From Pyrobaculum sp. 3827-6 (GTDB taxonomy: Archaea > Thermoproteota > Thermoprotei > Thermoproteales > Thermoproteaceae), in NCBI RefSeq assembly GCF_025641885.1, contig NZ_JAOTQN010000001.1:124001-188000 (forward strand): DNA of 64,000 nt, read 5' to 3'. Made by a program: the position numbers and the translations under genes. This document shows, piece after piece, positions 1 to 64,000 of the stretch (position 1 is the first letter of the stretch; every line of letters starts with the position of its first letter). A model generated the notes under the pieces. That model saw only the letters and a list, made by a program, of their open reading frames with translations. It did not search any database and was not told where the DNA came from.

Positions 1-168
1 TTTAAAGCCAGGGGAAACATCCTCGGCGCCACGGGGGTATACCAGCTGGTGGAGGTGGCTTGGCAGTTGATGGGGAAGGAGTTCAAGCGCGTCGACGGTA
101 GCCACGGAGTGATCCACAGCATGGGGGGCATAGATAAGATATCGACAGTTGTTGTATTAGAATCATGA
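1..168 (+). CDS. Thiolase (acetyl-CoA C-acyltransferase family), C-terminal end
   Basis: The frame is open from base 1 for 55 codons and stops with TGA at 166-168; the rest of the gene lies before the window. The residues read like the end of the archaeal thiolase fold: NILGATGVYQL resembles the family's G-A-T-G-x-R-Q segment, and HSMGGID sits where thiolases carry their last glycine-rich turn. Thiolases condense two acetyl-CoA to acetoacetyl-CoA. The DUF35 and HMG-CoA synthase genes follow immediately, and in archaea these three proteins are known to form one complex that channels acetoacetyl-CoA. The functional call rests on 55 residues plus context. Confidence 0.75.
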   Translation, partial: FKARGNILGATGVYQLVEVAWQLMGKEFKRVDGSHGVIHSMGGIDKISTVVVLES

Positions 169-170
169 CA

Positions 171-183
171 ATACATAAAAAGG
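171..183 (+). promoter_or_regulatory. TATA-like element before the DUF35/HMG-CoA synthase pair
   Basis: The sequence ATACATAAAAAGG is A/T-rich and lies about 25 nt before the ATG at 203. It suggests that DUF35 and HMG-CoA synthase have their own leaderless transcript rather than depending only on the thiolase promoter. Inferred from spacing only. Confidence 0.4.
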
Positions 184-202
184 ATAACGAAAGAACAGAG
201 AT

Positions 203-604
203 ATGAGACACGAATCTGTGCCGATATATTGGAGAAATATACCGCAGTACTACCGCCTGGTGGCCAAGAGGTGTAGAAAATGCGGCTCTATACACTACCC
301 GCCGGTGGCTAGGTGCGGATGCGGCTCCAAAGAGCTGGAAGACGTGGAGCTCCCCAGAGAGGGGAAGCTACTAGAATTCACCGTCTTGCACCAGGTGGGG
401 ACCGATTTCTTAAAACAGAAGCCGCTGATATTGGGCCTAGTGGAGCTGACAAACGGAGTCAAGATAGCGGCCCAGATAGTCGACGCGCAACCCGAGAAGC
501 TAGCCCCGGGGGTCAAGGTAGAGGCTGTGTTTAGGAGAGTTGTCGTCGACGGCAAACACGGCCTCGTGATGTACGGATACAAATTCAGACCCGTGGGGGT
601 ATGA
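203..604 (+). CDS. DUF35 zinc-ribbon/OB-fold acyl-CoA binding protein
   Basis: This 133-aa protein has an N-terminal rubredoxin-like zinc ribbon ([19 protein letters not shown], about residues 24-42, four cysteines) followed by a beta-rich OB-fold. That is the two-domain layout of the DUF35 family. In archaea the DUF35 protein bridges thiolase and HMG-CoA synthase and holds the CoA pantetheine arm so the intermediate passes between the two active sites. It lies between a thiolase end and HMG-CoA synthase and overlaps the latter by 4 nt (ATGA), which implies translational coupling. The ATG at 203 fits the TATA element at 171-183. Confidence 0.88.
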
Positions 605-1653
605 GCAGGGTGGGGATAGTAAGCTGGGGCGCCTATATACCAAAGTACCGGATTAGGACCGAGGAGGTGGCGAGGATCTGGGGCGACGACCCGCTCCGCA
701 TAGTGGACGTCTACCTAGTCGACGAGAAGAGCGTAGAGGGAATTGACGAAGACGCCGTGACGATAGCCGTCGAGGCGGCCAGGAGGGCCATAAAGAGGGC
801 GGGGATAGATCCTAGGCGGATAGGCGTTGTGTACGCCGGCACCGAGTCCAAGCCCTACGCTGTCAAGCCCATATCGTCGATACTAGTAGACGCCCTGGGC
901 CTCAGCAACAACGTCTTCGCCGTGGATATGGAGTTTGCGTGCAAGGCGGGTAGCGAGGGGCTCGTAGCCGCCATGGGGCTGGTGGAGTCGGGACGCGTGG
1001 AGTACGGCATGACGGTAGGCACCGACACGTCCCAAGGCGAGCCGGGGGAGCACTTGGAGTACTCGGCGAGTAGCGGCGGCGCGGCTCTAGTAGTCGGTCG
1101 GGACGGCGTCGTCGCCGAGCTGGAGGCCGTGTACTCGTACGTGTCCGACACGCCAGACTTCTGGAGGAGGGAGGGCTCCCCCTACCCAATGCACGGCGAA
1201 GGCTTCACCGGGGAACCCGCCTACTTCAGACACATAATAGGCGCGGCCAAGGGCTTAATGGAGAGACACGGCTACAAGCCCTCGGACTTCACCTACGTCG
1301 TGTTCCACCAGCCAAACGGCAGATTCCCAGTCCGCGCCGCCTCTATGCTGAACATACCAATGGAAAAGGTGAAGCCCGGCATAGTAGTGACCCACATCGG
1401 AAATACCTACAACGCCTCCGCGCTGATGGGCTTCGCCAAGGTGCTAGACTCCGCGAAGCCTGGAGACAAGATACTACTAGTGCCCTTCGGCAGCGGCGCC
1501 GGGTCAAACGCCTTCGTATTCACAACCACAGACCTAATAACAGAAAGGCAGAAAGCGGGCGTGCCGACGGTCGAGGAGATGCTACGCGACAAGATATACG
1601 TAGACTACGCCCAGTACTTAAAAATGAGGAAAATGATAAAGCTATTCGACTAA
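601..1653 (+). CDS. Hydroxymethylglutaryl-CoA synthase
   Basis: This 350-aa thiolase-fold enzyme condenses acetoacetyl-CoA with acetyl-CoA to HMG-CoA, the committed entry to the mevalonate pathway that feeds archaeal ether lipids. The expected catalytic set is visible: Glu82 (AGTESKP), nucleophile Cys114 ([11 protein letters not shown]) and His236 ([11 protein letters not shown]), plus the glycine-rich C-terminal [11 protein letters not shown]. The length matches archaeal HMGS. The start overlaps the DUF35 stop (ATGA). The phosphomevalonate dehydratase and decarboxylase genes at 22620-25385 act later in the same pathway. Confidence 0.95.
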
Positions 1654-1735
1654 ACCAGACACGAAAAACTCCAACATTACCCAGGTATTATCTTGATTAA
1701 ACAACGGCAAAAAAAGCACACGTCCCGAGATATAC

Positions 1736-1960
1736 ATGCCTAGAAGACAGACAGACAAGGTCTTCGAGAGAAAGGAGCAGGTAGTAGAATACCTCAAGAC
1801 CTACGGCGAGCTTACAACCAGCAGACTAATACAACTCACAGGCCTCAGCCACTCCCAGATATTCTATATACTCAAACTCCTAGAAAAAGAAAGCATAGTC
1901 AAGGAGGTCAAAAGAGGTAAAATAGCCTACTGGAGGCTTGTAGAGACCAAGGAGGCGTAG
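1736..1960 (+). CDS. Small winged-helix DNA-binding protein
   Basis: This 74-aa protein is essentially one winged helix-turn-helix. A helix (VFERKEQVVEYLKTYG) is followed by the turn and recognition helix ELTTSRLIQLTGLSHSQIFYILKLLEKESIV and a short wing KRGKIAYWRLV. The fold resembles archaeal MarR/ArsR-type regulators without an effector domain. It is followed 30 nt later by another gene ending in a helical, possibly winged-helix, domain. Its target is unknown; autoregulation or control of the neighbour is inference. Confidence 0.7.
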   Translation: MPRRQTDKVFERKEQVVEYLKTYGELTTSRLIQLTGLSHSQIFYILKLLEKESIVKEVKRGKIAYWRLVETKEA

Positions 1961-1990
1961 CTTTTTAACCCCCAAGCCCCGGTATAGACA

Positions 1991-2596
1991 GTGCTCTCGG
2001 AGCTGTACAAAACAGGCAAGGTGAGGCAAGAGGCGTTGGGAGTCCTCGCCAAGACGATAATATGTATAAAAACTGGTTGCCTCGCCTCAGGACCCGAGGT
2101 AACCTTCGCCGGCTCCACGATACAGCTCGCCGAGACGATAACCCTCACCCCCCAGACCCGGCCACCCCAGAAAGAAACAAAACAAGCCAAGCAAACCACC
2201 ACACAACGCAGACAGCCCCAACCCGCGCCGAGGCAGACCCCCAAGCAGGAGGCCCCCCGCCAGCCAGCAGAAAAGCCCCTACAGACCCCCCCTAGCCAAG
2301 AGCCGCCGAGAGAGGCGGTCGGCTGGGACACCCTCGCAACTCTACTAGCCAACGAGGCAAAGATAGACAAGTCAAAGGCAGAGTCTGTACTAGACGCCGT
2401 AGCGAACTACCTAGCCGTCTACCCCAGCGTAGGCGTAATTAGGCTAATAGAAGACATAGCCCGCATTGCCAAAGCCGACCAGAGGGTGGTGAGAGCCACA
2501 ATAGAAATCCTAAGATCAGCCGACGTAATTGAGCTAAAGGAGGAGGGCGTCGTAAACCTCAAAGAACCCCTAAAAAGAGGCGAAATACCACTCTAG
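1991..2596 (+). CDS. Hypothetical protein with Pro/Gln-rich linker and helical C-terminal domain
   Basis: This 201-aa protein has three parts. Residues 1-55 are a small N-terminal segment, about 56-104 are a linker very rich in Pro, Gln, Lys and Thr, and 105-201 are a helical domain whose end (VVRATIEILRSADVIELKEEGVV) looks like a winged helix. The GTG start at 1991 lies about 25 nt after CTTTTTAAC at 1961-1969, fitting leaderless initiation. The stop overlaps the convergent S25e stop by 4 nt. I do not recognise the family; a chromatin or transcription role is a guess from the final domain. Confidence 0.6.
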   Translation: MLSELYKTGKVRQEALGVLAKTIICIKTGCLASGPEVTFAGSTIQLAETITLTPQTRPPQKETKQAKQTTTQRRQPQPAPRQTPKQEAPRQPAEKPLQTPPSQEPPREAVGWDTLATLLANEAKIDKSKAESVLDAVANYLAVYPSVGVIRLIEDIARIAKADQRVVRATIEILRSADVIELKEEGVVNLKEPLKRGEIPL

Positions 2597-2931
2597 CTAC
2601 CCCTCGCCGGTATATAAACCTCAGTCCTGTGCCCCTTAGCCACCAGAACTAGATCCCCCCTCTCACGAAGACTCCTCAACACTTTAAACGCCACCGACAT
2701 CTTGATACCGTACTTAGAGGCAATATCGTACGGCGTAATAACTCTCATATTCTGCACCTCCTTTGCAATAGTTTGAAACACCTTTTCATCAAGCGCTTGA
2801 ATAGTCCTCTTAGCAGGAGCCTCCTCCTTCTTCACCTCCTTCTTACCCTTCTGGACAGGCTGAGCCTTCTCCTTCTCAGCCTTCTTCGCAAGCTGAGACA
2901 GCGTAGGCCTCTTCTTACCACCCATACCCAC
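2593..2931 (-). CDS. rps25e: 30S ribosomal protein S25e
   Basis: This 112-aa basic protein has the S25e layout: a Lys/Ala-rich N-terminal tail (about residues 1-40) and then a winged-helix domain (VITPYDIASKYGIKMSVAFKVLRSLRERGDLVLV) ending in a short beta hairpin with the residues TEVYIPARGS. S25e is found in archaea and eukaryotes and sits in the small-subunit head near the tRNA exit site. It converges on the preceding gene with a 4-nt overlap. An A/T-rich stretch (GTATTAAAAACTTTAC) just before its start on the minus strand is a plausible promoter. Confidence 0.93.
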   Translation of the reverse strand: MGMGGKKRPTLSQLAKKAEKEKAQPVQKGKKEVKKEEAPAKRTIQALDEKVFQTIAKEVQNMRVITPYDIASKYGIKMSVAFKVLRSLRERGDLVLVAKGHRTEVYIPARGS

Positions 2932-3004
2932 TAACGACGCAACTGTATTAAAAACTTTACCCCCACCACAGATCTACGATCCGGCGTCTGCGAATAAGCA
3001 CAGA

Positions 3005-3035
3005 AAACTTAAAAACATGTATAATATTAGTAAAG
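3005..3035 (+). promoter_or_regulatory. tRNA-Arg promoter (BRE/TATA)
   Basis: AAACTTAAAAACATGTATAA lies directly before the tRNA 5' end, with the CTTAAAAAC TATA-like core about 22 nt upstream. Nearly the same sequence (CTTAAAAACGTGTACCATAT...GTAAAG) precedes the tRNA-Ala at 41068, so the conserved stretch is probably a strong tRNA promoter with a shared initiation region. Confidence 0.7.
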
Positions 3036-3134
3036 GGGCCCGTAGCTCAGTCAGGATAGAGCGGCGGTGGACCCGGCCTAGGTCCGCCGAGCCTCCTAAG
3101 CCGTAGGTCGTGGGTTCGAATCCCACCGGGCCCG
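3036..3134 (+). tRNA. tRNA-Arg(CCU) with a 24-nt non-canonical intron
   Basis: Acceptor strands GGGCCCG (3036-3042) and CGGGCCC (3127-3133) pair perfectly. D arm is GCTC/GAGC, T arm is GTGGG-TTCGAAT-CCCAC, and the discriminator is G3134. Removing 3068-3091 leaves a 75-nt tRNA with anticodon stem GCGGC/GCCGT and loop CTCCTAA, giving anticodon CCU (3095-3097). The junctions show good BHB geometry: CGGC (3062-3065) pairs with GCCG (3086-3089), bulges are GG|T and AG|C, and GGACC (3069-3073) pairs with GGTCC (3081-3085) inside the intron. The intron therefore lies between tRNA positions 30 and 31, in the anticodon stem and not at 37/38. CCA is not encoded. Confidence 0.93.
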
Positions 3135-3143
3135 CTACTTTTC

Positions 3144-3773
3144 TCAACTGCGCTCGGCGTAGCGTCCCGAGGCTCTTATCCGCGCGACTTCTTTCTCCAC
3201 GGCTGTGGCTTTTTCGTGCATTTCTTGGCGGTAGCCTTCCCAGAACAGCGCCTTCAGCTCTTCGGCTTTTTCGCCGTAGAGATCGAGTGTCCGTAGGAGC
3301 ACGTTGACGTCTCGGGCGAGTAGGACCGCGGTTCTCCTAGTCCAGCCCTTCCTGTGTTCACCTAGCCCGAAGTCTATGAAGCACAGCTCTCCCCTTGTTA
3401 GGATTATGTTTGTGGGGGCGAGGTCGCCGTGTATCAAGCCCGCGCTGTGCATCCTCCCCACGAGGCGGCCCACGTCGCGGAGGTGGCTGTACCTGCCTTC
3501 GCCTATCAAGTCTCGGAGGTTTTTGCCCTCTACGTACTCCATAATTATGACGGCCTTCTCCGGGTCGAAGAAATACACGGCGGGGGTCCTCACGCCGAGG
3601 GTGTGCGCTGTGTACATATTCCTGACTTCGTTTATGGTGCGCCTCCGCCTTATGTAGCGGTCTAGCTCGGGGTCTCTGTAGGCTTTGGGTTTGCGCCACT
3701 TGAGGACGGCCTTAAGCCCGAACCACTCCATCAGGTAAATCTCGGCCTCGGCGCCTTTGGCTATGAGTTGCAC
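3144..3773 (-). CDS. bud32: KEOPS-associated kinase Bud32 (PRPK)
   Basis: This 209-aa protein is a minimal RIO/PRPK-type kinase. Visible elements are a degenerate glycine loop (AKGAEAEIYL), the ATP lysine in AVLKWRKPKAYRDPELD, the catalytic loop HGDLAPTNI and the metal motif IDFGLG. Bud32 is the regulatory kinase/ATPase of the KEOPS complex that makes t6A37 in ANN-decoding tRNAs. The Pcc1 subunit lies at 8163-8381; Kae1 is not in the window as a fusion or neighbour. The GTG start at 3773 is 20 nt from a TTTAAA element (3794-3799) shared with the divergent radical SAM gene. Confidence 0.92.
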   Translation of the reverse strand: MQLIAKGAEAEIYLMEWFGLKAVLKWRKPKAYRDPELDRYIRRRRTINEVRNMYTAHTLGVRTPAVYFFDPEKAVIIMEYVEGKNLRDLIGEGRYSHLRDVGRLVGRMHSAGLIHGDLAPTNIILTRGELCFIDFGLGEHRKGWTRRTAVLLARDVNVLLRTLDLYGEKAEELKALFWEGYRQEMHEKATAVEKEVARIRASGRYAERS

Positions 3774-3792
3774 GGCGGCGCCTTGTTAAAGA

Positions 3793-3799
3793 TTTTAAA
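3793..3799. promoter_or_regulatory. Shared palindromic TATA between bud32 and the radical SAM gene
   Basis: TTTTAAA at 3793-3799 contains the palindrome TTTAAA. The rightward start codon (3818) is 18 nt past its right edge and the leftward start codon (3773) is 20 nt past its left edge. One element could therefore seat TBP in either orientation. Confidence 0.55.
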
Positions 3800-3817
3800 C
3801 TGATTCGCCTCTTATGC

Positions 3818-4939
3818 GTGTCGTGGGTGTTGTATAGGCCCGACGCGGTGGCTGTGTGGCGGGAGCCGGTGGTTCGGGAGAGGCTTAGGTGGTACTACTC
3901 GGTGATGCGGGACGAGGCGCCGGCTAAGTTTCACATCGCCGCCAGGGTGGAGGCGCCGGCGGACTACTCCTCGATGGGCGACGACGAGCTGTGGAGGGTG
4001 CACGACGAGCTGGGCCGCGTCTTTGACGAGGAGTGGAGCCGCCAGAGGGAGAGGCCGGATATTTCGCTGGTGAAGAGGGGCCTCCCGGGGGCTTCGTTTC
4101 TAGATGTTAAGGTCGAGCTTGCTAGGAGGCAACTGAGGCGTTGTATGCTCTGCGAGAGGCGCTGTGGGGTGGATAGGACTGCGAGGGCCGGGGCGTGTCT
4201 TCTAGACGCCAGGGCCAGGGTGGCTAGCTACTTCCACCACCTGGGGGAGGAGGCGCCGCTGGTGCCGTCGGGGACTGTGTTTTTCGCAGGGTGTAACTTC
4301 CGCTGTGTTTACTGCCAGAACTGGGATATTTCCCAATTTCCAGACTCGGGCGTGGAGGCCTCTGCGGGGGCTCTGGCGGCTATTCAAGTGAGGCTGAGGG
4401 AGGAGGGTGCCCGCAACATCAACTGGGTTGGGGGCGAGCCGACGCCGAACATCCCCCACATACTCGAGTCATTGAGAATCCTGGCTGGGAGGGGTGTGAA
4501 CGTGCCTCAGCTCTGGAATTCCAACATGTACCTCACGCCCCAGGGCCTCTCTCTCATTCTCCACGTCGTAGACATATGGCTACCGGATTTTAAATACGGC
4601 GACGACTCGCATGCCCTTAGGTATTCCGTTGCGCCGCGGTACTGGGAGGTGACCACGCGGAATTTCTCGGTGATCTGCAGGAGGCGGGAGGATATCATTG
4701 TGCGGCATCTGGTGTTGCCGGGCCACGTGGAGTGTTGCACCAAGCCGGTGTTGAGGTGGCTTGCGGAGAACTGTAGACACGCTCTTGTGAACATCATGGA
4801 TCAGTACAGGCCCGAGTACCTCGTTGTAAAGCTAAACCGCTACAGGGAGCTTAGGCGCAGGGTCTCTGAGGAGGAGATGGAGGAGGCGTATAGATACGCA
4901 GACGCCCTCGGCCTCGCCTGGCGGGAGGTCACTAGGTGA
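3818..4939 (+). CDS. Radical SAM protein, PflX/COG1313 type
   Basis: This 373-aa protein has the radical SAM cluster motif CNFRCVYC (Cys159, 163, 166) followed by QNWDIS, as in pyruvate-formate-lyase-activating-enzyme-like proteins of the PflX group. A preceding cysteine set (CMLCERRCG, Cys109/112/116, and Cys127) is also typical of that group and may bind a second metal site. Later motifs WVGGEPTPN and WLPDFKYG fit SAM binding and the barrel strands. The substrate is unknown. Start is GTG; an ATG four bases earlier is out of frame. The 3' end overlaps the convergent neighbour by 8 nt. Confidence 0.85.
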   Translation: MSWVLYRPDAVAVWREPVVRERLRWYYSVMRDEAPAKFHIAARVEAPADYSSMGDDELWRVHDELGRVFDEEWSRQRERPDISLVKRGLPGASFLDVKVELARRQLRRCMLCERRCGVDRTARAGACLLDARARVASYFHHLGEEAPLVPSGTVFFAGCNFRCVYCQNWDISQFPDSGVEASAGALAAIQVRLREEGARNINWVGGEPTPNIPHILESLRILAGRGVNVPQLWNSNMYLTPQGLSLILHVVDIWLPDFKYGDDSHALRYSVAPRYWEVTTRNFSVICRRREDIIVRHLVLPGHVECCTKPVLRWLAENCRHALVNIMDQYRPEYLVVKLNRYRELRRRVSEEEMEEAYRYADALGLAWREVTR

Positions 4940-5831
4940 TTCTCAGCACGTAGAGCTTGGCGGGGGGCGCCCCCTCGCGCTCCACGTCTATTTTCCCCGT
5001 GAGTATCAACAGGGCTGGGATGTGGGGGCTCTCCTCTATCCGCCTCCGCGTCTGCGGGTCTTTCAACGCCGCCTGCCACGCCTCGTGTATTTTCGACGGC
5101 GGCGTGAGTCTGAGGGTTCTTTCTAGGAGCTTCGTCGTGGTCTTGACGCACTGCCCCTTGGGGCAGTCCCGGCCCGCGGCTACCACCTTCACCGCGTAGT
5201 AGAGCATTGGTATCGTGATGCCCAGCCCCGTGGAGGGGTCTCTATAGATTATAGCCGATCTGTTTCTCCACCTAGAGGCGATGCGCCACAGGAGTTGCGA
5301 CACTATGTCGGGGTCGTCGGCCTCCACGGCGCCGCTTCTTATTATCCTGTCTGCCACGTCCTCCTCGTCGTCGCCCTTGACTTGAAGCGCCCTCAGTCTG
5401 ACCACTATGTCGAAGTCGCGCCCGTCTCTGCCTCCCCCCACCACCTTAGAGCTGAGCGACTCCACCGGCTTCCCCCCCGTGAAGAGTTTATCCAGCCCGT
5501 CCACCCTTGTACATGTGTAGAGGGAGAGGGAGGTGGAGCTTCCCGCCACCGTGGACTTCACTAGGGGGGGCCCGGCGACCCAGCACTCCCTCTCGCCCAC
5601 CATCTTGTAGACGGAGGTGTGTAGCCTCGGCGCGTACCTCACCTCGGCGCCGTAGTTATCTACGGCCTCTAGAACGGCGATTTTGTTAAAGATGGGGCCC
5701 GACGTCACCACGGTCAGCTTGGTGACCTGCGCCAGGGCCAACACGCCCAGCCCCCCGAGGGGGGTGGACGCGGCTAGCACCTGCGCCGGCTTTATATACT
5801 CGATACACTCCTGGAGAGAGGCGCAGAACAT
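4932..5831 (-). CDS. Hypothetical protein
   Basis: The frame encodes about 299 aa from the ATG at 5831. The same frame stays open upstream to an ATG at 5903, but TTTATAAATA lies about 20 nt before 5831, so the internal ATG is the likely leaderless start. The protein begins with an alpha/beta region (ECIEYIKPAQVLAAS, LTVVTSGPIFNKIAVLEAV) that looks Rossmann- or PLD-like in rhythm. The middle is basic and acidic and the C-terminal half is helical. I do not recognise the family. It could be co-transcribed with the small gene at 5852-6010, which ends 20 nt before it. Confidence 0.65.
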   Translation of the reverse strand: MFCASLQECIEYIKPAQVLAASTPLGGLGVLALAQVTKLTVVTSGPIFNKIAVLEAVDNYGAEVRYAPRLHTSVYKMVGERECWVAGPPLVKSTVAGSSTSLSLYTCTRVDGLDKLFTGGKPVESLSSKVVGGGRDGRDFDIVVRLRALQVKGDDEEDVADRIIRSGAVEADDPDIVSQLLWRIASRWRNRSAIIYRDPSTGLGITIPMLYYAVKVVAAGRDCPKGQCVKTTTKLLERTLRLTPPSKIHEAWQAALKDPQTRRRIEESPHIPALLILTGKIDVEREGAPPAKLYVLRIT

Positions 5832-5851
5832 GGCCGCTTGTAAGCGGCTAT

Positions 5852-6010
5852 TTATAAATGTGGGCCCCCTCTCTTGGCGAGGTACTGGGCGTAGACCGCG
5901 CAACCGCTACCTCCGTTGTTACAGTACTTTTCTAGCTGCGTCTTCCTGGTCCGCCACTCCTCTGGCGGCATCAGTACGCACCTCAAGCCGTCTGCCGTGG
6001 GGCGCAACAT
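5852..6010 (-). CDS. Small hypothetical protein (52 aa)
   Basis: An ATG at 6010 opens a 52-codon frame ending in TAA at 5852-5854. The product has three cysteines and a charged centre (PPEEWRTRKTQLEKYCNNGG, then SGCAVYAQYLAKRGG), which looks like a folded small protein rather than random sequence. A/T-rich ATATTAAC lies about 22 nt before the start on this strand, and the stop codon falls inside the TATA box of the next gene. No family recognised. It fills a gap that otherwise has no gene. Confidence 0.45.
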   Translation of the reverse strand: MLRPTADGLRCVLMPPEEWRTRKTQLEKYCNNGGSGCAVYAQYLAKRGGPHL

Positions 6011-6070
6011 GGGGCACCGCACAGGCCGCCTTGTTAATATTGTTTTTATATGTTTGCCTTTCCCAGAGGT

Positions 6071-6613
6071 GTGGAGTGCGACGTTGTGGTGGAGTATCTA
6101 GGCGAGAGGAGGATAGGGGCGAAGAGGGAGAGGGCGGAGCTCGTGCTCGCCTCGGTGGGGGATCTGCGGATAGGGTTCTGGTGCCCCCGGGACGAGTTCC
6201 CGGGTTTTGATGATATCGACGAGGTTAGAAAGACGCTGGGTATCGACTCGCTTGACGTGTTGGTGGTGGTTTCGTACAGGCCCTACGTGTTGGTTGACTA
6301 CCTGAACTCTTTGCTAGAGAGGGCTCATAGATGGTATGGAATTCGGCTTGACCTAAAGCTACTGGGGGTGAGCTCCGTGGAGATCGAGACGGGTCTGGAG
6401 GAGGCTCTGGGCAGGGCTTTGGTGGAAAAGCCCTCGAAGCTCGGGAGGGGGGTTAAGACGGAGTACGTGTGTCCTCAATGCGGGCGGGATTTCCTCCACC
6501 TATATAGACAGGAGAAGTACTTTTCCAGGAGGTACAGGGGGCGGGTTGTGCAGAGCATATATGGGTGTCCCAGCTGTAGTTTCAAAGCCAGGAGGGTAGA
6601 TCTCCTAGACTAG
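6071..6613 (+). CDS. Hypothetical zinc-ribbon protein
   Basis: The protein is about 180 aa from a GTG at 6071, or 187 aa if the upstream ATG at 6050 is used. I prefer 6071 because TTTTTATAT covers 6043-6051, overlaps the upstream ATG and is about 21 nt before the GTG. An alpha/beta domain (SLDVLVVVSYRPYVLVDYLNS) is followed by a C-terminal zinc ribbon with two knuckles, CPQCG and CPSCS, about 36 residues apart. The ribbon suggests nucleic-acid or protein binding. The end overlaps the convergent DHH gene by 9 nt. Function unknown. Confidence 0.68.
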   Translation: MECDVVVEYLGERRIGAKRERAELVLASVGDLRIGFWCPRDEFPGFDDIDEVRKTLGIDSLDVLVVVSYRPYVLVDYLNSLLERAHRWYGIRLDLKLLGVSSVEIETGLEEALGRALVEKPSKLGRGVKTEYVCPQCGRDFLHLYRQEKYFSRRYRGRVVQSIYGCPSCSFKARRVDLLD

Positions 6614-7495
6614 GGGGACGGCGTCGGGAAACAGCTTCTTTATCACCGCTCTCAGAAGGCTTGGCAACTCTCTCTTGCTTGTCCTCTCGCCCAGCACGGC
6701 GACTGCGGCTTCTCTATGCCCCCCGCCTGCCCCCAGCGACTTCGCCATCTCGGCTACGTTCACCTCCCGCGATCTAAAGACGAGGTGCACGCCGTCTTTT
6801 TTCAAAGAGGCCACAACAGCCACCTTGCAACCAGCCGATAGGAGCAACGCCGCCAAGTCGGACTCGTGCGCGCCTACGTGCGACGTGCAGATTATGCCTA
6901 ATGAAGATTCGTAAATCTCCAGCCTCTGCATCCCCTTCAACAGCGCAATTGCCACGTGCCCCCCTCTCTGACCCTCCTCGGCGCCTACCAAATCTCCCAG
7001 GACCCCGCCGACCTTCTCCATGAGGTAGGCAACCCACCTCAGAGTCTCAGCGTCGGCTCTCCTCAACCGGCCGGTGTCTGTGTAGATGCCTAAAACGGCT
7101 AGCCTCGCCACCTCCGGCGGAATATCGACGCCGGCCTCCTCGGCCAGCGTCAGAGCGACCTCGGTACAGCTCGGCCTGTTGGCCACGACGCCGGGTATCT
7201 CATCCCCGACCAAGTGGTGATCCACTCTCACACATCTCCCACATATAGGGGGAATTTGGCTGAGAGACGCCACGTCGGCCAGCACGTATAAATCAACGCC
7301 GCTGGGGACCTCCTCTACGCATCCGCCCAGCGGGGAGCCCTCTGGACACACGACGGCGACAACCTCAACGCCAAGCCTCTCCAAAACCAGCTTCATTATC
7401 TCTGCACATGCCAAGGCGTCTGCGTCAGCCCTCCTATGCGTCACAACCGCAACCCTCCCAGCGCCTCTCAACAAATCCCTTAGCTTCTCCAGCAT
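6605..7495 (-). CDS. DHH-family phosphoesterase
   Basis: Starting from the ATG at 7495 the product is 296 aa; an in-frame ATG at 7555 would give 316 aa but would overlap the DUF3194 gene by 76 nt instead of 16. DHH motifs are visible: THRRADADALAC (motif I), a conserved aspartate in LADVASLSQ, the signature VDHH, and a C-terminal DHHA1 glycine motif GAGGGHREAAV. Archaeal members of this group hydrolyse short RNA, DNA or cyclic dinucleotides; which one cannot be told here. It is the last gene of the prefoldin/exosome cluster, so an RNA-turnover role is a reasonable guess. Confidence 0.85.
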   Translation of the reverse strand: MLEKLRDLLRGAGRVAVVTHRRADADALACAEIMKLVLERLGVEVVAVVCPEGSPLGGCVEEVPSGVDLYVLADVASLSQIPPICGRCVRVDHHLVGDEIPGVVANRPSCTEVALTLAEEAGVDIPPEVARLAVLGIYTDTGRLRRADAETLRWVAYLMEKVGGVLGDLVGAEEGQRGGHVAIALLKGMQRLEIYESSLGIICTSHVGAHESDLAALLLSAGCKVAVVASLKKDGVHLVFRSREVNVAEMAKSLGAGGGHREAAVAVLGERTSKRELPSLLRAVIKKLFPDAVPLV

Positions 7496-7755
7496 TTCTC
7501 GGCATCTCTTGGATCTAGGGGCCACCCCCGCTCCTTTACCAAATCTGCGATGCACACGCCCAGCTCGGCGGCCTCCTCGACGACTTTCTGCAGGTAGGAG
7601 TCGTCCACCAGCACGCTTGCGTCGACGTTCACGTCCACCTCGACGCCGTCACCTGTGTAAGAAACGAACACCGTGACGTGCTTGACCGCGTCCCCCAGCT
7701 TCTTCTCTATGTATCTAAGGACTTGGGAAGAAATAAACTCGTTGACGTCATCCAT
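7480..7755 (-). CDS. DUF3194 family protein
   Basis: This 91-aa acidic alpha/beta protein has two beta strands (HVTVFVSYTG and GVEVDVNVDAS) flanked by helices, the pattern of the archaeal DUF3194 family. That family is usually encoded next to the prefoldin beta subunit, as here. No biochemical function is established to my knowledge. It lies 5 nt after pfdB and overlaps the DHH gene, so it belongs to the same operon. Confidence 0.8.
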   Translation of the reverse strand: MDDVNEFISSQVLRYIEKKLGDAVKHVTVFVSYTGDGVEVDVNVDASVLVDDSYLQKVVEEAAELGVCIADLVKERGWPLDPRDAEKCWRS

Positions 7756-7760
7756 CTATG

Positions 7761-8141
7761 TTAGCCCCCGCCCTTCGCGGCCTCGGCGGCGCCTCCCTTG
7801 AGCCTCGCCAGCTCTTTGTTTATCTCGTCGCGGAGCTTATCAATCTGCTCCCTCAGCATGGACTCCTGCCTCGAAAGCGTCTTCACGTGCAATTCGAGTA
7901 GCTCCTTCCTGTCTTTCAACTCCTGCAACGCCGCGTCGCGGCTCTGGGGAACGAGGAAGTTGCCGACGTTTTTAAAGATCTTCGCATCTGGAGATAGACG
8001 CTCGATTTCAGCAATGGCCTTCTCCACCTCTCTCAGCTCCGCCTCGTACTGCTGTTTCCTCAACAAGACGCTTTGCAACTGGGCCTGTGCTTGGTTAAAT
8101 CTGTTAATTAGGTCTTGGAGAGATGGCGGTATCTGCGCCAT
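7761..8141 (-). CDS. pfdB: Prefoldin subunit beta
   Basis: The product is 126 aa from the ATG at 8141 (an ATG three codons upstream is possible). It has two long coiled-coil helices joined by a short beta hairpin (IFKNVGNFLVPQSRDAALQEL), the beta-prefoldin fold. Prefoldin is a hexameric jellyfish-shaped chaperone (two alpha, four beta) that hands unfolded proteins to the thermosome. The Gly/Ala tail GGAAEAAKGGG is probably disordered. It is flanked by Pcc1 and DUF3194 genes. Confidence 0.93.
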   Translation of the reverse strand: MAQIPPSLQDLINRFNQAQAQLQSVLLRKQQYEAELREVEKAIAEIERLSPDAKIFKNVGNFLVPQSRDAALQELKDRKELLELHVKTLSRQESMLREQIDKLRDEINKELARLKGGAAEAAKGGG

Positions 8142-8162
8142 CGGCAACACGCACCCTCTGCT

Positions 8163-8381
8163 TTATAAAGATTTCCACTCCCCAATGTGCTCCACTACGT
8201 ACAACGCCCGCATTACTGTGTGGAGGAGCGACCTGAGGCTCGCCGCGTCGGCCGCCTCCGCCACTATGCTTCCCCCCTCTACGTAGAGGCGGCCTCGGGG
8301 AAAGCGCACCTCGCCCTCCAGGATTTTGAAGATGCGTAGCACGAGTTCGTCGTCGCCTACGTTAATCACTAGCCTATACAT
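8163..8381 (-). CDS. pcc1: KEOPS complex subunit Pcc1
   Basis: This 72-aa protein has a beta-beta-alpha-beta-alpha pattern: MYRLVINVGDDELVLRIFKIL, then VRFPRGRLYVEGGSIVAEAA, then a final helix SLRSLLHTVMRALYVVEHI. It matches the small Pcc1/CTAG fold that dimerises KEOPS through Kae1. With Bud32 at 3144-3773 it supports a t6A-tRNA modification role. It overlaps the Brix gene by 8 nt and is followed by prefoldin beta, the order known from archaeal exosome superoperons. Confidence 0.82.
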   Translation of the reverse strand: MYRLVINVGDDELVLRIFKILEGEVRFPRGRLYVEGGSIVAEAADAASLRSLLHTVMRALYVVEHIGEWKSL

Positions 8382-8919
8382 GTCTATACACCACTTTTCT
8401 TATCTTTATCGTGGAGGCCCTAGGTCCCAGGTCGCCTCCGAGCAACTCCACTAGGTAGCCCTCTCGGCGGGTGATTAGTATCGCCGTGTCGAACAGCCCC
8501 CTCACGGCGTCCAGGCTATATATGATGGGGTAGTGAAATACCTCGGCGAGTATCTCGGCGAGCTCCCCGCCGGCCATGTCTACTATCACGGCGCTTTTCG
8601 CAGGCGGCCTCCTGGCTACGAACACGGGGAGCTCTCTCCGCGTCTTGATGCCGGAGATTTTCAACATGTAGGGCTTCCACCGCTTGTTTGCTACGTCGTA
8701 AAAGAGCAACGCCGAGGGCATGCCGCGTCTATCCCAGATAAAAGCTATGTACCGCGCCCCGCAGGCCACAGCCTCTTCGAGAAGCACGGTGAAGGATCTC
8801 TTGCCGCGTATAATCTTCCTGGCGCCGGGGAGGGAGTTGGCTAGGTCATTTACAAGCTCTAGGGTTTTTTTAGAGGGGTTTCTAGAGGTGGTTATAACTA
8901 CTTCACAGCCTCTTTCCAT
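8374..8919 (-). CDS. Brix-domain ribosome biogenesis protein (Imp4-like)
   Basis: This 181-aa protein is a stand-alone Brix domain: an opening strand VVITTSRNPSKKTLELVNDLAN, a middle region VACGARYIAFIWDRRGMPSALLF and a C-terminal half related to the first. Archaeal Brix proteins are single-domain relatives of Imp4/Rpf1/Ssf1 and act in rRNA processing and subunit assembly. The ATG at 8919 lies 22 nt inside the L37Ae gene, so the two are translationally coupled. An RpoP gene, often found at this point in other archaea, is absent. Confidence 0.87.
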   Translation of the reverse strand: MERGCEVVITTSRNPSKKTLELVNDLANSLPGARKIIRGKRSFTVLLEEAVACGARYIAFIWDRRGMPSALLFYDVANKRWKPYMLKISGIKTRRELPVFVARRPPAKSAVIVDMAGGELAEILAEVFHYPIIYSLDAVRGLFDTAILITRREGYLVELLGGDLGPRASTIKIRKVVYRHV

Positions 8920-9203
8920 TTAGCTTTCTGCGCCTCGACCTCTTTCAACTCCTCTGGGGCGAGAGCCCTGCCCATAATAGTCTGTGGAGTCCACGCGCCG
9001 CCGGCGAAGGTGAAGCCGCATTTCGGGCATCTCCAGATGCCGAAGGCCAGCCTCTCAAGCCTAACAAGAGATCTGCAACTCGGGCATCTGTGCTTACCCT
9101 TCTGCTTAACCTCAATCGCGGCGACCTTACGGCGCTGGCCCATTCCGTACCTAGCGCCGTATCTCCCCGCAGGCCCGACGATCTTCGTGTGGCTAAAGGG
9201 CAT
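8898..9203 (-). CDS. rpl37ae: 50S ribosomal protein L37Ae
   Basis: The product is 101 aa from the ATG at 9203. A TTG seven codons upstream also opens the frame, but TATATAAA lies about 25 nt before the ATG, so 9203 is the better start. The zinc ribbon is clear: CPSCRSLVRLERLAFGIWRCPKC, a Cys4 site with 14 residues between the pairs. The N-terminal HTKIVGPAGRYGARYG is typical of L37Ae. It heads the Brix-Pcc1-prefoldin transcript. Confidence 0.95.
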   Translation of the reverse strand: MPFSHTKIVGPAGRYGARYGMGQRRKVAAIEVKQKGKHRCPSCRSLVRLERLAFGIWRCPKCGFTFAGGAWTPQTIMGRALAPEELKEVEAQKAKWKEAVK

Positions 9204-9239
9204 AACGGACTTGACTACTGACAATTTATATATTTTAAG

Positions 9240-9330
9240 ACTGGGGGGATGGGAGTCGGCAACTACCCATCGACTCGACCAAGTGCTTAGGTTGCCGCGC
9301 CTAAAGCGCCGTGTACAGCGTTAGTGAATG
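9240..9330 (+). ncRNA. Candidate structured RNA in the gap before L37Ae
   Basis: The 9225-9350 gap has no convincing reading frame but is G/C-rich and folds. GAGTCG (9253-9258) can pair with CGACTC (9271-9276), alternatively GATGGG (9248-9253) with CCCATC (9266-9271), and GCTTAGG (9285-9291) with CCTAA(A)GC (9300-9307). A palindromic TATATA element at 9228-9236 could drive it rightwards. A GTGTACAGC segment follows the second hairpin, as an ACA box would in the H/ACA-like guide RNAs known from Pyrobaculum. This is a candidate only. Confidence 0.25.
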
Positions 9331-9350
9331 CGGCCTTGGGAAAAAGAGGC

Positions 9351-10304
9351 TTATTTTAGAATTACTGTGATTTCTCCCTTGCCTGTTGACGCTGGGTGTA
9401 TCATAAATATCTCTGGCAGTGGATGTGGCAAGTAGCCTAGCGAATTGTGGGCCACTACTAGGCGCGAAAGCCTATACCAGCCGCCGTGTTCGGGGATGTA
9501 GGTGGCCGACCTGTATATATCCATAGCCGGTAGTAGCATCACGTCGCCGTCGAAGTAGAAGTAGTAGGTGGTGTTTCCCGTAGCCAGCGGCCGCCTATCT
9601 ACGGGTCTTGAAAATCTCAGCTCTATGTCCGGCTTTAGGGATAGTTTACCGCCTTCATAACGCCACTTGAAAGGCGCCAGTATTACCCCCTGGCTACGTA
9701 GCCAAGGCTCCAACCTAGCCGTTTCGTTGAGCATGCGCATGGCAGTCTCCCGGCTGACAGAAATCTCCCTCTCAATCACCACAGCGTTGTACTTCATAGA
9801 GCCTTCCTCAACGATTACGAAGAAGGCTGTTTTATTTAGAACAGTAAGGCCGGGCAACTGGTAGTCTCTGTACACAACTACCGCGTTTACCCCGGGGGGC
9901 ACGTAGAAGGGCTCCACGCCTCGTACGGTGCCTTGTCTAGTTATGTTGTATATCTCGAAGAGTATCCAGCCGCCCTCCTCCCGCCCCCTATACGAACCTG
10001 TGCGGCATTGCGCCCTCCCGTCTTTTAACATCAACGTGATGTGTGTGCTATTATCAACAAACGCGGCGTCTCTACCCCACAAGTCGCACCACTCCCCGTC
10101 TATGTACAGCCTGAAGTAGAAATTAGAGCCGTTAAGAAGGCGTTCAAAGGCGCCACCGGTATGTGTCACCGTGATACGAATCACATCGGTGTGGCGGCTA
10201 GAAGAGCCAGGAACAACAGCCGTTATGATCACTGCCACATATACGACAACAACTATTGCAGATATCCCTAATATCAGCGGCAACCATCTGTGCAAATTAT
10301 CCAC
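9351..10304 (-). CDS. Hypothetical exported, membrane-anchored protein
   Basis: This 317-aa protein has one N-terminal transmembrane helix (LILGISAIVVVVYVAVIITAVV, about residues 9-30) and a long beta-rich extracellular part with several N-glycosylation-type sequons (NGS, NST, NIT, NKT, NTT). No enzymatic motif is visible. The end, FMIHPASTGKGEITVIL, is beta-strand-like. It sits between L37Ae and Rrp42, in the middle of genes for RNA processing, and shows no functional link to them. Surface or cell-envelope role is inferred from topology alone. Confidence 0.65.
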   Translation of the reverse strand: MDNLHRWLPLILGISAIVVVVYVAVIITAVVPGSSSRHTDVIRITVTHTGGAFERLLNGSNFYFRLYIDGEWCDLWGRDAAFVDNSTHITLMLKDGRAQCRTGSYRGREEGGWILFEIYNITRQGTVRGVEPFYVPPGVNAVVVYRDYQLPGLTVLNKTAFFVIVEEGSMKYNAVVIEREISVSRETAMRMLNETARLEPWLRSQGVILAPFKWRYEGGKLSLKPDIELRFSRPVDRRPLATGNTTYYFYFDGDVMLLPAMDIYRSATYIPEHGGWYRLSRLVVAHNSLGYLPHPLPEIFMIHPASTGKGEITVILK

Positions 10305-10433
10305 GTTGTTAGTTGCGCATATTTTTATTCCTTTCCTTGTGGAAAGACGTAGATCTTTCGATTTTAAGATAAGGTTCGGTGACCTAGCATTTCGCGTGTA
10401 GCACTTCGGGGCTCAGGGTGGGGCCCTCTGGCG

Positions 10434-11255
10434 TTAAATAATGCTCTTGAGTGTTTCGAGGAATTTTTCTCTCCCCTTTTGCGCTAGGTTGAGGGCTGTT
10501 TCTAGCTCTGCCTGTGTGAAGGAGCCGAGCGTCTTCTGGGCGGCGACTATTCTGTCTTCTGAGAATGTGAATGTGATTCTGCCGTCTAGGCTGAGCTCCT
10601 CCTCGAAGGTGGGGTCTAGGAATAGGACGTTTCCTATCTTCCCCACCGAGACCGCGACGGGGGCCTTGGCGGCCTCTACTGGCAGTGGTGATCTGTTGTT
10701 GCGGTCTAGCTTCACGGCCCCGGCGTCGTCTTTCACAGCTGTGGGGAGTTGGGTGTTTTTGAGGGCGGCTACGGAGGCTAGATTAGCCGCGTCTACTAGA
10801 TTCCCGTCGTCGTTTATTACGTATAGATCGATCCAGAGTACGTACGCCTTCCCCCCCTCCACGGCCAGCTTTTTGAAGTCTACGTATCCGCAGTGTCTTA
10901 TGCCTCTGTCGACAACTCTGGCGAGTTCTATAGCCGACTCGTCGGGGGGGCCCACCTCTGTGTAGGGCGACGCGTGGGGCAGGACCTCGGCGTTTACCAC
11001 CAACACGCCCTCGTCGGGGGCGTCGGGGAAGGGCTGGCCCAGCCCCACCTTGACGCCGGCGACTACATGCGTCTTGCCTAGCCTTACCTCGGCGGAGCCG
11101 TCGGCGGTCTTCACAACGCCGGTTTTTATCTCCACATCTCTCATCTGATCGGGCCCCCTCCCGTCTATCCTGTACTTGGTGGCGAGGAGTTTTCTGATCT
11201 GCTCCCGCCTGAGGTATGAGATAAACCGCTTCCCGTAGGGGCTTATCGACGCCAT
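10434..11255 (-). CDS. rrp42: Exosome complex protein Rrp42
   Basis: This 273-aa RNase PH-fold protein is the non-catalytic partner of Rrp41 in the hexameric archaeal exosome ring. It has the shared opening YRIDGRGPDQMRDVEIKTG and the Rrp42-type middle VVDRGIRHCGYVDFKKLAVE plus AANLASVAALKNTQLP. Length is in the usual Rrp42 range. It starts one base after the end of Rrp41, so both are on one transcript. This gene appears to be the last of the SBDS-Rrp4-Rrp41-Rrp42 run. Confidence 0.96.
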   Translation of the reverse strand: MASISPYGKRFISYLRREQIRKLLATKYRIDGRGPDQMRDVEIKTGVVKTADGSAEVRLGKTHVVAGVKVGLGQPFPDAPDEGVLVVNAEVLPHASPYTEVGPPDESAIELARVVDRGIRHCGYVDFKKLAVEGGKAYVLWIDLYVINDDGNLVDAANLASVAALKNTQLPTAVKDDAGAVKLDRNNRSPLPVEAAKAPVAVSVGKIGNVLFLDPTFEEELSLDGRITFTFSEDRIVAAQKTLGSFTQAELETALNLAQKGREKFLETLKSII

Positions 11256-11256
11256 G

Positions 11257-11997
11257 CTACCTCCCGTATATCTCCTCGGCGATTGACATGTATTTTGTCT
11301 TCAACGCATCTCTCGCTATTTGGTAGACGTACTCCGCGCCTCTCACGGCGAGGTTGAGCGCTTGGAGGAACGCCTCTCTTGTCCACGCCCCGTCTAGCTG
11401 GAGGAGGGTAAATCTCTTTAGGTTAGGCATGTAGCCCACGGGGAGGTCCCCCTCGCCGTATTGATCCTCAAGCCCGTTGAGATCCAGCACCACAGTGCCG
11501 TCGACAAGCCCTACCGATACGCCTATTACCAAGTCCCTCATGTATATGCCTGCGTCCGCCAGCGCCAGCGACGCCGCCGTTAGCGAGGCCACTCTAGTGG
11601 ATCCGTCTGCCTGTAGTATTTCGACGAAGACATCTATCCTCGACCTGGGGTACTGCTCCAGCACTATGGCCGGCTCAAGCGCCTCCCTCAACACCTTGCT
11701 AATCTCTATCTCGCGTCTGCTGGGGGTGGGGCTCTTCCTCTCGTCTTTGGTGCTGAAGGGGGCCATGTGGTACCTGACGCGCATAACCCCGCGGTCGGGG
11801 AGCGAGAGGTGTCTGGGATGCATCTCCCGCGGGCCGTACACGGCGGCCACGGCGGTGGTGGTGCCGTAGGAAACCATGGCGGAGCCGTCGGCGTTGCTCA
11901 CGACCCCCACGGAGATCTTCACCTCCCTCATCTGGTCGGGCGCCCTCCCGTCCGCCCTCACGCCGTTTTGAAGTAAAGGTACAGGCGGCTTCTTCAT
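11257..11997 (-). CDS. rrp41: Exosome complex exonuclease Rrp41
   Basis: This 246-aa RNase PH-family protein is the catalytic, phosphorolytic subunit of the archaeal exosome. Features include GVRADGRAPDQMREVKISVGVV, the RNA/phosphate-contacting region YGPREMHPRHLSLPDRG, and the later acidic active-site strand VFVEILQADGSTRVA with GVSVGLVDGTVVLDLNGLEDQ. It overlaps the Rrp4 gene by 4 nt. The Rrp41-Rrp42 trimer of dimers is capped by Rrp4 encoded just upstream. Confidence 0.97.
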   Translation of the reverse strand: MKKPPVPLLQNGVRADGRAPDQMREVKISVGVVSNADGSAMVSYGTTTAVAAVYGPREMHPRHLSLPDRGVMRVRYHMAPFSTKDERKSPTPSRREIEISKVLREALEPAIVLEQYPRSRIDVFVEILQADGSTRVASLTAASLALADAGIYMRDLVIGVSVGLVDGTVVLDLNGLEDQYGEGDLPVGYMPNLKRFTLLQLDGAWTREAFLQALNLAVRGAEYVYQIARDALKTKYMSIAEEIYGR

Positions 11998-12701
11998 ACG
12001 GCGCCTTGTTGCCTCTGCGTTTTATATTTTTCTACCTCCGCCCTTATTCTGTCGGTGAGGCCCATGACGTGGCTCTCCGCCTCGATCTTCCTGACAAGCG
12101 TAGCCAGAAACACCTCGTCTCTTGTATCCCTACACCTTATCCACACCCTGCCGTTCTGCCCGACTATTATGTCGCACCCCACCTCCATCAACGTGTTGAG
12201 CATGCTACCCCTCTTTCCGATTAGCCGCGGGACTTTTACAGGAGTTATTTCCACGACCGTCCCGCTCTCCACCTTGCCGACGCGCTCCTCCTTCAGCGTG
12301 AGGATTATGGGATACTCATCTGTCAAATCGACGTCCTTGACCTTGGCAATTACCACGTCTCCTACGTTGAGGAAGGTTGTCAGCGGCGTGGTCTCGAGGT
12401 CCACGTGTCTATGCAAAGCCTCGCTTACGGGGAGGTAGGCGGGCATGAAGGACCTCACGTCGATCTCCCAGCCGGTGGCCAAGACGTCTGTAACGTAGCC
12501 CACCACGACGTCTCCCTTCTTCGGCTTGTACGTCCCCTCGAGCGGGACCACAACCACGCCGTCCTCCCGAAACTCCACAAGGCCAACCACTAGACTTCTG
12601 TACCTACCGTTGTCCACATACACCGGCCCCTCGACTTTGCTGTCTGTCGTGGCTATTACGTCACCTGGAAATATCAACTGGCGTGGGATGACGAAGTACA
12701 T
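11994..12701 (-). CDS. rrp4: Exosome RNA-binding cap protein Rrp4
   Basis: The product is 235 aa from the ATG at 12701, which overlaps the SBDS stop by one base (TAATG). A longer open frame reaches upstream, but its basic N-terminus lies inside SBDS and is not family-like. Domains are an N-terminal barrel (QLIFPGDVIATTD), an S1 domain (KKGDVVVGYVTDVLATGWEIDV) and a KH domain (VPRLIGKRGSMLNTLMEVG). Rrp4 caps the Rrp41/Rrp42 ring and feeds RNA into the pore. Confidence 0.95.
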   Translation of the reverse strand: MYFVIPRQLIFPGDVIATTDSKVEGPVYVDNGRYRSLVVGLVEFREDGVVVVPLEGTYKPKKGDVVVGYVTDVLATGWEIDVRSFMPAYLPVSEALHRHVDLETTPLTTFLNVGDVVIAKVKDVDLTDEYPIILTLKEERVGKVESGTVVEITPVKVPRLIGKRGSMLNTLMEVGCDIIVGQNGRVWIRCRDTRDEVFLATLVRKIEAESHVMGLTDRIRAEVEKYKTQRQQGAV

Positions 12702-13399
12702 TAGTATACTATTTCGAGGATTTTGATATCGGCGTCGCCGTGGGTTACGTCGTTTACCCTGGCAATCAAGACGTCTTGCAGACCTGCGGGTAGCTCTAGT
12801 ACCGCCTCCCATGAGCCGTCGGATCTGTACCTCTCGTTTACTATCCTAGCCATTTTAGCCACCAGCCCCTTTACCTTCTGGGCGTAGGCTGAAGAGATTG
12901 ATAGGGCTATCCTAGCCGTAGCTATCTTTATTGGGATTATTCTCTGTATCTCCTTTAAGATCTCCTGCACCTGCTCCTCGGCGGACTTAAATGGGTCGAT
13001 AGATACCCGGGCTTGCTCTAGGGCGTTTTCCACTCTCTGTGGGGGAACCGGCGTCTTCGTCCTCACATCTATACAGTTGCGGGATATCCACTCAATTATC
13101 TGCCTCTTCTTATCCTCAATAAGCTTCCTCCTCTGCTCGGCGGTGAGTGGTATCTCGCCCTCTTTTATAATAATCTCGGCGATCTTCCTCACGTCGGAGG
13201 TGCCAAACACCTTTCTCAACGCCTGCTCCGAGGCACGTAGCCCCTTCTTGGCGTCTTTGTATATCTCTTCGTGAACCAGCACCTTGTCTATCCCAAGGGG
13301 CTTCCCCATCTTCAGCTCCAACGCCGCGTCTGGATCTATCAATATCTCGAAGTGCTCTCCCCCCTTCTCCAGCTTCGCAACGGCGACTTTTTTAGTCAT
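12701..13399 (-). CDS. Ribosome maturation protein SBDS homologue
   Basis: This 232-aa protein follows the SBDS domain order: the N-terminal FYSH domain (VAVAKLEKGGEHFEILIDPDAALELK, then DKVLVHEEIYKDAKKGLRAS), a helical middle (TAEQRRKLIEDKKRQIIEWISRN) and a C-terminal ferredoxin-like domain. In eukaryotes SBDS releases eIF6/Tif6 from the 60S subunit; the archaeal protein is thought to act in large-subunit maturation. It is translationally linked to Rrp4 and preceded 11 nt earlier by the regulator gene ending at 13411. Confidence 0.95.
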   Translation of the reverse strand: MTKKVAVAKLEKGGEHFEILIDPDAALELKMGKPLGIDKVLVHEEIYKDAKKGLRASEQALRKVFGTSDVRKIAEIIIKEGEIPLTAEQRRKLIEDKKRQIIEWISRNCIDVRTKTPVPPQRVENALEQARVSIDPFKSAEEQVQEILKEIQRIIPIKIATARIALSISSAYAQKVKGLVAKMARIVNERYRSDGSWEAVLELPAGLQDVLIARVNDVTHGDADIKILEIVY

Positions 13400-13410
13400 C
13401 GCCTTGTTCT

Positions 13411-14304
13411 CTAGACGTGTTTATAATCTTTAGGCCCTAGGCACTTCGCCAGCTCAATAACCTTAGTCGCCACGTCGACTGCGTCGATGCCGAAGATGTA
13501 GGCGTTAGGCTCAATGCCGCTACCTCCCATGTCGTACACGACGTCGTAGATCCCTTTCTGAAACGCCGCCGTCACGTTGGCGACGATCTCCTCCTCACTG
13601 TTGCTAGGCCCTACCTCGGCCACAGAAAACACCTCCCCCGCGCAGTCTCTAGCGACGTACGCCACGTTGGCCACGGCCTTTATCTCTGGGTGTAGCTTAT
13701 TCACCTCACTTACTAAATTTGTTAAGAAGCGGGAGGCCCCTGGTCTAGGCCTCCCCCGCGCCATGATCTGGGCGCCCTCTACGTAGATCCTGCCCGGGTA
13801 CCCGACGCCGCCCTCGGGGCCCAGCTCTACTATGTTCATCAACACCTTGGGCACCAGTCTGTAGCAGTCTCTACACCTCTTCAGGAGGTCGAAGGCCATC
13901 TCCACCCTCTTTGCCGTCTCTGTATACACCTGGAGATCTCTACATATTTCGCAATTACCCAGCTCCGGATACGCAGATCTGTGGAGGGGACACAGCCGTA
14001 GCGAGGAGAGGAGTCCCACCGAATAGTTGTTTACATATCGCAGAAACTCCTCCACACTTGCGTACTCCACCAAGGTTGTCAAAGTCCTGAGCATGCGCTG
14101 GAGCTCCTGCCTCTCTAATACCTTTAGCAACTTCTCTTCGTAGAGATGTTTGGGATTTTTGAGATATGAGCTAACTGCTGGTTGCGAAATTCCCAGCAAC
14201 TGGCCTATACGGCTCTGGGAGTACCCCCTCTCGGCGAGTTGGTGCGCTACCAGCCCCTTCAGGGGCGTCACCACGACCTCAACGACGAACTCTAAGGGCA
14301 ACAC
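13411..14304 (-). CDS. HTH-ThiN transcriptional regulator (ThiR-like)
   Basis: This 297-aa protein joins an N-terminal helix-turn-helix (AERGYSQSRIGQLLGISQPAVSSYL, about residues 24-48) to a Cys-rich middle (CPLHRSAYPELGNCEICRD) and a C-terminal ThiN-like domain (VGYPGRIYVEGAQIMARGRPRPG; VYDMGGSGIEPNAYIFG). ThiN is a thiamine-phosphate-synthase domain; HTH-ThiN fusions are the archaeal ThiR regulators of thiamine genes, where ThiN acts as effector sensor. No thiamine gene is nearby; the gene heads the SBDS/exosome run. GTG start at 14304 is uncertain because the nearest TATA is only about 14 nt away. Confidence 0.8.
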   Translation of the reverse strand: MLPLEFVVEVVVTPLKGLVAHQLAERGYSQSRIGQLLGISQPAVSSYLKNPKHLYEEKLLKVLERQELQRMLRTLTTLVEYASVEEFLRYVNNYSVGLLSSLRLCPLHRSAYPELGNCEICRDLQVYTETAKRVEMAFDLLKRCRDCYRLVPKVLMNIVELGPEGGVGYPGRIYVEGAQIMARGRPRPGASRFLTNLVSEVNKLHPEIKAVANVAYVARDCAGEVFSVAEVGPSNSEEEIVANVTAAFQKGIYDVVYDMGGSGIEPNAYIFGIDAVDVATKVIELAKCLGPKDYKHV

Positions 14305-14342
14305 AATACGACATTTTTAATACAATTATAGATTTTCGCTTG

Positions 14343-15266
14343 ATGGTGGACTATGTAGAGGTCGAGATACGCGGCAGGAAGGCGGCTGCGCGCCTCGCCA
14401 GCGCGACTTTTATAACGGGGACAGGTAAGTCGACCTTTATCGAGATTATGTATAGAGTTTTGTCCAGCGTGGGTAAAAAACTGCCAAGGGTGGGAGGGGG
14501 GTGGAGCTTCTACGCGCAGAGGGGGGATGTGACTTATTTAATCACGGCGGACAGAGGCCGTGTAAGACAGTCTGTAGCTGTGGGAGGTGAGGAGTTGGTG
14601 TTTGAGTACATCCCCTCAAAAGGTGTACATCGGATAGTGAAGCCTATAAACATGTCAGTAGCTGATGCCGACGTCGTCATCCCGCTGGTGAGGGCGGAGG
14701 AGCATGTGTCGATGGTGGCAGATGAGGATATCGAGAGGTTTAACTCCATGCTGGCAACAGCCAGGAAGGCCCTCGGCGTCAAGATACAGTTTCTAGGCCC
14801 CTACATAGCCCCCAGATCTGTGGTGGACGCCGAGGTTAAGAACGTGAATTTACTTGAACGCCATGGACGTAACTTAGTCGCAGTCTTGTCTAATCTAGCG
14901 CTTTATAGACCCACGGCGTACGACTCAATAAGGGCCGTCCTCAGGAAGGTGGGCTTCACGGTGTCTGTGGGCTTGGCTAAGCCCGGCAAGATCGGCGCCT
15001 TTGTTGCTACAGGCACCTTGAAGATGCCGCTGGGAAAGGCGCCGTGTTCTGTAAAGAGCCTTCTCGCCCTCGCCGTGGCGCTGGAGCTAAAGCCCGACAT
15101 TCTCGTAGTGGATAACCTAGACTACTGCCTGACGCCCAGCGTAGCGGAGGCGCTCACCTCAATACTTAGACAGAGACCAACTAAATTGGTGGCAGAGGTA
15201 CATCACAGAGATGTGGTTGACTGGATTGGAGTACCTGACAAGGCTATAGTTGAAATTAGGCTGTAG
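14343..15266 (+). CDS. Hypothetical P-loop ATPase, SMC/RecF-like
   Basis: This 307-aa protein has a Walker A-like TGTGKST (about residues 25-31) whose first glycine is not in the usual place (FITGTGKST). Late motifs include DILVVDNLDYCLTP as a Walker B with Asn where the catalytic Glu would be, followed by a His-containing EVHHRD like an H-loop. Together these look like a small ABC/SMC-type ATPase with no long coiled coil and no clear signature motif. It is divergent from the ThiR-like gene, with a TTTTTAATAC element between them. The ATG at 14343 is preferred over the TTG just before it. Function unknown. Confidence 0.6.
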   Translation: MVDYVEVEIRGRKAAARLASATFITGTGKSTFIEIMYRVLSSVGKKLPRVGGGWSFYAQRGDVTYLITADRGRVRQSVAVGGEELVFEYIPSKGVHRIVKPINMSVADADVVIPLVRAEEHVSMVADEDIERFNSMLATARKALGVKIQFLGPYIAPRSVVDAEVKNVNLLERHGRNLVAVLSNLALYRPTAYDSIRAVLRKVGFTVSVGLAKPGKIGAFVATGTLKMPLGKAPCSVKSLLALAVALELKPDILVVDNLDYCLTPSVAEALTSILRQRPTKLVAEVHHRDVVDWIGVPDKAIVEIRL

Positions 15267-15291
15267 ACGTATACTACACGTAAACTTTGTT

Positions 15292-15516
15292 TTATGCAAC
15301 TAGGTTTTTCAACTCGTCGAGAATCCTCAGAAGCTCTTTTAATTCTTCTATTTCATGCCGAGCCATCTGCTCCGCCCCATGTATAACCTCTTTCGAGAGC
15401 CCCCCCACCTCCAGTTCGAAGATTACGTAGTTTACTATAGACCTGGCCCCGGCGCCTTCTAGCCTGTTTGCCACCTCTCTGAGTCTCTTTACCACATCTT
15501 CAGGTAGGTATTCCAT
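15292..15516 (-). CDS. Hypothetical helical protein (74 aa)
   Basis: This 74-aa acidic protein is almost entirely helical (LPEDVVKRLREVANRLEG at the start, IEELKELLRILDELKNLVA at the end, a likely coiled coil). It follows the COG1325-like gene by 14 nt on the same strand, so the two are probably co-transcribed. I recognise no family. A subunit or partner role for the RNA-binding neighbour would fit the gene order but is inference. Confidence 0.6.
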   Translation of the reverse strand: MEYLPEDVVKRLREVANRLEGAGARSIVNYVIFELEVGGLSKEVIHGAEQMARHEIEELKELLRILDELKNLVA

Positions 15517-15530
15517 ATGGAGGTTTTTAG

Positions 15531-15947
15531 CTATCTTTTTAACGCTTCTCTCATCGAGAGAAGAAAACTCCTCATGTCGTCGACGGCCAGCGCCCTCCCC
15601 CGCACCTCCACGTAGACCACATCGTCGCTGTGGGAAATCTTCAAGACGCCCCTATACGCATACTGTTTGTCAAATTTTGCATATAGCCTAGTCCCCTCTA
15701 TACCTGAAAGCATTATTAAAAACTCGATATCGTCAAGCCTCGCCACGATGGACTTCAAGGCCTCCAACGCCTCGCAGTCCTCTAGCCTGACTTGTACTAT
15801 ATTAATGACATTGCCGTGGTGGCCTCTGGCGACTGTCGCGACGTAGCGTCCAGAAACCACGTTTTTAAGTGCTTGTATTACCCTGTCGAGATCTTCCGTG
15901 GCGTGTATGTAGACCCTGGCGTGGAGGAGGGAAACTGGACATGACAT
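15531..15947 (-). CDS. RNA-binding protein, COG1325 (predicted exosome-associated)
   Basis: The product is 138 aa from the ATG at 15947; the frame is open further upstream, but that part lies beyond the TTTAAA promoter and is not protein-like. Residues VYIHATEDLDRVIQALKNVV and VYVEVRGRALAVDDMRSFLLSM fit the small archaeal COG1325/DUF54 family, predicted long ago to be tied to the exosome because of shared gene clusters. The position between psmA and the SBDS/exosome genes agrees. No catalytic motif is visible. Confidence 0.72.
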   Translation of the reverse strand: MSCPVSLLHARVYIHATEDLDRVIQALKNVVSGRYVATVARGHHGNVINIVQVRLEDCEALEALKSIVARLDDIEFLIMLSGIEGTRLYAKFDKQYAYRGVLKISHSDDVVYVEVRGRALAVDDMRSFLLSMREALKR

Positions 15948-15969
15948 GTGTGATACGTGTTGAAATGTA

Positions 15970-15975
15970 TTTAAA
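15970..15975. promoter_or_regulatory. Shared palindromic TATA (TTTAAA)
   Basis: TTTAAA at 15970-15975 lies between divergent starts. The leftward ATG (15947) is 23 nt from it and the rightward GTG (15995) is 20 nt from it, giving nearly symmetric leaderless spacing. It decides the start of both genes. Confidence 0.55.
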
Positions 15976-15994
15976 CCGCTCTGGAGGTGGGCCC

Positions 15995-16258
15995 GTGAGT
16001 GTGTATGTTCTTCAAAGCAGTGATGTGTCTCTTGAGTGCGACATGGAGTACGGCGCTGGCAAGGAAGTCGTGTGTATTGTAAGAGGCGTAGCACAGGAGT
16101 GTGTAGAGGGAGCAGTTAAGAGGAGTAGCTACGCCGACTATATGAAAGTCGTGAGGGGGGATGCGACTATGCTGTACATCTCGACGTCGGTATTTAAGGT
16201 TGGTAAGACACCGGGAGAGTTAGTGAAGGAGCTTTTCGTATTGCTACGACTGTGTTAA
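15995..16258 (+). CDS. Small hypothetical protein (87 aa)
   Basis: The frame is open from 15869, but the part before 15995 lies inside the opposite gene or its promoter. The GTG at 15995 follows the TTTAAA box by 20 nt and a GGAGGTG by a few bases, so I take it as the start. The product has a beta-beta-alpha start (VYVLQSSDVSLECDMEYG) and a final helix (TPGELVKELFVLLRLC), reminiscent of small Pcc1-like folds but without clear identity. It overlaps the psmA stop by 4 nt. Function unknown. Confidence 0.5.
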   Translation: MSVYVLQSSDVSLECDMEYGAGKEVVCIVRGVAQECVEGAVKRSSYADYMKVVRGDATMLYISTSVFKVGKTPGELVKELFVLLRLC

Positions 16259-16986
16259 CTCTTCTTAAGTAAGCCTAGCTTAGCCAGCAACGTGGCCACG
16301 TCGTCTTGACTCAACTTCTTAACCTTTTTCTCATCTATAGTTGCATACGCCACCTCGATGTTGGCGCTGTCTGAGATCTCTACGGCAGACGCCAGCGCCT
16401 TCACGGCCAGATCAATGCAGTAGCCCATTTCTAGATCGAATTTGTAGTTCTTCTCTAGGTACTCGGTGATTGCGCCCGACTCAGCGCCTATGGCTGCGGC
16501 AAAGTAGCCGATGTATACTCCTGAGGGATCTGTCTGGTACAGCCTCGCGCCGTGTCTGTCTATGCCGGCGATTAGGAGGGCGACGCCGAAGGGCCTCGCG
16601 CCGCCGAACTGTGTGTATTGTTGCTTCAGGTTACACACAGCCTTTGTCAAAAACTCGACGTCGATAGGCTCGTCGTAAATAAACCGGTGGCTCAGCGCCA
16701 CGTCGCGGGCGTAGTCTATTAGTATCCGCGCATCGGCAAGGAGGCCTGAGGGAGACGCCGCGACGTGGTCGTCAATTAGATAAATTTTGTCAAGTGACGA
16801 CGAGTCGAAAAGTGCCGATATTTTCCTTTTCTCAGCGGCAAGCACGACGCCAGATTTACACTTAACCCCCACGGTGGGCCACCCTCTTTTTACAGCCTCG
16901 CCAGCGTACTCAACCTGGTAGATTTTACCCTCAGGAGAGAAGATGGTTATTGCTCTATCGTAGCCAGCCATTGCAGGCGGAAACAT
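16255..16986 (-). CDS. psmA: Proteasome subunit alpha
   Basis: This 243-aa protein has the alpha-type signature: the gate-forming N-terminus YDRAITIFSPEG, GVVLAAEKRK, HVAASPSGLLADARILIDYAR and FGVALLIAGID. It lacks the N-terminal catalytic Thr of beta subunits, as expected. Seven copies form each outer ring of the 20S core. The ATG at 16986 lies 20 nt after TTTATAAA (17007-17014). No beta subunit is in the window. Linkage with exosome genes is a known archaeal arrangement. Confidence 0.97.
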   Translation of the reverse strand: MFPPAMAGYDRAITIFSPEGKIYQVEYAGEAVKRGWPTVGVKCKSGVVLAAEKRKISALFDSSSLDKIYLIDDHVAASPSGLLADARILIDYARDVALSHRFIYDEPIDVEFLTKAVCNLKQQYTQFGGARPFGVALLIAGIDRHGARLYQTDPSGVYIGYFAAAIGAESGAITEYLEKNYKFDLEMGYCIDLAVKALASAVEISDSANIEVAYATIDEKKVKKLSQDDVATLLAKLGLLKKS

Positions 16987-17006
16987 GCACGCACTGAGAT
17001 TGTGGC

Positions 17007-17014
17007 TTTATAAA
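17007..17014 (-). promoter_or_regulatory. psmA TATA box
   Basis: TTTATAAA, which reads the same on both strands, lies 20 nt before the psmA ATG at 16986. It is one of the best TATA matches in the window and sets the expected spacing for leaderless starts used elsewhere in this annotation. Confidence 0.7.
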
Positions 17015-17149
17015 TATAATGACCCAGGGGGATGTCGCGCAGTCTAAAATAGGGCGGCCTAGCGGCGTGCAGTCTCTGTGAATAGCCGCATGTCAGAGGG
17101 GCCGGCGTTAAACTTTTAATAATTCACCATGTGGCTCGTCGTGACCTCA

Positions 17150-18730
17150 ATGTACGCTTACGAGGCTTTGCCGGTGGCTGAGTGGTTCCGTAGGAACCGG
17201 GAGCTGGCGGGTTTTCACAACCCGACTAGGGCGCTGTACCAGACAATAAGGGAGTTGACGGAGAATTCTCTTGACGCCACGGAGACGTACGGCATACTCC
17301 CCACTATACTACTAAGGGTTAACGTAGAGGATGAGCAGAAGGGGTGGGTGTCTGTATACGCAGAAGACAACGGTATTGGGATACCTGGCAACGAGATCCC
17401 AAATGTCTTTGGCCGGGTTTTCTACAGTAGCAAATACCGCATTAAGCAACACAGAGGGGTCTTCGGCCTAGGTCTCAAGATGGTGGTGCTGTACGCCCAG
17501 AGCACTACAAACAAGCCGGTTCTAGTGAGATCGGCTCCGCTGAAATCCGACAAGATTTTTGAATATCAAATAATGATAGATACCAATAGCAACAGCCCCA
17601 TTATCCTCGACAAGAGGGAGTATCCGAATAAGTACAGGTGGCACGGCACTGCGGTAAAGGTGTATCTAGAGGGTAACTGGCTAGCCTCCAAAAAGCGTAT
17701 TGAGGACTATCTAAGGAGAACCGCTATAATTGCCCCCTACGCCGAGATCATCTTCAAAGGGCCTGATTTAGAGCTGTGGCTAAAGAGGAGGACTACCAAA
17801 CTGCCGCCGGCTCCCAAGGAGGGTCTTCCTCACCCGAGAAGTGTTGACGTCGATACATTAAAGCAGATGATTCAGGAAAGCAGAGGGCTGACGTTGCAGG
17901 AATTCCTAATGGAGAACTTCGACGCCGTGGGCGAGGGCACCGCCAAGGCCTTCCTGGAGTGGGCGGGGTTTAACCCAAATATGAAGGTCAGGGCGCTTAC
18001 ACCCGAGGAGTTGGTGAGGCTTGTGGAGAAGATGAAGCAGTACGAGGGGTGGCGGAGACCGCGCTCCGACTGGCTCTCCCCAGCCGGTGCGGAGCTTCTG
18101 GAGATAGGCGCCAAGGCCATACTGGGCGCGGAGGCCGTCTTTGCCGTGACGCGGAAGCCGGAGTCCTACGGCGGCCACCCCTTCATTGTCGAGGCGGCTG
18201 TGGCGTGGGGCGGGCAGATACCCCCCGGCGACAGGCCGGTGTTACTCCGCTACGCAAACAAAATCCCGTTGCTCTACGACGAGGGGGCTGACGTCGCGAG
18301 GAAAGTCGTCGACGAGTTTAACTGGCAGAATTACAAGGTAAAATTCCCGGCGCCACTCGCAGTCATAATTCATGTCTGTTCCACTAAAATACCTTACGCC
18401 TCCGCGGGGAAGGAGGCCATAGCAGAAGTGCCCGAGATAGAGAAGGAGATGCGGCTCGCCTTGAGAGACGCCGCAAAGAAGCTTAGGCTATACCTCTCGA
18501 GAAAGGAGAAGGAGATGGAGATGTTAAACCGCTACATTACGCTTGCCAAGTACATAGACGAGGTAGCCTACAACCTTGCTCTTGTCACGCGGATAGATAA
18601 GGAGCCGATAGCTGGGAATCTCCATAAGTTGATTGAGAAGAAGATAGGTCTCACCGTCGATGAATTAGTAAAGCACACCCTATCAATGTCGTCAACACAG
18701 CAGGAGATGGCCGAGGCGGCGCCTCAGTAG
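17150..18730 (+). CDS. top6B: DNA topoisomerase VI subunit B
   Basis: The ATPase subunit of the type IIB topoisomerase has a GHKL fold: N-box ELTENSLDA, G1 box AEDNGIGIP and G2 box GVFGLGLKM are clear, followed by a helix-two-turn-helix and transducer domain. From the ATG at 17150 it is 526 aa. An ATG at 17129 is only 8 nt past TTTTAATA (17114-17121), so 17150 or the GTG at 17141 is more likely. The topA-like subunit follows 40 nt later. The acidic/Gln tail STQQEMAEAAPQ is probably flexible. Confidence 0.96.
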   Translation: MYAYEALPVAEWFRRNRELAGFHNPTRALYQTIRELTENSLDATETYGILPTILLRVNVEDEQKGWVSVYAEDNGIGIPGNEIPNVFGRVFYSSKYRIKQHRGVFGLGLKMVVLYAQSTTNKPVLVRSAPLKSDKIFEYQIMIDTNSNSPIILDKREYPNKYRWHGTAVKVYLEGNWLASKKRIEDYLRRTAIIAPYAEIIFKGPDLELWLKRRTTKLPPAPKEGLPHPRSVDVDTLKQMIQESRGLTLQEFLMENFDAVGEGTAKAFLEWAGFNPNMKVRALTPEELVRLVEKMKQYEGWRRPRSDWLSPAGAELLEIGAKAILGAEAVFAVTRKPESYGGHPFIVEAAVAWGGQIPPGDRPVLLRYANKIPLLYDEGADVARKVVDEFNWQNYKVKFPAPLAVIIHVCSTKIPYASAGKEAIAEVPEIEKEMRLALRDAAKKLRLYLSRKEKEMEMLNRYITLAKYIDEVAYNLALVTRIDKEPIAGNLHKLIEKKIGLTVDELVKHTLSMSSTQQEMAEAAPQ

Positions 18731-18770
18731 AGAGTGAAAAAGTTATATTCCACGCCTAGTTAGGCGATCT

Positions 18771-19874
18771 GTGAGTAGCCGGGCTGAGTTTCTAAAGCGT
18801 TTGGAGGACTGGGGGGCCGCTCTGACCAACTCTATTCTCAAGCTTCAGGAACCTGTGATGGAGATACCGGCGCGTACGCTTAGCAATACTATTTGGGATG
18901 AGAAGGCGAGGATGTTGAGACTTGGCCCCGAGAAGTTGCAGAGAAGATTTCTCGACATGAAAGAGGCGAGGCGGTTTATGCAGACAGTCTTGATGCTGCG
19001 TCTCATTGTGGAGGCTATTAGGGAGGACGTGTATCCCACGATACGTGATCTCTACTACAACGGGAAGCACACTATAGTCTTTAAGGACCCCCTGGGTAGG
19101 ACGCATAGAGAGAATACGTGGGATGAGCAAGCCGAGTCCAATGCGGTGATTGAGGATATTGAAGTGGCTGCAAATGTGTTGCGGGAGGAGATGGGAGTAT
19201 CGGCTGACGTTAAGGGAAAGATCGTGGGACCTATTGTGGTGAGGTCTCAAGGTTATGAGCTCGACGCCAGTAAGTTCGGCGAGACTGCTCTCAGCCTGCC
19301 AGTTAACGTAGACGCCTTGGAGATAGTGAAGGTGGAGGCTACTTACGTACTTGTGGTAGAGAAAGACGCGATATTCCAGCGTCTTGTGAGAGAGAAGTTC
19401 TGGAGCCAGGAAAACGCCATATTAGTTACGGCGAAGGGCATGCCGGATAGAGCGACTAGGCGGTTTATTAGGAGGTTGAATGAGGAGTACAAGCTCCCGG
19501 TATATGTGCTCACAGACGGCGATCCCTATGGGTGGTACATATACTCTGTCTATAAAAGTGGGTCAATTAAGCTGAGTTATGAAAGTGAGCGCTTAGCTAC
19601 GCCGGATGCCAAGTTTCTGGGGTTGACCGCCACGGACATAGACGCTTATAAAATATCTGACAACTACGTCATTGCGGCAAATGATCGCGATATTAAGAGA
19701 GCCCAGGAGTTGCTTAGGTATCCCTGGTTCCAGAAGCCTGAGTGGACTCGTGAAGTGAATCTGTTCCTGAGGAAAAAGAAGAAGGTGGAAATAGAGGCGC
19801 TTTCGACGCACGGCCTGAAGTTTCTACATGACTACCTCAGGGATAAGATACGCGGCAGGAAGTTTATCGACTAG
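18771..19874 (+). CDS. top6A: DNA topoisomerase VI subunit A (Spo11-like)
   Basis: This 367-aa subunit cuts DNA. The 5Y-CAP domain carries the catalytic Tyr in PTIRDLYYNGKH, and the Toprim domain carries the metal residues in VVEKDAIF and DGDPYGWYIY. It is related to eukaryotic Spo11. The GTG start at 18771 follows GTTATATTCC by about 25-30 nt, so it may have its own promoter in addition to read-through from top6B. Length is normal for archaeal Top6A. Confidence 0.96.
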   Translation: MSSRAEFLKRLEDWGAALTNSILKLQEPVMEIPARTLSNTIWDEKARMLRLGPEKLQRRFLDMKEARRFMQTVLMLRLIVEAIREDVYPTIRDLYYNGKHTIVFKDPLGRTHRENTWDEQAESNAVIEDIEVAANVLREEMGVSADVKGKIVGPIVVRSQGYELDASKFGETALSLPVNVDALEIVKVEATYVLVVEKDAIFQRLVREKFWSQENAILVTAKGMPDRATRRFIRRLNEEYKLPVYVLTDGDPYGWYIYSVYKSGSIKLSYESERLATPDAKFLGLTATDIDAYKISDNYVIAANDRDIKRAQELLRYPWFQKPEWTREVNLFLRKKKKVEIEALSTHGLKFLHDYLRDKIRGRKFID

Positions 19875-19946
19875 ATATATAGAGGTCAGATACCGCTCTT
19901 TTGGAGTTGGGTGTAGTATATTTATATATGTTTTCTATTTAGAGCT

Positions 19947-20960
19947 ATGCGAGGAGAGGTTAGAAAGGTCCAGCTAACCGGGGGTGCGACTCTCATTGTG
20001 AGTCTTCCGAAGGAGTGGGCGAAGCGCATTTCGCTATCCCCAGGTGACGAGGTGATGGTGGTGACTCAGCCCGACGACACGCTGGTCCTCATACCGAAGA
20101 AATTAGGAAAGCGGGCTGGTGTGGTGGCTGAACTCGTCATCAACCGGCCGGTGGATGTGGCCGAGCTGGAGAGGCTCTTCATGACTTTATACATAGGCGG
20201 CGCAGAGGTTATTGTGGTGAGGTTCTCGCAGGTTGCTATGAGTCTGCGAAAGCAGATTAAGGAGTTTATACGGAGGCGTATAGTCGATATGGAGATTGTG
20301 GAGGAGGCCAGCGATAAACTGATTGTACAGTCAATGGTGTCGACTACGGAGCTGGCCGTCATGGACATAGCAGTGAAAATGCTACGGCTGGTGAGTAACA
20401 TGCTCAGCGACTTGGTGGCGGGCTTGGAGAGAGATGACGTGGCTATGTTGAGAGATATTATAGAGAGAGACGACGAGGTTGATAGGCTGTATTGGTTAAT
20501 AGAGCGCCAATTGAAGAGGGCGGCTATGTCTAGATATGTGATGCTGGAACTCAAGATCGACGATCCGCGGGATTTAGTGGAGTATGTAATAATAGCGAAG
20601 TCTATTGAGAGAATGGCTGACCACATATGTAGAATAGCTTATGTAAATCAAGAGGAGAAAGTGGACATGCGCGTGTTGGGTCCGATCTTGTCCAAGGTAT
20701 CCGAGTTTTTAAGACAGGCTGAAAATTTGCTGGTAAGCGAAACGCCTGCGCAGAGGGTAGCCGAGTTGCAAGGCGAAATAATTGCGTGGAGCCAGAAGGC
20801 GAGGCGGGAGGAGATGCCGTCTGACCCCGCCACAACTATCGCCAAGGAGAGCGCCTTGAGAATTGGCGAATATGTCGGCGATATAGTAGAGTCCCTCGGG
20901 AGAATAAGGCTTAAAGACAAGGCCTTAGTCATTGGCGAGGCTTTGGGCAGACAGCAGTAA
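19947..20960 (+). CDS. PhoU-like phosphate-uptake regulator with N-terminal AbrB domain
   Basis: This 337-aa protein begins with a swapped-hairpin AbrB/SpoVT domain (VQLTGGATLIVSLPKEWAKR, then LSPGDEVMVV). After it come helical PhoU-type repeats with acidic clusters such as IERDDEVDRLYWLIERQ and KSIERMADHICRIAYVNQ, the metal-binding pattern of PhoU. Archaeal fusions of this kind are thought to couple DNA binding to phosphate signalling. No Pst transporter is nearby. The 3' end overlaps the convergent methyltransferase gene by 32 nt. A TATATTTATATATG element precedes the start. Confidence 0.85.
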   Translation: MRGEVRKVQLTGGATLIVSLPKEWAKRISLSPGDEVMVVTQPDDTLVLIPKKLGKRAGVVAELVINRPVDVAELERLFMTLYIGGAEVIVVRFSQVAMSLRKQIKEFIRRRIVDMEIVEEASDKLIVQSMVSTTELAVMDIAVKMLRLVSNMLSDLVAGLERDDVAMLRDIIERDDEVDRLYWLIERQLKRAAMSRYVMLELKIDDPRDLVEYVIIAKSIERMADHICRIAYVNQEEKVDMRVLGPILSKVSEFLRQAENLLVSETPAQRVAELQGEIIAWSQKARREEMPSDPATTIAKESALRIGEYVGDIVESLGRIRLKDKALVIGEALGRQQ

Positions 20961-21429
20961 CTGTGTATATGGTCTCGAAAAAGAGGTGAATCTTCCTAGC
21001 TCTAACTACGGCGCACTGCGCTCTTAACGCGTCTAGTATAAAGTCCGCCCTACCAAGGGAGCTAAATGTCAAAACGACGACGCGGGGTCTAACCATCGAT
21101 ATCCACCTCAAGAACCGGGGCACAACGCCTGTGTCATGCACCGCGGCGTCAGTTGGCTCCTCGGGCGGTAGATATGGCAGATTAAACACTACGACGTCTG
21201 CCCTCCGCACAGCGTTAGCCACGTCGCTACACACAACATCGACAGGTGGTTTACACATTTTACATGAATTCAGGTCTATGTCGACGGCCAGTGTGACTCT
21301 ACACTTCGCGGCCAGCGCCATCCCCACGATACAAGTGCCGGTTCCGACGTCGACGCAAATATCTCCTTCTTCTATCTCCTCCACAGACTCGAGAGTTAGG
21401 TATGTGTCTTCAGCTGGTGTATATGGCAT
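20929..21429 (-). CDS. Mtq2/PrmC-type N5-glutamine methyltransferase
   Basis: This 166-aa protein is a short class I SAM methyltransferase. Motif I is VDVGTGTCIVG, and the substrate signature usually written NPPY appears as NLPYLPPEE. The length matches archaeal/eukaryotic Mtq2 (HemK2), which methylates the GGQ glutamine of release factor aRF1, rather than the longer bacterial PrmC. The Leu in place of the first Pro of NPPY is unusual. It overlaps the PhoU-like gene by 32 nt and the HTH-membrane gene by one base. Confidence 0.85.
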   Translation of the reverse strand: MPYTPAEDTYLTLESVEEIEEGDICVDVGTGTCIVGMALAAKCRVTLAVDIDLNSCKMCKPPVDVVCSDVANAVRRADVVVFNLPYLPPEEPTDAAVHDTGVVPRFLRWISMVRPRVVVLTFSSLGRADFILDALRAQCAVVRARKIHLFFETIYTVTAVCPKPRQ

Positions 21430-22226
21430 TAGCGTAGTGGAGCGAGGTAGAAGAGCGCTGGGATTACGAAAAATGCCAAGAGGGAGCGGGCCAGAGCGGC
21501 TTCATAAGTTGTGCCAACTTCAAGGGAGTAAACCGTGGCGAAGATGGTTGCAGTGAAGAGAAGAGCTACGAACAGCAGGATTTGAGAGAGGGTGATGAGG
21601 TAGACATAGTCGAGAGAGCGGGCGAGTTGTACCAGGGTTAGGTGGGTGGCTGGGTAAATCGATAGGGGGGATACCCCCACCGCTGTCTTATAGAGAGACA
21701 TCTTCTTATTAGTTATGAGATAGATCGCAAGGATTATTCCCGATAACGAAAGTAGAGAGACTGCCAGTGATATTTGTGGTGGTAGATTTATTGAAAGTGG
21801 AAGGTAGTACCCAACATACAGGACATAGATCATCGAGAGGGATGGATTTTGAAGACTCCCTATCACAATGCTGAAAATCCAGCCAGTTAGAAGAACTAAG
21901 GCGGCCGCCGGTAGTAGCGGCGACATGAGTAGCCATACAACCAACGGCCTCAGGCCTATTACCGATAGGAAGTTAAGCGATTTAAGAGGCTCTGCCGTTG
22001 CGATGATAGAGGCAACCTTTTCTCCCAGTTCTGTGAGAGACACCAGAGACTCCTCCCTCTTCACAATGCCCAGCCTCTCGAGAGCCGATAGTTCAAATAG
22101 TAGGGTAGAGGCCGACGTCCCCAGCGCCGCCCTTAGTTTTGCAAGTGTCATGGGGCCTTCTCTATGCAGTATGAGGATTATGTCGCGCCGCCTTCCCACA
22201 GAGGCTCCGTAGATAACGCGTTCCAC
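21429..22226 (-). CDS. HTH-containing integral membrane protein
   Basis: This 265-aa protein has an N-terminal winged helix (GPMTLAKLRAALGTSASTLLFELSALERLGIV, about residues 25-56) followed by about five transmembrane helices starting near residue 93 (PLVVWLLMSPLLPAAALVLL and LSLSGIILAIYLIT are clear examples). Membrane-bound one-component regulators of this layout are known in archaea, usually of unknown signal. Its stop overlaps the start of the methyltransferase by one base, so the two are probably one transcript. The regulated genes cannot be told from sequence. Confidence 0.7.
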   Translation of the reverse strand: MERVIYGASVGRRRDIILILHREGPMTLAKLRAALGTSASTLLFELSALERLGIVKREESLVSLTELGEKVASIIATAEPLKSLNFLSVIGLRPLVVWLLMSPLLPAAALVLLTGWIFSIVIGSLQNPSLSMIYVLYVGYYLPLSINLPPQISLAVSLLSLSGIILAIYLITNKKMSLYKTAVGVSPLSIYPATHLTLVQLARSLDYVYLITLSQILLFVALLFTATIFATVYSLEVGTTYEAALARSLLAFFVIPALFYLAPLR

Positions 22227-22308
22227 TGTGTACTAGAGGGCTTTTATAATTATTCATAACTACGTGGGAGGCGAAATTGTTAAATACCCAAGCTGTTAAG
22301 GGTTGGCC

Positions 22309-22587
22309 ATGGCAACAGAACAGACAATACTAGTAGGGAAAAAACCAGCTACAAACTACGTAATTGCCACGGTGATGGCGTTCAACGCCGGCGTTAAGAA
22401 AGTGGTGCTGAAGGCTAGAGGTGCAGCCATCTCCAAGGCCGTCTCGACTGCTGTAATGGTGAGGGACAGATTCCTCCCAGGCAAGGTGCAGATAAAAGAC
22501 GTTAAGCTGCTAAGCGACAAGGTACAGGGCCAGGGCGGCAGGGAGAGAACAGTTGCGGCTATTGAGGTAGTACTCGAAATGGCCTAG
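22309..22587 (+). CDS. alba: Chromatin protein Alba
   Basis: This 92-aa protein is a classic Alba: TILVGKKPATNYVIATVMAF, then KVVLKARGAAISKAVSTAVMVR and QIKDVKLLSDKV. It includes the lysine (GKKP) that is acetylated in Sulfolobus Alba. It coats DNA and RNA as dimers and is abundant. A TTG two codons upstream is in frame, but the ATG at 22309 is about 26 nt from TTAAATACC (22279-22287) and is the likely leaderless start. Confidence 0.97.
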   Translation: MATEQTILVGKKPATNYVIATVMAFNAGVKKVVLKARGAAISKAVSTAVMVRDRFLPGKVQIKDVKLLSDKVQGQGGRERTVAAIEVVLEMA

Positions 22588-22619
22588 ACGTTTTTTCCGC
22601 GCCACCGCCATCTTTTTAG

Positions 22620-23894
22620 ATGCGCGTCTCCGACCTGGTCAGCAACCTTCCTGACCTACAGATCTACAACCCGCCCTACGGCGAGTTCACCATCGCCAGG
22701 GTTTTGAGAGAGACAGAGGGCCGATCTACGCCAGTATTTAGAGAGGTAAAACCCGGCTATGTTGGGGTAGGCAATATTATAGACACGAGGTTAAAGCTGT
22801 ATCGATATCTCGGAGTTGGTAGAGACGAGGAGGCTTATCAAAAACTACTAGCCGCGGTAGAGAGCCCGGCTTCCGTGGAGAGGGTATCCACGTGGCGCGA
22901 TCTCTATAGGACTGTAGATTCGCTTTACGAGTTGCCCATGGTTAGGTACTACGAGAAGGAGGCGCGTCCCTACATCACATCTGGCGTCGTCGTGGGCTTG
23001 GGTTTGGACGGTGTGTACAACGCCTCTATACACAGATTCTCGCCCGTGGGAAGCAGAAAAGCCGTCGTGAGGCTTGTCCCGAGGCACCTGTATCACATCT
23101 ACAAGGTCAGTATTGCAAGAGGTCGGGAGGTGCCTATTGCTGTGGCGTGGGGTGTCCACCCCCTAGTGCTCCTCGCCGCCGCCACCTCCCCGCCCTACGG
23201 CGTTTTTGAGCTCGGCGTAGCCGCGCGCCTCCTGGGGGGGCTCAAGGTGATGGAGCTCGACAACGGGGCCGTTGCGCCGTTTCTATCCTCTGTGGTTATT
23301 GAGGGCTTCTTAACTTCGGAGCAGGCAGAGGAGGGACCCTTTGTCGATATAGTGGGCGTATACGACAGGGTAAGGCTTCAGCCTGTTGTGAGAGTGGAGA
23401 GGATATACGTGTTGCGGGAGGAGGCGTATGTCCACTACCTACTGCCGGCGGGTTCTGAGCACATGCTCCTAATGGGTTTCGAGAGAGAGGCGAAGATTTG
23501 GAGAGCTGTTAAGTCTGTGGTTCCCATGGTGAGGAAGGTGAGGCTGACAAAGGGGGGGTTTGGCTGGCTAGTGGCGGTGATTTCGCTAGACAAGTCTGTC
23601 GAGGGCGACGCGAAGAACGCGTTGCTGGCGGCTTTTGCGGCCCACCCCAGTTTAAAAATCGCCATAGCCGTTGATGGCGATGTGGATCCCGACAACCCAG
23701 TGGAGGTGGAGTGGGCTGTGGCCACGAGGCTCAGGGCGGATAGAGGCCTCTTTGTTATTCCCTACGTGAGGGGATCCACGCTGGATCCCGTAGCTTTAAA
23801 CGAGGAGGGGTTGACCCACAAGGTGGGTATCGACGCCACGAGGCCGCTGGACGTCGATCCGGTATTGTTCGAGCGGGCGAGGATACCTGAATAG
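22620..23894 (+). CDS. UbiD-family decarboxylase, likely anhydromevalonate phosphate decarboxylase
   Basis: This 424-aa protein has the UbiD fold signature regions: VGVGNIIDTRLKLYRYLG, YYEKEARPYITSGVVVGLG, AVAWGVHPLVLLAAA and a C-terminal VDGDVDPDNPVEVEWAVATR. UbiD enzymes use prenylated FMN to decarboxylate unsaturated acids. In Aeropyrum a UbiD homologue decarboxylates trans-anhydromevalonate 5-phosphate to isopentenyl phosphate. The next two genes encode the aconitase-X subunits that make that substrate, which strongly favours this role over quinone synthesis. It may use a start at the ATG 22620, 32 nt after alba. Confidence 0.88.
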   Translation: MRVSDLVSNLPDLQIYNPPYGEFTIARVLRETEGRSTPVFREVKPGYVGVGNIIDTRLKLYRYLGVGRDEEAYQKLLAAVESPASVERVSTWRDLYRTVDSLYELPMVRYYEKEARPYITSGVVVGLGLDGVYNASIHRFSPVGSRKAVVRLVPRHLYHIYKVSIARGREVPIAVAWGVHPLVLLAAATSPPYGVFELGVAARLLGGLKVMELDNGAVAPFLSSVVIEGFLTSEQAEEGPFVDIVGVYDRVRLQPVVRVERIYVLREEAYVHYLLPAGSEHMLLMGFEREAKIWRAVKSVVPMVRKVRLTKGGFGWLVAVISLDKSVEGDAKNALLAAFAAHPSLKIAIAVDGDVDPDNPVEVEWAVATRLRADRGLFVIPYVRGSTLDPVALNEEGLTHKVGIDATRPLDVDPVLFERARIPE

Positions 23895-23920
23895 TTAATT
23901 AGAGGGTTCGATAAATCTAT

Positions 23921-25042
23921 GTGTCTCGTGAGTATGCGCGTGAGATGGTGCTTAGAATTGCAGATGCGGTGTCGGGCGGAGAGGTTGTCCCCGTGGAGAC
24001 CGCCCATATATCTGGGGTATCTTACTTCACAATTGGAGAGTACGGCGTGGAGTTTCTCGAATTTCTAGCTAGCTCCGGCGCCAGGGTTTCTGTCTTCACC
24101 ACGTCTAACCCAGCGGCTATTGACCTCAGCGGCTTGTTGCAGGTAGACGAGAGGGTGGCGGAGGGGCAGAGCAGAATATCGAAGGCGCTCAGATCAATGG
24201 GGGTAAGCATTTTTTATACATGTGCGCCGTATGAGTTTATACTCACCAAGCCACGTACCTACCACGCGTGGGCGGAGTCAAACGCGATAACCTACATAAA
24301 CACCTTTAGGGATTCCTGGTCAGATAAGAATCCCGGCCCCCTGGCTCTGTTGGGAGCTATTGCCGGGTTTGTGCCCAAGACGGCTCTATATACTCTAGAC
24401 GGGAGGCGCCCCACCGCGGCTGTAGAAGTCAACATAGGGCCTCTGGGGCCTCTGGAGGCTGGCGTGGTTGGGGCATTGATAGGGGAACGCATCGGCTCCG
24501 GCGTGCCCTACATCAAGGGAGCCGTCTTCGCCGATGAGGAGAGCCGTAGGGAATTCGCCGCAGCCCTCTCCACCTACTCCGCCATGGTTTTCGCCGTGGT
24601 TGAGGGCGCGACGCCTAACTGGCGTCAATATCTCGAGTTGGCGGATTTCCGAGACAAGATCCAGATATCGGCAGAAGACATCGCTAGCTACGTAAGAGAC
24701 GTCGAGACGCCCGACGTGGTGTATATCGGGTGCCCCTTCGCAGATCTAGAGACAGTTTTACAGATAGTGGCAGAGGTTAGGAGGAGGGGACCTACAAAAA
24801 GGCCGGTGTACATATCCACCTCCCCTGGCGTCTATAGGCAGATACAGAGACTCGTAGAGGAGGTCAGCGGCTACAACGTGAAGATATTTTCAGGCGCGTG
24901 TCTGGTGGTGTCGCCCTACACCCGTAGATTTAGGGTAATAGCCACCGACTCGCTGAAGGCGATGTTCTACATCCCCAAGCTACACGGCGTTAGAGTTGTC
25001 CCATGCAGACGCGAGGAGTGTCTCGAACTTGCCTATGCTTAA
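23921..25042 (+). CDS. Phosphomevalonate dehydratase large subunit (aconitase X)
   Basis: This 373-aa protein is the catalytic-domain half of an aconitase-X enzyme. It shows the family features ETAHISGVSYFTIGEYG at the start, the Cys-containing FYTCAPYEFILTKPRTYHAWAESNA, and GCPFADLET with a late SGACLVVSPY. In the archaeal mevalonate route found in Aeropyrum, the large and small AcnX subunits carry a [4Fe-4S] cluster and dehydrate phosphomevalonate. GTG start; it overlaps the small-subunit ATG by 8 nt. Confidence 0.9.
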   Translation: MSREYAREMVLRIADAVSGGEVVPVETAHISGVSYFTIGEYGVEFLEFLASSGARVSVFTTSNPAAIDLSGLLQVDERVAEGQSRISKALRSMGVSIFYTCAPYEFILTKPRTYHAWAESNAITYINTFRDSWSDKNPGPLALLGAIAGFVPKTALYTLDGRRPTAAVEVNIGPLGPLEAGVVGALIGERIGSGVPYIKGAVFADEESRREFAAALSTYSAMVFAVVEGATPNWRQYLELADFRDKIQISAEDIASYVRDVETPDVVYIGCPFADLETVLQIVAEVRRRGPTKRPVYISTSPGVYRQIQRLVEEVSGYNVKIFSGACLVVSPYTRRFRVIATDSLKAMFYIPKLHGVRVVPCRREECLELAYA

Positions 25043-25385
25043 GCCGATAGTAAGGGGCAGGGGCCGGGCCGCCTCCCGTGTTGTAAAAATAACAACGCCT
25101 GTGTCGCTACTCGGCGACCTAGATCCAGAGAGGGGCACGCTTGCGGGGGTTGACGTCTCTGGGAAAATAGTGGCGTTGCCCTACGTCAAGGGCTCTACCG
25201 TGGGGCCCTACGTGCTGTGGGGGGCGGCTAGGAGGGGCAAGGCGCCTTTGGCGATAGTGGCGCAGAAACCGGATCTAATGCTTATCTCGGCTTGTGTACT
25301 CGCCGGCGTCCCGCTCTTCCAGGGGGATCTCGAAGAGGAGTGTATTAATATCGATTTAGAGAGTGGGGTGTATGACAAGTGCTGA
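25035..25385 (+). CDS. Phosphomevalonate dehydratase small subunit (aconitase X swivel)
   Basis: This 116-aa protein matches the swivelling DUF126 domain of aconitase X: a start KPIVRGRGRAASRVVKITTPVS, the substrate-binding loop LPYVKGSTVGPYVL, and an end VAQKPDLMLISACVLAGVPLFQG. I placed the start at the ATG 25035, just inside the large-subunit stop; an upstream in-frame ATG at 24996 adds residues unlike the family. It works with the large subunit and the UbiD-type decarboxylase encoded upstream. Confidence 0.9.
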   Translation: MLKPIVRGRGRAASRVVKITTPVSLLGDLDPERGTLAGVDVSGKIVALPYVKGSTVGPYVLWGAARRGKAPLAIVAQKPDLMLISACVLAGVPLFQGDLEEECINIDLESGVYDKC

Positions 25386-25665
25386 CAGGGATGTGTTGGC
25401 TAGGGCGGCTTTGTTGATGCTAGAGGAGCTGGCGCTGAGGAGAGACGGCAAGGCGAAGCTCAGCTACTGGAAGACATATAGAATGGCCGTGTTTTGGCTG
25501 GGGAGGGGCGTCGCCGACGGCATCGTGGCGAAGCTGGCGGAAGGCGGGTACATAAAGGTAGAGGGGAGGCATGTGGTATTGGTAAAGCGGTTTACCCACG
25601 GGCGGTCGCTCAACTCTATTTTAAAAGAGGTTTACAATCTCTTCGCCACTGGAACAAGGCGATGA
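25372..25665 (+). CDS. Hypothetical protein, last gene of the mevalonate operon
   Basis: This protein is about 97 aa from the ATG at 25372, which lies 14 nt inside the AcnX small-subunit gene. It is mostly helical (DVLARAALLMLEELALRRDG; GVADGIVAKLAEGGYIKVEG) with a short hairpin like a winged helix (KVEGRHVVLVKR). The family is not recognised. Its coupling to the AcnX genes could mean a regulator or partner, but nothing proves it. It overlaps the convergent AGOG gene by 50 nt, a long overlap for this window. Confidence 0.6.
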   Translation: MTSADRDVLARAALLMLEELALRRDGKAKLSYWKTYRMAVFWLGRGVADGIVAKLAEGGYIKVEGRHVVLVKRFTHGRSLNSILKEVYNLFATGTRR

Positions 25666-26386
25666 CCCCCTCCGGCACGCCGTGTATGTTTTCCCCGTAA
25701 AGTACCGCCCTGCCGGCTAGCCATAGCAATGTGTCGATGTGAAGGGGAGGTATCCCAGCCTCGTGGGCGACCTCGTCCCATATCCTTTGGACAACTTCGT
25801 AGCGCCTCATCGCCTCCTGAGGTGGGAGATCTATAAGCCCAGCACACCATGTGAGGTGGGCAACCCGGTAGTCGACTGGGATGGGTATGTCGAATGGCAG
25901 GATCCTGTCCACCCCCCTGCTACACATGTACACATAGTTAAGGATCTTGACGGCGAATACTACCGTCTTCTGCTCGCTTCTAGCTTCTAACAAACTGGAT
26001 AGCTGGCGCAGTGTAGCGCCTAGATCCTCCAGATTCGGCGCGTAGTTGCAAATCTTCAATACCCTCTTTCTCCTGCCGGCCAGGCCTATTCTCAAATAGG
26101 GGCTCGCGTCTAGATATCTCAAAAAGTCTCTGCATACGTCATGTATCTCCAACTTGGTGAAGAATTTCCCGAAAAACTCCCAATGCTCCTCCCCCCTGCC
26201 AGTGAGGCGGTAGCTTATAACTGCGTTTAGCATCGCCAGCCTCGCCCCTATCGACTCCCCGTGTTTACTTACTACGCTACACACAGCGCGGTACTGCGGA
26301 TCGCGCCTCTCCAGCTCCAGAATTGCGTTTATACCTAAGCTCCTAAGCGCCTCAATTACTCTTCTTAACTGTGACCTTGCGGCCAT
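25616..26386 (-). CDS. 8-oxoguanine DNA glycosylase/AP lyase AGOG
   Basis: This 256-aa protein is the archaeal GO glycosylase first described from Pyrobaculum aerophilum. It has a helix-hairpin-helix region (KHGESIGARLAMLNAVISYR) and the two catalytic residues at the positions I recall for that enzyme: Lys140 in ARSEQKTVV and Asp172 in FDIPIPVDYR. It removes 8-oxoguanine by a Schiff-base mechanism. It overlaps the PriL gene by 35 nt, suggesting one transcript for repair and priming functions. Confidence 0.95.
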   Translation of the reverse strand: MAARSQLRRVIEALRSLGINAILELERRDPQYRAVCSVVSKHGESIGARLAMLNAVISYRLTGRGEEHWEFFGKFFTKLEIHDVCRDFLRYLDASPYLRIGLAGRRKRVLKICNYAPNLEDLGATLRQLSSLLEARSEQKTVVFAVKILNYVYMCSRGVDRILPFDIPIPVDYRVAHLTWCAGLIDLPPQEAMRRYEVVQRIWDEVAHEAGIPPLHIDTLLWLAGRAVLYGENIHGVPEGVIALFQWRRDCKPLLK

Positions 26387-27401
26387 ACTGCACCGGGTTC
26401 TTCACTCCGCATCCCAAATTCGTGGGGCAGAGCCCCCAGGAATTCATGGTCTCGCAACTCGGCACGGCGTATTCCTTCCTTCCCCCAACCTGGCCCGCTA
26501 TGTGTTGCACCTGGTAGCGTGTAATCTTTTCATTAAAATCTGGCGACGTACGAAAGAGATCTACTATCTGTTCCACATCCCATCCCCTGTGTAGTAGGTA
26601 CGTCGCTATGGCAAACCTAGCTGTGTGGGGCAGGTTGTCGCCGCTCTTAAGGGCGTCTAGAATCGCCTTCATACACGGGGGGTGAGGCCCCTCTGCTGGT
26701 TGAGACGGCGCTTTTAACGGCTTATGAGCGTATTTTTTCAACAAGTCCTCTACCAAGGAGGCGTCTATAGATGCGGCTACCCTGCCTACGGCCAACTCGT
26801 TTTCTCTTGCCGTCTTTAGAATCTGTTCTTCATAAGCCTCTTCAAGCAACCTCTCGAAATCCTCGAGGGGCACCACAACCCACCCCTTGACGACAGGCCT
26901 ATTTATCATAGCCCAGAAGGGGTCTTGAGGCGCGTATCTTAGATAGGAAGTCCATCTGACGGCAACCGGATTCCCAAACGCCGCCACGACTAGACCGGTC
27001 ACCACCTCATGCGCGGGCTTTGCGACGACGCCAAGATCTCTCGCAATTTCAATCTTACACCGCAGGTCCTGGATGCCCGGAACCTTCCTCATCAATTCTA
27101 GAAAACGTTTACTTTCACTATCTGCAAACCTCTTTAATAGATAGGGGTTTTTCGTGGCGGCCGCTATATACAACGCCAATCTGGCGGCCGCGGCCCAATC
27201 CTCTGGCGAGTCTATACAAGATCTGGGATTAAGAGGCTCCCGCGCAAGCGACTTCCTAAGTCTCTCAAGCGCCATGTCCAGAAGGTTTTTGCTATTCACT
27301 ACGGCGTCCAGCGCTATTCCTCTTTTTTGGAGATACGAGGCAGATTTATTTAAGAATGGGAAGTGGCATGAGAGCTCTCCTAAAGAGATGTCGCACGACA
27401 C
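26352..27401 (-). CDS. priL: DNA primase large subunit PriL
   Basis: This 349-aa protein has the mainly helical N-terminal part and the C-terminal Fe-S domain of archaeal/eukaryotic primase large subunits. The expected cysteines are visible in HPPCMKAI, VPSCETMN, WGLCPTN and LGCGVKN, which bind a [4Fe-4S] cluster. PriL regulates PriS and helps start the RNA primer. PriS is not in the window. The region HRGWDVEQIVDLFRTSPDFNE is typical of PriL. Confidence 0.93.
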   Translation of the reverse strand: MSCDISLGELSCHFPFLNKSASYLQKRGIALDAVVNSKNLLDMALERLRKSLAREPLNPRSCIDSPEDWAAAARLALYIAAATKNPYLLKRFADSESKRFLELMRKVPGIQDLRCKIEIARDLGVVAKPAHEVVTGLVVAAFGNPVAVRWTSYLRYAPQDPFWAMINRPVVKGWVVVPLEDFERLLEEAYEEQILKTARENELAVGRVAASIDASLVEDLLKKYAHKPLKAPSQPAEGPHPPCMKAILDALKSGDNLPHTARFAIATYLLHRGWDVEQIVDLFRTSPDFNEKITRYQVQHIAGQVGGRKEYAVPSCETMNSWGLCPTNLGCGVKNPVQYGRKVTVKKSN

Positions 27402-27433
27402 ATATTGTGCTGATCGCGGATATATAAACCACC

Positions 27434-28510
27434 TCAGCTATGCAGACCTAGGAGATCTATCGCGGGCGTAAGCTCTCTGTATCTACCACCAGTTATTTTA
27501 GCTACTTGTCTTAAAAACTGGCTTCGCTCGGTGGCCACTACGTGGATACGTCTAAACCTCCGAGCTAGCTGTAGAACTCTCTCCGGGTCGTTTGTCCGCC
27601 CGTCTGACACCACCACAACCTCCCTACTGGCGTTGTTTGCATGAAGTAGCTCTAGGGCAGAGGCCAGCTCTGTCCCCCCCATCGCATATACGTATTTCAA
27701 AATTCCCAGCATCTCACGTAGATATTTATACGGCGGATACGGCGTCCACAAGAAGTCGGCCTCTGTATTAAATAGCACTAGTGATACGAAGCCTCTTAAA
27801 TCTGCCATCTGCCTCAGATATCTAGCCAACACGTTCTTAGCAACTCTGAGCTTAGTGACTCCTCCTACGTACTCCTTCATCGACCCGGATACGTCCAAAG
27901 CCACGTATACAGGCTTCTCAACTATGTAAGTATACTCCCGTAGGTAGAAATCCTCATCTGATATAGGCTTCCCTTGGAGAGATTTTCTTGATATAGATAT
28001 GGCGGTTCTAATTATGTCTACGTCAGCCACCGAGGCGTTGGGGTAGTACCTCTTCACAAGCCTCACCGCCGATTTCAAAGCCAGCCCCTCCCCGCGCGCG
28101 TATATCCTGCCACCTAGCTCGTCCACAGCCTCGGCCGGGAGATTCAGCCTCCTAATCACCTCGAGCTTAGCCCGAGGCGTGGCGTCGACAGGAACGTGCC
28201 TATTTACTAAATGGGCTAGGGTGGGTGCCTTTTCGCTACCCACCGACCCGACTAGAGAAGGCGCAGGGGGCGCCTCAGCTGGCGGGGATGTGCACCGCAG
28301 AGCGGCCTCTATAATTTTTCTAGCCTCCCCCGGCGTGGCGCCTAGAGAACCCGCCAAGTTCTGCGCTATCACCTCTATCAACTTCTTCTCGTCTACATCC
28401 CCCAGATACGACCTTGCGTATACATCAGCCACGGCATATATCAAACTTCTCGTAGACACCCCGCCTAGACACCTGCTAATTGCGAGGAGGAGTTCAACAA
28501 CTTTATTCAT
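27434..28510 (-). CDS. VWA-domain protein (CoxE/MoxR-partner type)
   Basis: This 358-aa protein has a helical N-terminal part and a C-terminal von Willebrand A domain with the MIDAS motif DVSGSM (Asp206), a Thr site (GGTELASALELL) and VVVSDGRTND. An Ala/Pro-rich stretch (about residues 75-90) separates two helical parts. It overlaps the MoxR-type ATPase gene by 8 nt. MoxR/VWA pairs act as chaperone-like systems in metal insertion or complex assembly; the client here is unknown. Confidence 0.85.
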   Translation of the reverse strand: MNKVVELLLAISRCLGGVSTRSLIYAVADVYARSYLGDVDEKKLIEVIAQNLAGSLGATPGEARKIIEAALRCTSPPAEAPPAPSLVGSVGSEKAPTLAHLVNRHVPVDATPRAKLEVIRRLNLPAEAVDELGGRIYARGEGLALKSAVRLVKRYYPNASVADVDIIRTAISISRKSLQGKPISDEDFYLREYTYIVEKPVYVALDVSGSMKEYVGGVTKLRVAKNVLARYLRQMADLRGFVSLVLFNTEADFLWTPYPPYKYLREMLGILKYVYAMGGTELASALELLHANNASREVVVVSDGRTNDPERVLQLARRFRRIHVVATERSQFLRQVAKITGGRYRELTPAIDLLGLHS

Positions 28511-29417
28511 CGATAGCCTTGTCGAATATTGTAATGAGCATGTTTTTCGTCTCCTGGTCGTGAGGCAGGTTTAAGATCAGCGCTTTCTTCAAGTCGCGTA
28601 TCTCCACATCTCTACGTTGAGACCACGCCGACGCCGCCGCGTCGGCGAGGGCGTAGCTGAGAGAGCGCACAGACTGCGGGTAGCCTGCCTTCTCAGCTTC
28701 GTGGGCGAACTTGGCTAGTATATCTGCGAGGCGCGGCGGTATTTCCACCTCCAGCTCTCCAAGGGCTTCTCTCGCCTTCCAGAGGAGTATAGATCGGAGG
28801 AGTTCTCTGCCCGGCGTTTTGACCTCCACAAATTTCAACCTGTCAGCCAGCGCCTCTGTGAGCTCATACACGCCCTCGTACTCGCTCGGGTTCGCCGTGC
28901 CTACCAAGGCGAAATCTGTCCTAATCCTATATCCCCTAATGTAGACGTAGTGCTCCTGTATTGCCTGTAGCAACGCCGCTTGGGCGTACGGGTTTAGCCT
29001 ATTAATCTCGTCCATGACCAGAACTGTTCCGTGCGCCATTACCAGAGGCCCCGGTATGTAAGAAAGCGGGTGGTCAAACCCCGCCTGCAACACCACGGCG
29101 ATGTCTATATCCCCTGTGAGATCCACTGCCGTCATGTGCGAGTGGCAGGCCACCTCTATATACGGCGGGTCGCTCAGCGCTAGAATTTCTGCAACTGCCT
29201 CGGCCAGGGTGGTTTTGCCAAGCCCCACCGTGCCTACTAAAACCACAGGTCTGCCTATCATCAAACCGCTTAATACATCTAGAACAACGTCATCGAGACC
29301 CTTCAACACTTTATTTACCCTTTTCCTAATCTCGTCTACTCCGATGCGGCGCACCCGATCTCTGATATTTTTTGCGATGTCTACCGGCTGGCGTTGTAGT
29401 AGCTCTGAAAGACGCAC
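28503..29417 (-). CDS. MoxR-family AAA+ ATPase
   Basis: This 304-aa AAA+ protein has Walker A GTVGLGKTT, Walker B VLVMDEINRLNP, and a sensor-1 asparagine in LVGTANPSEYEGVYELTEALADR. The C-terminal lid (GYPQSVRSLSYALADAA) completes the MoxR type. It is translationally coupled to the VWA gene, its usual partner. The neighbours are priL/AGOG on one side and a divergent Clp1-like kinase on the other, which do not reveal the client. Confidence 0.9.
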   Translation of the reverse strand: MRLSELLQRQPVDIAKNIRDRVRRIGVDEIRKRVNKVLKGLDDVVLDVLSGLMIGRPVVLVGTVGLGKTTLAEAVAEILALSDPPYIEVACHSHMTAVDLTGDIDIAVVLQAGFDHPLSYIPGPLVMAHGTVLVMDEINRLNPYAQAALLQAIQEHYVYIRGYRIRTDFALVGTANPSEYEGVYELTEALADRLKFVEVKTPGRELLRSILLWKAREALGELEVEIPPRLADILAKFAHEAEKAGYPQSVRSLSYALADAAASAWSQRRDVEIRDLKKALILNLPHDQETKNMLITIFDKAIDE

Positions 29418-29501
29418 ATATCTACGCGGCAGGTAGTTTAAAAGGATATTTGGGAGGCGGCGCTAAACACAAGTTAAAAACATCTGAGTAGCCAATTATG
29501 T

Positions 29502-30779
29502 ATGTCTGTCCGCGTTATGAAGGCTGGCGAGATGTACAGGATAGAGGGCCCTGCGAAGGTCGTCGTGAGGCGCGGGCGGATCTACGCCACTGGAGTCGAG
29601 TACTCCGATGGGCAGAGCTTCACTGTGCTGAGGGCCCGCTCCCTTGCCGTTAGAGCAGTTACAGACTCGGAGGTTGAGCTCGTCCTAGGCCCTGGGGCGT
29701 TGTTAGAAAAGGCCGAGCCGGGCGAGGAGATAATCGACGAGTGGGAGGCCGGGATCTCAACCGTCGATCCAAGCGGCGTGATAATCGTGGTTGGTATGAT
29801 AGACGTGGGCAAGTCCACCATGACGGCTATGCTGGGGAACAAAGCCCTGGCCCGGGGGTATAGAGTTGCCGTTATAGACGCAGATGTGGGCCAGAACGAC
29901 CTAGGCCCGCCCACCACAATCTCCCTGGCCCGGCTAACGAGGTACGTCACCCATCTAAGACAGCTGGTGGCCGAGAAGAGCATCTTCCTCCAGGCGACTA
30001 GTCTAGAACGTATATGGCCCAGGGCTGTCGAGCAAATAGCCAGAGCTGTGGAATACGCCAAGAGGGTGTGGCGCGCCGATTCGGTAATACTAAATACAGA
30101 CGGGTGGGTCCTCGACGAAGAGGCCGTAGTTTTCAAGCGCCAGTTAATAGAGAAGATAAAGCCGTCTTTAATAGTGGCGATACAGGTGGAGAAGGAGCTC
30201 GCCCCCATACTTAACGGGTATAGTAACGTGCTGATTCTCCCGCCGCCTCCACACGCCAGGTCGAGATCTCGGGAAGATAGGAAAATTCACAGAGAGATGG
30301 GGTACGGCCGCTACATATTCCCACCTGTGGAGATCGCAGTATCTCTTGATAAAATACCAATATGTAATTTACCTATTTTCAAGGGGATCGAGATGGGTGA
30401 GGAACTCAGGAAGATACTCTCCAGAGCGTTAGGCCTAGGCGTTGAGAAGGCTTACCAAGTGGGTAGCCGGGTATACGCCATTGTTGAGAGCGACACGTGG
30501 GTGGTGAGAAAAGTCAGCGGCTTCCAAGTGATAGGACTGCCACACGACTTCGAGCGGGGACTGTTGGTAGGGCTTGAAGACGCTGAGCGGTTCTTGGTGG
30601 GCCTCGGCGTAGTGAAGAAAATATACTACGACAAGAGGAAGGCCATCATATATACGTCAAGCGACGTCGAAAAAAGAATGGGAGAGGTAAAGTGCATTAG
30701 GCTGGGCCTCGTGAGGCTAGACGACAATTTTAACGAGGTGGAAAAAGCCATGAACATACTCAAGGCCGAGTCTGAGTAG
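29502..30779 (+). CDS. Clp1/Grc3-type polynucleotide 5'-kinase
   Basis: This 425-aa protein has an N-terminal beta domain (about residues 1-90), a P-loop GMIDVGKST (98-106), the Clp1 signature DADVGQNDLGPPTTISLA and a C-terminal beta domain. Archaeal Clp1 homologues phosphorylate 5'-OH ends of RNA (and DNA) and may act in tRNA splicing or RNA repair; both tRNA genes in this window carry introns. The ATG at 29502 follows a short A/T-rich stretch (GTTAAAAACATC). Divergent from the MoxR gene. Confidence 0.88.
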   Translation: MSVRVMKAGEMYRIEGPAKVVVRRGRIYATGVEYSDGQSFTVLRARSLAVRAVTDSEVELVLGPGALLEKAEPGEEIIDEWEAGISTVDPSGVIIVVGMIDVGKSTMTAMLGNKALARGYRVAVIDADVGQNDLGPPTTISLARLTRYVTHLRQLVAEKSIFLQATSLERIWPRAVEQIARAVEYAKRVWRADSVILNTDGWVLDEEAVVFKRQLIEKIKPSLIVAIQVEKELAPILNGYSNVLILPPPPHARSRSREDRKIHREMGYGRYIFPPVEIAVSLDKIPICNLPIFKGIEMGEELRKILSRALGLGVEKAYQVGSRVYAIVESDTWVVRKVSGFQVIGLPHDFERGLLVGLEDAERFLVGLGVVKKIYYDKRKAIIYTSSDVEKRMGEVKCIRLGLVRLDDNFNEVEKAMNILKAESE

Positions 30780-30799
30780 ATCCACAATCGAAGGGCGAA

Positions 30800-31000
30800 A
30801 TGTATATAATCTACGCGCTGTTATTTAACTGGATGAGCGGTGCGGGCAGCGTCAGAGCTGTGACGACACCATCTCAGGGCGAACCACATACGCCACGCCC
30901 CCATACACGCCGTCCTCCATTCATCAGCCCCACAAGCGCCTTTTAGCCACCTATCTACAAATCCACAGCGCCTCAAGAGATCCCCCCACAGCCGAAGGCG
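30800..31000 (+). other. Gap with a promoter-like element and possible structured RNA
   Basis: No convincing gene lies in 30780-31006. TGTATATAATC at 30800-30810 looks like a TATA box for a rightward transcript starting near 30826. Downstream, CGTCA-GAGCTG-TGACG forms a perfect 5-bp hairpin enclosed by GGTG/CACC, and GGGCG can pair with CGCCC about 14 nt later. The remainder is C-rich and unlike coding sequence. A 37-codon frame from an ATG at 30832 looks random. Possibly a small RNA; weak evidence. Confidence 0.2.
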
Positions 31001-31006
31001 CCGTGG

Positions 31007-31774
31007 CTAGGCTACGTTAGTTATGTCTGATAGAGTTCCTACAAACGTAAAATCGGTGAGGTAAATCTCTACGCTTTCTGGGTCCCACTCTATGTACTTG
31101 AGAAATGTACGTCCCTCGGCGGCCATTTTGGGTATTTCTCTAACATCGACGCCTGTAATCAACGGGTGGCTAGCCGGTAGCACTACAACCTTAATCTTGC
31201 CGCGCCTCTTACACGGCTCCTCGTAGAGGGCTTTACATATTTTCGTTCGTGAGGCATATATCTTGAGTATCGCCGGCTCCTTCACGGCGTAGCCTAGCTC
31301 GTCTCTAATCACCACGGCGGGGTGTGTATGGCCCATGATAACCCCCTCCGCCCGCTCTAAATCCTCCTTAGCCGGCTTTACATGTCCGTGAAAGAGCAGG
31401 TACCTCTCAAGGAGTACCCCCCTGGCTGGCGCCACCTCGACGCCCTCTATGCCGCTTGCAATCTCCTGGAGGAGGGAGTCGTGGTTGCCTGGTATTAGGA
31501 GGAGCGGTATCTTTCTCGCCACGGCTCTGAGGAACGTCTTTACCTCCTCGACGCTTTCCCGGGGCACCGGGAGCTCGTGCTTCACGTCGCCTAATATAGC
31601 CACCGAGGTTACGCCGTGGTGATCCACAAGCTCGAGAACGCCGTCGATCAGCTTCCGGGTCTGGCTCATAACATTTATCCCGCGTTCCCTCCTCAACTCT
31701 ACCTCGTACCCCACGTGGGTGTCGGCTAGTAGCAAGATCTTCTCGCGGCGGAGGCTCAGCACCACGCCTCTCAC
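31007..31774 (-). CDS. Calcineurin-type metallophosphoesterase (COG1407)
   Basis: This 255-aa protein has the binuclear metal motifs ADTHVGYE, ILGDVKHE, IPGNHDS, and GHTHP. The pattern THVGYE after the first Asp is typical of the ICC-like archaeal COG1407 group, which in many genomes is paired with Lhr-type helicases; an Lhr-type gene lies at 60180 but is not adjacent. The substrate is unknown. GTG start. The gene follows the ParA-like gene by 24 nt on the same strand. Confidence 0.87.
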   Translation of the reverse strand: MRGVVLSLRREKILLLADTHVGYEVELRRERGINVMSQTRKLIDGVLELVDHHGVTSVAILGDVKHELPVPRESVEEVKTFLRAVARKIPLLLIPGNHDSLLQEIASGIEGVEVAPARGVLLERYLLFHGHVKPAKEDLERAEGVIMGHTHPAVVIRDELGYAVKEPAILKIYASRTKICKALYEEPCKRRGKIKVVVLPASHPLITGVDVREIPKMAAEGRTFLKYIEWDPESVEIYLTDFTFVGTLSDITNVA

Positions 31775-31798
31775 GTAGCTACACCGTTCTATACAATT

Positions 31799-32308
31799 TT
31801 ATCTTTTCCCAGCGTCGACGCATTTGTAAAGCTTCACCGCCGCCTTAGCCATGTCAAGTGTGGCTATTGACCTAACTCTATAGGGAGGGACGCCCACTGC
31901 TCTGTGCACCGCCATCTTTTCGTCGAAACGCACCACGTGGACCTCTCCCAATCTGCCGTATTGCCTAAGGAAGTCTCTACCTGGACGCTTAATCACCTTG
32001 TTCAGCACCACCCCCAACACCGGCTTCCTGACTATTGCGTGCACCACCTCGACGGAGGCAAGCGTCTGGTAGTCCTCGTCAGCCACATAAATAACAGAGT
32101 CGCAACGGAGAAGCTCAGCCAGGTGGCGCCTATCAGTCAATTGAAAGGCTGGGAAGTCGACGATCAGAAGCCCAGAGCCGGGGCTTCCGCCCAGCGGCTT
32201 CACCACACGCGCCGGGTTGCCCAGCGCCCTCCAGACAAACGCCATTAGCTCGGCAAATGTACTTTTTCCAGTTCCCCCCTTGGCGCCGCTCGTGACGCAG
32301 ATCCGCAC
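31799..32308 (-). CDS. ParA/MinD-like P-loop ATPase (short)
   Basis: This protein is about 170 aa from the GTG at 32308 (a GTG at 32332 is also in frame but overlaps the TATAAAT at 32321-32327). It has the deviant Walker A KGGTGKST and a later LLIVDFPAFQL where ParA proteins have D-x-P-P. Several usual ParA segments between these two motifs are missing, so it is shorter than family members (about 250 aa). Orphan, with no ParB-like partner nearby. Role unknown. Confidence 0.75.
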   Translation of the reverse strand: MRICVTSGAKGGTGKSTFAELMAFVWRALGNPARVVKPLGGSPGSGLLIVDFPAFQLTDRRHLAELLRCDSVIYVADEDYQTLASVEVVHAIVRKPVLGVVLNKVIKRPGRDFLRQYGRLGEVHVVRFDEKMAVHRAVGVPPYRVRSIATLDMAKAAVKLYKCVDAGKR

Positions 32309-32362
32309 ACATTGTATTGCATTTATACCCACCTATAGTTAGCTAAAAAGCGTATATGGGAC

Positions 32363-32476
32363 GTGGATAGGAAGTTCCTAGAGGGCTACATAAAGCTGGA
32401 AGACTACGTTAAGCTGTACCACCTAAAGAAGTGCAGACCTGCTCTATACCTGGTGAAGCTTCTCTTTGACGTCTAG
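32363..32476 (+). CDS. Candidate small protein (37 aa)
   Basis: A GTG at 32363 opens a frame to TAG at 32474-32476. The product (VDRKFLEGYIKLEDYV, then KLYHLKKCRPALYLVKLLFDV) is rich in alternating Lys/Glu and hydrophobic residues, as an amphipathic helix hairpin would be, and does not look random. It is divergent from the ParA-like gene and its end overlaps the convergent RimI gene by 33 nt. CTAAAAAGCG lies about 20 nt upstream as a weak TATA. Not proven. Confidence 0.35.
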   Translation: MDRKFLEGYIKLEDYVKLYHLKKCRPALYLVKLLFDV

Positions 32477-32950
32477 GCAGAACTCCCGAGCTCTTTTCTT
32501 ATCTCTCAAGACAAGCCTATAGCCGTCTTCCCCATCGCCGTAGTAAGACTTAAGCGTCTCCGAGATCTCAAACCCAGCGGCTCTGTAGAGGCTAAGCGCG
32601 GGTGTGTTGGAAACCCTAACTTCAAGAAAGACTTCGGCGACTCTGCCGGTTGCCAGTAGTTGCAACGCGGTGCACAACAACGCCCTGCCTACGCCGCGCC
32701 TCCGGTACTCCGGCGCCACGGCGATGGATATGACGTGCGCCGCGTTGCCCTCTATACACGTTATAATATACCCGACTACGCCCCCGGAGGTTACATATAC
32801 ATATGAGTGATCGTTGCAGTAGGCGCATAAGAACCTGAGTAGATCCTCGCTATATACGTCGTCTTGTTTAAACGACACATGTTCAATTTCAAGAATACGA
32901 GGAATGTCAAGCGCTTGACAGCGGCGAATCACACAAAGCCCAAATAGCAC
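32444..32950 (-). CDS. N-terminal acetyltransferase, RimI/Ard1 type
   Basis: This 168-aa GNAT protein has the acetyl-CoA loop RRRGVGRALL (the R/Q-x-x-G-x-G/A motif) in SIAVAPEYRRRGVG, then VRVSNTPALSLYRAAGFEIS, the standard RimI/Ard1 segment. Archaeal members acetylate the N-termini of many proteins, such as Alba, and can show relaxed specificity. The gene is convergent with the 37-aa candidate. The Cys-rich N-terminus (LCVIRRCQ) is unremarkable. Confidence in family is high, in substrate low. Confidence 0.88.
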   Translation of the reverse strand: MLFGLCVIRRCQALDIPRILEIEHVSFKQDDVYSEDLLRFLCAYCNDHSYVYVTSGGVVGYIITCIEGNAAHVISIAVAPEYRRRGVGRALLCTALQLLATGRVAEVFLEVRVSNTPALSLYRAAGFEISETLKSYYGDGEDGYRLVLRDKKRAREFCLDVKEKLHQV

Positions 32951-33016
32951 CTATATTAACATCTCTACACGGTAATTTATCTACAGAACATATAAGACGA
33001 GGCGCTGAGTTGTTAA

Positions 33017-35875
33017 GTGTACGCCTTTGTCGATCTGCCGTTTAGCCCCAGCGGGGTGACGCACCTCCTGCGCAGACACAGGACAGTCGGCTTCGAAAAG
33101 GAGCTCAGAGAGCTGGCCGAGGTGCTGAGGACGGTGAAGGAGGGCAACAACAACGTGCTCGCAGTGGTCATCGCGCCTTATGGCTGGGGCAAGAGCGAAT
33201 TGCTAGACGAGCTGGAGACCCTGGCCGAGGGGGAGGGGTTCGACGTGTACAGAACGGCGCTTTCACTAGAGGAGGACTTCGCCATAGAGGTGGCGTCGAA
33301 AAAACGGGACAAGCCTATGCTCGTATTAATAGACGAAGCGGATGAGCTCTCCCGCATCGTAGCTGTTCATAAACTAGGCGCGTTGAGCGACGATAGATTT
33401 GTCAAAGTGGTGCAGAAAGTCGCCACCTACATAAGAGCCCTCCTAGAGCCCAGATCGTACAGATACCTCCTAGGAGAACCAGAGAGGTTTAACAAAGTGG
33501 CTATCGTGGCGGCGCTGACGCCGCAGCTCTACTACACCATACTTAAGAACGTGGTGCCAGATGTCTTTGATCTGACAAGCGGCAGAGTCTACAGAGAGGT
33601 GGTAATAGACACGAGATTTCCGTTTTGGCAATTTGTGGAGCTTGTAAAGCAGAGACTACTCGCATATTCAGACGACGAGAGGATAAGAGAAATAGAGAGA
33701 GGCGAGCTAGACCAGTTGAGCCCCTTCTCTATACATGAGCTGTCGGCGGTGTACCACCTGGCGAAGCGGAGAGGGGAGGCCGCGCCTAGGCCTCTGCTGA
33801 AGCTAATGGCAAGGCTCTTCCAGATAAAGAAAGAGGGGGGGAGGCTGGCGCGCCTCCTAAGAGAAGAGGGGTTTGACCTAGACGTAGACGACGAAATTCT
33901 GGAACTCGCATTCGCCGCAATACCGGTGAAATACAAAAAGCCGTATCTAAAAGAAGTGCACCTCTACAGAATACCCTTCGAGGATAAAGACGCCATGAGT
34001 GTTGCTAGGGAGTACGTCGCGGCGAGAGGCAAGGAACTGGACATAAAGGATCCTAAAAACATATCCTACGAGCCGTACCTGTACTACTCCCTGGTGGAGG
34101 GGGGGAGGCTCTTCCTCTACCTAATCGCCGAAGAGGATCTTGCCCTAGAGAGATATTCACTTGGCAGAGGATACATTGTTTCTGAAGACGTGGCGAAGCT
34201 CGTCGGCTGGGAGGAGGCGCAGGCAATCGCCGCGGTGGCAAAGGAGTACAGCCAGCGGCTGGAGAACCCAATAGCCCTGCTGGAAGAAGCCGAGAGGGCG
34301 CTGTCGCTGGAGGGTATAAGGCTGAGGCGTTGTTGCGGCTACGCGCTGTGGAATAACAACATGGGCCTGCGCGAGGCCTACCTATTCCTGTACATCGACA
34401 GAGAGGAGGAGTTGAGGAAAATCTCCGAAGAGCTCTCAGAAGTGGCGACGCAGGGCGTCTTAAACGGCTACGTAGTCGACTACCTCAACGTCTTTGTCGT
34501 AAGCCGCGTCTTGCTCACCGACACGATACAACAAGCCTTGGCCCCCCTAATGACTGCCTACTGGAAGCGCCACTTCCGCGACCCAGTGTCGAAATTCGCC
34601 ACTGTGGAGATATACGGCGCCGACAAGTACGAGAAGCTGAAACAGGAAATTGTAAAATACGTGATCGACAAGTTGCTGAAGAGAGGGGAAAAGCCACCCG
34701 AGTTTGTAGACGCCGTGAGACTCGGGAGGGAGAAGGCGAGAGAGAACATACTCAAATATACCATAGCGCTGAGGAAGGGCAGGGAGAAGAAGATCGTGGC
34801 GCTTGTAAAAGCCGCCGAGGCGCTGGACGGCGGAGGAGACGTAGAGGGGCTTAGGTCATACCGCGAAATCGAGGAAATTCTACTCTCAGCCTTCGAAGAG
34901 TCGATACATGAGAAAGAACTGAAATCGCTCATAGCAACGCTGTTCCCAGTAAACCTATGGAGAGAGATGAGGGAAGAGGACCTCATTGAGTTAATGAAGC
35001 TAAGAGGCGTCGTGGTGCCGCTTGGCGAGAGGCTGTACAAGTACAGAGACGACCTAGCCAAGAGATACATCTCCGATATCCTGCGCCAGTTAGAAGCTCT
35101 CAGAGAGGTGAGAGTCGAGAAGCCGACCCCGCTGGGGCCTGTGAAACTAGTGAAGAAGATGGACATAGGGGAGTTAAAGACTTCAATAGCAGATAGACAA
35201 GACTATGCCAAGGCCTTGAGAGAAGCTGTGTTGAAACTGCACGAAGCCAGGGAAATGTACGAGAAAGTCAAAGAAGAACTGGAGCGAGAAGCCGAGGAAA
35301 AGGCCAGGCTATTGAGGAGGATATCGACGGTGCTAGACAAGTATCCACAGAGGAGGAAGTTTATAGATCTAGGCAGGCTAGACGAGAATACTATAAGAAG
35401 AGAGGAGTCAATCGTCCAGAAGGCCGAGGAGGCGTTGAAGATCTGGGGCGGCGTTAGGCAGATGGCCAGCGCAGTGGGCTCGCGGCTAGACGTGGAGAGG
35501 GACCTAAAGCTTCTGCTGGAGCTACCGGAGCCCTGGCTTGACGACTACGTGGCGGCTCTTAAGATATACGCCGCCGAGATCGAGAAGAGATACGGCGCGT
35601 TGATGGAGCTGGAGAGGGCTAGAAAAGCCGCCTTGGAGTGGCTAAGGGCTAAGCTCGGGATTGAGGAAGAGGATTTAGACAAGGCCCTGGACATAGCCGC
35701 CGCGAAAACTGGCGTACGTAGAAAGTTGCTAGAGTCAGTGGCCCGCCGGGGGAGAGGCGCCGTACTAGACGTCGACGAGCTGGCGAAGGAGTCGGGTGTT
35801 GAGAAAGAGGAGGTTGAGAGAGACCTAGAAAAGCTCTACAAAGCCCGTGTAATTGAGAAGAAATATGTCGCCTAG
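33017..35875 (+). CDS. Large AAA/STAND-like ATPase, first gene of a NurA operon
   Basis: This 952-aa protein starts at a GTG about 24 nt after CATATAAGA. An opening FEKELRELAEVLRTV precedes Walker A APYGWGKS (53-60) and Walker B LVLIDEADE (102-110), an AAA/ORC-like arrangement. The middle (about 300-640) has no known motif. A coiled-coil-like part follows (LKLHEAREMYEKVKEELERE), and residues about 910-952 read as a winged helix (LDVDELAKESGVEKEEVERDLEKLYKAR). It is not HerA. The next gene starts 11 nt before its stop, and the third is a NurA nuclease, so a DNA-processing motor is inferred. Confidence 0.8.
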   Translation: MYAFVDLPFSPSGVTHLLRRHRTVGFEKELRELAEVLRTVKEGNNNVLAVVIAPYGWGKSELLDELETLAEGEGFDVYRTALSLEEDFAIEVASKKRDKPMLVLIDEADELSRIVAVHKLGALSDDRFVKVVQKVATYIRALLEPRSYRYLLGEPERFNKVAIVAALTPQLYYTILKNVVPDVFDLTSGRVYREVVIDTRFPFWQFVELVKQRLLAYSDDERIREIERGELDQLSPFSIHELSAVYHLAKRRGEAAPRPLLKLMARLFQIKKEGGRLARLLREEGFDLDVDDEILELAFAAIPVKYKKPYLKEVHLYRIPFEDKDAMSVAREYVAARGKELDIKDPKNISYEPYLYYSLVEGGRLFLYLIAEEDLALERYSLGRGYIVSEDVAKLVGWEEAQAIAAVAKEYSQRLENPIALLEEAERALSLEGIRLRRCCGYALWNNNMGLREAYLFLYIDREEELRKISEELSEVATQGVLNGYVVDYLNVFVVSRVLLTDTIQQALAPLMTAYWKRHFRDPVSKFATVEIYGADKYEKLKQEIVKYVIDKLLKRGEKPPEFVDAVRLGREKARENILKYTIALRKGREKKIVALVKAAEALDGGGDVEGLRSYREIEEILLSAFEESIHEKELKSLIATLFPVNLWREMREEDLIELMKLRGVVVPLGERLYKYRDDLAKRYISDILRQLEALREVRVEKPTPLGPVKLVKKMDIGELKTSIADRQDYAKALREAVLKLHEAREMYEKVKEELEREAEEKARLLRRISTVLDKYPQRRKFIDLGRLDENTIRREESIVQKAEEALKIWGGVRQMASAVGSRLDVERDLKLLLELPEPWLDDYVAALKIYAAEIEKRYGALMELERARKAALEWLRAKLGIEEEDLDKALDIAAAKTGVRRKLLESVARRGRGAVLDVDELAKESGVEKEEVERDLEKLYKARVIEKKYVA

Positions 35876-36377
35876 GGTCACAATTTTGAGAGAAGAAGCC
35901 GCCGCGGAGGAGGGAGACGTCATAATAGACGCAAGAGGACAGCCTCAGTTCTTCGACGTAGTAATCCTAGGCGGGAGAGAGCTGAAGTCCATAATAGCCA
36001 TCGGAGTCATCAACGCCGGAGTCCCCATAGGCGTGGGTAAGTATACCAAGAAGCCCGTGGCGGCGGTGATAGGCGAGAAGATATACATCAAGGGGATGCC
36101 CCTCACCCTGTACGCCGAGATGGGGATTCTCGAAAAGGAGTTGGCAGAGGCGCTCAGCAAAACCAGCCACGAGACGGACATATTGCTTCGAAAGCTAAAA
36201 GAAATCGTCGTCGCCGAGAGGCGGCGCCACAAGAGGTCACAAACTCTCTCAATACTAGGACAGTACATAGCAGGCGAAATTAACGAACTCCCCCCACACC
36301 TAGAAGACCTACTGGGGGGGCTGGATAGGGAGTCGATAAGGAAATTATTCGACCGCCTAGTTGAGGAGATTTACTAA
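35865..36377 (+). CDS. Hypothetical middle protein of the ATPase/NurA operon
   Basis: The protein is about 170 aa from the ATG at 35865 (a start four codons upstream is possible). The N-terminal half is beta-rich with short turns (VVILGGRELKSIIAIGVINAG, GKYTKKPVAAVIGEKIYIKG), which reminds me of the HAS-barrel that lets HerA dock to NurA. The C-terminal half is helical and basic (VVAERRRHKRSQTLSILGQYIAG). It overlaps the ATPase by 11 nt and the nuclease by one base. A linking adaptor between ATPase and nuclease is my inference; the family is not recognised. Confidence 0.72.
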   Translation: MSPRVTILREEAAAEEGDVIIDARGQPQFFDVVILGGRELKSIIAIGVINAGVPIGVGKYTKKPVAAVIGEKIYIKGMPLTLYAEMGILEKELAEALSKTSHETDILLRKLKEIVVAERRRHKRSQTLSILGQYIAGEINELPPHLEDLLGGLDRESIRKLFDRLVEEIY

Positions 36378-37126
36378 TGAGAGACCTCCTATCCGCCGTG
36401 CTCAGGCTGGCTGAGTTGGAGACCCCGCCGAGGCCTCTGGAGATACCCAGAGAGCTGAGTGAATTAGTCACTCCATGTGAGGAGGGGGGTAAGCCTATTG
36501 AGTACTACGCGGTAGACTCCGGCTACGTCACGCAGAGGGTGGGGCCGCGGGACGTCTTAATACAGTCAATAGTCGCCATCGGGCGAGACATCAAGAGAAA
36601 ATACATCGTCACTACAGTGACGGGCGACCCCCACGTCGAAGCGCGCATCCGGGAAATACGCTTTGCAGAGTTCATAAACTCAGACATAGTGCTGGTGGAC
36701 GGCCCCCTCACGCCCTATGTAAACACGGCCAGAATCGTGGGGGTATCCAAAGATCCGCGGCTTGCGAGATACGGGCCGAGAATACCTGACGCAGATCTAA
36801 GAGACAAATTCACAAAACTCTCCAGGTACGTGGGGGAGAGGGGGCTCGTAGAAGCTCTGTTAGCCAGAGCCCCCTCAGGCTCGTATCTACCCCCGGTGGA
36901 TCTAGGAGAGCTGGCTGGCACATTTTTCAAATCAGACTGGGTGATATATGTAGAGTTTCCAAAAAGCTATAGGCCGGAGGCCTTGTGCCAGCTATTTAGG
37001 AGGTATCCCATAAGGCTGAGGCTGGCGCATCACTTGGCAAAGGTTAATAGAGAGTATCTAAAAACAGTGAAGATAATGCTGTCAACGGTACTGGGCGCGC
37101 CGCCTCGTTTCAGGGATTTTCTATAA
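36377..37126 (+). CDS. NurA-family 5'-3' nuclease
   Basis: This 249-aa protein carries a NurA-type active-site set: Asp47 (YYAVDSGY), Glu93 (EARIREIRF region, Glu in RIREI), Asp108 (VLVDGPL), a following Lys125 (VSKDP) and a late His pair (AHHLAKVNRE). NurA resects DNA 5' ends in archaeal double-strand-break repair together with HerA and Mre11-Rad50. Here it is shorter than many NurAs and is coupled to a different ATPase by a TAATG overlap. Its C-terminus overlaps the opposite 46-aa gene by 6 nt. Confidence 0.85.
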   Translation: MRDLLSAVLRLAELETPPRPLEIPRELSELVTPCEEGGKPIEYYAVDSGYVTQRVGPRDVLIQSIVAIGRDIKRKYIVTTVTGDPHVEARIREIRFAEFINSDIVLVDGPLTPYVNTARIVGVSKDPRLARYGPRIPDADLRDKFTKLSRYVGERGLVEALLARAPSGSYLPPVDLGELAGTFFKSDWVIYVEFPKSYRPEALCQLFRRYPIRLRLAHHLAKVNREYLKTVKIMLSTVLGAPPRFRDFL

Positions 37127-37261
37127 CCCTTTATATACATATATAAGTTGTGCAAGAGCCATGTTAATACAATCGTCAAGAGAGTCGAGGTTATACCTCT
37201 TGCATATCTTATATAGATGTTCTAATTCCTCCTCCGAGAGAGGAATTACTACCTGTTCCAT
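37121..37261 (-). CDS. Small ribbon-helix-helix protein (46 aa)
   Basis: An ATG at 37261 opens a 46-codon frame ending in TAG at 37121-37123. The product has the whole RHH pattern: strand EQVVIPL, helix SEEELEHLYKICKRYN, and helix SLDDCINMALAQLIYVY. RHH proteins bind DNA as dimers and include many antitoxins and repressors. GGTATATAAC (37281-37290, minus strand) lies about 21 nt upstream, so the start is leaderless. No toxin gene is adjacent. It faces the end of the NurA operon and is divergent from the aminotransferase. Confidence 0.68.
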   Translation of the reverse strand: MEQVVIPLSEEELEHLYKICKRYNLDSLDDCINMALAQLIYVYKGL

Positions 37262-37280
37262 ATCCAAGTGTATGGCCCTG

Positions 37281-37290
37281 GTTATATACC
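37281..37290 (-). promoter_or_regulatory. TATA box of the RHH gene
   Basis: GGTATATAAC on the minus strand is 20-21 nt before the ATG at 37261. The opposite strand has a separate ACATATATATAC element (37315-37326) about 21 nt before the aminotransferase ATG at 37347, so the two genes are divergently controlled from one short gap. Confidence 0.6.
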
Positions 37291-37346
37291 CCCTTTACAA
37301 AAAACGTACACGTAAACATATATATACAATCCATCCGACGGACATA

Positions 37347-38528
37347 ATGCGAGGGCTTTCTCCCAGAATCTCGGCTCTTAGAGAGTCGCCCACCCGCAAA
37401 ATTGACGAACTACGTGAAAAACTTAGGAGAGAGAACAGAGACGTAATTCTACTCTCAACAGGCCAGCCATCTATCCCACCCCCCCGCGAGGTGAGGGAGG
37501 CCCTCGGGGAACTACTCAAGACAGAGTCGATGGAGCTGTATGGGTACACGCCAAGCCAAGGTATTTATGAAGTAAGGCAGGCGGTATCAGAGGATTTGTG
37601 GAGACTAGGCGGCCTAGAGGTGCCCCCAGAGCAGATAGTCCTAACAGCCGGGGGCCAGGCCGCCATGTTTTCCACACTGGCGACGTTAATAGAGCCGGGA
37701 GACGAAGTCGTGGTGACAGACCCCACGTATTTCGGCTATAGACCGCTGTTGGAGTACTTCGGCGCAGTTATAAAACCCGTAGTCACGTCGCTGGAGGACG
37801 GTTTTCAACCAGACCCCGAGATTTTGAAAGGTGTAGTTAGCAGAAAGACAAAGGCCATGATACTAGTAAGCCCCGACAACCCCACTGGGAGGACTCTGAG
37901 AGAGGACGTGGCCAAGGCCGTGGCCGACCTCGCCGTTGACTACGACTTCTGGCTAATAACCGACGAGGCCTACAAAACACTGATCTACGAGGGGAGCCAC
38001 GTATATCTCTACAAAATGGCGCCAGAGCGCACGATTTCAATCAATACCTTTTCTAAGGACCCGGCCATCCCCGGGTGGCGTCTTGGCTACGTATACGGGC
38101 CGCCGGAGGTGATACCCAGAATCAAGCTGGTCAACGAGGAAATGGTCTACTGCCCCCCGTCGTTCGCCCAGAGGCTCGTGGCCATATACCTCCGCTCCGA
38201 GTCTAGGACGAGGTATATAAGGGAGGTGGTGGAGATATACCGCCAGAAAAGAGACGTCGCCGTGGCGGCGTTGAGGAGGTACGTGCCAGAGGCGAGGTTT
38301 GTGGTGCCGTCGGGGTCCATGTTCGTATTTGCAGACCTCTCGCGGTACATAAGCGACGGGGAGATCTTCTCGAGAGAGTTGCTGGAGAGGTACGGAGTTG
38401 CGGTGGTCCCCGGCTCCTACTTCAGCAATGTGTACAAAGCCGCTGTACGTATTTCGTTTGTGACGGAGACGCCGCAGAGGATCGAGGAGGGGATTAGGAG
38501 GATCGGCGAGGCGCTTAGAGCCACGTGA
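37347..38528 (+). CDS. PLP-dependent aminotransferase, class I/II
   Basis: The product is 393 aa from the ATG at 37347; the upstream open part overlaps the RHH gene's promoter and is not protein-like. It is an aspartate-aminotransferase-fold enzyme: LSTGQPSIPPP, TAGGQAAMFS, DNPTGRT (PLP-binding Asn) and the Schiff-base lysine in NTFSKDPAIPGWRLGY. The C-terminal arginine lies in VRISFVTE. Substrate cannot be told; AspC-like or broad-range. It overlaps the NUDIX start by 4 nt (GTGA). Confidence 0.92.
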   Translation: MRGLSPRISALRESPTRKIDELREKLRRENRDVILLSTGQPSIPPPREVREALGELLKTESMELYGYTPSQGIYEVRQAVSEDLWRLGGLEVPPEQIVLTAGGQAAMFSTLATLIEPGDEVVVTDPTYFGYRPLLEYFGAVIKPVVTSLEDGFQPDPEILKGVVSRKTKAMILVSPDNPTGRTLREDVAKAVADLAVDYDFWLITDEAYKTLIYEGSHVYLYKMAPERTISINTFSKDPAIPGWRLGYVYGPPEVIPRIKLVNEEMVYCPPSFAQRLVAIYLRSESRTRYIREVVEIYRQKRDVAVAALRRYVPEARFVVPSGSMFVFADLSRYISDGEIFSRELLERYGVAVVPGSYFSNVYKAAVRISFVTETPQRIEEGIRRIGEALRAT

Positions 38529-39031
38529 TACTTGTAGAGACGCTTCTGTACCTGCTCAGAGGCGGGGAGGTCCTTCTGATTCTAAAAAAGCGGGGACTCG
38601 GGGCGGGCCTCTACAACGGCGTAGGCGGCAAGGTGAAGCCGGGAGAGACGCCGGAGGAGGCCGCCGTGAGGGAGGCCGTGGAGGAGATCGGCGTGAAACC
38701 ATTGCAACTGAATTGGGGCGGCCTTCTTGAGTTTTGGAATTTTGTAGACGGCGGCGTTGAGTCCGTCCACTACGTCCACGTGTTTACGTCGAATAGCTAC
38801 GTGGGGGAGCCGCGGGAAAGCGAGGAGGCCATCCCCCAGTGGTTTAGGAGGGAGGAGGTGCCTTACGACAAGATGTGGGAAGACGACCGCTACTGGCTTC
38901 CTATTGTGCTGGGAGGAGGGCGGATCTACGGGAAGTTCGAGTTTCAAAAATGGAAGTTGGTAAAGTGGTATCTCTACCTACTTGAGGAGGCTAGCCAGCC
39001 TCTCCTTGATCTGGTTAAGCTCGGCACGTAG
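38525..39031 (+). CDS. NUDIX hydrolase (MutT-like)
   Basis: This 168-aa protein has a complete Nudix box from Gly35 (GKVKPGETPEEAAVREAVEE, then IGV) with the metal-binding REAVEE. The preceding LYNGVGG is typical of ADP-sugar/8-oxo-dGTP type NUDIX enzymes; the length and the N-terminal VETLLYLLRGGEVLLIL fit MutT-like clean-up hydrolases. GTG start coupled to the aminotransferase. The last 54 nt overlap the opposite gene, the longest convergent overlap in the window. Confidence 0.9.
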   Translation: MILVETLLYLLRGGEVLLILKKRGLGAGLYNGVGGKVKPGETPEEAAVREAVEEIGVKPLQLNWGGLLEFWNFVDGGVESVHYVHVFTSNSYVGEPRESEEAIPQWFRREEVPYDKMWEDDRYWLPIVLGGGRIYGKFEFQKWKLVKWYLYLLEEASQPLLDLVKLGT

Positions 39032-39541
39032 CCTCTCCACCTCCTGCCTCAGCCTCTCGTTTTCCTCAGCAAGATCTTTACACTCCCTCGGCGCCGCGAC
39101 TTGTTGACACCTGTCGCTTCTGACCCAGTAGTAGAGCTCCGTCTTGTCTCTCCGCCACCGGAGCTCCCCAGTGGAGGGATCTAGCTCTATTTCGGTTATT
39201 ACCATGAATATGTCGCCTTTGTCCAAGCCGTGTCTAGGCGCCTGTTCGTTGAAAAACCACTCTTTCATCTCGTCGAAGATCTCTCTGCTGGTTCTCCTAA
39301 ACTCCTCAGAATCCCTAATCTTGTTAAAAATCTCCTCCCCCTGGGGCCCGAACTTCTCCCTAAGGGAGCCCGCCACTGCGCCAAACAGTAGCCTAAAGAA
39401 GTCGGGCCTCCCCCCGGCGCCGTATCTTCCGAATAGCCTCCCCGCCGAGGTCTTCCCCGTATTCCACCTGATGACGAGGATCTGCTTACCCGCCCTCTCC
39501 TCCACGTGGACCCTCTCTACCGTCCTCTCCTCCTCAGCCAT
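38978..39541 (-). CDS. Hypothetical protein with C-terminal coiled coil
   Basis: This 187-aa protein has an N-terminal beta part (VERVHVEERAGKQILVIRWN), a middle rich in aromatic and charged residues (EEFRRTSREIFDEMKEWFF) and a C-terminal leucine/glutamate coiled coil (LAEENERLRQEVERLRAEL). Family not recognised. It is divergent from the radical SAM gene at 39586 and overlaps the NUDIX 3' end by 54 nt. The coiled coil suggests dimerisation. Confidence 0.65.
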   Translation of the reverse strand: MAEEERTVERVHVEERAGKQILVIRWNTGKTSAGRLFGRYGAGGRPDFFRLLFGAVAGSLREKFGPQGEEIFNKIRDSEEFRRTSREIFDEMKEWFFNEQAPRHGLDKGDIFMVITEIELDPSTGELRWRRDKTELYYWVRSDRCQQVAAPRECKDLAEENERLRQEVERLRAELNQIKERLASLLK

Positions 39542-39585
39542 GTATACAAACTTACAGTTTTTAAATAAAGATCCGCGCCCCGTAC

Positions 39586-40485
39586 GTGTATTACAACATG
39601 GTGTTTAGAGGGGGCCTCGCAAGGGGGTGCGAGCTGTGCCTCCTGGGCGCCAAAAGCGTAATATTTATCACAGGCCTCTGTCCCCTTAGCTGTTTCTACT
39701 GTCCTGTGAGCGCCGAGAGGTTCGGCCGCGACGTTATTTATGTAAACGACGTGCCGGTACAGAGGCTGGAAGATATACCCAAAATCGTCGCAGAGTACGC
39801 CTCCGACGGCGCCGCCGTGACCGGGGGGGATCCCTCGGTGGTGGCCGAGAGAGTCAAGGCCGTGGCGGACATCTTGAAGAAAGAATTCGGCGACGGCTTC
39901 CACATACACATGTACACCCACATCCTCAACCTAAACAGCAAAAGAGTCGGCATCTTGGCGTCCAGCCGGGTGGACGAGGTTAGGATACACATAACGTCGA
40001 GGGGGCAGGCGGCTGGGAGGGAGAAGTATCTAAAGGCCCTTGTTGCGGCTGGAAAAACCCTCGGCGCCGAGGTGCCGGCCCTTCCGGGATATGAAAAAGA
40101 AATCGCCGATGCCGTCAACGCCTTGGCGCCCTACATAAGCTTCGTAAACATCAACGAGCTAGACGTCTCTGAAAGCAACGTGGAAAGGCTGAGGGCCGCG
40201 GGGTACAGAGTGGAGGGCCTCAACGTGGCTGGGAGCCTAGAGGCGGCGAGGAAGATAGCCGAGATGGTGGCTGTGCCGGCCCACATATGCACAAGCCGCT
40301 CGAAAGACATTGTGCAGATTGGGTCACGCCTATTTAGACACGCCATGGCCACGGCCGCGCCTAATGAATACGTACGCGACGACGGAGCCGTGTACTACGA
40401 CGAGGGGGGAGCACACCCGAGAAGCCTAAAGGCGAGCAACATAAAGATAAGGCTGACGGTAGGCACGAAAAAACTCGAGATATAG
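39586..40485 (+). CDS. Radical SAM protein (COG2108-like)
   Basis: This 299-aa protein has the radical SAM cluster motif CPLSCFYC and an extra cysteine pair (CELC) 14 residues before it. AVTGGDPSVVAERV marks the SAM-binding GGE-like motif, here GGD. The pattern matches the uncharacterised archaeal COG2108 group. I place the start at the GTG 39586, about 22 nt from TTTTTAAATAAAG (39558-39570); the ATG at 39598 is an alternative that would leave a short leader. Function unknown. Confidence 0.82.
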   Translation: MYYNMVFRGGLARGCELCLLGAKSVIFITGLCPLSCFYCPVSAERFGRDVIYVNDVPVQRLEDIPKIVAEYASDGAAVTGGDPSVVAERVKAVADILKKEFGDGFHIHMYTHILNLNSKRVGILASSRVDEVRIHITSRGQAAGREKYLKALVAAGKTLGAEVPALPGYEKEIADAVNALAPYISFVNINELDVSESNVERLRAAGYRVEGLNVAGSLEAARKIAEMVAVPAHICTSRSKDIVQIGSRLFRHAMATAAPNEYVRDDGAVYYDEGGAHPRSLKASNIKIRLTVGTKKLEI

Positions 40486-40510
40486 TTGCTTATTAAGATG
40501 TTAAATAGAC

Positions 40511-40816
40511 ATGAAGATACTCACAGCCCTCCTCATCCTAACGCCCATCGTAATAGCCGCCACGAACGCCACAGACCCCTTCGCCAAGATAAACCAGACA
40601 ATAGAGAGCATACTCTCATCAATAGACAGCTTTCTACAAAATCTCAAAAACATACTAAAGACACACATAATCTCCATCTCAAAAACACTATCAGTAATCC
40701 TCGGACTCGTCGGAGCCCTCCTCTACTTTTCAGGCCTAAATAAATACGGCGGACGCGGCATGATAATAGGCGCCCTACTGCTATACCTCCTATCAGAATT
40801 CGTAAGCACACTCTAG
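40511..40816 (+). CDS. Small two-helix membrane protein, possible TedC/CedA1-type pilin
   Basis: This 101-aa protein has a signal peptide (KILTALLILTPIVIAATNA), a helical stretch with two sequons (NAT, NQT), then two hydrophobic helices (ISKTLSVILGLVGALLYFSG and MIIGALLLYLLSEFVSTL) joined by the basic turn LNKYGGRG. That hairpin with a positive loop is the VirB2/TraA-type pilin layout, which also describes the archaeal DNA-import pilins CedA1 and TedC. No other import gene is adjacent. TATTAAG about 20 nt upstream could be its TATA. The pilin call is inference. Confidence 0.5.
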   Translation: MKILTALLILTPIVIAATNATDPFAKINQTIESILSSIDSFLQNLKNILKTHIISISKTLSVILGLVGALLYFSGLNKYGGRGMIIGALLLYLLSEFVSTL

Positions 40817-41036
40817 AAACCCCAGCCACCCTCCGGCCCCAACGCCAAGACACATACACAGACGCCCCGCCAGCCTCAACAACACACCACAAAAGCAATA
40901 CCGCGATGCCCTCAGACGCCTTAACCTCGCTCCCGCCTCATTGCGACAAGAAATTGCAAACTTAGAAGCGCCCTTGAGCCCACCTACGGTCTGCGAAGCG
41001 CCTCGCCCACCACACCGCACCTATCCACAGCAGAGA
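40817..41036. other. Gap with no gene seen
   Basis: This 220-nt stretch between the small membrane protein and the tRNA-Ala promoter is C/A-rich on the plus strand and has no frame that looks like protein. I see no repeat or strong hairpin. The last part (about 40985-41036) contains the word GTCTGCGAA, which also occurs upstream of the tRNA-Arg promoter near 2984; its meaning is unknown. Confidence 0.4.
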
Positions 41037-41067
41037 AAAGCTTAAAAACGTGTACCATATATGTAAA
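41037..41067 (+). promoter_or_regulatory. tRNA-Ala promoter (BRE/TATA)
   Basis: AAGCTTAAAAACGTGTACCA lies just before the tRNA. It matches the tRNA-Arg promoter (AAACTTAAAAACATGTATAA) at most positions, including GTAAAG at the initiation region. Shared bases outside the TATA core argue for a conserved tRNA promoter rather than chance. Confidence 0.7.
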
Positions 41068-41156
41068 GGGCCGGTAGTCTAGCGGAAGGATGCCCGCTTG
41101 GCGGGCGTCCGCGCCCAAACTGCGGGAGATCCCGGGTTCGAATCCCGGCCGGTCCA
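41068..41156 (+). tRNA. tRNA-Ala(GGC) with a 17-nt intron
   Basis: Acceptor GGGCCGG (41068-41074) pairs with CCGGTCC (41149-41155) through a G3-U70 wobble, the alanine identity element. T arm is CCGGG-TTCGAAT-CCCGG and the discriminator is A41156, followed by genomic CCA (41157-41159). The anticodon stem is CCCGC/GCGGG. The intron 41104-41120 sits at the canonical 37/38 site with good BHB geometry: TTGG (41098-41101) pairs with CCAA (41115-41118), bulges are CG|G and AC|T, and GCG/CGC closes the intron. Mature loop TTGGCGT gives anticodon GGC; mature length is 72 nt. Confidence 0.93.
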
Positions 41157-41159
41157 CCA

Positions 41160-41502
41160 CTCTTCTCTCGTTCTACGAGGCAGAGCCCAATGGGAGCAAG
41201 TTGATTTTTGCCTCAGTTCAGTCCTGAGGAGGTTTGTAACCCCCCACCTGTCTCATCACGTGAGGAGGGGTACGGATGCGTGCATCTGTTGAATCTGTGT
41301 GGTTCCAAGCCCCGCGGTTTATGTCTACTTTGCACGTCATTTCCGCGCCTTGGCCTCTCATCGTTTAGGGGATCCGCGGGATAAGGGTTCACGGACGCGA
41401 TCTGTTTTTGTTTACCAAGGGGTTTGTGTAGGGTGTTGTTGAGTGGCGGTTTTGGCGGGCCGCGGGGGGCAATCTATAAATATGTCTTTTTTCTATTTAT
41501 TT
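41160..41502. other. Gap of about 340 nt; candidate C/D-like RNA on minus strand
   Basis: No protein gene is convincing here. On the minus strand GTGATGA (complement of 41253-41259) equals the C-box consensus, and two CTGA words (complements of 41218-41221 and 41213-41216) lie about 31-37 nt downstream. CCTCA/TGAGG could close a terminal stem. The spacing is short and no clear D'/C' pair is seen, so this is weak. TCTATAAATA at 41473-41482 is the promoter of the following gene. Confidence 0.3.
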
Positions 41503-42657
41503 ATGAACTCGGAAAAGATGTTCCTAGCAGTTATATTTGCCGCATTGATATATGCACAGGGTGTGTTTACTGTACAAACGGCCACTGACCTCACTGGAGA
41601 CTACAAGGGGCCTGGCTGGTTTACACCGCCTCAGAACCCCGTTTTTAAAAACGGCACAGTATTCGACTTGACTAAGTTCGAAGTGCTTTACAACGCAACG
41701 GCGGATGCCCTCGTCTTTAGAATAACCTTTGCAGATCTAGGCGGCAACCCCTGGGGCTCCGAGACTGGCTTCTCGCTCCAGTACATCCAGATATACATAA
41801 GCCGGGGGTTCCCGGGCAACCCCTGGGGCACCGTCTCCTGCTCCGTGCTTAGGCCAGACGACGGCAATGTTGCGTCTGGCAACGCCTTCTTCGACGAGGC
41901 TACCCGCTTCTTCTGCCCAGATCCGGCGAATCTAACTCAGTATAAGTACACGCCCGGCGTGAGATTTTCGGGGCAGGCTCCGTGGGATGTTGCTATTTTC
42001 ATTGGGCCTAAGTGGGGCAACGAGACGGTTAACTATGTAGCTGTGGCGGACGTCACCGGCGGCACCATCAGCGTGTCTCCGCTACCCCGCGTATACGCCC
42101 AGGGCAACTCCATAGTGGCTGTGGTGCCGAGGAAGCTCATACCGCCCACCACTAGGCTGATGAGCGACTTCCCACAACCCACGTGGAGATACTACGTCTT
42201 AGTTACGTCATACGACGGCTTCGGCCCCGGCCGGATCAGGCCCTTCGGGCCGGTGGCCCAGGAGTGGACTGTGGGCGTCGGCGCGGCTAACGCCTCAGCG
42301 GTGCTCTCCGGCACCGTGCCAAGGGTCCTAGATATACTAGGGCCAAATACGCCACTCAGAACATTCACGAGGAATGCCTCCGCGGTTTTGGAGCCGCAGT
42401 CTTTGAGCTGGGGCAACTTCCCGCTGGCGTACACAACCACCACTGTGAATAAGATAGTACCTCTGACTGTTACGAGGACCGACACGTTAACCGTTACGGA
42501 GACTTCCTACGTCACTACCACGTCCGTCAGTACTGTCACGCAGACGCAGCAGATATATGTGGAGAAGCCGTATGTCGATCCGACTAGCTACGCCGTGATG
42601 GGGCTCGGCGTCGTCGCTGGGCTGGCGGGGGCGCTTGCCGCGGCGAGGCGCAAGTAG
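41503..42657 (+). CDS. Surface-anchored glucodextranase-C/DOMON-like protein
   Basis: The product is 384 aa from the ATG at 41503, which follows CTATAAATA by about 21 nt; the open frame upstream of that lies in the promoter. It has a signal peptide (MFLAVIFAALIYAQG), a beta-sandwich domain like the C-terminal glucodextranase/DOMON-type module (TDLTGDYKGPGWFTPP; GPKWGNETVNYVAVADVTGG), a Thr/Val-rich stalk (VTVTETSYVTTTSV) and a C-terminal membrane helix ending in AARRK. Such modules bind sugars or envelope. It precedes a peptide-type transporter, so it may be an accessory surface protein. Confidence 0.72.
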   Translation: MNSEKMFLAVIFAALIYAQGVFTVQTATDLTGDYKGPGWFTPPQNPVFKNGTVFDLTKFEVLYNATADALVFRITFADLGGNPWGSETGFSLQYIQIYISRGFPGNPWGTVSCSVLRPDDGNVASGNAFFDEATRFFCPDPANLTQYKYTPGVRFSGQAPWDVAIFIGPKWGNETVNYVAVADVTGGTISVSPLPRVYAQGNSIVAVVPRKLIPPTTRLMSDFPQPTWRYYVLVTSYDGFGPGRIRPFGPVAQEWTVGVGAANASAVLSGTVPRVLDILGPNTPLRTFTRNASAVLEPQSLSWGNFPLAYTTTTVNKIVPLTVTRTDTLTVTETSYVTTTSVSTVTQTQQIYVEKPYVDPTSYAVMGLGVVAGLAGALAAARRK

Positions 42658-42880
42658 GATAGGAATCTTAATAGCATTAGGTTTTTTACTGCTCTTTTTT
42701 TCTTTGCTTATCGCATTCCAGCAGTCGTATCAACAGGCTCACTGTGGCGAGGGGCGATGTGTAGATCCTCTGTTTGTTCTCGTGGCTCTCTTTCTACTTA
42801 TTGTGGGGGCCGTCATTCTTCTCTATTCGGTTACTATTTTTATAAATGTAAAAATAGAGGAAAATTTAAAAAGGACGTGA
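42635..42880 (+). CDS. Small membrane protein (81 aa)
   Basis: The frame opens at a TTG (42635) inside the end of the previous gene and codes two transmembrane helices (IGILIALGFLLLFFSLLIAF and PLFVLVALFLLIVGAVILLY) separated by a short loop with two cysteines (CGEGRCVDP). It overlaps the upstream gene by 23 nt and ends 12 nt before the substrate-binding protein start. No ATG is available near, so the exact start is uncertain. A role with the transporter is inferred from position only. Confidence 0.5.
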   Translation: MPRRGASRIGILIALGFLLLFFSLLIAFQQSYQQAHCGEGRCVDPLFVLVALFLLIVGAVILLYSVTIFINVKIEENLKRT

Positions 42881-42892
42881 ATCATGTAACTT

Positions 42893-45523
42893 ATGAAAAT
42901 CAAAATAGTCCTATTGGCGATAATGATACTGGGCACGATGCTTTTTGCCCAATACACGCCTCCCACCACAAGCCCGGGTCCAGCTGTTGATAAAATCATC
43001 GGTAAATCTGTACCGATTGCCCAGGCGGCCGCCGCGGTTAAGGCCGGCGACATAGATGTCTATATATTCGGCATGAGAGCGTCGCTGGCGGCTCCGCTTA
43101 AGGGAGATCCGACTGTCGCGCTCTACACCGCGGCCGCCGGCTTCAACGATATAGTTCTCAACCCCGCGCCGACAAATCCGCCTTGTCTCAATCCCTTCTC
43201 CGACCGCGAAATTAGGTTCGCCATGCAGTTTGTCGTGGATAGGGACTACGTGGCGAATGAAATTTTCAAGGGATTCGCCGTGCCGATGTACATCTGGCTG
43301 TCCCCCTACGACCCCACATATTCTGTGGTGGCTGACATAATTTCCCAGCTTGGGATAAGGTACGACTTAGACTACGCCAAGTCTGTGGTGGATAGGAGAA
43401 TGCCCCAGCTGGGCGCCACGAAGGGCGCCGACGGCAAGTGGTACTGTGGGGGTAAGCCGGTGACGATAATAGGGCTGATCCGCATCGAGGACGAGCGTAA
43501 GGACATCGGCGACGCCTTCGCCTCGGCCCTCGAGCAATTGGGATTCACAGTGGATAGGAAGTACGTAACGTTTGACGTGGCGATACAGACCGTATACGGG
43601 ACTGATCCCAAGCAGTTCCAGTGGCATTTCTATACCGAGGGCTGGGGTAAGGGCGCACTTGACAGATGGGATACAAGCTCTATTTCGCAGTACTGCGCCT
43701 CGTGGTTTAGCTACATGCCCGGGTGGGGCACCGCTGGCTGGTACAACTACGCAAATGAGACAATAGACAAGATTACGGACACGTTATATAAGGGCGCCTT
43801 TAAGTCCTTCCAAGAATATATAGATCTCTATAGACAGGCCACTTTAATGTGCATCAGCGAGTCGATAAGGGTGTTTGTCAATACAAATCTAAACGCCTAC
43901 GTAGCCTCACCCAACCTAAAAGGTGTAACTGTTGACCTAGGCGCCGGGCTGAGGGCTTCTGTGTACAACGCAAGGAACTGGTACGTGCCAGGTAAAGACG
44001 TGGTTAACGTGGGCCACCTGTGGATCTGGACCGCGTCAAGTGCCTGGAACCCGGTTCCACAGGGCGGCTTCACCGACGTCTATTCGGTGGATTGGTACAG
44101 GATGATGTACGACCCGGCGACGTGGAACCATCCGTTTACCGGCGAGCCGATGCCGTTTAGGGCCACCTACTCTGTGGAGACTAAGGGGCCAGACGGGTAT
44201 TTCGACGTTCCGGCAGATGCCTATAGATGGGACGCAAAGCAGAAGGCCTGGGTCAGCGCTGGCGGCGCCAAGGCCAAGTCCAGGGTGGTTATCAACTATG
44301 CCAAATACGTAGGTGCCAAGTGGCACGACGGCCAGCCGATAAAGCTGGCCGATGTGTTGTATATCTATGCATTCCTGTGGGATATTTCTAACGATCCGAA
44401 AAAGGTGGCCCGCGAGTCTGGCGTTGCCTCATATGTGAATAGCACGATGGCGATAATTAAGGGGATTAGGATAATAAACGACACGGCGATTGAGGTCTAC
44501 GTCGACTACTGGCACTTCGACCCCAACTACATAGTGGCTCAGGCGGTGGTGACTCCAGACATGCCTTGGGAGGTCTACTACGCGGTGGATCAACTGGTCT
44601 ACGTGAATCAGACATATGCCGCTTCTAGGGCGGGGGCTACCAAATACAATGTACCGTGGCTGTCGCTGATTTTGAAAGACCACGCCAAGGCGGCCGCTAC
44701 TGTTCTACAGTCGGCGGCTGATAAAGGCGTTTTCCCAGAAAACTGGTTTAAGGTCGGGGACAAGGTCCTATTTACGAAAGACGAGGCTTTGGCGAGGTAT
44801 AGGGCCGCGGTGGATTGGTACAACAAATACGGCCACATGGTGATATCCCAGGGCCCGTTCTATCTCTACGCAATAGACACAGCTAAGCAGTACATCGAGC
44901 TTAGGGCGTATAGAGACCCCACCTATCCCTACAAGCCAGGCGCATTCTACTTCGGCACCGCGACACCTGTGTCTGTCAAGGCGATTAACGTTCCCACGAT
45001 CGCCGTGGGCCAATCCGGCTCTGTGTCTATTTCACTGGAGGTGCCGCCCGGCGCTGGTAAGATATACTACAAGTGGGGCATTATAGACCCCACCACTGGG
45101 AAATTTGTATACATATCGGATTTAGCCTCGGCGAGCGCCGCACCTCTTACAGTTACGATACCTGCAGACGTGGCGTCGAAGTTAACGGCTAACAAGGCGT
45201 ATAAATTCTGGCTACTGACTTACGCGGAGAACGTGCCAGTGGTCTCCGAGGCGACTCAAGTATTCATACCAAAGACCGCGGCCCCCACCACGCCAACCCC
45301 AACGCCTACCCCGACCCCATCGCCCACGCCTTCTCCAACTCCATCGCCACAGCCCACTTCTCCGCCGCCTCCGACCGTGGTGACTACCACGACGGCTTTG
45401 CCTGCCACAGGCACTACCGAGGCTCTAGCCGCCGGTGTAGTTGGTTTACTCGCCGTGTTAGGTGCCTTAGCCTTTGCGCTTAGGAAGAGAGGCGGGGGTA
45501 AAGAGGAGACGAAGGTTAGATAG
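42893..45523 (+). CDS. ABC transporter substrate-binding protein, peptide type (SBP_bac_5)
   Basis: This 876-aa protein has a signal peptide (VLLAIMILGTMLFAQ), a large SBP_bac_5-type domain (REIRFAMQFVVDRDYVANEIF; YAKYVGAKWHDGQPIKLADVLYIY), a beta-sandwich (PTIAVGQSGSVSISLEV), a Thr-Pro/Ser-Pro stalk (about residues 797-830) and a C-terminal membrane helix (ALAAGVVGLLAVLGALAFAL) with a basic end. It is thus tethered to the membrane as in other archaea. AATTTAAAAAGG lies about 22 nt before the ATG. The two permeases follow. Confidence 0.9.
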   Translation: MKIKIVLLAIMILGTMLFAQYTPPTTSPGPAVDKIIGKSVPIAQAAAAVKAGDIDVYIFGMRASLAAPLKGDPTVALYTAAAGFNDIVLNPAPTNPPCLNPFSDREIRFAMQFVVDRDYVANEIFKGFAVPMYIWLSPYDPTYSVVADIISQLGIRYDLDYAKSVVDRRMPQLGATKGADGKWYCGGKPVTIIGLIRIEDERKDIGDAFASALEQLGFTVDRKYVTFDVAIQTVYGTDPKQFQWHFYTEGWGKGALDRWDTSSISQYCASWFSYMPGWGTAGWYNYANETIDKITDTLYKGAFKSFQEYIDLYRQATLMCISESIRVFVNTNLNAYVASPNLKGVTVDLGAGLRASVYNARNWYVPGKDVVNVGHLWIWTASSAWNPVPQGGFTDVYSVDWYRMMYDPATWNHPFTGEPMPFRATYSVETKGPDGYFDVPADAYRWDAKQKAWVSAGGAKAKSRVVINYAKYVGAKWHDGQPIKLADVLYIYAFLWDISNDPKKVARESGVASYVNSTMAIIKGIRIINDTAIEVYVDYWHFDPNYIVAQAVVTPDMPWEVYYAVDQLVYVNQTYAASRAGATKYNVPWLSLILKDHAKAAATVLQSAADKGVFPENWFKVGDKVLFTKDEALARYRAAVDWYNKYGHMVISQGPFYLYAIDTAKQYIELRAYRDPTYPYKPGAFYFGTATPVSVKAINVPTIAVGQSGSVSISLEVPPGAGKIYYKWGIIDPTTGKFVYISDLASASAAPLTVTIPADVASKLTANKAYKFWLLTYAENVPVVSEATQVFIPKTAAPTTPTPTPTPTPSPTPSPTPSPQPTSPPPPTVVTTTTALPATGTTEALAAGVVGLLAVLGALAFALRKRGGGKEETKVR
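45286..45378 (+). repeat. Thr-Pro/Ser-Pro coding repeat
   Basis: An imperfect ACGCC/CC(T/A)ACC hexamer repeat encodes TPTPTPTPSPTPSPTP in the stalk of the substrate-binding protein. It is probably O-glycosylated and keeps the binding domain away from the membrane. It is coding and part of the neighbouring gene, not a mobile or CRISPR repeat. Confidence 0.8.
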
Positions 45524-45573
45524 ATCTATATAAACCTCCGATAGCTTTTTTAAACTTCTTGTTTTTTGGATCC

Positions 45574-46644
45574 ATGGCTTCTCTTGCAAAAACGCTTATC
45601 GTAAAGGCCGTGACTCTCATAATTGTTTTAATCGGCGTATTGTTCCTATTAGCTATTATAATGGGGGCTACGGGGCTGTCTGATAAGGTACTAAACTCTA
45701 CATTAACTGCCGAGGTGCAGGAATATAAACAACAGCTCAGTAGGCAGATAAAGGACCCTACAGTTTTGGAAAGGGCTGTAGAGGAGTATAAGAAGGAGAG
45801 GGCCGCGGCGCTGGGTCTCGACAAGCCTTGGTACGTGAGGTTGCCTCAGTTAATCTACAGGTTATTATTTCTAGATTTGGGGTATTCCAGGACATTACAG
45901 TCATCTTGGGGATCTAACAAGATATCTGACCTAATCATAGATCGGTTGCCTAACACCATCATCCTCACCACCACGGGTATACTCTTCACCTCTCTTGTGG
46001 GCATATGGATGGGTCTGTACATAGGCTCTAATATTGGAAGCAGATCTGATAGGGTTGTCTCTATCTTATCGGCGGCTTCCTACGCCCTCCCGCTGTGGTT
46101 TACGGGCCTCGTTTTAATACTGGCCCTCGCCTACGGGCCTAAGGTGTTGTGGGGTGTGCAGATATTCCCGCCGGGGGGCATGGTGTCTGTGCCCCCTCCC
46201 AAGGAGCCGCTGGCGTATGCCCTCGACTTGTTGTGGCACCTAGCACTGCCCCTCACGGCCTCATTCATCGTGTTTTTCGGAAGCTGGGCGTATACCACCA
46301 GGAACATAGTCTTTAACGTGTCGCAAGAGGATTTTGTTAACTTCGCCAGGGCTAAGGGCCTCCCGGAGGGTGTGGTGAGGAGTAGGTATATTCTCCGGCC
46401 ATCTCTGCCGCCTATCTTGACAAACTTAATTCTAAGCCTTGCTTATTCTATCTCTGGCTACATAATTACCGAGAGGGTCTTCAACTGGCCTGGGATGGGG
46501 TCGCTTTATTACCAGGCGATTACGGCGCTGGACGAGCCGGTGATTTTCGCCTTGACGTACGTCTTCACCTTGGTTTATATCGTGGCTAGGTTTATTTTGG
46601 AGGTTCTCTACATCGTGGTGGATCCGCGTATTAGGTTGTCATGA
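45574..46644 (+). CDS. ABC transporter permease, DppB type
   Basis: The product is 356 aa from the ATG at 45574 (a TTG at 45559 is in frame but falls too near the TTTTTTAAAC promoter at 45546-45555). An N-terminal helix (LIVKAVTLIIVLIGVLFLL) is followed by a loop domain and about five more helices. The EAA cytoplasmic loop is NFARAKGLPEGVVRSRYI, where the permease docks to its ATPase. It pairs with the next permease (4-nt overlap). Confidence 0.9.
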   Translation: MASLAKTLIVKAVTLIIVLIGVLFLLAIIMGATGLSDKVLNSTLTAEVQEYKQQLSRQIKDPTVLERAVEEYKKERAAALGLDKPWYVRLPQLIYRLLFLDLGYSRTLQSSWGSNKISDLIIDRLPNTIILTTTGILFTSLVGIWMGLYIGSNIGSRSDRVVSILSAASYALPLWFTGLVLILALAYGPKVLWGVQIFPPGGMVSVPPPKEPLAYALDLLWHLALPLTASFIVFFGSWAYTTRNIVFNVSQEDFVNFARAKGLPEGVVRSRYILRPSLPPILTNLILSLAYSISGYIITERVFNWPGMGSLYYQAITALDEPVIFALTYVFTLVYIVARFILEVLYIVVDPRIRLS

Positions 46645-48056
46645 TTAGGGAGTTTTTTAAGAGTCCAGCGGGGCTGGCGGGAGCGGCGATTTTGATACTG
46701 TTCTCGCTGATTTCGATATACGTGGTGCTCACCTTCCCGCTTGACTACGGCACTAGATACTGGTCAAATCCGAAATTCTGGGAGGACTATCCGAAGCTTG
46801 TCCCGCCTGTTTGGTACAACTACTTCGTGCCGTATAGATTACCCCAACACTATGTTGAAAATATGTATAGGCCTAGTGAGGTGTCTGAAAATGTGAAAAG
46901 GTGGGTGTTTAATTATACTCTAGACTCAGATAAGTTCCCCACTGGGATAATTTTCAAATACTCAAATCTGACCTTCTACGGAGATGTCCCGGTGATTTCT
47001 CTTAAAGTAAAGAGGCCAGACGGCAGAGAGGTCGTCTTGCTTGATTACGATACAGGCATACCTCCGCCCAGGCCTGGAGAGGCGGCGCCGTACGTTAGAT
47101 TTGTGGAGAACCCCAGATCTATCATCCTCAGCGCGGATCCCCAAGCTATTAGGAAGGTGACGGCCTTTGCCAACGATCTGGGGGTTGCCTGCACCACCTC
47201 GGACGTCAGAGAGGCTTCTTTGTTGCCCTACATAGTCTTTGGCCAGCCCCTCTCCAAAAACTGTGTAGCTGAGTCGTTTAAGACGCTTAAGGGCACCTAT
47301 GTTTTCGAGGTTGAGATGGTGGGAGATCCGAGAGATCAGATCGGCCTCGTCCGCCTCGTCATCCAGGGCGCCGTCTACGGCGCGATGGGGACAGACTACC
47401 TAGGCCGCGACCTCGCCCAGGGTTTGCTATTTGGCTTCCCCGTGGCTCTCTTCATCGGCGGCGTGGTGGCGCTGCTCGCCACCTTGGTGGGGCTGGCTTT
47501 GGGCATTCTCAGCGGCTACATCGGCGGTAGAGTAGACGAGGGGATTCAGAGATTTGCAGACGTCATGAATAACCTGCCCACCCTCCCACTCCTAATTCTA
47601 TTCGTCTTTGTGCTTGGACGCAGTATTTTCAACATAATACTGGTGCTGGTGGTCTTTGGCTGGGCTGGCACCACGATTATCGTCAGATCTATGGTGCTGA
47701 GCATAAAGTCGAGCCAGTTCGTCGAGGCCGCGAAGCTGGCTGGGGCTAGTAGCTGGTGGATTATGAGGAGGCATATACTGCCGCCGGTGTTGCCCTACGC
47801 CTTCGCCCTCATGATATTTGCAATACCGGGGGCCATATTGTCTGAGGCCAGCCTCAGCTTTCTGGGGCTGGGCGACCCCTCGATACCCACCTGGGGCCAG
47901 ATTTTACAACAAGCTTTCGACAACGGCGCGCTTCAGAACTTCGCGTGGTGGTGGATCCTGCCGCCCGGCCTGTTGATCATCGTGACCGCGGTTGGGTTCG
48001 TGCTGGTGTTCTTCGCTCTGGAGCCTATTGTCAACCCCAGGCTCAAACGGCAATAA
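46641..48056 (+). CDS. ABC transporter permease, DppC type, with large external insert
   Basis: This 471-aa permease has a first helix at about residues 10-33, an external domain of about 200 residues (to about 245), and then the DppC core with the EAA loop EAAKLAGASSWWIMRRHILP. Normal DppC permeases are near 300 aa, so the insert is unusual; it may meet the tethered binding protein. No DppD/DppF ATPase gene follows: ribosomal S13 comes next. The ATPases must be elsewhere or shared. Confidence 0.9.
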   Translation: MIREFFKSPAGLAGAAILILFSLISIYVVLTFPLDYGTRYWSNPKFWEDYPKLVPPVWYNYFVPYRLPQHYVENMYRPSEVSENVKRWVFNYTLDSDKFPTGIIFKYSNLTFYGDVPVISLKVKRPDGREVVLLDYDTGIPPPRPGEAAPYVRFVENPRSIILSADPQAIRKVTAFANDLGVACTTSDVREASLLPYIVFGQPLSKNCVAESFKTLKGTYVFEVEMVGDPRDQIGLVRLVIQGAVYGAMGTDYLGRDLAQGLLFGFPVALFIGGVVALLATLVGLALGILSGYIGGRVDEGIQRFADVMNNLPTLPLLILFVFVLGRSIFNIILVLVVFGWAGTTIIVRSMVLSIKSSQFVEAAKLAGASSWWIMRRHILPPVLPYAFALMIFAIPGAILSEASLSFLGLGDPSIPTWGQILQQAFDNGALQNFAWWWILPPGLLIIVTAVGFVLVFFALEPIVNPRLKRQ

Positions 48057-48086
48057 AAATTTAAAAACTCTGCCGTCCCGCCTTCT

Positions 48087-48548
48087 GTGTCTCAGGAAAT
48101 GAGGGCCATCGTACGTATTGGCGATACGGACCTTGACGGGGGGAAGGAGGTGGCTTACTCCCTGGCTAAAATCAAGGGAATTGGCATAGCCACTGCCTAT
48201 GCGATTTGCTGGAAGCTGGGTATAGATCCCCACGCCATCCTAGGCGCGCTCCCGGAGGAGCAGATTAACAAACTTGACTGGGCGGTGCGAAACCTCCACG
48301 AACTGGCGCCCGCCTGGTTTCTAAATAGAAGGAAGGACCCAGAGACAGGTAGAGATATCCACTTGATTGGCTCTGAGCTCGTGCTGGCGGCTAAGAGAGA
48401 TGTGGACCTGGCGAAGAAGTTGAAGAGCTGGAGGGGTGTCAGACACTCTCTTGGCTTAAAGGTTAGAGGCCAGAGGACGGTTACCACTGGGAGGTTTGGC
48501 GCCACTGCCGGCGTTACCAAGAAGAAGGCCGCCGCTGGGGGTAAGTAA
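48087..48548 (+). CDS. rps13: 30S ribosomal protein S13
   Basis: This 153-aa protein shows the S13 helices AYSLAKIKGIGIATAYAICWKLG and the C-terminal basic stretch SWRGVRHSLGLKVRGQRTVTTGR that contacts tRNA and H-bridges. The GTG at 48087 is 24 nt from AATTTAAAAACTC (48057-48069), so it is the likely leaderless start. An ATG four codons later is an alternative. The tail TKKKAAAGGK is typical. S4 follows 34 nt later. Confidence 0.96.
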   Translation: MSQEMRAIVRIGDTDLDGGKEVAYSLAKIKGIGIATAYAICWKLGIDPHAILGALPEEQINKLDWAVRNLHELAPAWFLNRRKDPETGRDIHLIGSELVLAAKRDVDLAKKLKSWRGVRHSLGLKVRGQRTVTTGRFGATAGVTKKKAAAGGK

Positions 48549-48582
48549 AAACTTATAAAGTGTGCAGTGCTGAGGCGGGTGT

Positions 48583-49062
48583 ATGGGTGGCTTGAAGAAG
48601 CCTAAGAAGAGGTACCTCGCCGGTAAGCCGAAGAAGATTTGGAACAAGTCTCTTTTGCTAGAGGAGCTCCAGCTGATGGGTGAGTACGGGCTTAGGAATA
48701 AGAAGGAGCTGTGGCTTGCAAGGGCGAGGCTGAAGTGGATTGTGAGGCGCGCCCGCTCTCTGCTTTCCATGACAGCCGAGGAGAGGGCGCCGCTTGAGAT
48801 GCCCTTTAAGGAGAAGCTCTACAAGATGGGGTTTATCGAAGATCCCAACGTCTCTCTAGATAGGATACTGTCGCTTGATGTGAGGGCTGTATTAGAGAGG
48901 AGGTTGCAAACAGTTATATACAGGATGGGGCTGGCGAAGTCTATATACCACGCTAGGCAGTTGATAGTACACGGACACGTGGCTGTGGCGGGGAGGAGGG
49001 TCACCTCCCCGGGCTTTCTAGTGCCTAGGGAGCTTGAGGATAAGATTTCTCTCATCCAGTGA
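48583..49062 (+). CDS. rps4: 30S ribosomal protein S4
   Basis: This 159-aa protein is the archaeal S4: start LKKPKKRYLAGKPKKIWN, and an S4 RNA-binding domain IYHARQLIVHGHVAVAGRRV. S13 followed by S4 is a conserved archaeal order that usually continues with S11 and RNA polymerase subunit D; here an asparaginase-family gene follows instead. Its stop overlaps the next start (GTGA). Confidence 0.96.
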   Translation: MGGLKKPKKRYLAGKPKKIWNKSLLLEELQLMGEYGLRNKKELWLARARLKWIVRRARSLLSMTAEERAPLEMPFKEKLYKMGFIEDPNVSLDRILSLDVRAVLERRLQTVIYRMGLAKSIYHARQLIVHGHVAVAGRRVTSPGFLVPRELEDKISLIQ

Positions 49063-49964
49063 AGCCGGTAGTCGCCGTCCACGGCGGGGCTGGGCAATGG
49101 AGGGTTGATGAACAGCGCAGGAGCCGCGTTTTGAAGATCCTCGCAGATGCGATAGTAGAGGGCTTGCACGCGGCTGAGAGGGGTGGCGCCCTCGACGCCG
49201 TAGTCGCCGCTGTGGAGTATATGGAGAGGAGCGGCGTCTTCAACGCTGGGTACGGCTCTGTGTACGCCATAGATGGGAGAATCTACATGGACGCGGGGGT
49301 GATGGACGGACGTGTTAAGAAGGCGGGCGCCGTCGCCGCCGTCGACGGTGTTAAGAGCGCCGTGAGGCTGGCGCGTTACGTCTTAGAAAACACCGACCAC
49401 GTAATAATATCTGGCGAAGGCGCGAAGCTGTTGGCTGCGAAGGCCGGCCTGCTGGATCACAACCATAAATTCTACACCGAGGAGAAAAACAAAAAGTTCT
49501 ACGAGGTGCTCCAGGAGGCTAGGCAGGGCAGGTGGTACTACAAGAAACTTATAGAATTTGTGGGGGACACCGTCGGCGCCGTCGCTGTGGATAGGGACGG
49601 CAACGTGGCCGCCGCGACTTCCACAGGCGGGGTGTGGCTGAAGTGGCCTGGGAGGATTGGCGACAGCCCGATCCCCGGGGCTGGCTTCTGGGCGGAGAAC
49701 GGAGTGGGGGCCTTCAGCGCCACCGGCGTTGGCGAGGTCATAATAATGTCTGCCCTGTCGCTGAGGGCGCGCGACGAGCTTTTAAAGACGGGCGACGTGG
49801 CTACGGCTCTGGAGACTGTCGTCAGACGTGTCACCGAGACCTACGGCCCGGACACCGTGGGCATAATTGGAGTAGACTCCAGGGGGAGCCCGGCCTACGC
49901 CTATAACACAAAGGGTATGGCGAGGGGGTGGGGAAAAGGAGGCGAGATTTATGTAGATATTTAA
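49059..49964 (+). CDS. Isoaspartyl peptidase/L-asparaginase (Ntn-hydrolase)
   Basis: This 301-aa protein begins VVAVHGGAGQW and has the type-2 asparaginase self-cleavage site GDTVGAVAVD, in which the Thr becomes the N-terminal nucleophile, followed by STGGVWLKWPGRIGDSPIPGAG. These enzymes cleave isoaspartyl dipeptides and asparagine, a useful repair at high temperature. GTG start, translationally coupled to S4, which is an unusual partner. Confidence 0.92.
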   Translation: MKPVVAVHGGAGQWRVDEQRRSRVLKILADAIVEGLHAAERGGALDAVVAAVEYMERSGVFNAGYGSVYAIDGRIYMDAGVMDGRVKKAGAVAAVDGVKSAVRLARYVLENTDHVIISGEGAKLLAAKAGLLDHNHKFYTEEKNKKFYEVLQEARQGRWYYKKLIEFVGDTVGAVAVDRDGNVAAATSTGGVWLKWPGRIGDSPIPGAGFWAENGVGAFSATGVGEVIIMSALSLRARDELLKTGDVATALETVVRRVTETYGPDTVGIIGVDSRGSPAYAYNTKGMARGWGKGGEIYVDI

Positions 49965-50161
49965 GCCCTCTTTCTCCAGGTCTTGGTATCTGGGTCAAAT
50001 TTAAAGCCCATCTTCTTTAACTCGTTGATAGTCTCTCTAAACTGGGACTCTGGGAGCCTCTTCCCCTTGCCCACCTTAACTACAATCTCGCCCTCCTCTT
50101 CTGTGTAGTCCACAGGAAGCCTGCGAAGATTCTCCTCGACGCTTCTCCGTTTATCGCTCAT
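49961..50161 (-). CDS. Hypothetical small basic protein (66 aa)
   Basis: This 66-aa protein is charged throughout, with a beta hairpin (GEIVVKVGKGKRLP) and a helix plus final FKFDPDTKTWRKRA. The last part resembles the short C-terminal motif of some archaeal DNA-end or transcription proteins, but I cannot assign it. It overlaps the asparaginase stop by 4 nt and is preceded by a TATATAAATG element (complement near 50178-50190), so it is likely a real transcription unit. Confidence 0.6.
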   Translation of the reverse strand: MSDKRRSVEENLRRLPVDYTEEEGEIVVKVGKGKRLPESQFRETINELKKMGFKFDPDTKTWRKRA

Positions 50162-50192
50162 TGGGCCATGGGACTATGGATATATAAATGTT

Positions 50193-50546
50193 TTAGAAAA
50201 GCCGCGATATCTTCACAATCTTCTTCATGGCCATCTCCAAGGCCCACTGCGGTAGCTCGTACTTCTTCAAGACGTGGTTGACCAGACGCTCCACCTCGTC
50301 GCAGTCTGTCCCCGCCTGCTCTCTGCACAGCTTGACTAGGAATTTAGACCTAGCCTCGAATAACTCAGGCGTCATTTTAATCCGTCGACACTCGTGGTCG
50401 TATGTATAGCCCCTCTCTAGATCTCTCATATGGAGATAGAGGTGGGCCGCCGCCTTTGCTAAGTCCATTCTGCCCCCCTCTACATACATGCCCTCTGCCA
50501 CTGCGTAGCAACTCTGGACTCCGGAGTATATCAACTTCTTATCCAC
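50193..50546 (-). CDS. Hypothetical helical protein (117 aa)
   Basis: This 117-aa protein is helical, with three central cysteines (YDHECRR, KLCREQAGTDC) and a histidine cluster (AAAHLYLHMRD). The Cys/His spacing could bind a metal but no known finger is matched. It is divergent from the DUF72 gene, with an A/T-rich GTTAATAAGTTAAATAG in the gap. Function unknown. Confidence 0.6.
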   Translation of the reverse strand: MDKKLIYSGVQSCYAVAEGMYVEGGRMDLAKAAAHLYLHMRDLERGYTYDHECRRIKMTPELFEARSKFLVKLCREQAGTDCDEVERLVNHVLKKYELPQWALEMAMKKIVKISRLF

Positions 50547-50585
50547 GGCACTACACTGTTAATAAGTTAAATAGACAGTATCTAT

Positions 50586-51308
50586 GTGAAGGTGTTAGTT
50601 GGCACGTGCGGCTTCCCCAAAGCCCGCCGCGTCGTGTACGAGATCTTAGACGTCGTGGAGTTGCAGGAGACGTTTTACAACATGCCCCGGCGGGAGAAGA
50701 TGGCGGAGCTTAGGCGGGAGGCCCCAGAATTCCACTTCACGGCCAAGGTGTTTCAAGGCATTACACACCCCCCCGACAGCCCGACATTTAAAAGGACCAG
50801 GGGCTTCAAGCCGGGGGAGGGGCACGGCTTGTTAAAACCGACTGGGGAAAACCTCCGGCTCTGGGAGGAGTTTCTAGAGGCCGTTGCGCCTCTGCGCCCC
50901 GAGGTGTTGGTCTTCCAGACTCCCCCAAGCCTCAAGCCGTTGCCGCACATCTACGACTTCTTTAGGTCTGTTGCCGGAGGCTGGAGGCTGGCGTGGGAAC
51001 CCAGAGGCGAGACGTATAAAGATCCCGGCCTCATAAGGAAGGTAGCCGACCTGGGCATCCTGATCGTAGTAGATCCGTTGAGGAGAGAGCCGTTGCCCGC
51101 CGATTTATACTACTTCAGACTCCACGGGCTTGGCAAGGGCGAGGTTAACTACCGCTACAAATACACCGATGACGACTTAAAGAAAATAGCCGCGGTTATA
51201 AGAAAGATCCAGGGCGACGCGGTATACGTCATGTTTAACAACATCTATATGTATGACGACGCAGTTGCGTTAAAACAGTTGCTGAGACGCGAGGCGCCGG
51301 ACACATAG
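50586..51308 (+). CDS. DUF72 family protein
   Basis: This 240-aa protein is a TIM-barrel-like DUF72 member: opening VLVGTCGFPKARRVVYEILDVVELQETFYN, EFHFTAKVFQGITH, and later YYFRLHGLGKG and VYVMFNN. The family is widespread, and its function is not established; some relatives were suggested to be endonuclease-IV-like. GTG start with TTAAATAGAC about 15-24 nt upstream. Confidence 0.88.
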   Translation: MKVLVGTCGFPKARRVVYEILDVVELQETFYNMPRREKMAELRREAPEFHFTAKVFQGITHPPDSPTFKRTRGFKPGEGHGLLKPTGENLRLWEEFLEAVAPLRPEVLVFQTPPSLKPLPHIYDFFRSVAGGWRLAWEPRGETYKDPGLIRKVADLGILIVVDPLRREPLPADLYYFRLHGLGKGEVNYRYKYTDDDLKKIAAVIRKIQGDAVYVMFNNIYMYDDAVALKQLLRREAPDT

Positions 51309-51593
51309 GCTCTAAAAGACGCCGTCAGCGAGATTTGCCCCCGGGGGCTGGGCGGCGGTCAGTTGCGGACGGCCGCTTACGGCTTTACCTGCAAAACGCC
51401 TTATGCACTAACTCGCTCTGCGCACGTACGCTAATGAAACGAGTTTCCGTTGTGTCAAGGGCGTCAGAGGATGTGGTTATCGGGGAAGGCAGTTGTGTTG
51501 GAGCCGCCGGGGTCGTTCAGAGGCGTTGAGAGGTATTGTAGGGCGCCGCGTAGTGGTGGACAAACTTTTTAAATGTGGCGTTGAACGCGGCTT
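51309..51593. other. Gap of 285 nt with hairpins, no gene seen
   Basis: Two strong inverted repeats stand out: the perfect palindrome GCCCCCGGGGGC (51338-51349) and GCCG-CTTA-CGGC (51372-51383). They could be part of a structured RNA or a transcription end for the DUF72 gene. No convincing protein frame exists. ACTTTTTAAATG at 51564-51575 is the TATA box of the L6 gene. Confidence 0.35.
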
Positions 51594-52184
51594 ATGCGTG
51601 TGGCTTACAGCGTCGAGGAGGTTGAGGTGCCGAAGGGCGTCAGTGTCGCTATTGAGAAGACTGGGCCCTTTGACTATCTAGTGAAGGTAAAGGGGCCTCT
51701 TGGCGAGGTTGTGAAGGAGTTTAGAAACACGCCGGTGGTGATGAGCCTCCAAGACGGGAGGATTATCCTGGAGGTTTTCAACGCTAGGAAGAGAGACTAT
51801 GCAATAATTGGGACGTATAAGGGTATTCTCAAAAACATGTTTCTCGGCGTGACTAAGGGGTGGAGGTATAAGCTCAAGGTTATATACACGCACTTCCCCA
51901 TGTTAGTGAAGGTACAGGGGAACCAGCTAATTATTGAAAACTTCCTTGGCCGCAAGTCCAAGATAGTGTTAGAGATCCCCAAGGGGGTGAAGGTGGAGGT
52001 GAAGGGGAAGGAGGATCTAATTCTCGAGGGTATTGACAGGGAGTTGGTGAGCCGCTTCGCCGCCGCCATACAAGCGGCCACGGAGCTACACGGCGACGAG
52101 AGGCCGTCACCCCACGGCCGCGAGGGTGGGCTGGGCGTGGTGGATGGGATCTACGTCGTTGGACACGAGCACATTAAAAACTGA
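51594..52184 (+). CDS. rpl6: 50S ribosomal protein L6
   Basis: This 196-aa protein shows two L6 repeats: an N-terminal half with VEVPKGVSVAIE and a C-terminal half VEVKGKEDLILEGIDRELVSRFAAAIQ. The segment MLVKVQGNQLIIENFLGRK is characteristic. The ATG at 51594 lies about 24 nt from TTTTTAAAT (51566-51574). The gene stands alone rather than in the usual S8-L6-L32e run. The MFS gene starts inside its last 41 nt. Confidence 0.96.
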   Translation: MRVAYSVEEVEVPKGVSVAIEKTGPFDYLVKVKGPLGEVVKEFRNTPVVMSLQDGRIILEVFNARKRDYAIIGTYKGILKNMFLGVTKGWRYKLKVIYTHFPMLVKVQGNQLIIENFLGRKSKIVLEIPKGVKVEVKGKEDLILEGIDRELVSRFAAAIQAATELHGDERPSPHGREGGLGVVDGIYVVGHEHIKN

Positions 52185-53256
52185 TCTCAAGGCGTATTCC
52201 CTACTCTCCACTCCCTACTCTCTCGTAGTTTTCCTACTCCCATTCTACATCATGGAGCTCGGCGGCGGGGGGATGGAGATTGGCTTCGCGTTCTCAACGT
52301 ACGCCCTGGCGGTGGTAGCGATACGTCCTGTTGCGGGAGCCTCCGCCGACCTTCTTGGTAGGAGGCTTACTAACATGGTGGGGGCCGCCGTGTTGGTCGC
52401 CGCCATGGCTTTGCTAGGTTGCTCCAGCCAAATTTTGCATATATACATGGCGCTGTTCCTCGCCGGGGTTGCCTCAAGCCTAGTCAACGTGGCCACAATC
52501 GCCTATATATCTGATATTGGAGGCCTGGAGAATCCCAACCTGTACTCCAAAATGAGGATTGCGGCGGCTGTCGGCGCAATAGGCGGCGGCGCGTTTATAC
52601 CAATCACATACCTTCTAGACAAGCTGTGGGGCTACGCGCCGGCCTTCAAGACGTCTGCCCTAGCCCTCGCTATAATATCTGCGACCTCTCTCCTACTACT
52701 GCCGAGTGAAACTGTCCACCTGGCGGCCCGCCACAAGGAGGAAAATATCAGAGTTGCGGGTTGTATAGTCGCCGTGGCGTTTCTCCTGGGGCTAGCCACC
52801 GGCTTGTACGGACCTCAGATTCTGCCATATCTACACGGTAGGTTCTCTCTCTCGCCGTTTTCAGCAATTCTAGTCTACCTCCCAGCCGTCTTCTCGTGGC
52901 TATACGGGCCGAGACTCGCCAGGCCAGACGCGCCCCTTTTGTTAGCTGGCGGCGTCTTAATGGCCGTCGCCTTAGTCGGCATGGCCACGGCGCAGAGCCC
53001 CTTCGTGTTTTCCCTATGGTGGGTATTGGAGAGCCTGGGGACGGCGATCGCCTCTACCTCGCTTGACCAGTCACTATCGAGGTACGTGGCTGGCGCCTAC
53101 TGGGGAAGGGGGTACGGAATATACCAAGCTGTAAATAACCTCGGCTACGCCATGGGGGCGGCGGCCTCTGGAGTGTTGGCAAATCCCTTTTTCAGCGCCG
53201 TCGCGCCGCTTGTCGTAATGATGCTCCTCGCCGCTATATGTTCAAAACTCCGATAA
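52144..53256 (+). CDS. Major facilitator superfamily transporter
   Basis: This 370-aa protein has about twelve transmembrane helices. Helix 1 (AYSLLSTPYSLVVFLLPFYIMEL) is followed by the MFS loop RPVAGASADLLGRRLTN. Start is uncertain: the ATG at 52144 lies inside the L6 gene, and a TTG at 52159 is also possible. The substrate cannot be told. It overlaps the convergent UbiA gene by 23 nt. Confidence 0.85.
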   Translation: MGSTSLDTSTLKTDLKAYSLLSTPYSLVVFLLPFYIMELGGGGMEIGFAFSTYALAVVAIRPVAGASADLLGRRLTNMVGAAVLVAAMALLGCSSQILHIYMALFLAGVASSLVNVATIAYISDIGGLENPNLYSKMRIAAAVGAIGGGAFIPITYLLDKLWGYAPAFKTSALALAIISATSLLLLPSETVHLAARHKEENIRVAGCIVAVAFLLGLATGLYGPQILPYLHGRFSLSPFSAILVYLPAVFSWLYGPRLARPDAPLLLAGGVLMAVALVGMATAQSPFVFSLWWVLESLGTAIASTSLDQSLSRYVAGAYWGRGYGIYQAVNNLGYAMGAAASGVLANPFFSAVAPLVVMMLLAAICSKLR

Positions 53257-54109
53257 ATATCCCTAACGGTATCAGCAGTCCCACCGACAGATTAAGGTTG
53301 AATCCTGTGGCTTCCTGTCCCCTCGCCCCGAGCACTGCTGAGTAGACCTCAAGAGCCGCCCCTACGAGAGTCACCGCAAGCCCGACGGGCCCCAGACGGT
53401 GGACTAGGTAGTTGAGTATGTTCAACGCCGCTGAGGAGGCCAGTAGTGCAAACGCCGCGTAGTCGGCAGCCCTCAAGCCGAAGCACGCCGGTATGCTGCC
53501 GAGGCCGTGCGACTTGTCGAATTCACAGTCGTTTTTTGAGTACATTACGTCAAAGCCGGCGACCCACAGTGCTGCGGCGAGTACGAGAAGCCAAGGCGTG
53601 TTGGACAGGGCGGCTACGATGTCTGAGGGATGCATGGCGATGCTGGCGCCCAGAGGCACAAGCGCGTAGACCGCGCCTAGGTGTATATGGGGGAGGCAGT
53701 GGATCCTCTTCGCGTATGGGTACGAAACGACTACCAACAGGTATGGGATCGACAGCGCCAGGGGCCACGGCCCCAACGCGGCCGCCGACAGGACAAAAGT
53801 CAAGGCGCCGAATAAGAAGACGCCGTACGCCTCCTTGAAGCTGACCTTCCCCGAAACCAACATGCGGCGCTGTGTCCTGGGGTTGAGCTTATCTATTGGG
53901 TAGTCTGCTATGTTGTTCCACGACATGCCGGCGGTCCGTAGGCCAAATACAGCAAGCCCTATAAAGAGGGCCCTCCAGAGATTTAGCTCTCCCCCCGCCA
54001 GCAACGCGGCGGCGTAAGCCATCGGCAGTGTGAACACCGTGTGCTCAATTCTAATAAATCTAAATATTCTAACCGTCGTCGCACCGACGACCTCAGGGTC
54101 AAACGACAC
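53234..54109 (-). CDS. UbiA-family prenyltransferase
   Basis: This 291-aa membrane enzyme has the two Asp-rich motifs of UbiA: NNIADYPID (Asn65-Asp73) and DVMYSKNDCEFD (Asp187, 194, 198), with about nine helices. UbiA enzymes join a prenyl chain to an aromatic acceptor, here perhaps for menaquinone, or make digeranylgeranyl lipids. In the first motif Asn replaces an Asp found in many UbiAs. No other quinone gene is near, so the acceptor is open. Confidence 0.88.
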   Translation of the reverse strand: MSFDPEVVGATTVRIFRFIRIEHTVFTLPMAYAAALLAGGELNLWRALFIGLAVFGLRTAGMSWNNIADYPIDKLNPRTQRRMLVSGKVSFKEAYGVFLFGALTFVLSAAALGPWPLALSIPYLLVVVSYPYAKRIHCLPHIHLGAVYALVPLGASIAMHPSDIVAALSNTPWLLVLAAALWVAGFDVMYSKNDCEFDKSHGLGSIPACFGLRAADYAAFALLASSAALNILNYLVHRLGPVGLAVTLVGAALEVYSAVLGARGQEATGFNLNLSVGLLIPLGIFIGVLNI

Positions 54110-54192
54110 GCCCCGCCTTGAAACAAGTATAAAAATTTAGAGGAAGGGCTATGGTGCTGTAGTTTTAAAATGGGATTCAAACAAAGCCCTTG

Positions 54193-54618
54193 ATGGATGA
54201 AATCGACAGGTTGCTGTGGAAAAAAGCTCTGGAGCTCAGTAGCGGAGATAGGAAGCCGAGATGTTGCACAGTCAGCTACGCCCCCGGCTACGTCCTAAGA
54301 GGCGGGGCCCAGCTAAAAAACGCACTTTATGGATGTAAAGTAGCGTTTATTATGTTCTTCGGGAAGACATGTCCATACTGCCAGATGTTTGACCCAATCT
54401 TCAGACAGGTAGGCGGGCGCTACAGCGACGTCGCAAATTTCGTGAAGGCAGATATAGAGGAGTTCTACCAACTAGCCGCCTCCCTAGGCGTCATGGGGAC
54501 GCCCACGACAGTGGCTTTCTACAACGGACAGCCTATAGATCTCGCCCCCGGCTTCATGACGGCCCTGCAGTTTAAAATATTCGTCGAGTCGGTGCTCTCG
54601 AGAGCGGGCTGTAAATAA
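54193..54618 (+). CDS. Thioredoxin-fold protein with CPYC
   Basis: This 141-aa protein has a thioredoxin fold with active site CPYC in AFIMFFGKTCPYCQMF and a cis-Pro loop MGTPTTVAF. An N-terminal extension of about 50 residues has two adjacent cysteines (KPRCCTV). The ATG at 54193 is about 26 nt from GTTTTAAAAT (54162-54171). Next to a CoA-disulfide-reductase-like gene, so a thiol-redox role is likely. Confidence 0.85.
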   Translation: MDEIDRLLWKKALELSSGDRKPRCCTVSYAPGYVLRGGAQLKNALYGCKVAFIMFFGKTCPYCQMFDPIFRQVGGRYSDVANFVKADIEEFYQLAASLGVMGTPTTVAFYNGQPIDLAPGFMTALQFKIFVESVLSRAGCK

Positions 54619-54645
54619 CTTAAAAAACGGAAAAAGTGTAGCTCC

Positions 54646-55992
54646 ATGGTACGTGTAGTGGTAATTGGCGGGGGAGCCGCCGGGGCCTCGGCGGCGGCTA
54701 GGGCCAGAAGGCTAGATCCAAGCGCCGAGGTGACGCTCATCGAGCGCGGATCAATGATCACACATGCGCCCTGCGGCATGCCGTATGCAATCGGGGGGCT
54801 TGTTAAGAGCCAAGACGATCTGATGACGTACAGCCCCGAGGAGTTTGAAAAAGAGCGTAACATAAAGGTACTCATAAGATCTGAAGTCGTCGATGTGGAT
54901 GTTGAAAAGAGGAATGTCACAGTTAAACGGGGCGGATCCATCGAAAAGATTGCGTGGGATAAGCTAGTCATCGCAACCGGCGCCAAGCCCCTAGTCCCAA
55001 AGATACCGGGGGTGGAGCTGAAGGGCGTCCTAACCATGAGGCACCCCGACGAGGTCCCCAGCTTGAAAGGACACCTAGAGAAGGCGAAGACGGTGGCCAT
55101 CGTTGGGGGTGGATACATCGGCGTCGAGATGTCGGAGGTGTTGCTTGAAATGGGCAAGAAGGTGTTGCTTTTTGAAATGTTTGACCAAGTACTGCCCGCG
55201 GCTTTGGACCCCGACGTGGCGGCTCTCGTGGCTGAGGAGATGAAGGCGAAGGGGGTCGAGCTACACCTGGGGGAGAAGGTTGTGGAGTTTAGAGGGGCCG
55301 ACCACGTCAACAAGGTGGTCACAGAGAAGGGGGAGTACGCCGTCGACGAGGTCCTCCTGGCCGTCGGGGTGCGGCCCGACGTAGATCTCGCAGTGAGAGC
55401 GGGAGCTAAGCTTGGGGAGACCGGGGCCGTCTACGTAAATGAGTACATGGAGACGACGGTTCCCGACGTCTATGCCGCCGGCGACGTGGCGGAGAAAGTC
55501 CATAGATTAACCGGCAGACGTGTGTGGATTCCGCTGGCGCCCGCCGCCAACAAGGAGGGGCAGGTGGCGGGGGGCAACGCAGTGAGGAGCCGCATGTTGA
55601 AATTCCCCGGCGTCGTGGGCACCGCAGTCACCAAGTTTTTCAACCTCTACATAGCCCGGACAGGTCTAAGCGAGCGGGAGGCAGCTCAGCTGGGCTTCAA
55701 GACGCAGAGCGCGTTGATAAAGGCGAGGACCAAGGCGCACTACATGCCCGGCGGCGGGGTGGTCCACGTGAAGCTAGTAGCAGAGGAGTCCACCGGTAGA
55801 ATTCTAGGAGGCCAGATAGTCGGGGGGAGCCAGGTGGTTGCCTCCTACGCAGACATATTAGCCGTCGCTCTGCAGTCGGGCTACACAGTCTCTGACCTCT
55901 TCTTCTCAGACATAGGCTATATGCCAGACACGGCGCCTGTCTGGCACCCCTTGATAGTGGCGGCTAGGGTACTCAGCCGCGGTAAATTATAA
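54646..55992 (+). CDS. CoA-disulfide reductase/NAD(P)H oxidase family flavoprotein
   Basis: This 448-aa protein has FAD motif VVVIGGGAAGASAAAR, a single redox cysteine (Cys43 in HAPCGMPYAIGG), an NAD(P) site VAIVGGGYIGVEMSEV, the FAD contact YAAGDVAE and a dimerisation domain. The single Cys43 is typical of CoA-disulfide reductases and some NAD(P)H oxidases and polysulfide reductases, not glutathione reductase. ACTTAAAAAAC lies 24 nt before the ATG. Neighbouring thioredoxin-like gene supports thiol metabolism. Confidence 0.92.
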   Translation: MVRVVVIGGGAAGASAAARARRLDPSAEVTLIERGSMITHAPCGMPYAIGGLVKSQDDLMTYSPEEFEKERNIKVLIRSEVVDVDVEKRNVTVKRGGSIEKIAWDKLVIATGAKPLVPKIPGVELKGVLTMRHPDEVPSLKGHLEKAKTVAIVGGGYIGVEMSEVLLEMGKKVLLFEMFDQVLPAALDPDVAALVAEEMKAKGVELHLGEKVVEFRGADHVNKVVTEKGEYAVDEVLLAVGVRPDVDLAVRAGAKLGETGAVYVNEYMETTVPDVYAAGDVAEKVHRLTGRRVWIPLAPAANKEGQVAGGNAVRSRMLKFPGVVGTAVTKFFNLYIARTGLSEREAAQLGFKTQSALIKARTKAHYMPGGGVVHVKLVAEESTGRILGGQIVGGSQVVASYADILAVALQSGYTVSDLFFSDIGYMPDTAPVWHPLIVAARVLSRGKL

Positions 55993-56058
55993 ATTTGGCT
56001 AGTACTCATTCGACTAGATGGGAAAGAAAGCATTTTACCTAGATTTATTTAGATATCT

Positions 56059-56988
56059 ATGATAACAATAATTGGAAGTGGGAGGGTGGGCGCTGCGGCC
56101 GCCGTAATCATGGGCTTAATGAAGATAGATACAAAGATCCTGCTTATTGATATTGTAAAGGGGTTGCCACAGGGCGAGGCGTTGGACATGAACCACATGA
56201 GCTCTATACTAGGCCTAGACGTAGAGTATGTGGGTTCCAACGAGTACAGGGACATGGAGGGGAGCGACCTGGTGGTAGTCACCGCTGGGCTCCCCAGAAA
56301 GCCCGGCATGACGAGGGAGCAGTTGCTAGAGGCAAACGCCAAGATAGTGGCGGAAATAGGCAGGGAGGTTAGGAAATACGCGCCTAACTCCGTGGTGATA
56401 CTAACCACAAACCCACTCGACGCCATGACGTATGTGATGTGGAAAGCCACAGGTTTCCCAAGAGAGCGAGTTATAGGCTTCAGCGGCGTCCTCGACGCGG
56501 GGAGACTCGCCTACTACGCGGCCAAGAAGCTGGGCGTCTCCCCCGCCTCAATATTGCCAATAGTCCTTGGCCAACACGGCGAGAGCATGTTCCCAGTGCC
56601 GAGCAAGAGCTTCCTCCACGGCGTTCCGCTCAGCAAGCTACTGACAGAGGAGCAGCTGAGGGAGGTAGTTGAGGACACCGTCAAGGCCGGCGCGAGGATA
56701 ACCGAGTTGAGGGGCTTCTCCTCTAACTGGGGTCCCGGCGCCGGGCTTGCCATCATGGCAGAGGCTGTGAAGCGCGACGCCAAGAGATCGCTCATAGCCT
56801 CCGTCGTCCTACAGGGGGAGTACGGCGTGCGCGACGTACCCGTCGAGGTGCCTCTAATCCTCGGGAGAGGCGGAGTCGTAAAAATCCTAGAGGTGGAGCT
56901 CACAGAGGAGGAGAAACAGAAGTTTATGCAGAGCGTAGAGGCTGTGCGGAAGCTCGTAGCCTCCATTCCGCCGGCCTACCTCCAATAA
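56059..56988 (+). CDS. mdh: Malate dehydrogenase (LDH-like)
   Basis: This 309-aa NAD(P)-dependent dehydrogenase has the dinucleotide motif GSGRVGAAAA, the mobile-loop Arg in LPRKPGMTREQ, the catalytic Asp/His in GVLDAGR and GQHGESM, and the Asn in TTNPLDAMTYV. The loop Arg plus the LDH-like layout fit the [LDH-like] malate dehydrogenases of Pyrobaculum. It belongs to the citric acid cycle. An A/T-rich stretch precedes it but the exact TATA is unclear. Confidence 0.93.
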   Translation: MITIIGSGRVGAAAAVIMGLMKIDTKILLIDIVKGLPQGEALDMNHMSSILGLDVEYVGSNEYRDMEGSDLVVVTAGLPRKPGMTREQLLEANAKIVAEIGREVRKYAPNSVVILTTNPLDAMTYVMWKATGFPRERVIGFSGVLDAGRLAYYAAKKLGVSPASILPIVLGQHGESMFPVPSKSFLHGVPLSKLLTEEQLREVVEDTVKAGARITELRGFSSNWGPGAGLAIMAEAVKRDAKRSLIASVVLQGEYGVRDVPVEVPLILGRGGVVKILEVELTEEEKQKFMQSVEAVRKLVASIPPAYLQ

Positions 56989-57018
56989 TTTTTTAACTAC
57001 ATCTTTACGTGACCTTCC

Positions 57019-57423
57019 GTGGACAAGGTTCTGTTTGAAGTCGCAGGTGAGAGGGGTAAGGTGGCGGTTTATGAAGACTCTGAGCTAGGCCACGTATTCG
57101 CCGTCATGCCGTTCAACGGAAAGGTGAATCCGACCATTTTAAGAGAGGTGAGAGAGATGACTCTTGATCCGTGGAGGTATGTAGAAGGGATAGGCTTCCT
57201 GCTAGACTTAACCGCGTGGAGGCACGAGTCCCGACTCGACGTCGACGATATTAAGAACAAGGTTGAAGGTAAGTATAGAGAAATTATAGACCAAGTATTC
57301 CAATATCTAGAAACGGCTCCCTCTAAAACTGCCGAGGAGAAGAAGAGAGCTAAGAAGAAGAGGAAATCCAGGAAAAAAACCAAGAAGGCTAAGAAAGGAG
57401 GGAAGAAGAGGAGGCAAGCTTAA
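57019..57423 (+). CDS. Hypothetical protein with Lys-rich tail
   Basis: This 134-aa protein has a small alpha/beta domain (VLFEVAGERGKVAVYEDSELG) and a helix (LDVDDIKNKVEGKYREIIDQVFQYL), then a strongly basic tail (about residues 104-134, mostly Lys and Arg). The tail suggests binding to nucleic acid. GTG start at 57019 is about 25 nt from ATTTTTTAAC (56989-56998). I do not recognise the family. PDO follows 24 nt later. Confidence 0.65.
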   Translation: MDKVLFEVAGERGKVAVYEDSELGHVFAVMPFNGKVNPTILREVREMTLDPWRYVEGIGFLLDLTAWRHESRLDVDDIKNKVEGKYREIIDQVFQYLETAPSKTAEEKKRAKKKRKSRKKTKKAKKGGKKRRQA

Positions 57424-57447
57424 TATATACTACTCGTTCATCAGCTC

Positions 57448-58179
57448 ATGGCCGTCCCTATAGGAGGTCCAGAGGAGGTGCCTCATATCGAGGTTGATGA
57501 GGAGACTCAGGAGATAATTAAAGAGATGCTGTCACAGATGGAGAGCCCGGTAGATGTAAACTTCTTTACAAGCTCTAACTGCGCTGGGCGCGACACTAAT
57601 TGGTGTATCCCTACGGAGGAGTTACTAGACCTACTCGTAAAACTGGCGCCTCCAGGTAAACTCAATGTCAAAAAGTACCACGCCGAGAAAGACACGGAGG
57701 CGTTTAAGAACTTCAGAGTAGAGCCTCAGAGAGTCCCCGCGATATATTTCGGAGACGGGTTTATAAGGTACTGGGGAGCCCCCTTGGGCGAAGAGGTGAG
57801 GGCCTTCATAGAGACTGTGGTTAGGCTCAGCACGGGGAAGACTGGATTGAGGCAGAAGACCAGGGCCGAGCTCTCGAGTCTCGCCCAGAGCGCGCCAAAG
57901 AGGGTATATATCTCAACTTTCGTCACGCCGAGCTGTCCCTACTGCCCCTACGCGGTGTTGATGGCTAATATGTTTGCTTTCGAAAGCAAGGGGAGGGTTG
58001 TGTCGGTGGTTATAGAGGCTTATGAGAACCCGGACCTGGCAGATATGTACGGAGTAACTGGCGTCCCCACGGTGGTTCTACAAGCGGAGGACGCCGCCGT
58101 GGGAGATGTGGAGTTCGTCGGCGTGCCGCCGGAGCACGAGCTTCTGGCCCGTGTTAAGAACCACATGGGTCTCTCTTGA
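57448..58179 (+). CDS. Protein disulfide oxidoreductase with unusual first site
   Basis: This 243-aa protein has two thioredoxin folds as in archaeal PDO. The second site is the normal CPYC (Cys163/Cys166 in TPSCPYCPYAV). In the first fold the cysteines are C45 and C53 (SSNCAGRDTNWCIPTEE), eight residues apart, instead of CxxC. Both folds have the cis-Pro loop (RVPAIYF; GVPTVV). PDO makes and shuffles disulfides in the many disulfide-rich cytosolic proteins of Pyrobaculum. It overlaps the next gene by one base. Confidence 0.9.
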   Translation: MAVPIGGPEEVPHIEVDEETQEIIKEMLSQMESPVDVNFFTSSNCAGRDTNWCIPTEELLDLLVKLAPPGKLNVKKYHAEKDTEAFKNFRVEPQRVPAIYFGDGFIRYWGAPLGEEVRAFIETVVRLSTGKTGLRQKTRAELSSLAQSAPKRVYISTFVTPSCPYCPYAVLMANMFAFESKGRVVSVVIEAYENPDLADMYGVTGVPTVVLQAEDAAVGDVEFVGVPPEHELLARVKNHMGLS

Positions 58180-58742
58180 TGAAAATAAGACTTGCGACAA
58201 ACAACCCCCATAAGCTCGCCGAGGTTTCTCAAATCCTCGCCCCCTTCGGCGTTGAGGTGGAGAGGCTGGACGCGGAGAAGGTAGAAATTCAACACGACGA
58301 TGTAGAAGTCATCGCGCGGAGAGCCGCAGAGTTCTTATGCGATAGATACGGCGACTACGTGGCTGTGGAAGACACAGGCCTATACATAGAGGCTCTAGGC
58401 GGCTTCCCAGGGCCCTATGCCGAGTATGTCTACAGAACCATCGGCCTAGGCGGGGTTCTGAAACTCCTCGAAGGGGTGGCCAATCGGCGGGCGCTTTTTA
58501 AATGCGCAGCGGCTATATGTATAGGGAATAGGGTCGAGGTTTTTACGGGGGAGGCCAGGGGCTACATTGCAAATGAGCCGAGGGGCCGCGGCGGGTTTGG
58601 ATACGACCCGGTCTTCATACCTGAGGGCATGTCCCACACCTTTGCAGAGCTCGGAGAAGAGGTGAAGAACAAAATTTCTCACAGAGCGAGGGCTTTCTCA
58701 GCGCTGGGGGCTTGGCTGACTAAAAAGAATTTATTTAAATAA
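58179..58742 (+). CDS. XTP/dITP pyrophosphatase (RdgB/HAM1)
   Basis: This 187-aa protein has the Ham1 motifs LATNNPHKLAEV, VAVEDTGLYIEAL, GGFGYDPVF and SHRARAFSALGAW. It removes deaminated purine nucleotides such as ITP, dITP and XTP before they enter DNA or RNA. The ATG at 58179 overlaps the PDO stop by one base (TGATG); a TTG just before it is less likely. Confidence 0.94.
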   Translation: MKIRLATNNPHKLAEVSQILAPFGVEVERLDAEKVEIQHDDVEVIARRAAEFLCDRYGDYVAVEDTGLYIEALGGFPGPYAEYVYRTIGLGGVLKLLEGVANRRALFKCAAAICIGNRVEVFTGEARGYIANEPRGRGGFGYDPVFIPEGMSHTFAELGEEVKNKISHRARAFSALGAWLTKKNLFK

Positions 58743-58758
58743 GGCCGTTTGTAAAGTT

Positions 58759-59604
58759 GTGGATCTCTTCAGCAGACCTGTAATTGAGTTCGCCACAAAA
58801 AATGTAGTGACTGTAGGAGAGCGGGAGAAAGTCCTAAACGCGATGAAGACAATGGTAAGTCTCGACATTAGGAGGCTCCCCATTGTACGTGGAGATAAGC
58901 TAGTAGGCATAATAACAATGCTGGACATTTTGGATGCGATATATTCATGGATTAGTGATAAAAACGCCGAGGGCTCTCTCTACAGCGACATCTATATGAA
59001 AAACGTGATTGAGATAGGCACGAGGAGCGTGGTTTCCGCCAGGCCTGAGACCCCGGTGGCTGAGGTGATTTCCCTCTTCCTAAGACACAACTTCGGATCT
59101 ATGCCCATAGTCAACGAGGCCGGGAGGCTTTTGGGAATATTCACAGAGTGGGATGCGTTAAAAATCGCCTCCCAGCTAGACTTCCCACACAGAGTTAGAG
59201 ACGTAATGACGCGCATTATCTACGTCCTAACCCCGTACTCCACTGTGATGGACGTCCTGGAGGGAATCACCATTTACAAATTTAGACGGTACCCCATTGT
59301 AGACGAAAGCGGACGAGTTGTGTCTATGTTGCACGCCAAGGACGTCTTGAGGTACTTCGCAGACGACGAGACAATTGAGAAGATACGCCAGGGGGCTGTC
59401 GAGGAGGTGGTAAACAACTACGTCATCAACATAGCCAAGTCCCCAATTTTCCTCACAAAGCCAAACGACCCGGTCATCGACGTCATTAGAAAGATGCTGG
59501 AATTCGACGTAGGAGGGGTCCCTGTGGTAAACGAAGAGGGCACAGCCGTGATCGGCATGGTCACGGAGAAGACTTTAATGCTCCTTTTTGAAGAGGGAGC
59601 GTAG
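58759..59604 (+). CDS. CBS-domain protein (four CBS repeats)
   Basis: This 281-aa protein is made of four CBS motifs in two Bateman modules: VSLDIRRLPIVRGDKLVGIITMLDIL, HNFGSMPIVNEAGRLLGIFTEWDAL, YKFRRYPIVDESGRVVSM and FDVGGVPVVNEEGTAVIGMVTEK. Such proteins bind AMP, ATP or SAM as energy or methyl sensors. No catalytic domain is fused. The GTG at 58759 follows TTTATTTAAATAAGG by about 23 nt. It overlaps the opposite membrane protein by 30 nt. Confidence 0.9.
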   Translation: MDLFSRPVIEFATKNVVTVGEREKVLNAMKTMVSLDIRRLPIVRGDKLVGIITMLDILDAIYSWISDKNAEGSLYSDIYMKNVIEIGTRSVVSARPETPVAEVISLFLRHNFGSMPIVNEAGRLLGIFTEWDALKIASQLDFPHRVRDVMTRIIYVLTPYSTVMDVLEGITIYKFRRYPIVDESGRVVSMLHAKDVLRYFADDETIEKIRQGAVEEVVNNYVINIAKSPIFLTKPNDPVIDVIRKMLEFDVGGVPVVNEEGTAVIGMVTEKTLMLLFEEGA

Positions 59605-60138
59605 TAGCAACACACTCATTACAAGTAGTAGCGTCGCCGATGCGCTGGTTATCCCAGCCAGTATCCCCAGTAGCGTGCTAGGCGCAGAAGCCACCGCTGA
59701 GTAGCCCGCTTCGCACTCTATATACAGCCCTTTGGTTTGGTATATCTCCACGGTGGGGGTTGCCGCCGCGGGTTTTAGCACCTCCTTACGAGAGCCGCGA
59801 CCGATGTAACACACCACCCTCGCCTTCGGGTCTTTCACAGCCACTACAGTGAAGTCGCTACCTGTTGAACACGTCACGTAGAACTTGGGCTGGTTAGGCC
59901 ATGTACCCAACTGGCACTGCAGGTAGGGGTAGTCTATGCCGAAGACGGTATATGTACCGTTATAATCCGGAATCCAATAAAGCCGCTTCTGAGGTAGAGC
60001 CACCTCGCTGCCGTTTATAGACAAGACGCTGTCTTTCGCAACTGCCTTGAAGGGGGTCGTGCCGTTTACCACCAGCACCACGCTCTGCGCGGAGGCGAGG
60101 GCCACGGCCACTAGCAGAATCAAGGCGCCTCTAGGCAT
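59575..60138 (-). CDS. Hypothetical exported membrane protein
   Basis: This 187-aa protein has a signal peptide (ALILLVAVALASAQ), a beta-rich extracellular domain with four or more cysteines (CQLGTWPNQ, VTCSTGS, VVCYIGR, IECEAGY) that could form disulfides, and a C-terminal helix (LLGILAGITSASATLLLVMSVLLL) with a short basic end. No family is recognised. It is divergent from the Lhr helicase and shares an A/T-rich gap with it. It overlaps the CBS gene by 30 nt. Confidence 0.68.
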   Translation of the reverse strand: MPRGALILLVAVALASAQSVVLVVNGTTPFKAVAKDSVLSINGSEVALPQKRLYWIPDYNGTYTVFGIDYPYLQCQLGTWPNQPKFYVTCSTGSDFTVVAVKDPKARVVCYIGRGSRKEVLKPAAATPTVEIYQTKGLYIECEAGYSAVASAPSTLLGILAGITSASATLLLVMSVLLLRSLFKKEH

Positions 60139-60179
60139 GTAGGACGGTGTTAGATAATTTAATAAACCTTATGCATTGC

Positions 60180-62966
60180 GTGGTTTTTCATCTACTTCAC
60201 CCCGCCGTGAGGGAGGCGTTGAGGGAGAGGGGGATAGAGGAGCCGACCGAGCCTCAGATGAAGGCGATACCCGAGGTGCTGGCTGGCAACAACGTCCTCA
60301 TAATAGCCCCCACGGGCAGTGGGAAAACCGAGGCGGCTCTGTTGCCTATACTTTCTATGATGCTTACGATGGGTCTTGAGAACGCTGGGATTTATGTGCT
60401 CTACATAACTCCGCTAAGGGCGCTTAATAGAGATCTGCTGGAGAGGATTAGGTGGTGGGGCGAGAGGCTTGGGCTGAGGGTAGATGTGAGGCACGGCGAT
60501 ACTGACAAGGCTGATAGGCAGAGGCAGAGCAAGACGCCGCCTCACATATTGATAACGACGCCCGAGATGCTCCAAGCCATCATGACTGGGAGGAGGCTGT
60601 TGAGCCACTTGAAGGAGTTGCGGTGGGTCATTGTCGACGAGGTTCACGAGCTGGCTGAGGACAAGCGGGGGGTCCAGCTGAGCCTCGCGCTTGAGCGGCT
60701 GAGGTACCACGTGGGTAGGGAGTTCCAGATAGTGGGGCTCTCGGCCACCGTGGGTAGCCCCGTGGAGGTGGCGAAGTTCTTAATGGGGGTTGACAGGCCC
60801 TTTAAGATCGTAATGGTTAACGTCACTAGGTATATGAAGCTCGACGTGGTGAGGCCTAAGCCCACGGAGGAGGACGTGAAGCTGGCTGAGGCCTCTGGCT
60901 TGTTTCCAGACGTCGTGGCTCGGCTGCGGCTGATAAAAAGGCTTGTGGAGGAGAACCGGAGCACGCTGATTTTTGTCAATACGAGAAGCATGGCGGAGCT
61001 CCTCGGGTTCCGGCTCTCATACCTCTTCCCCGACCTGCCGGCCGCAGTTCACCACTCCTCGCTGTCAAAAATGGTGAGGGTCTCGGTGGAGGAGAGGTTG
61101 AAGAGGGGTGAGTTGAAGGCTGTGGTGGCCACCTCCAGCCTAGAGCTGGGTATCGACATCGGGCACGTGGATTTGGTAATTCAGTACATCTCTCCCCACC
61201 AAGTCACGAGGCTTCTACAGAGGGTGGGGAGAAGCGGGCACAGGCTGACCGCGGTGCCTAAGGGTGTTGTGATAGGGGAGGACGTCAACGACGTCATGGA
61301 GGCGGCCGTCATCGTCAAAATGGCTAGGGGCGGCTTCATAGAGCCGACGCAGATACCCAACAAGCCCTACGACGTATTGGTGAACCAGGTGGTGGCGTTT
61401 TTGATATTAAAGCCGCGGTGGAAGCTTGAAGAGCTCTACGGCGTCATAAAGAAGGCGTATCCATATAGAGACCTCGCGCTGGACGAGCTGAGGAGGGTTG
61501 TGAAGTTTATGCAAGACCTCTACCCAAGGCTGGCTGTGTATTTCGAGGACAGCGACACCGTGGCGAGGCCGAGGGGGCGCGGCTTCTACCGCTACTTCTA
61601 CGAGACTCTGTCTATGATACCGGACGAGAGGCAGTACGCCGTCATAAACGCCCAGACGGGCGAGCTCGTCGGCGCCCTTGACGAGTCGTTCGTGGCTGAG
61701 TACGGCAACGTGGGGGTGAAGTTCATATTCAGAGGCAGGCCCTGGCTTATTACAGCCGTCGAGGATAGGAGCATCAAGGTGGCCGAGGTCTCAGACCCCA
61801 CCGGCGCCATACCGAGCTGGATAGGCGAGGAGATACCCGTGCCATTTGAAGTGGCGCAGGAGGTTGGAAAGTTGCGGAGGATGGCCAGGAATGGGCTTGA
61901 TTATGGGGCCATAGCGGAGGAGTACGGCATAAACGAGGAGACTGCTAAGTTTATTGTAGAGGAGATGGAGAAGCACCGGGGGCCTCTGCCCGACGAGAGG
62001 ACGGTCGTGGTGGAGCAGTACAGAGACAACGTGGTTATTGTACACGCCGCTTTCGGCACGCTGGTCAACAGAGCACTTGGCAAACTTCTGGGCGAGTTGT
62101 TGATAAAAGTTCTGGAGAGGCCCGTCGGCGTCCACCAAGATCCCTACGGGGTGATAATACAGTCCGCAGACAAGCTCCCGGCGGAGCTCGTCGTCTCGCA
62201 GATTCGTAAACTATCCTCAATGGATGTGAGAGAGCTCGCTGAGTTGATAAAGTCGGCGCTGGTGAAATCCGGCTCGTTTAAACGCAGAATTCTCCACGTG
62301 GCTAAGAGAATGGGGGCCGTGGACAAGGAGGCCGACGTCTACAACATCAGCATGTCGAAGCTGGTCGATGCGTTCAGCGGAACGCCAGTTTTCGACGAGG
62401 CTTTGAGAGAGGCGCTTGAGAAAGACCTAGACCTTTCGCACACTGTGGAGATCCTCCAGAGGATAAGGACGGGCGAGATCTCGGTGGTCTACACAGCGGC
62501 GCCGACGTACCTAGGCGACGTCCTCTACGAGAAGCTGTCCCATAGGCTGGAGATCATACCTCCCGAGAGGCTGAGGAGGCTGGTACTCGACAGCGCAAAG
62601 GCCAGGCTACTTAACTACGCCATGTTAGCCGTGTGTCTAGAATGCGGGTGGTACGGCATGGTGCGCGTCGGCGAGGTCAACGAACTGGCGTGCCCAAGAT
62701 GCGGCGGCAACAACGTAGGAGTCGTGCGCGTGGTACGTAGCGACAACCTAGAGAGGGAGGTCCGGCGCAACTACGAAGAGGTGAAGAAGACCGCCGAGAT
62801 CCTGCGCAGACACGGCTGGGTTGGGCTGTACGCACTAGCCTCGCGCCTGCCCATCGAAACCGTGGAGAGCCTGCTGGCGGAGGCCGACGGAGCCGACATC
62901 AACAGCTTAACCGAGAAGATACAGGAGATGGAAAAGGAGTATCTAAAACAGAGACTTCTTGAATAA
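60180..62966 (+). CDS. Lhr-type superfamily 2 helicase
   Basis: This 928-aa helicase has Walker A APTGSGKTEAA, DEVH in VIVDEVHELAED, SAT in GLSATVGSP, and the C-terminal helicase motif LLQRVGRSGHR. Beyond the core are a winged helix and Lhr domains, and a Cys4 zinc finger CLECGW...CPRCGG near 816-840. I choose the GTG at 60180, about 20-26 nt from TTTAATAAAC (60153-60162); the ATGs at 60147 and 60171 precede or overlap that element. Lhr helicases unwind 3'-5' DNA or RNA-DNA in repair. Confidence 0.9.
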   Translation: MVFHLLHPAVREALRERGIEEPTEPQMKAIPEVLAGNNVLIIAPTGSGKTEAALLPILSMMLTMGLENAGIYVLYITPLRALNRDLLERIRWWGERLGLRVDVRHGDTDKADRQRQSKTPPHILITTPEMLQAIMTGRRLLSHLKELRWVIVDEVHELAEDKRGVQLSLALERLRYHVGREFQIVGLSATVGSPVEVAKFLMGVDRPFKIVMVNVTRYMKLDVVRPKPTEEDVKLAEASGLFPDVVARLRLIKRLVEENRSTLIFVNTRSMAELLGFRLSYLFPDLPAAVHHSSLSKMVRVSVEERLKRGELKAVVATSSLELGIDIGHVDLVIQYISPHQVTRLLQRVGRSGHRLTAVPKGVVIGEDVNDVMEAAVIVKMARGGFIEPTQIPNKPYDVLVNQVVAFLILKPRWKLEELYGVIKKAYPYRDLALDELRRVVKFMQDLYPRLAVYFEDSDTVARPRGRGFYRYFYETLSMIPDERQYAVINAQTGELVGALDESFVAEYGNVGVKFIFRGRPWLITAVEDRSIKVAEVSDPTGAIPSWIGEEIPVPFEVAQEVGKLRRMARNGLDYGAIAEEYGINEETAKFIVEEMEKHRGPLPDERTVVVEQYRDNVVIVHAAFGTLVNRALGKLLGELLIKVLERPVGVHQDPYGVIIQSADKLPAELVVSQIRKLSSMDVRELAELIKSALVKSGSFKRRILHVAKRMGAVDKEADVYNISMSKLVDAFSGTPVFDEALREALEKDLDLSHTVEILQRIRTGEISVVYTAAPTYLGDVLYEKLSHRLEIIPPERLRRLVLDSAKARLLNYAMLAVCLECGWYGMVRVGEVNELACPRCGGNNVGVVRVVRSDNLEREVRRNYEEVKKTAEILRRHGWVGLYALASRLPIETVESLLAEADGADINSLTEKIQEMEKEYLKQRLLE

Positions 62967-63947
62967 GCGGCGTAGGTAGAAGGCGTAGAGGTCGCCTCTG
63001 CCGAACTGCGACAAGTCTCGCCTCACGTACTCCGCCGCCTTTTCTGCATCCATAGCCACCACCTCCCCGTCTTTGTATATCGAGAGCGGCGGCACATCTC
63101 TATCCACAACGCCGTAGAGATGGGAAAGCGGACCGATGAACCTCCCCCCGTATATCAAGGTGCCTATCGCCGTTTTGACAAACTCGCCGACCACCGGCCC
63201 CAGCTTCCTGTAGCCCTTTGACGTGTACGAGGGCCTTATCAGCCCCAGAGTGTTTTTTAGGTTAGACACGTTGGTCCCAGCTCCGAAGTTTACAAAGGGG
63301 GATACGTAGGAGTCGCCTAGATACCCGCCGTGTTGCTTACGGGTGTAGGCGTCTAAGACTGCGTTCTTGACCTCGTCCCTGGCCTTGGAGTCGTAGTACA
63401 GAGCGGCGCCTGGCCGGACGTAGGTAAACGGCAGCACCGCGGACGACGGCCCCACGACCACCGGCCCCTCGACATATGTGTACTCGTACACCCTCCCCCT
63501 GACGTAGGCGTCGCCGCGCACGTCGCCTCTCACGTCGCCCCTGACCAACTCCACTCCGAGGTCCCTCAGCCGCGCCAACGCGGCCTGCATAATCTCGACG
63601 TTGTTCTCTATGATATCTGCGAGTGATTCAAGAGGCGTAGCCGTCTGCTCCGCCCCGCCTAGATTAATTCGGGTGCCTCCACAAGCCAAATTCCTTGTCT
63701 TAAGTAGATGAGGCACGCATCCAACCTCCACCTTCGGCACGTCGTGAGGCGTGCCCTCTCTAATTTCAAATCTGCAACCCTCTAGTATAAGTGGGAGGTC
63801 TATCTTCTCCTCTACGTATATGACCACCTTCCCCGCCTCGCACAGCGACAGCGCCGCCAGCTCCACGAGCCTAAACCCACCCGCGATTACGTACGGCGCC
63901 GGCGCCGCGAGTTCAGGCGCGATGGAGCCGGTCAAGGCGATCTCCAT
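62943..63947 (-). CDS. GlmU-like left-handed beta-helix protein
   Basis: The product is 334 aa from the ATG at 63947, about 21 nt from TTTAAATA (63969-63976 on the minus strand). The C-terminal half reads like the GlmU acetyltransferase beta helix (YVEGPVVVGPSSAVLPFTYVRPG; VKTAIGTLIYGGRFIGPLSH). The N-terminal part is only about 150 residues and lacks the nucleotidyltransferase G-x-G-T-R motif. Residues VRGDVRGDVRGDA form a short tandem repeat. It may modify sugars without making UDP/CDP-sugars. Confidence 0.75.
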   Translation of the reverse strand: MEIALTGSIAPELAAPAPYVIAGGFRLVELAALSLCEAGKVVIYVEEKIDLPLILEGCRFEIREGTPHDVPKVEVGCVPHLLKTRNLACGGTRINLGGAEQTATPLESLADIIENNVEIMQAALARLRDLGVELVRGDVRGDVRGDAYVRGRVYEYTYVEGPVVVGPSSAVLPFTYVRPGAALYYDSKARDEVKNAVLDAYTRKQHGGYLGDSYVSPFVNFGAGTNVSNLKNTLGLIRPSYTSKGYRKLGPVVGEFVKTAIGTLIYGGRFIGPLSHLYGVVDRDVPPLSIYKDGEVVAMDAEKAAEYVRRDLSQFGRGDLYAFYLRRLFKKSLF

Positions 63948-63968
63948 GAATAGACTTATTAACACGTA

Positions 63969-63974
63969 TTTAAA
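63969..63974. promoter_or_regulatory. Shared TTTAAA between the GlmU-like gene and the last start
   Basis: TTTAAA at 63969-63974 is 21 nt before the GlmU-like ATG on the minus strand and 13 nt before an ATG at 63988 on the plus strand. The first distance fits a leaderless start, the second is short, so the rightward start may differ. Confidence 0.45.
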
Positions 63975-63987
63975 AAGTGGCGGGGCG

Positions 63988-64000
63988 ATGATCGAAAAAG
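63988..64000 (+). CDS. Possible start of a gene leaving the window
   Basis: An ATG at 63988 reads MIEK and continues past the window edge. It is divergent from the GlmU-like gene. Four codons do not allow identification, and a later start is possible. Confidence 0.3.

Follow-up and report, generated by a model that had tools for sequence, protein, structure and literature searches.

Gene arrangement at the locus

The window (the whole stretch of DNA analysed, 64,000 nucleotides of Pyrobaculum sp. 3827-6) carries three overlapping genes encoding a large ATPase, a middle protein and a NurA nuclease, which form a conserved, probably co-transcribed unit. The features identified are the following:

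32976..32997, + strand: possible operon promoter, TTTATCTACAG followed by the TATA-like ACATATAA (upstream-region alignment and inspection)
33017..35875, + strand: ATPase ORF, 952 aa, GTG start (ORF list)
35865..36377, + strand: middle protein ORF, 170 aa, with a conserved ATG at 35865 (ORF list and alignment of relatives)
36377..37126, + strand: NurA ORF, 249 aa (ORF list)

Direct reading revealed that the ATPase and middle-protein genes overlap by 11 nt, from the ATG at 35865 to the ATPase stop codon at 35875, and that the middle-protein and NurA genes share the junction TAATG. The middle-protein frame may also be opened from a TTG at 35853. The putative promoter is located approximately 20–40 nt upstream of the ATPase GTG and has similar counterparts in several Thermoproteaceae loci. 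NurA is generally regarded as the partner of HerA; a HerA gene is absent from this operon.

Domain composition of the three proteins

The AF2 model of the ATPase (pLDDT 85.5, pTM 0.48), together with fold and domain matches, predicts the following regions, whose mutual arrangement is unreliable given the pTM of 0.48:

ATPase residues ~1–285: ORC/Cdc6-type AAA+ module (AF2 model and fold matches)
ATPase residues ~286–720: novel central region of mixed structure (AF2 model)
ATPase residues 727–880: coiled coil of long helices (AF2 model)
ATPase residues ~885–950: C-terminal winged helix (AF2 model and TrmB/MarR matches in relatives)

The first-pass annotation had described a Walker A motif (APYGWGKS), a Walker B motif (LVLIDEADE), a coiled coil and a final winged helix. 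Both motifs are present, and the two C-terminal elements agree with the long helices of the model and with the TrmB and MarR domain matches that, along with AAA_16 and BrxC_BrxD, were obtained among the relatives of the ATPase (952–1245 aa in length). In an alignment of 30 relatives, residues G56, G58, K59, D106, E107, D109 and E110 are invariant. T168, R190 and R258 are also invariant among the relatives and, by inspection, are candidates for sensor 1, the arginine finger and sensor 2, respectively. Foldseek searches retrieved Pyrobaculum Cdc6 (1fnn) as the best fold match (4.6e-5), followed by Sulfolobus Cdc6/Orc1 (2qby), eukaryotic ORC, MuB and RuvB, with the ORC-type matches, including 2qby and ORC subunits, falling below 1e-3. 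Profile comparison of the AAA+ module gave 71% against an Orc1/Cdc6 profile over the Walker A/B region, 87% against a BrxD-like profile over the P-loop region (69 columns), and 20% against HerA, a figure that is indicative only, as the HerA side consisted of a single sequence. PDB profile matches of the whole ATPase were mostly coiled-coil artefacts.

The ATPase shares with the Orc1/Cdc6 initiators the fold of the AAA+ module and the C-terminal winged helix. It did not match the Orc1/Cdc6 family model TIGR02928 in an NCBIfam scan, and canonical members are encoded elsewhere; the initiator-type module is present, whereas the overall architecture of those proteins of about 400 aa is not, the operon ATPases being 952–1245 aa long, with a large central region, a coiled coil and an operon shared with NurA. 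The resemblance to BrxC/BrxD of BREX systems ends at the P-loop region, and among the genes next to the trio no BREX partner was seen. Pfam BrxC_BrxD had no match in the window ATPase at E<=10, weak matches in 7 of its 30 relatives (best 2.1e-5), and none at 1e-5 in its own genome or in most genomes of the order. Moreover, no HerA/DUF87 domain was matched by Pfam in the ATPase or its 29 relatives, and the positions of the trio are absent from the DUF87 match list of the same genome. SMC/Rad50 families did not appear among the Pfam or NCBIfam matches, the fold being AAA+ instead. Assignment of the ATPase to the SMC/Rad50, HerA or BREX families was consequently rejected in each case; the earlier view of an ORC- or AAA+-like protein distinct from HerA stands, with Cdc6/ORC as the top folds and no membership of a known HerA or SMC family. 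Also discarded was an ATPase of 908 aa from a different lineage (L100–L102): its Walker A is similar, but the likeness is confined to 48 P-loop columns and no NurA gene was seen next to it.

The middle protein combines a β-rich N-terminal half with a helical C-terminal half carrying an invariant ER motif (E118 R119, alignment of 29 relatives), and its AF2 model (pLDDT 85.8, pTM 0.59) predicts seven strands followed by helices. Searches of Pfam, PDB and PHROG gave nothing convincing, no PDB fold was retrieved at E<=0.001, and no Pfam family was common to more than 3 of the 29 members. The β half had been likened at first to the HAS barrel that docks HerA to NurA. This likeness did not survive: profile comparison with HAS barrels of the same order gave a probability of 0.2% (positive control, 100%), HerA was not among the best 50 fold matches, and no Pfam HAS-barrel match was found in the middle protein, the ATPase or their relatives. 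A degenerate NurA was likewise rejected (0.6–1.4% by profile comparison). The top folds of the β half were HisH/PdxT-like and GH42; an amidotransferase-like fold is not claimed, because these matches had E>=0.06 and comparison with 14 PdxT sequences gave 0.2%. As far as the libraries searched go, the middle protein represents a new family.

The third protein was confirmed as a true but divergent NurA, in agreement with the first-pass annotation. It matches the Pfam NurA domain at 9.6e-9 (35.5 bits against a curated cut-off of 21), as do 27 of its 29 relatives, and its family profile matches the NurA structure 2ygk at 3.7e-7. Residues D47, E93, D108 and Y210 are invariant and align to conserved residues of 2ygk; we take them to correspond to the catalytic D58, E114, D131 and Y291 of S. 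solfataricus NurA. Eight residues past Y210, Thermoproteaceae keep H218, and Asp mostly occupies this position in the remaining members; H299 of the S. solfataricus enzyme likewise lies eight residues after the Tyr. Since the catalytic His is replaced by Asp in some members outside Thermoproteaceae, their activity may differ.

Conservation of the operon and other NurA genes

A search with the window ATPase sequence found matches in 41 of the 61 genomes sampled, every one of the 41 belonging to the same order. With a profile of 30 relatives applied to 397 genomes of the phylum (completeness filter, 85%), a full-length or near-full-length ATPase was found in 28 of the 29 Thermoproteales genomes. 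The other orders, with 368 genomes sampled, yielded only coiled-coil, winged-helix or P-loop fragments and no full-length protein. The middle protein was present in 25/25 Thermoproteales genomes of the 90% sample, with two weak fragments outside the order. Furthermore, a scan of 84,980 species, keyed on conserved peptide patterns that very distant relatives may escape, located the ATPase only in Thermoproteales (Pyrobaculum, Thermoproteus, Caldivirga, Thermocladium, Vulcanisaeta and MAGs) or in unplaced Thermoproteota/Thermoprotei records. The operon is usually present as a single copy per genome. A viral or plasmid origin was rejected, as no relatives of the trio were found in the phages, plasmids or viral contigs searched.

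The order ATPase–middle protein–NurA is conserved in 27 of 29 Thermoproteales loci from other genomes, with the genes contiguous on one strand and joined by overlaps or very short gaps. Together with the 11-nt overlap and the TAATG junction, this bears out the proposal that the three genes form one unit, and the counts for the single genes confirm that they co-occur in other species of the order. The conserved order is found in three families and in seven gene neighbourhoods that have little in common, the most distant proteins are only ~20–30% identical, and its recurrence is far beyond chance. Flanking genes, which in Thermoproteaceae are housekeeping genes, are common to Pyrobaculum and Thermoproteus and essentially not to the other six groups; because flanks are essentially unrelated among the seven groups, the trio stayed together while its surroundings changed. 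The two exceptions are metagenome assemblies: in one (L042) the ATPase gene is unlinked and those of the middle protein and NurA are still adjacent, and in the other (L061) the latter two are missing beside the ATPase gene. Distances among the trio proteins are correlated (r=0.93–0.98), as expected under joint inheritance, and dN/dS values against the nearest genome (ATPase, 0.08; middle protein, 0.28; NurA, 0.16) indicate purifying selection. The operon is apparently inherited vertically.

The 2.3-Mb genome (99.99% completeness) contains four NurA genes. Three of them (at 104081, 529265 and 1003646) lie within ~3 kb of a DUF87/HerA-type ATPase gene, which answers the earlier question of whether separate herA–nurA pairs exist elsewhere; the fourth, that of the operon, has no DUF87/HerA-type ATPase nearby. 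Like the HerA–NurA end-resection complexes of Sulfolobus, Thermococcus and Deinococcus, the operon places NurA beside an ATPase gene and retains the catalytic carboxylates. It differs from them in its ORC/Cdc6-type AAA+ protein, in place of a DUF87/HerA ATPase with a HAS barrel, in the added protein of unassigned family, in its smaller and divergent NurA, and in being confined to Thermoproteales. A Pyrobaculum survey tabulates three nurA–herA families and one unmatched herA family, and the NurA family of the operon is apparently not in that table (PMC3396285). The same source describes a CRISPR-linked nurA–csm6–herA cluster, which also holds a NurA paralogue within a three-gene Thermoproteales cluster, but includes HerA and csm6 and lies near CRISPR arrays (PMC3396285). 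In this genome, that cluster appears to be a separate locus around 529–533 kb. A full-text search restricted to open-licence papers, in which absence is not proof, retrieved no description of the trio.

Proposed role of the operon

We favour, at about even chances, a reading in which the operon encodes a housekeeping, order-specific, ATP-controlled NurA nuclease, with an ORC-type AAA+ protein, and not HerA, bringing NurA to DNA. The AAA+ protein would oligomerise on DNA via its winged helix and AAA+ contacts. With the help of ATP, it would recognise a particular DNA structure or load on it, ends or stalled forks being the most likely targets, and would then pass the DNA to a NurA dimer. The middle protein would bridge the ATPase and NurA, probably bound mainly to NurA, and would take the place of HerA's HAS barrel in HerA–NurA. 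In replication-linked repair, the system would likely resect or degrade DNA strands, in addition to the three canonical HerA–NurA pairs. It is NurA's known role alone that would link the trio to DNA ends or forks, and its exact job could be resection, fork repair or DNA exchange. Because almost every genome of the order carries the operon, a function in core DNA maintenance in Thermoproteales, by an undescribed mechanism, is probable. More tentatively, and somewhat short of even chances, the trio may stand as a class of its own among ATP-dependent nuclease machines: an ORC-type AAA+ loader, its coiled coil and winged helix built in, would control NurA through a new bridging protein, and the machine would serve core chromosome maintenance or DNA exchange throughout the order.

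ORC-type modules are mostly ATP-controlled DNA loaders or switches, and for this reason loading is preferred over HerA-style threading, which would be less likely for such a module. In the threading alternative, a hexameric ATPase ring would pump duplex DNA into a NurA dimer, and the middle protein would provide the dock in the manner of a HAS barrel. The known partner of NurA is indeed hexameric HerA docked via HAS barrels (PMC9960219), and RuvB, a ring motor, among the fold matches of the ATPase keeps a motor role possible. We nevertheless regard a HerA-like motor as unlikely, considering that ORC/Cdc6 initiators head the fold matches of the ATPase, that neither protein matched HerA/DUF87 or HAS-barrel families, and that the middle protein reached only 0.2% against HAS barrels.

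The ORC/Cdc6-type module and winged helix would also suit a complex for replication initiation or chromosome organisation, with NurA in a mainly structural or regulatory role, in an order of divergent chromosome biology that uses ThermoDBP instead of the usual SSB. Thermoproteales additionally lack division machinery of the FtsZ or ESCRT kind (PMC7617429). Canonical Orc1/Cdc6 is, however, present in 31/31 genomes checked and the NurA carboxylates are invariant, which makes such a complex improbable. To the same low degree we credit a role for the trio in the order-specific Ted pilus system, where it would stand in for a relaxosome by cutting and resecting donor or imported DNA. Where the single-stranded DNA for Ted comes from is still debated, HerA–NurA having been proposed, and Ted has the same order-wide range as the trio (PMC9905601). 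The species concerned are not amenable to genetic manipulation (PMC9905601). This shared range, the sole basis of the proposal, is weak evidence, because any order-specific core gene has the same range; moreover, no DUF87-type ATPase appeared among the matches listed in the trio neighbourhoods, and nothing tying the trio to Ted-type genes was noticed.

Defence genes usually have a patchy distribution, and the antiviral role initially contemplated, with the ATPase as a sensor activating a NurA effector, is the least probable: ORC/STAND/BREX-like ATPases and HerA-type nuclease pairs do occur in defence, and PADLOC gave weak matches to the P-loop, coiled-coil and winged-helix parts, but the operon is nearly universal in the order, usually single copy and apparently vertical, has housekeeping flanks in Thermoproteaceae and lacks relatives in the plasmid and viral sets searched. 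Housekeeping repair or replication is preferred over defence because the operon is universal, single copy and jointly inherited.

A near-universal, order-wide operon gives NurA another ATPase and an unassigned third subunit beside intact HerA–NurA pairs. Thermoproteales possess a DNA-exchange system for which we know of no relaxase; given this system, ThermoDBP and the absence of FtsZ and ESCRT, an undescribed core DNA-processing machine in the order would be a lead that can be tested on more than one outstanding question. A strict phyletic link between the trio and ThermoDBP was weakened, as three genomes of one genus without ThermoDBP keep the ATPase.

Genes flanking the trio

Genes in the surroundings of the ATPase–middle protein–NurA trio are encoded in the window as follows:

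38978-39541, minus strand: ThermoDBP (Pfam ssDBP_DBD, 2.3e-65)
31007-32332, minus strand: calcineurin-like phosphoesterase gene adjoining a small P-loop (CbiA/ParA-like) gene

ThermoDBP is the substitute for SSB in Thermoproteales. In most loci of the Thermoproteaceae its gene is found two genes downstream from the trio, whereas loci from other families lack that placement. Among the genomes sampled, three from a single genus (G025, G035 and G044) yielded no ThermoDBP match. The phosphoesterase and CbiA/ParA-like pair is kept beside the trio only in Thermoproteaceae.

Element upstream of the ATPase gene

At window positions 32976-32997, a short element, TTTATCTACAG, accompanied by a TATA-like stretch, precedes the ATPase start. 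A similar element was found before the ATPase start in several Pyrobaculum and Thermoproteus loci, and the pattern was not clearly more frequent than expected by chance within the window itself. This element is a possible regulatory site.

Incomplete loci and other ATPases

In L061 (3182-3854), a metagenome contig of group g8, neither the middle protein nor NurA follows the ATPase, while both are present in its close relatives L057 and L058, a difference reflecting either gene loss or assembly.

Two further types of ATPase were encountered:

L100:6101-8827, L101:7018-9723, L102:5363-8089: ATPases of 901-908 aa from a different lineage within the phylum
G000:C1:935557-936699 (the window's own genome): HerA with a HAS barrel, NurA not adjacent

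The former carry a Walker A motif (APYGSGKT) resembling that of the trio ATPase and have a conserved coiled-coil-like neighbour of ~372 aa; they were rejected as trio relatives, no relation being found outside the P-loop. The HerA perhaps corresponds to the herA family left unmatched in a Pyrobaculum survey (PMC3396285).
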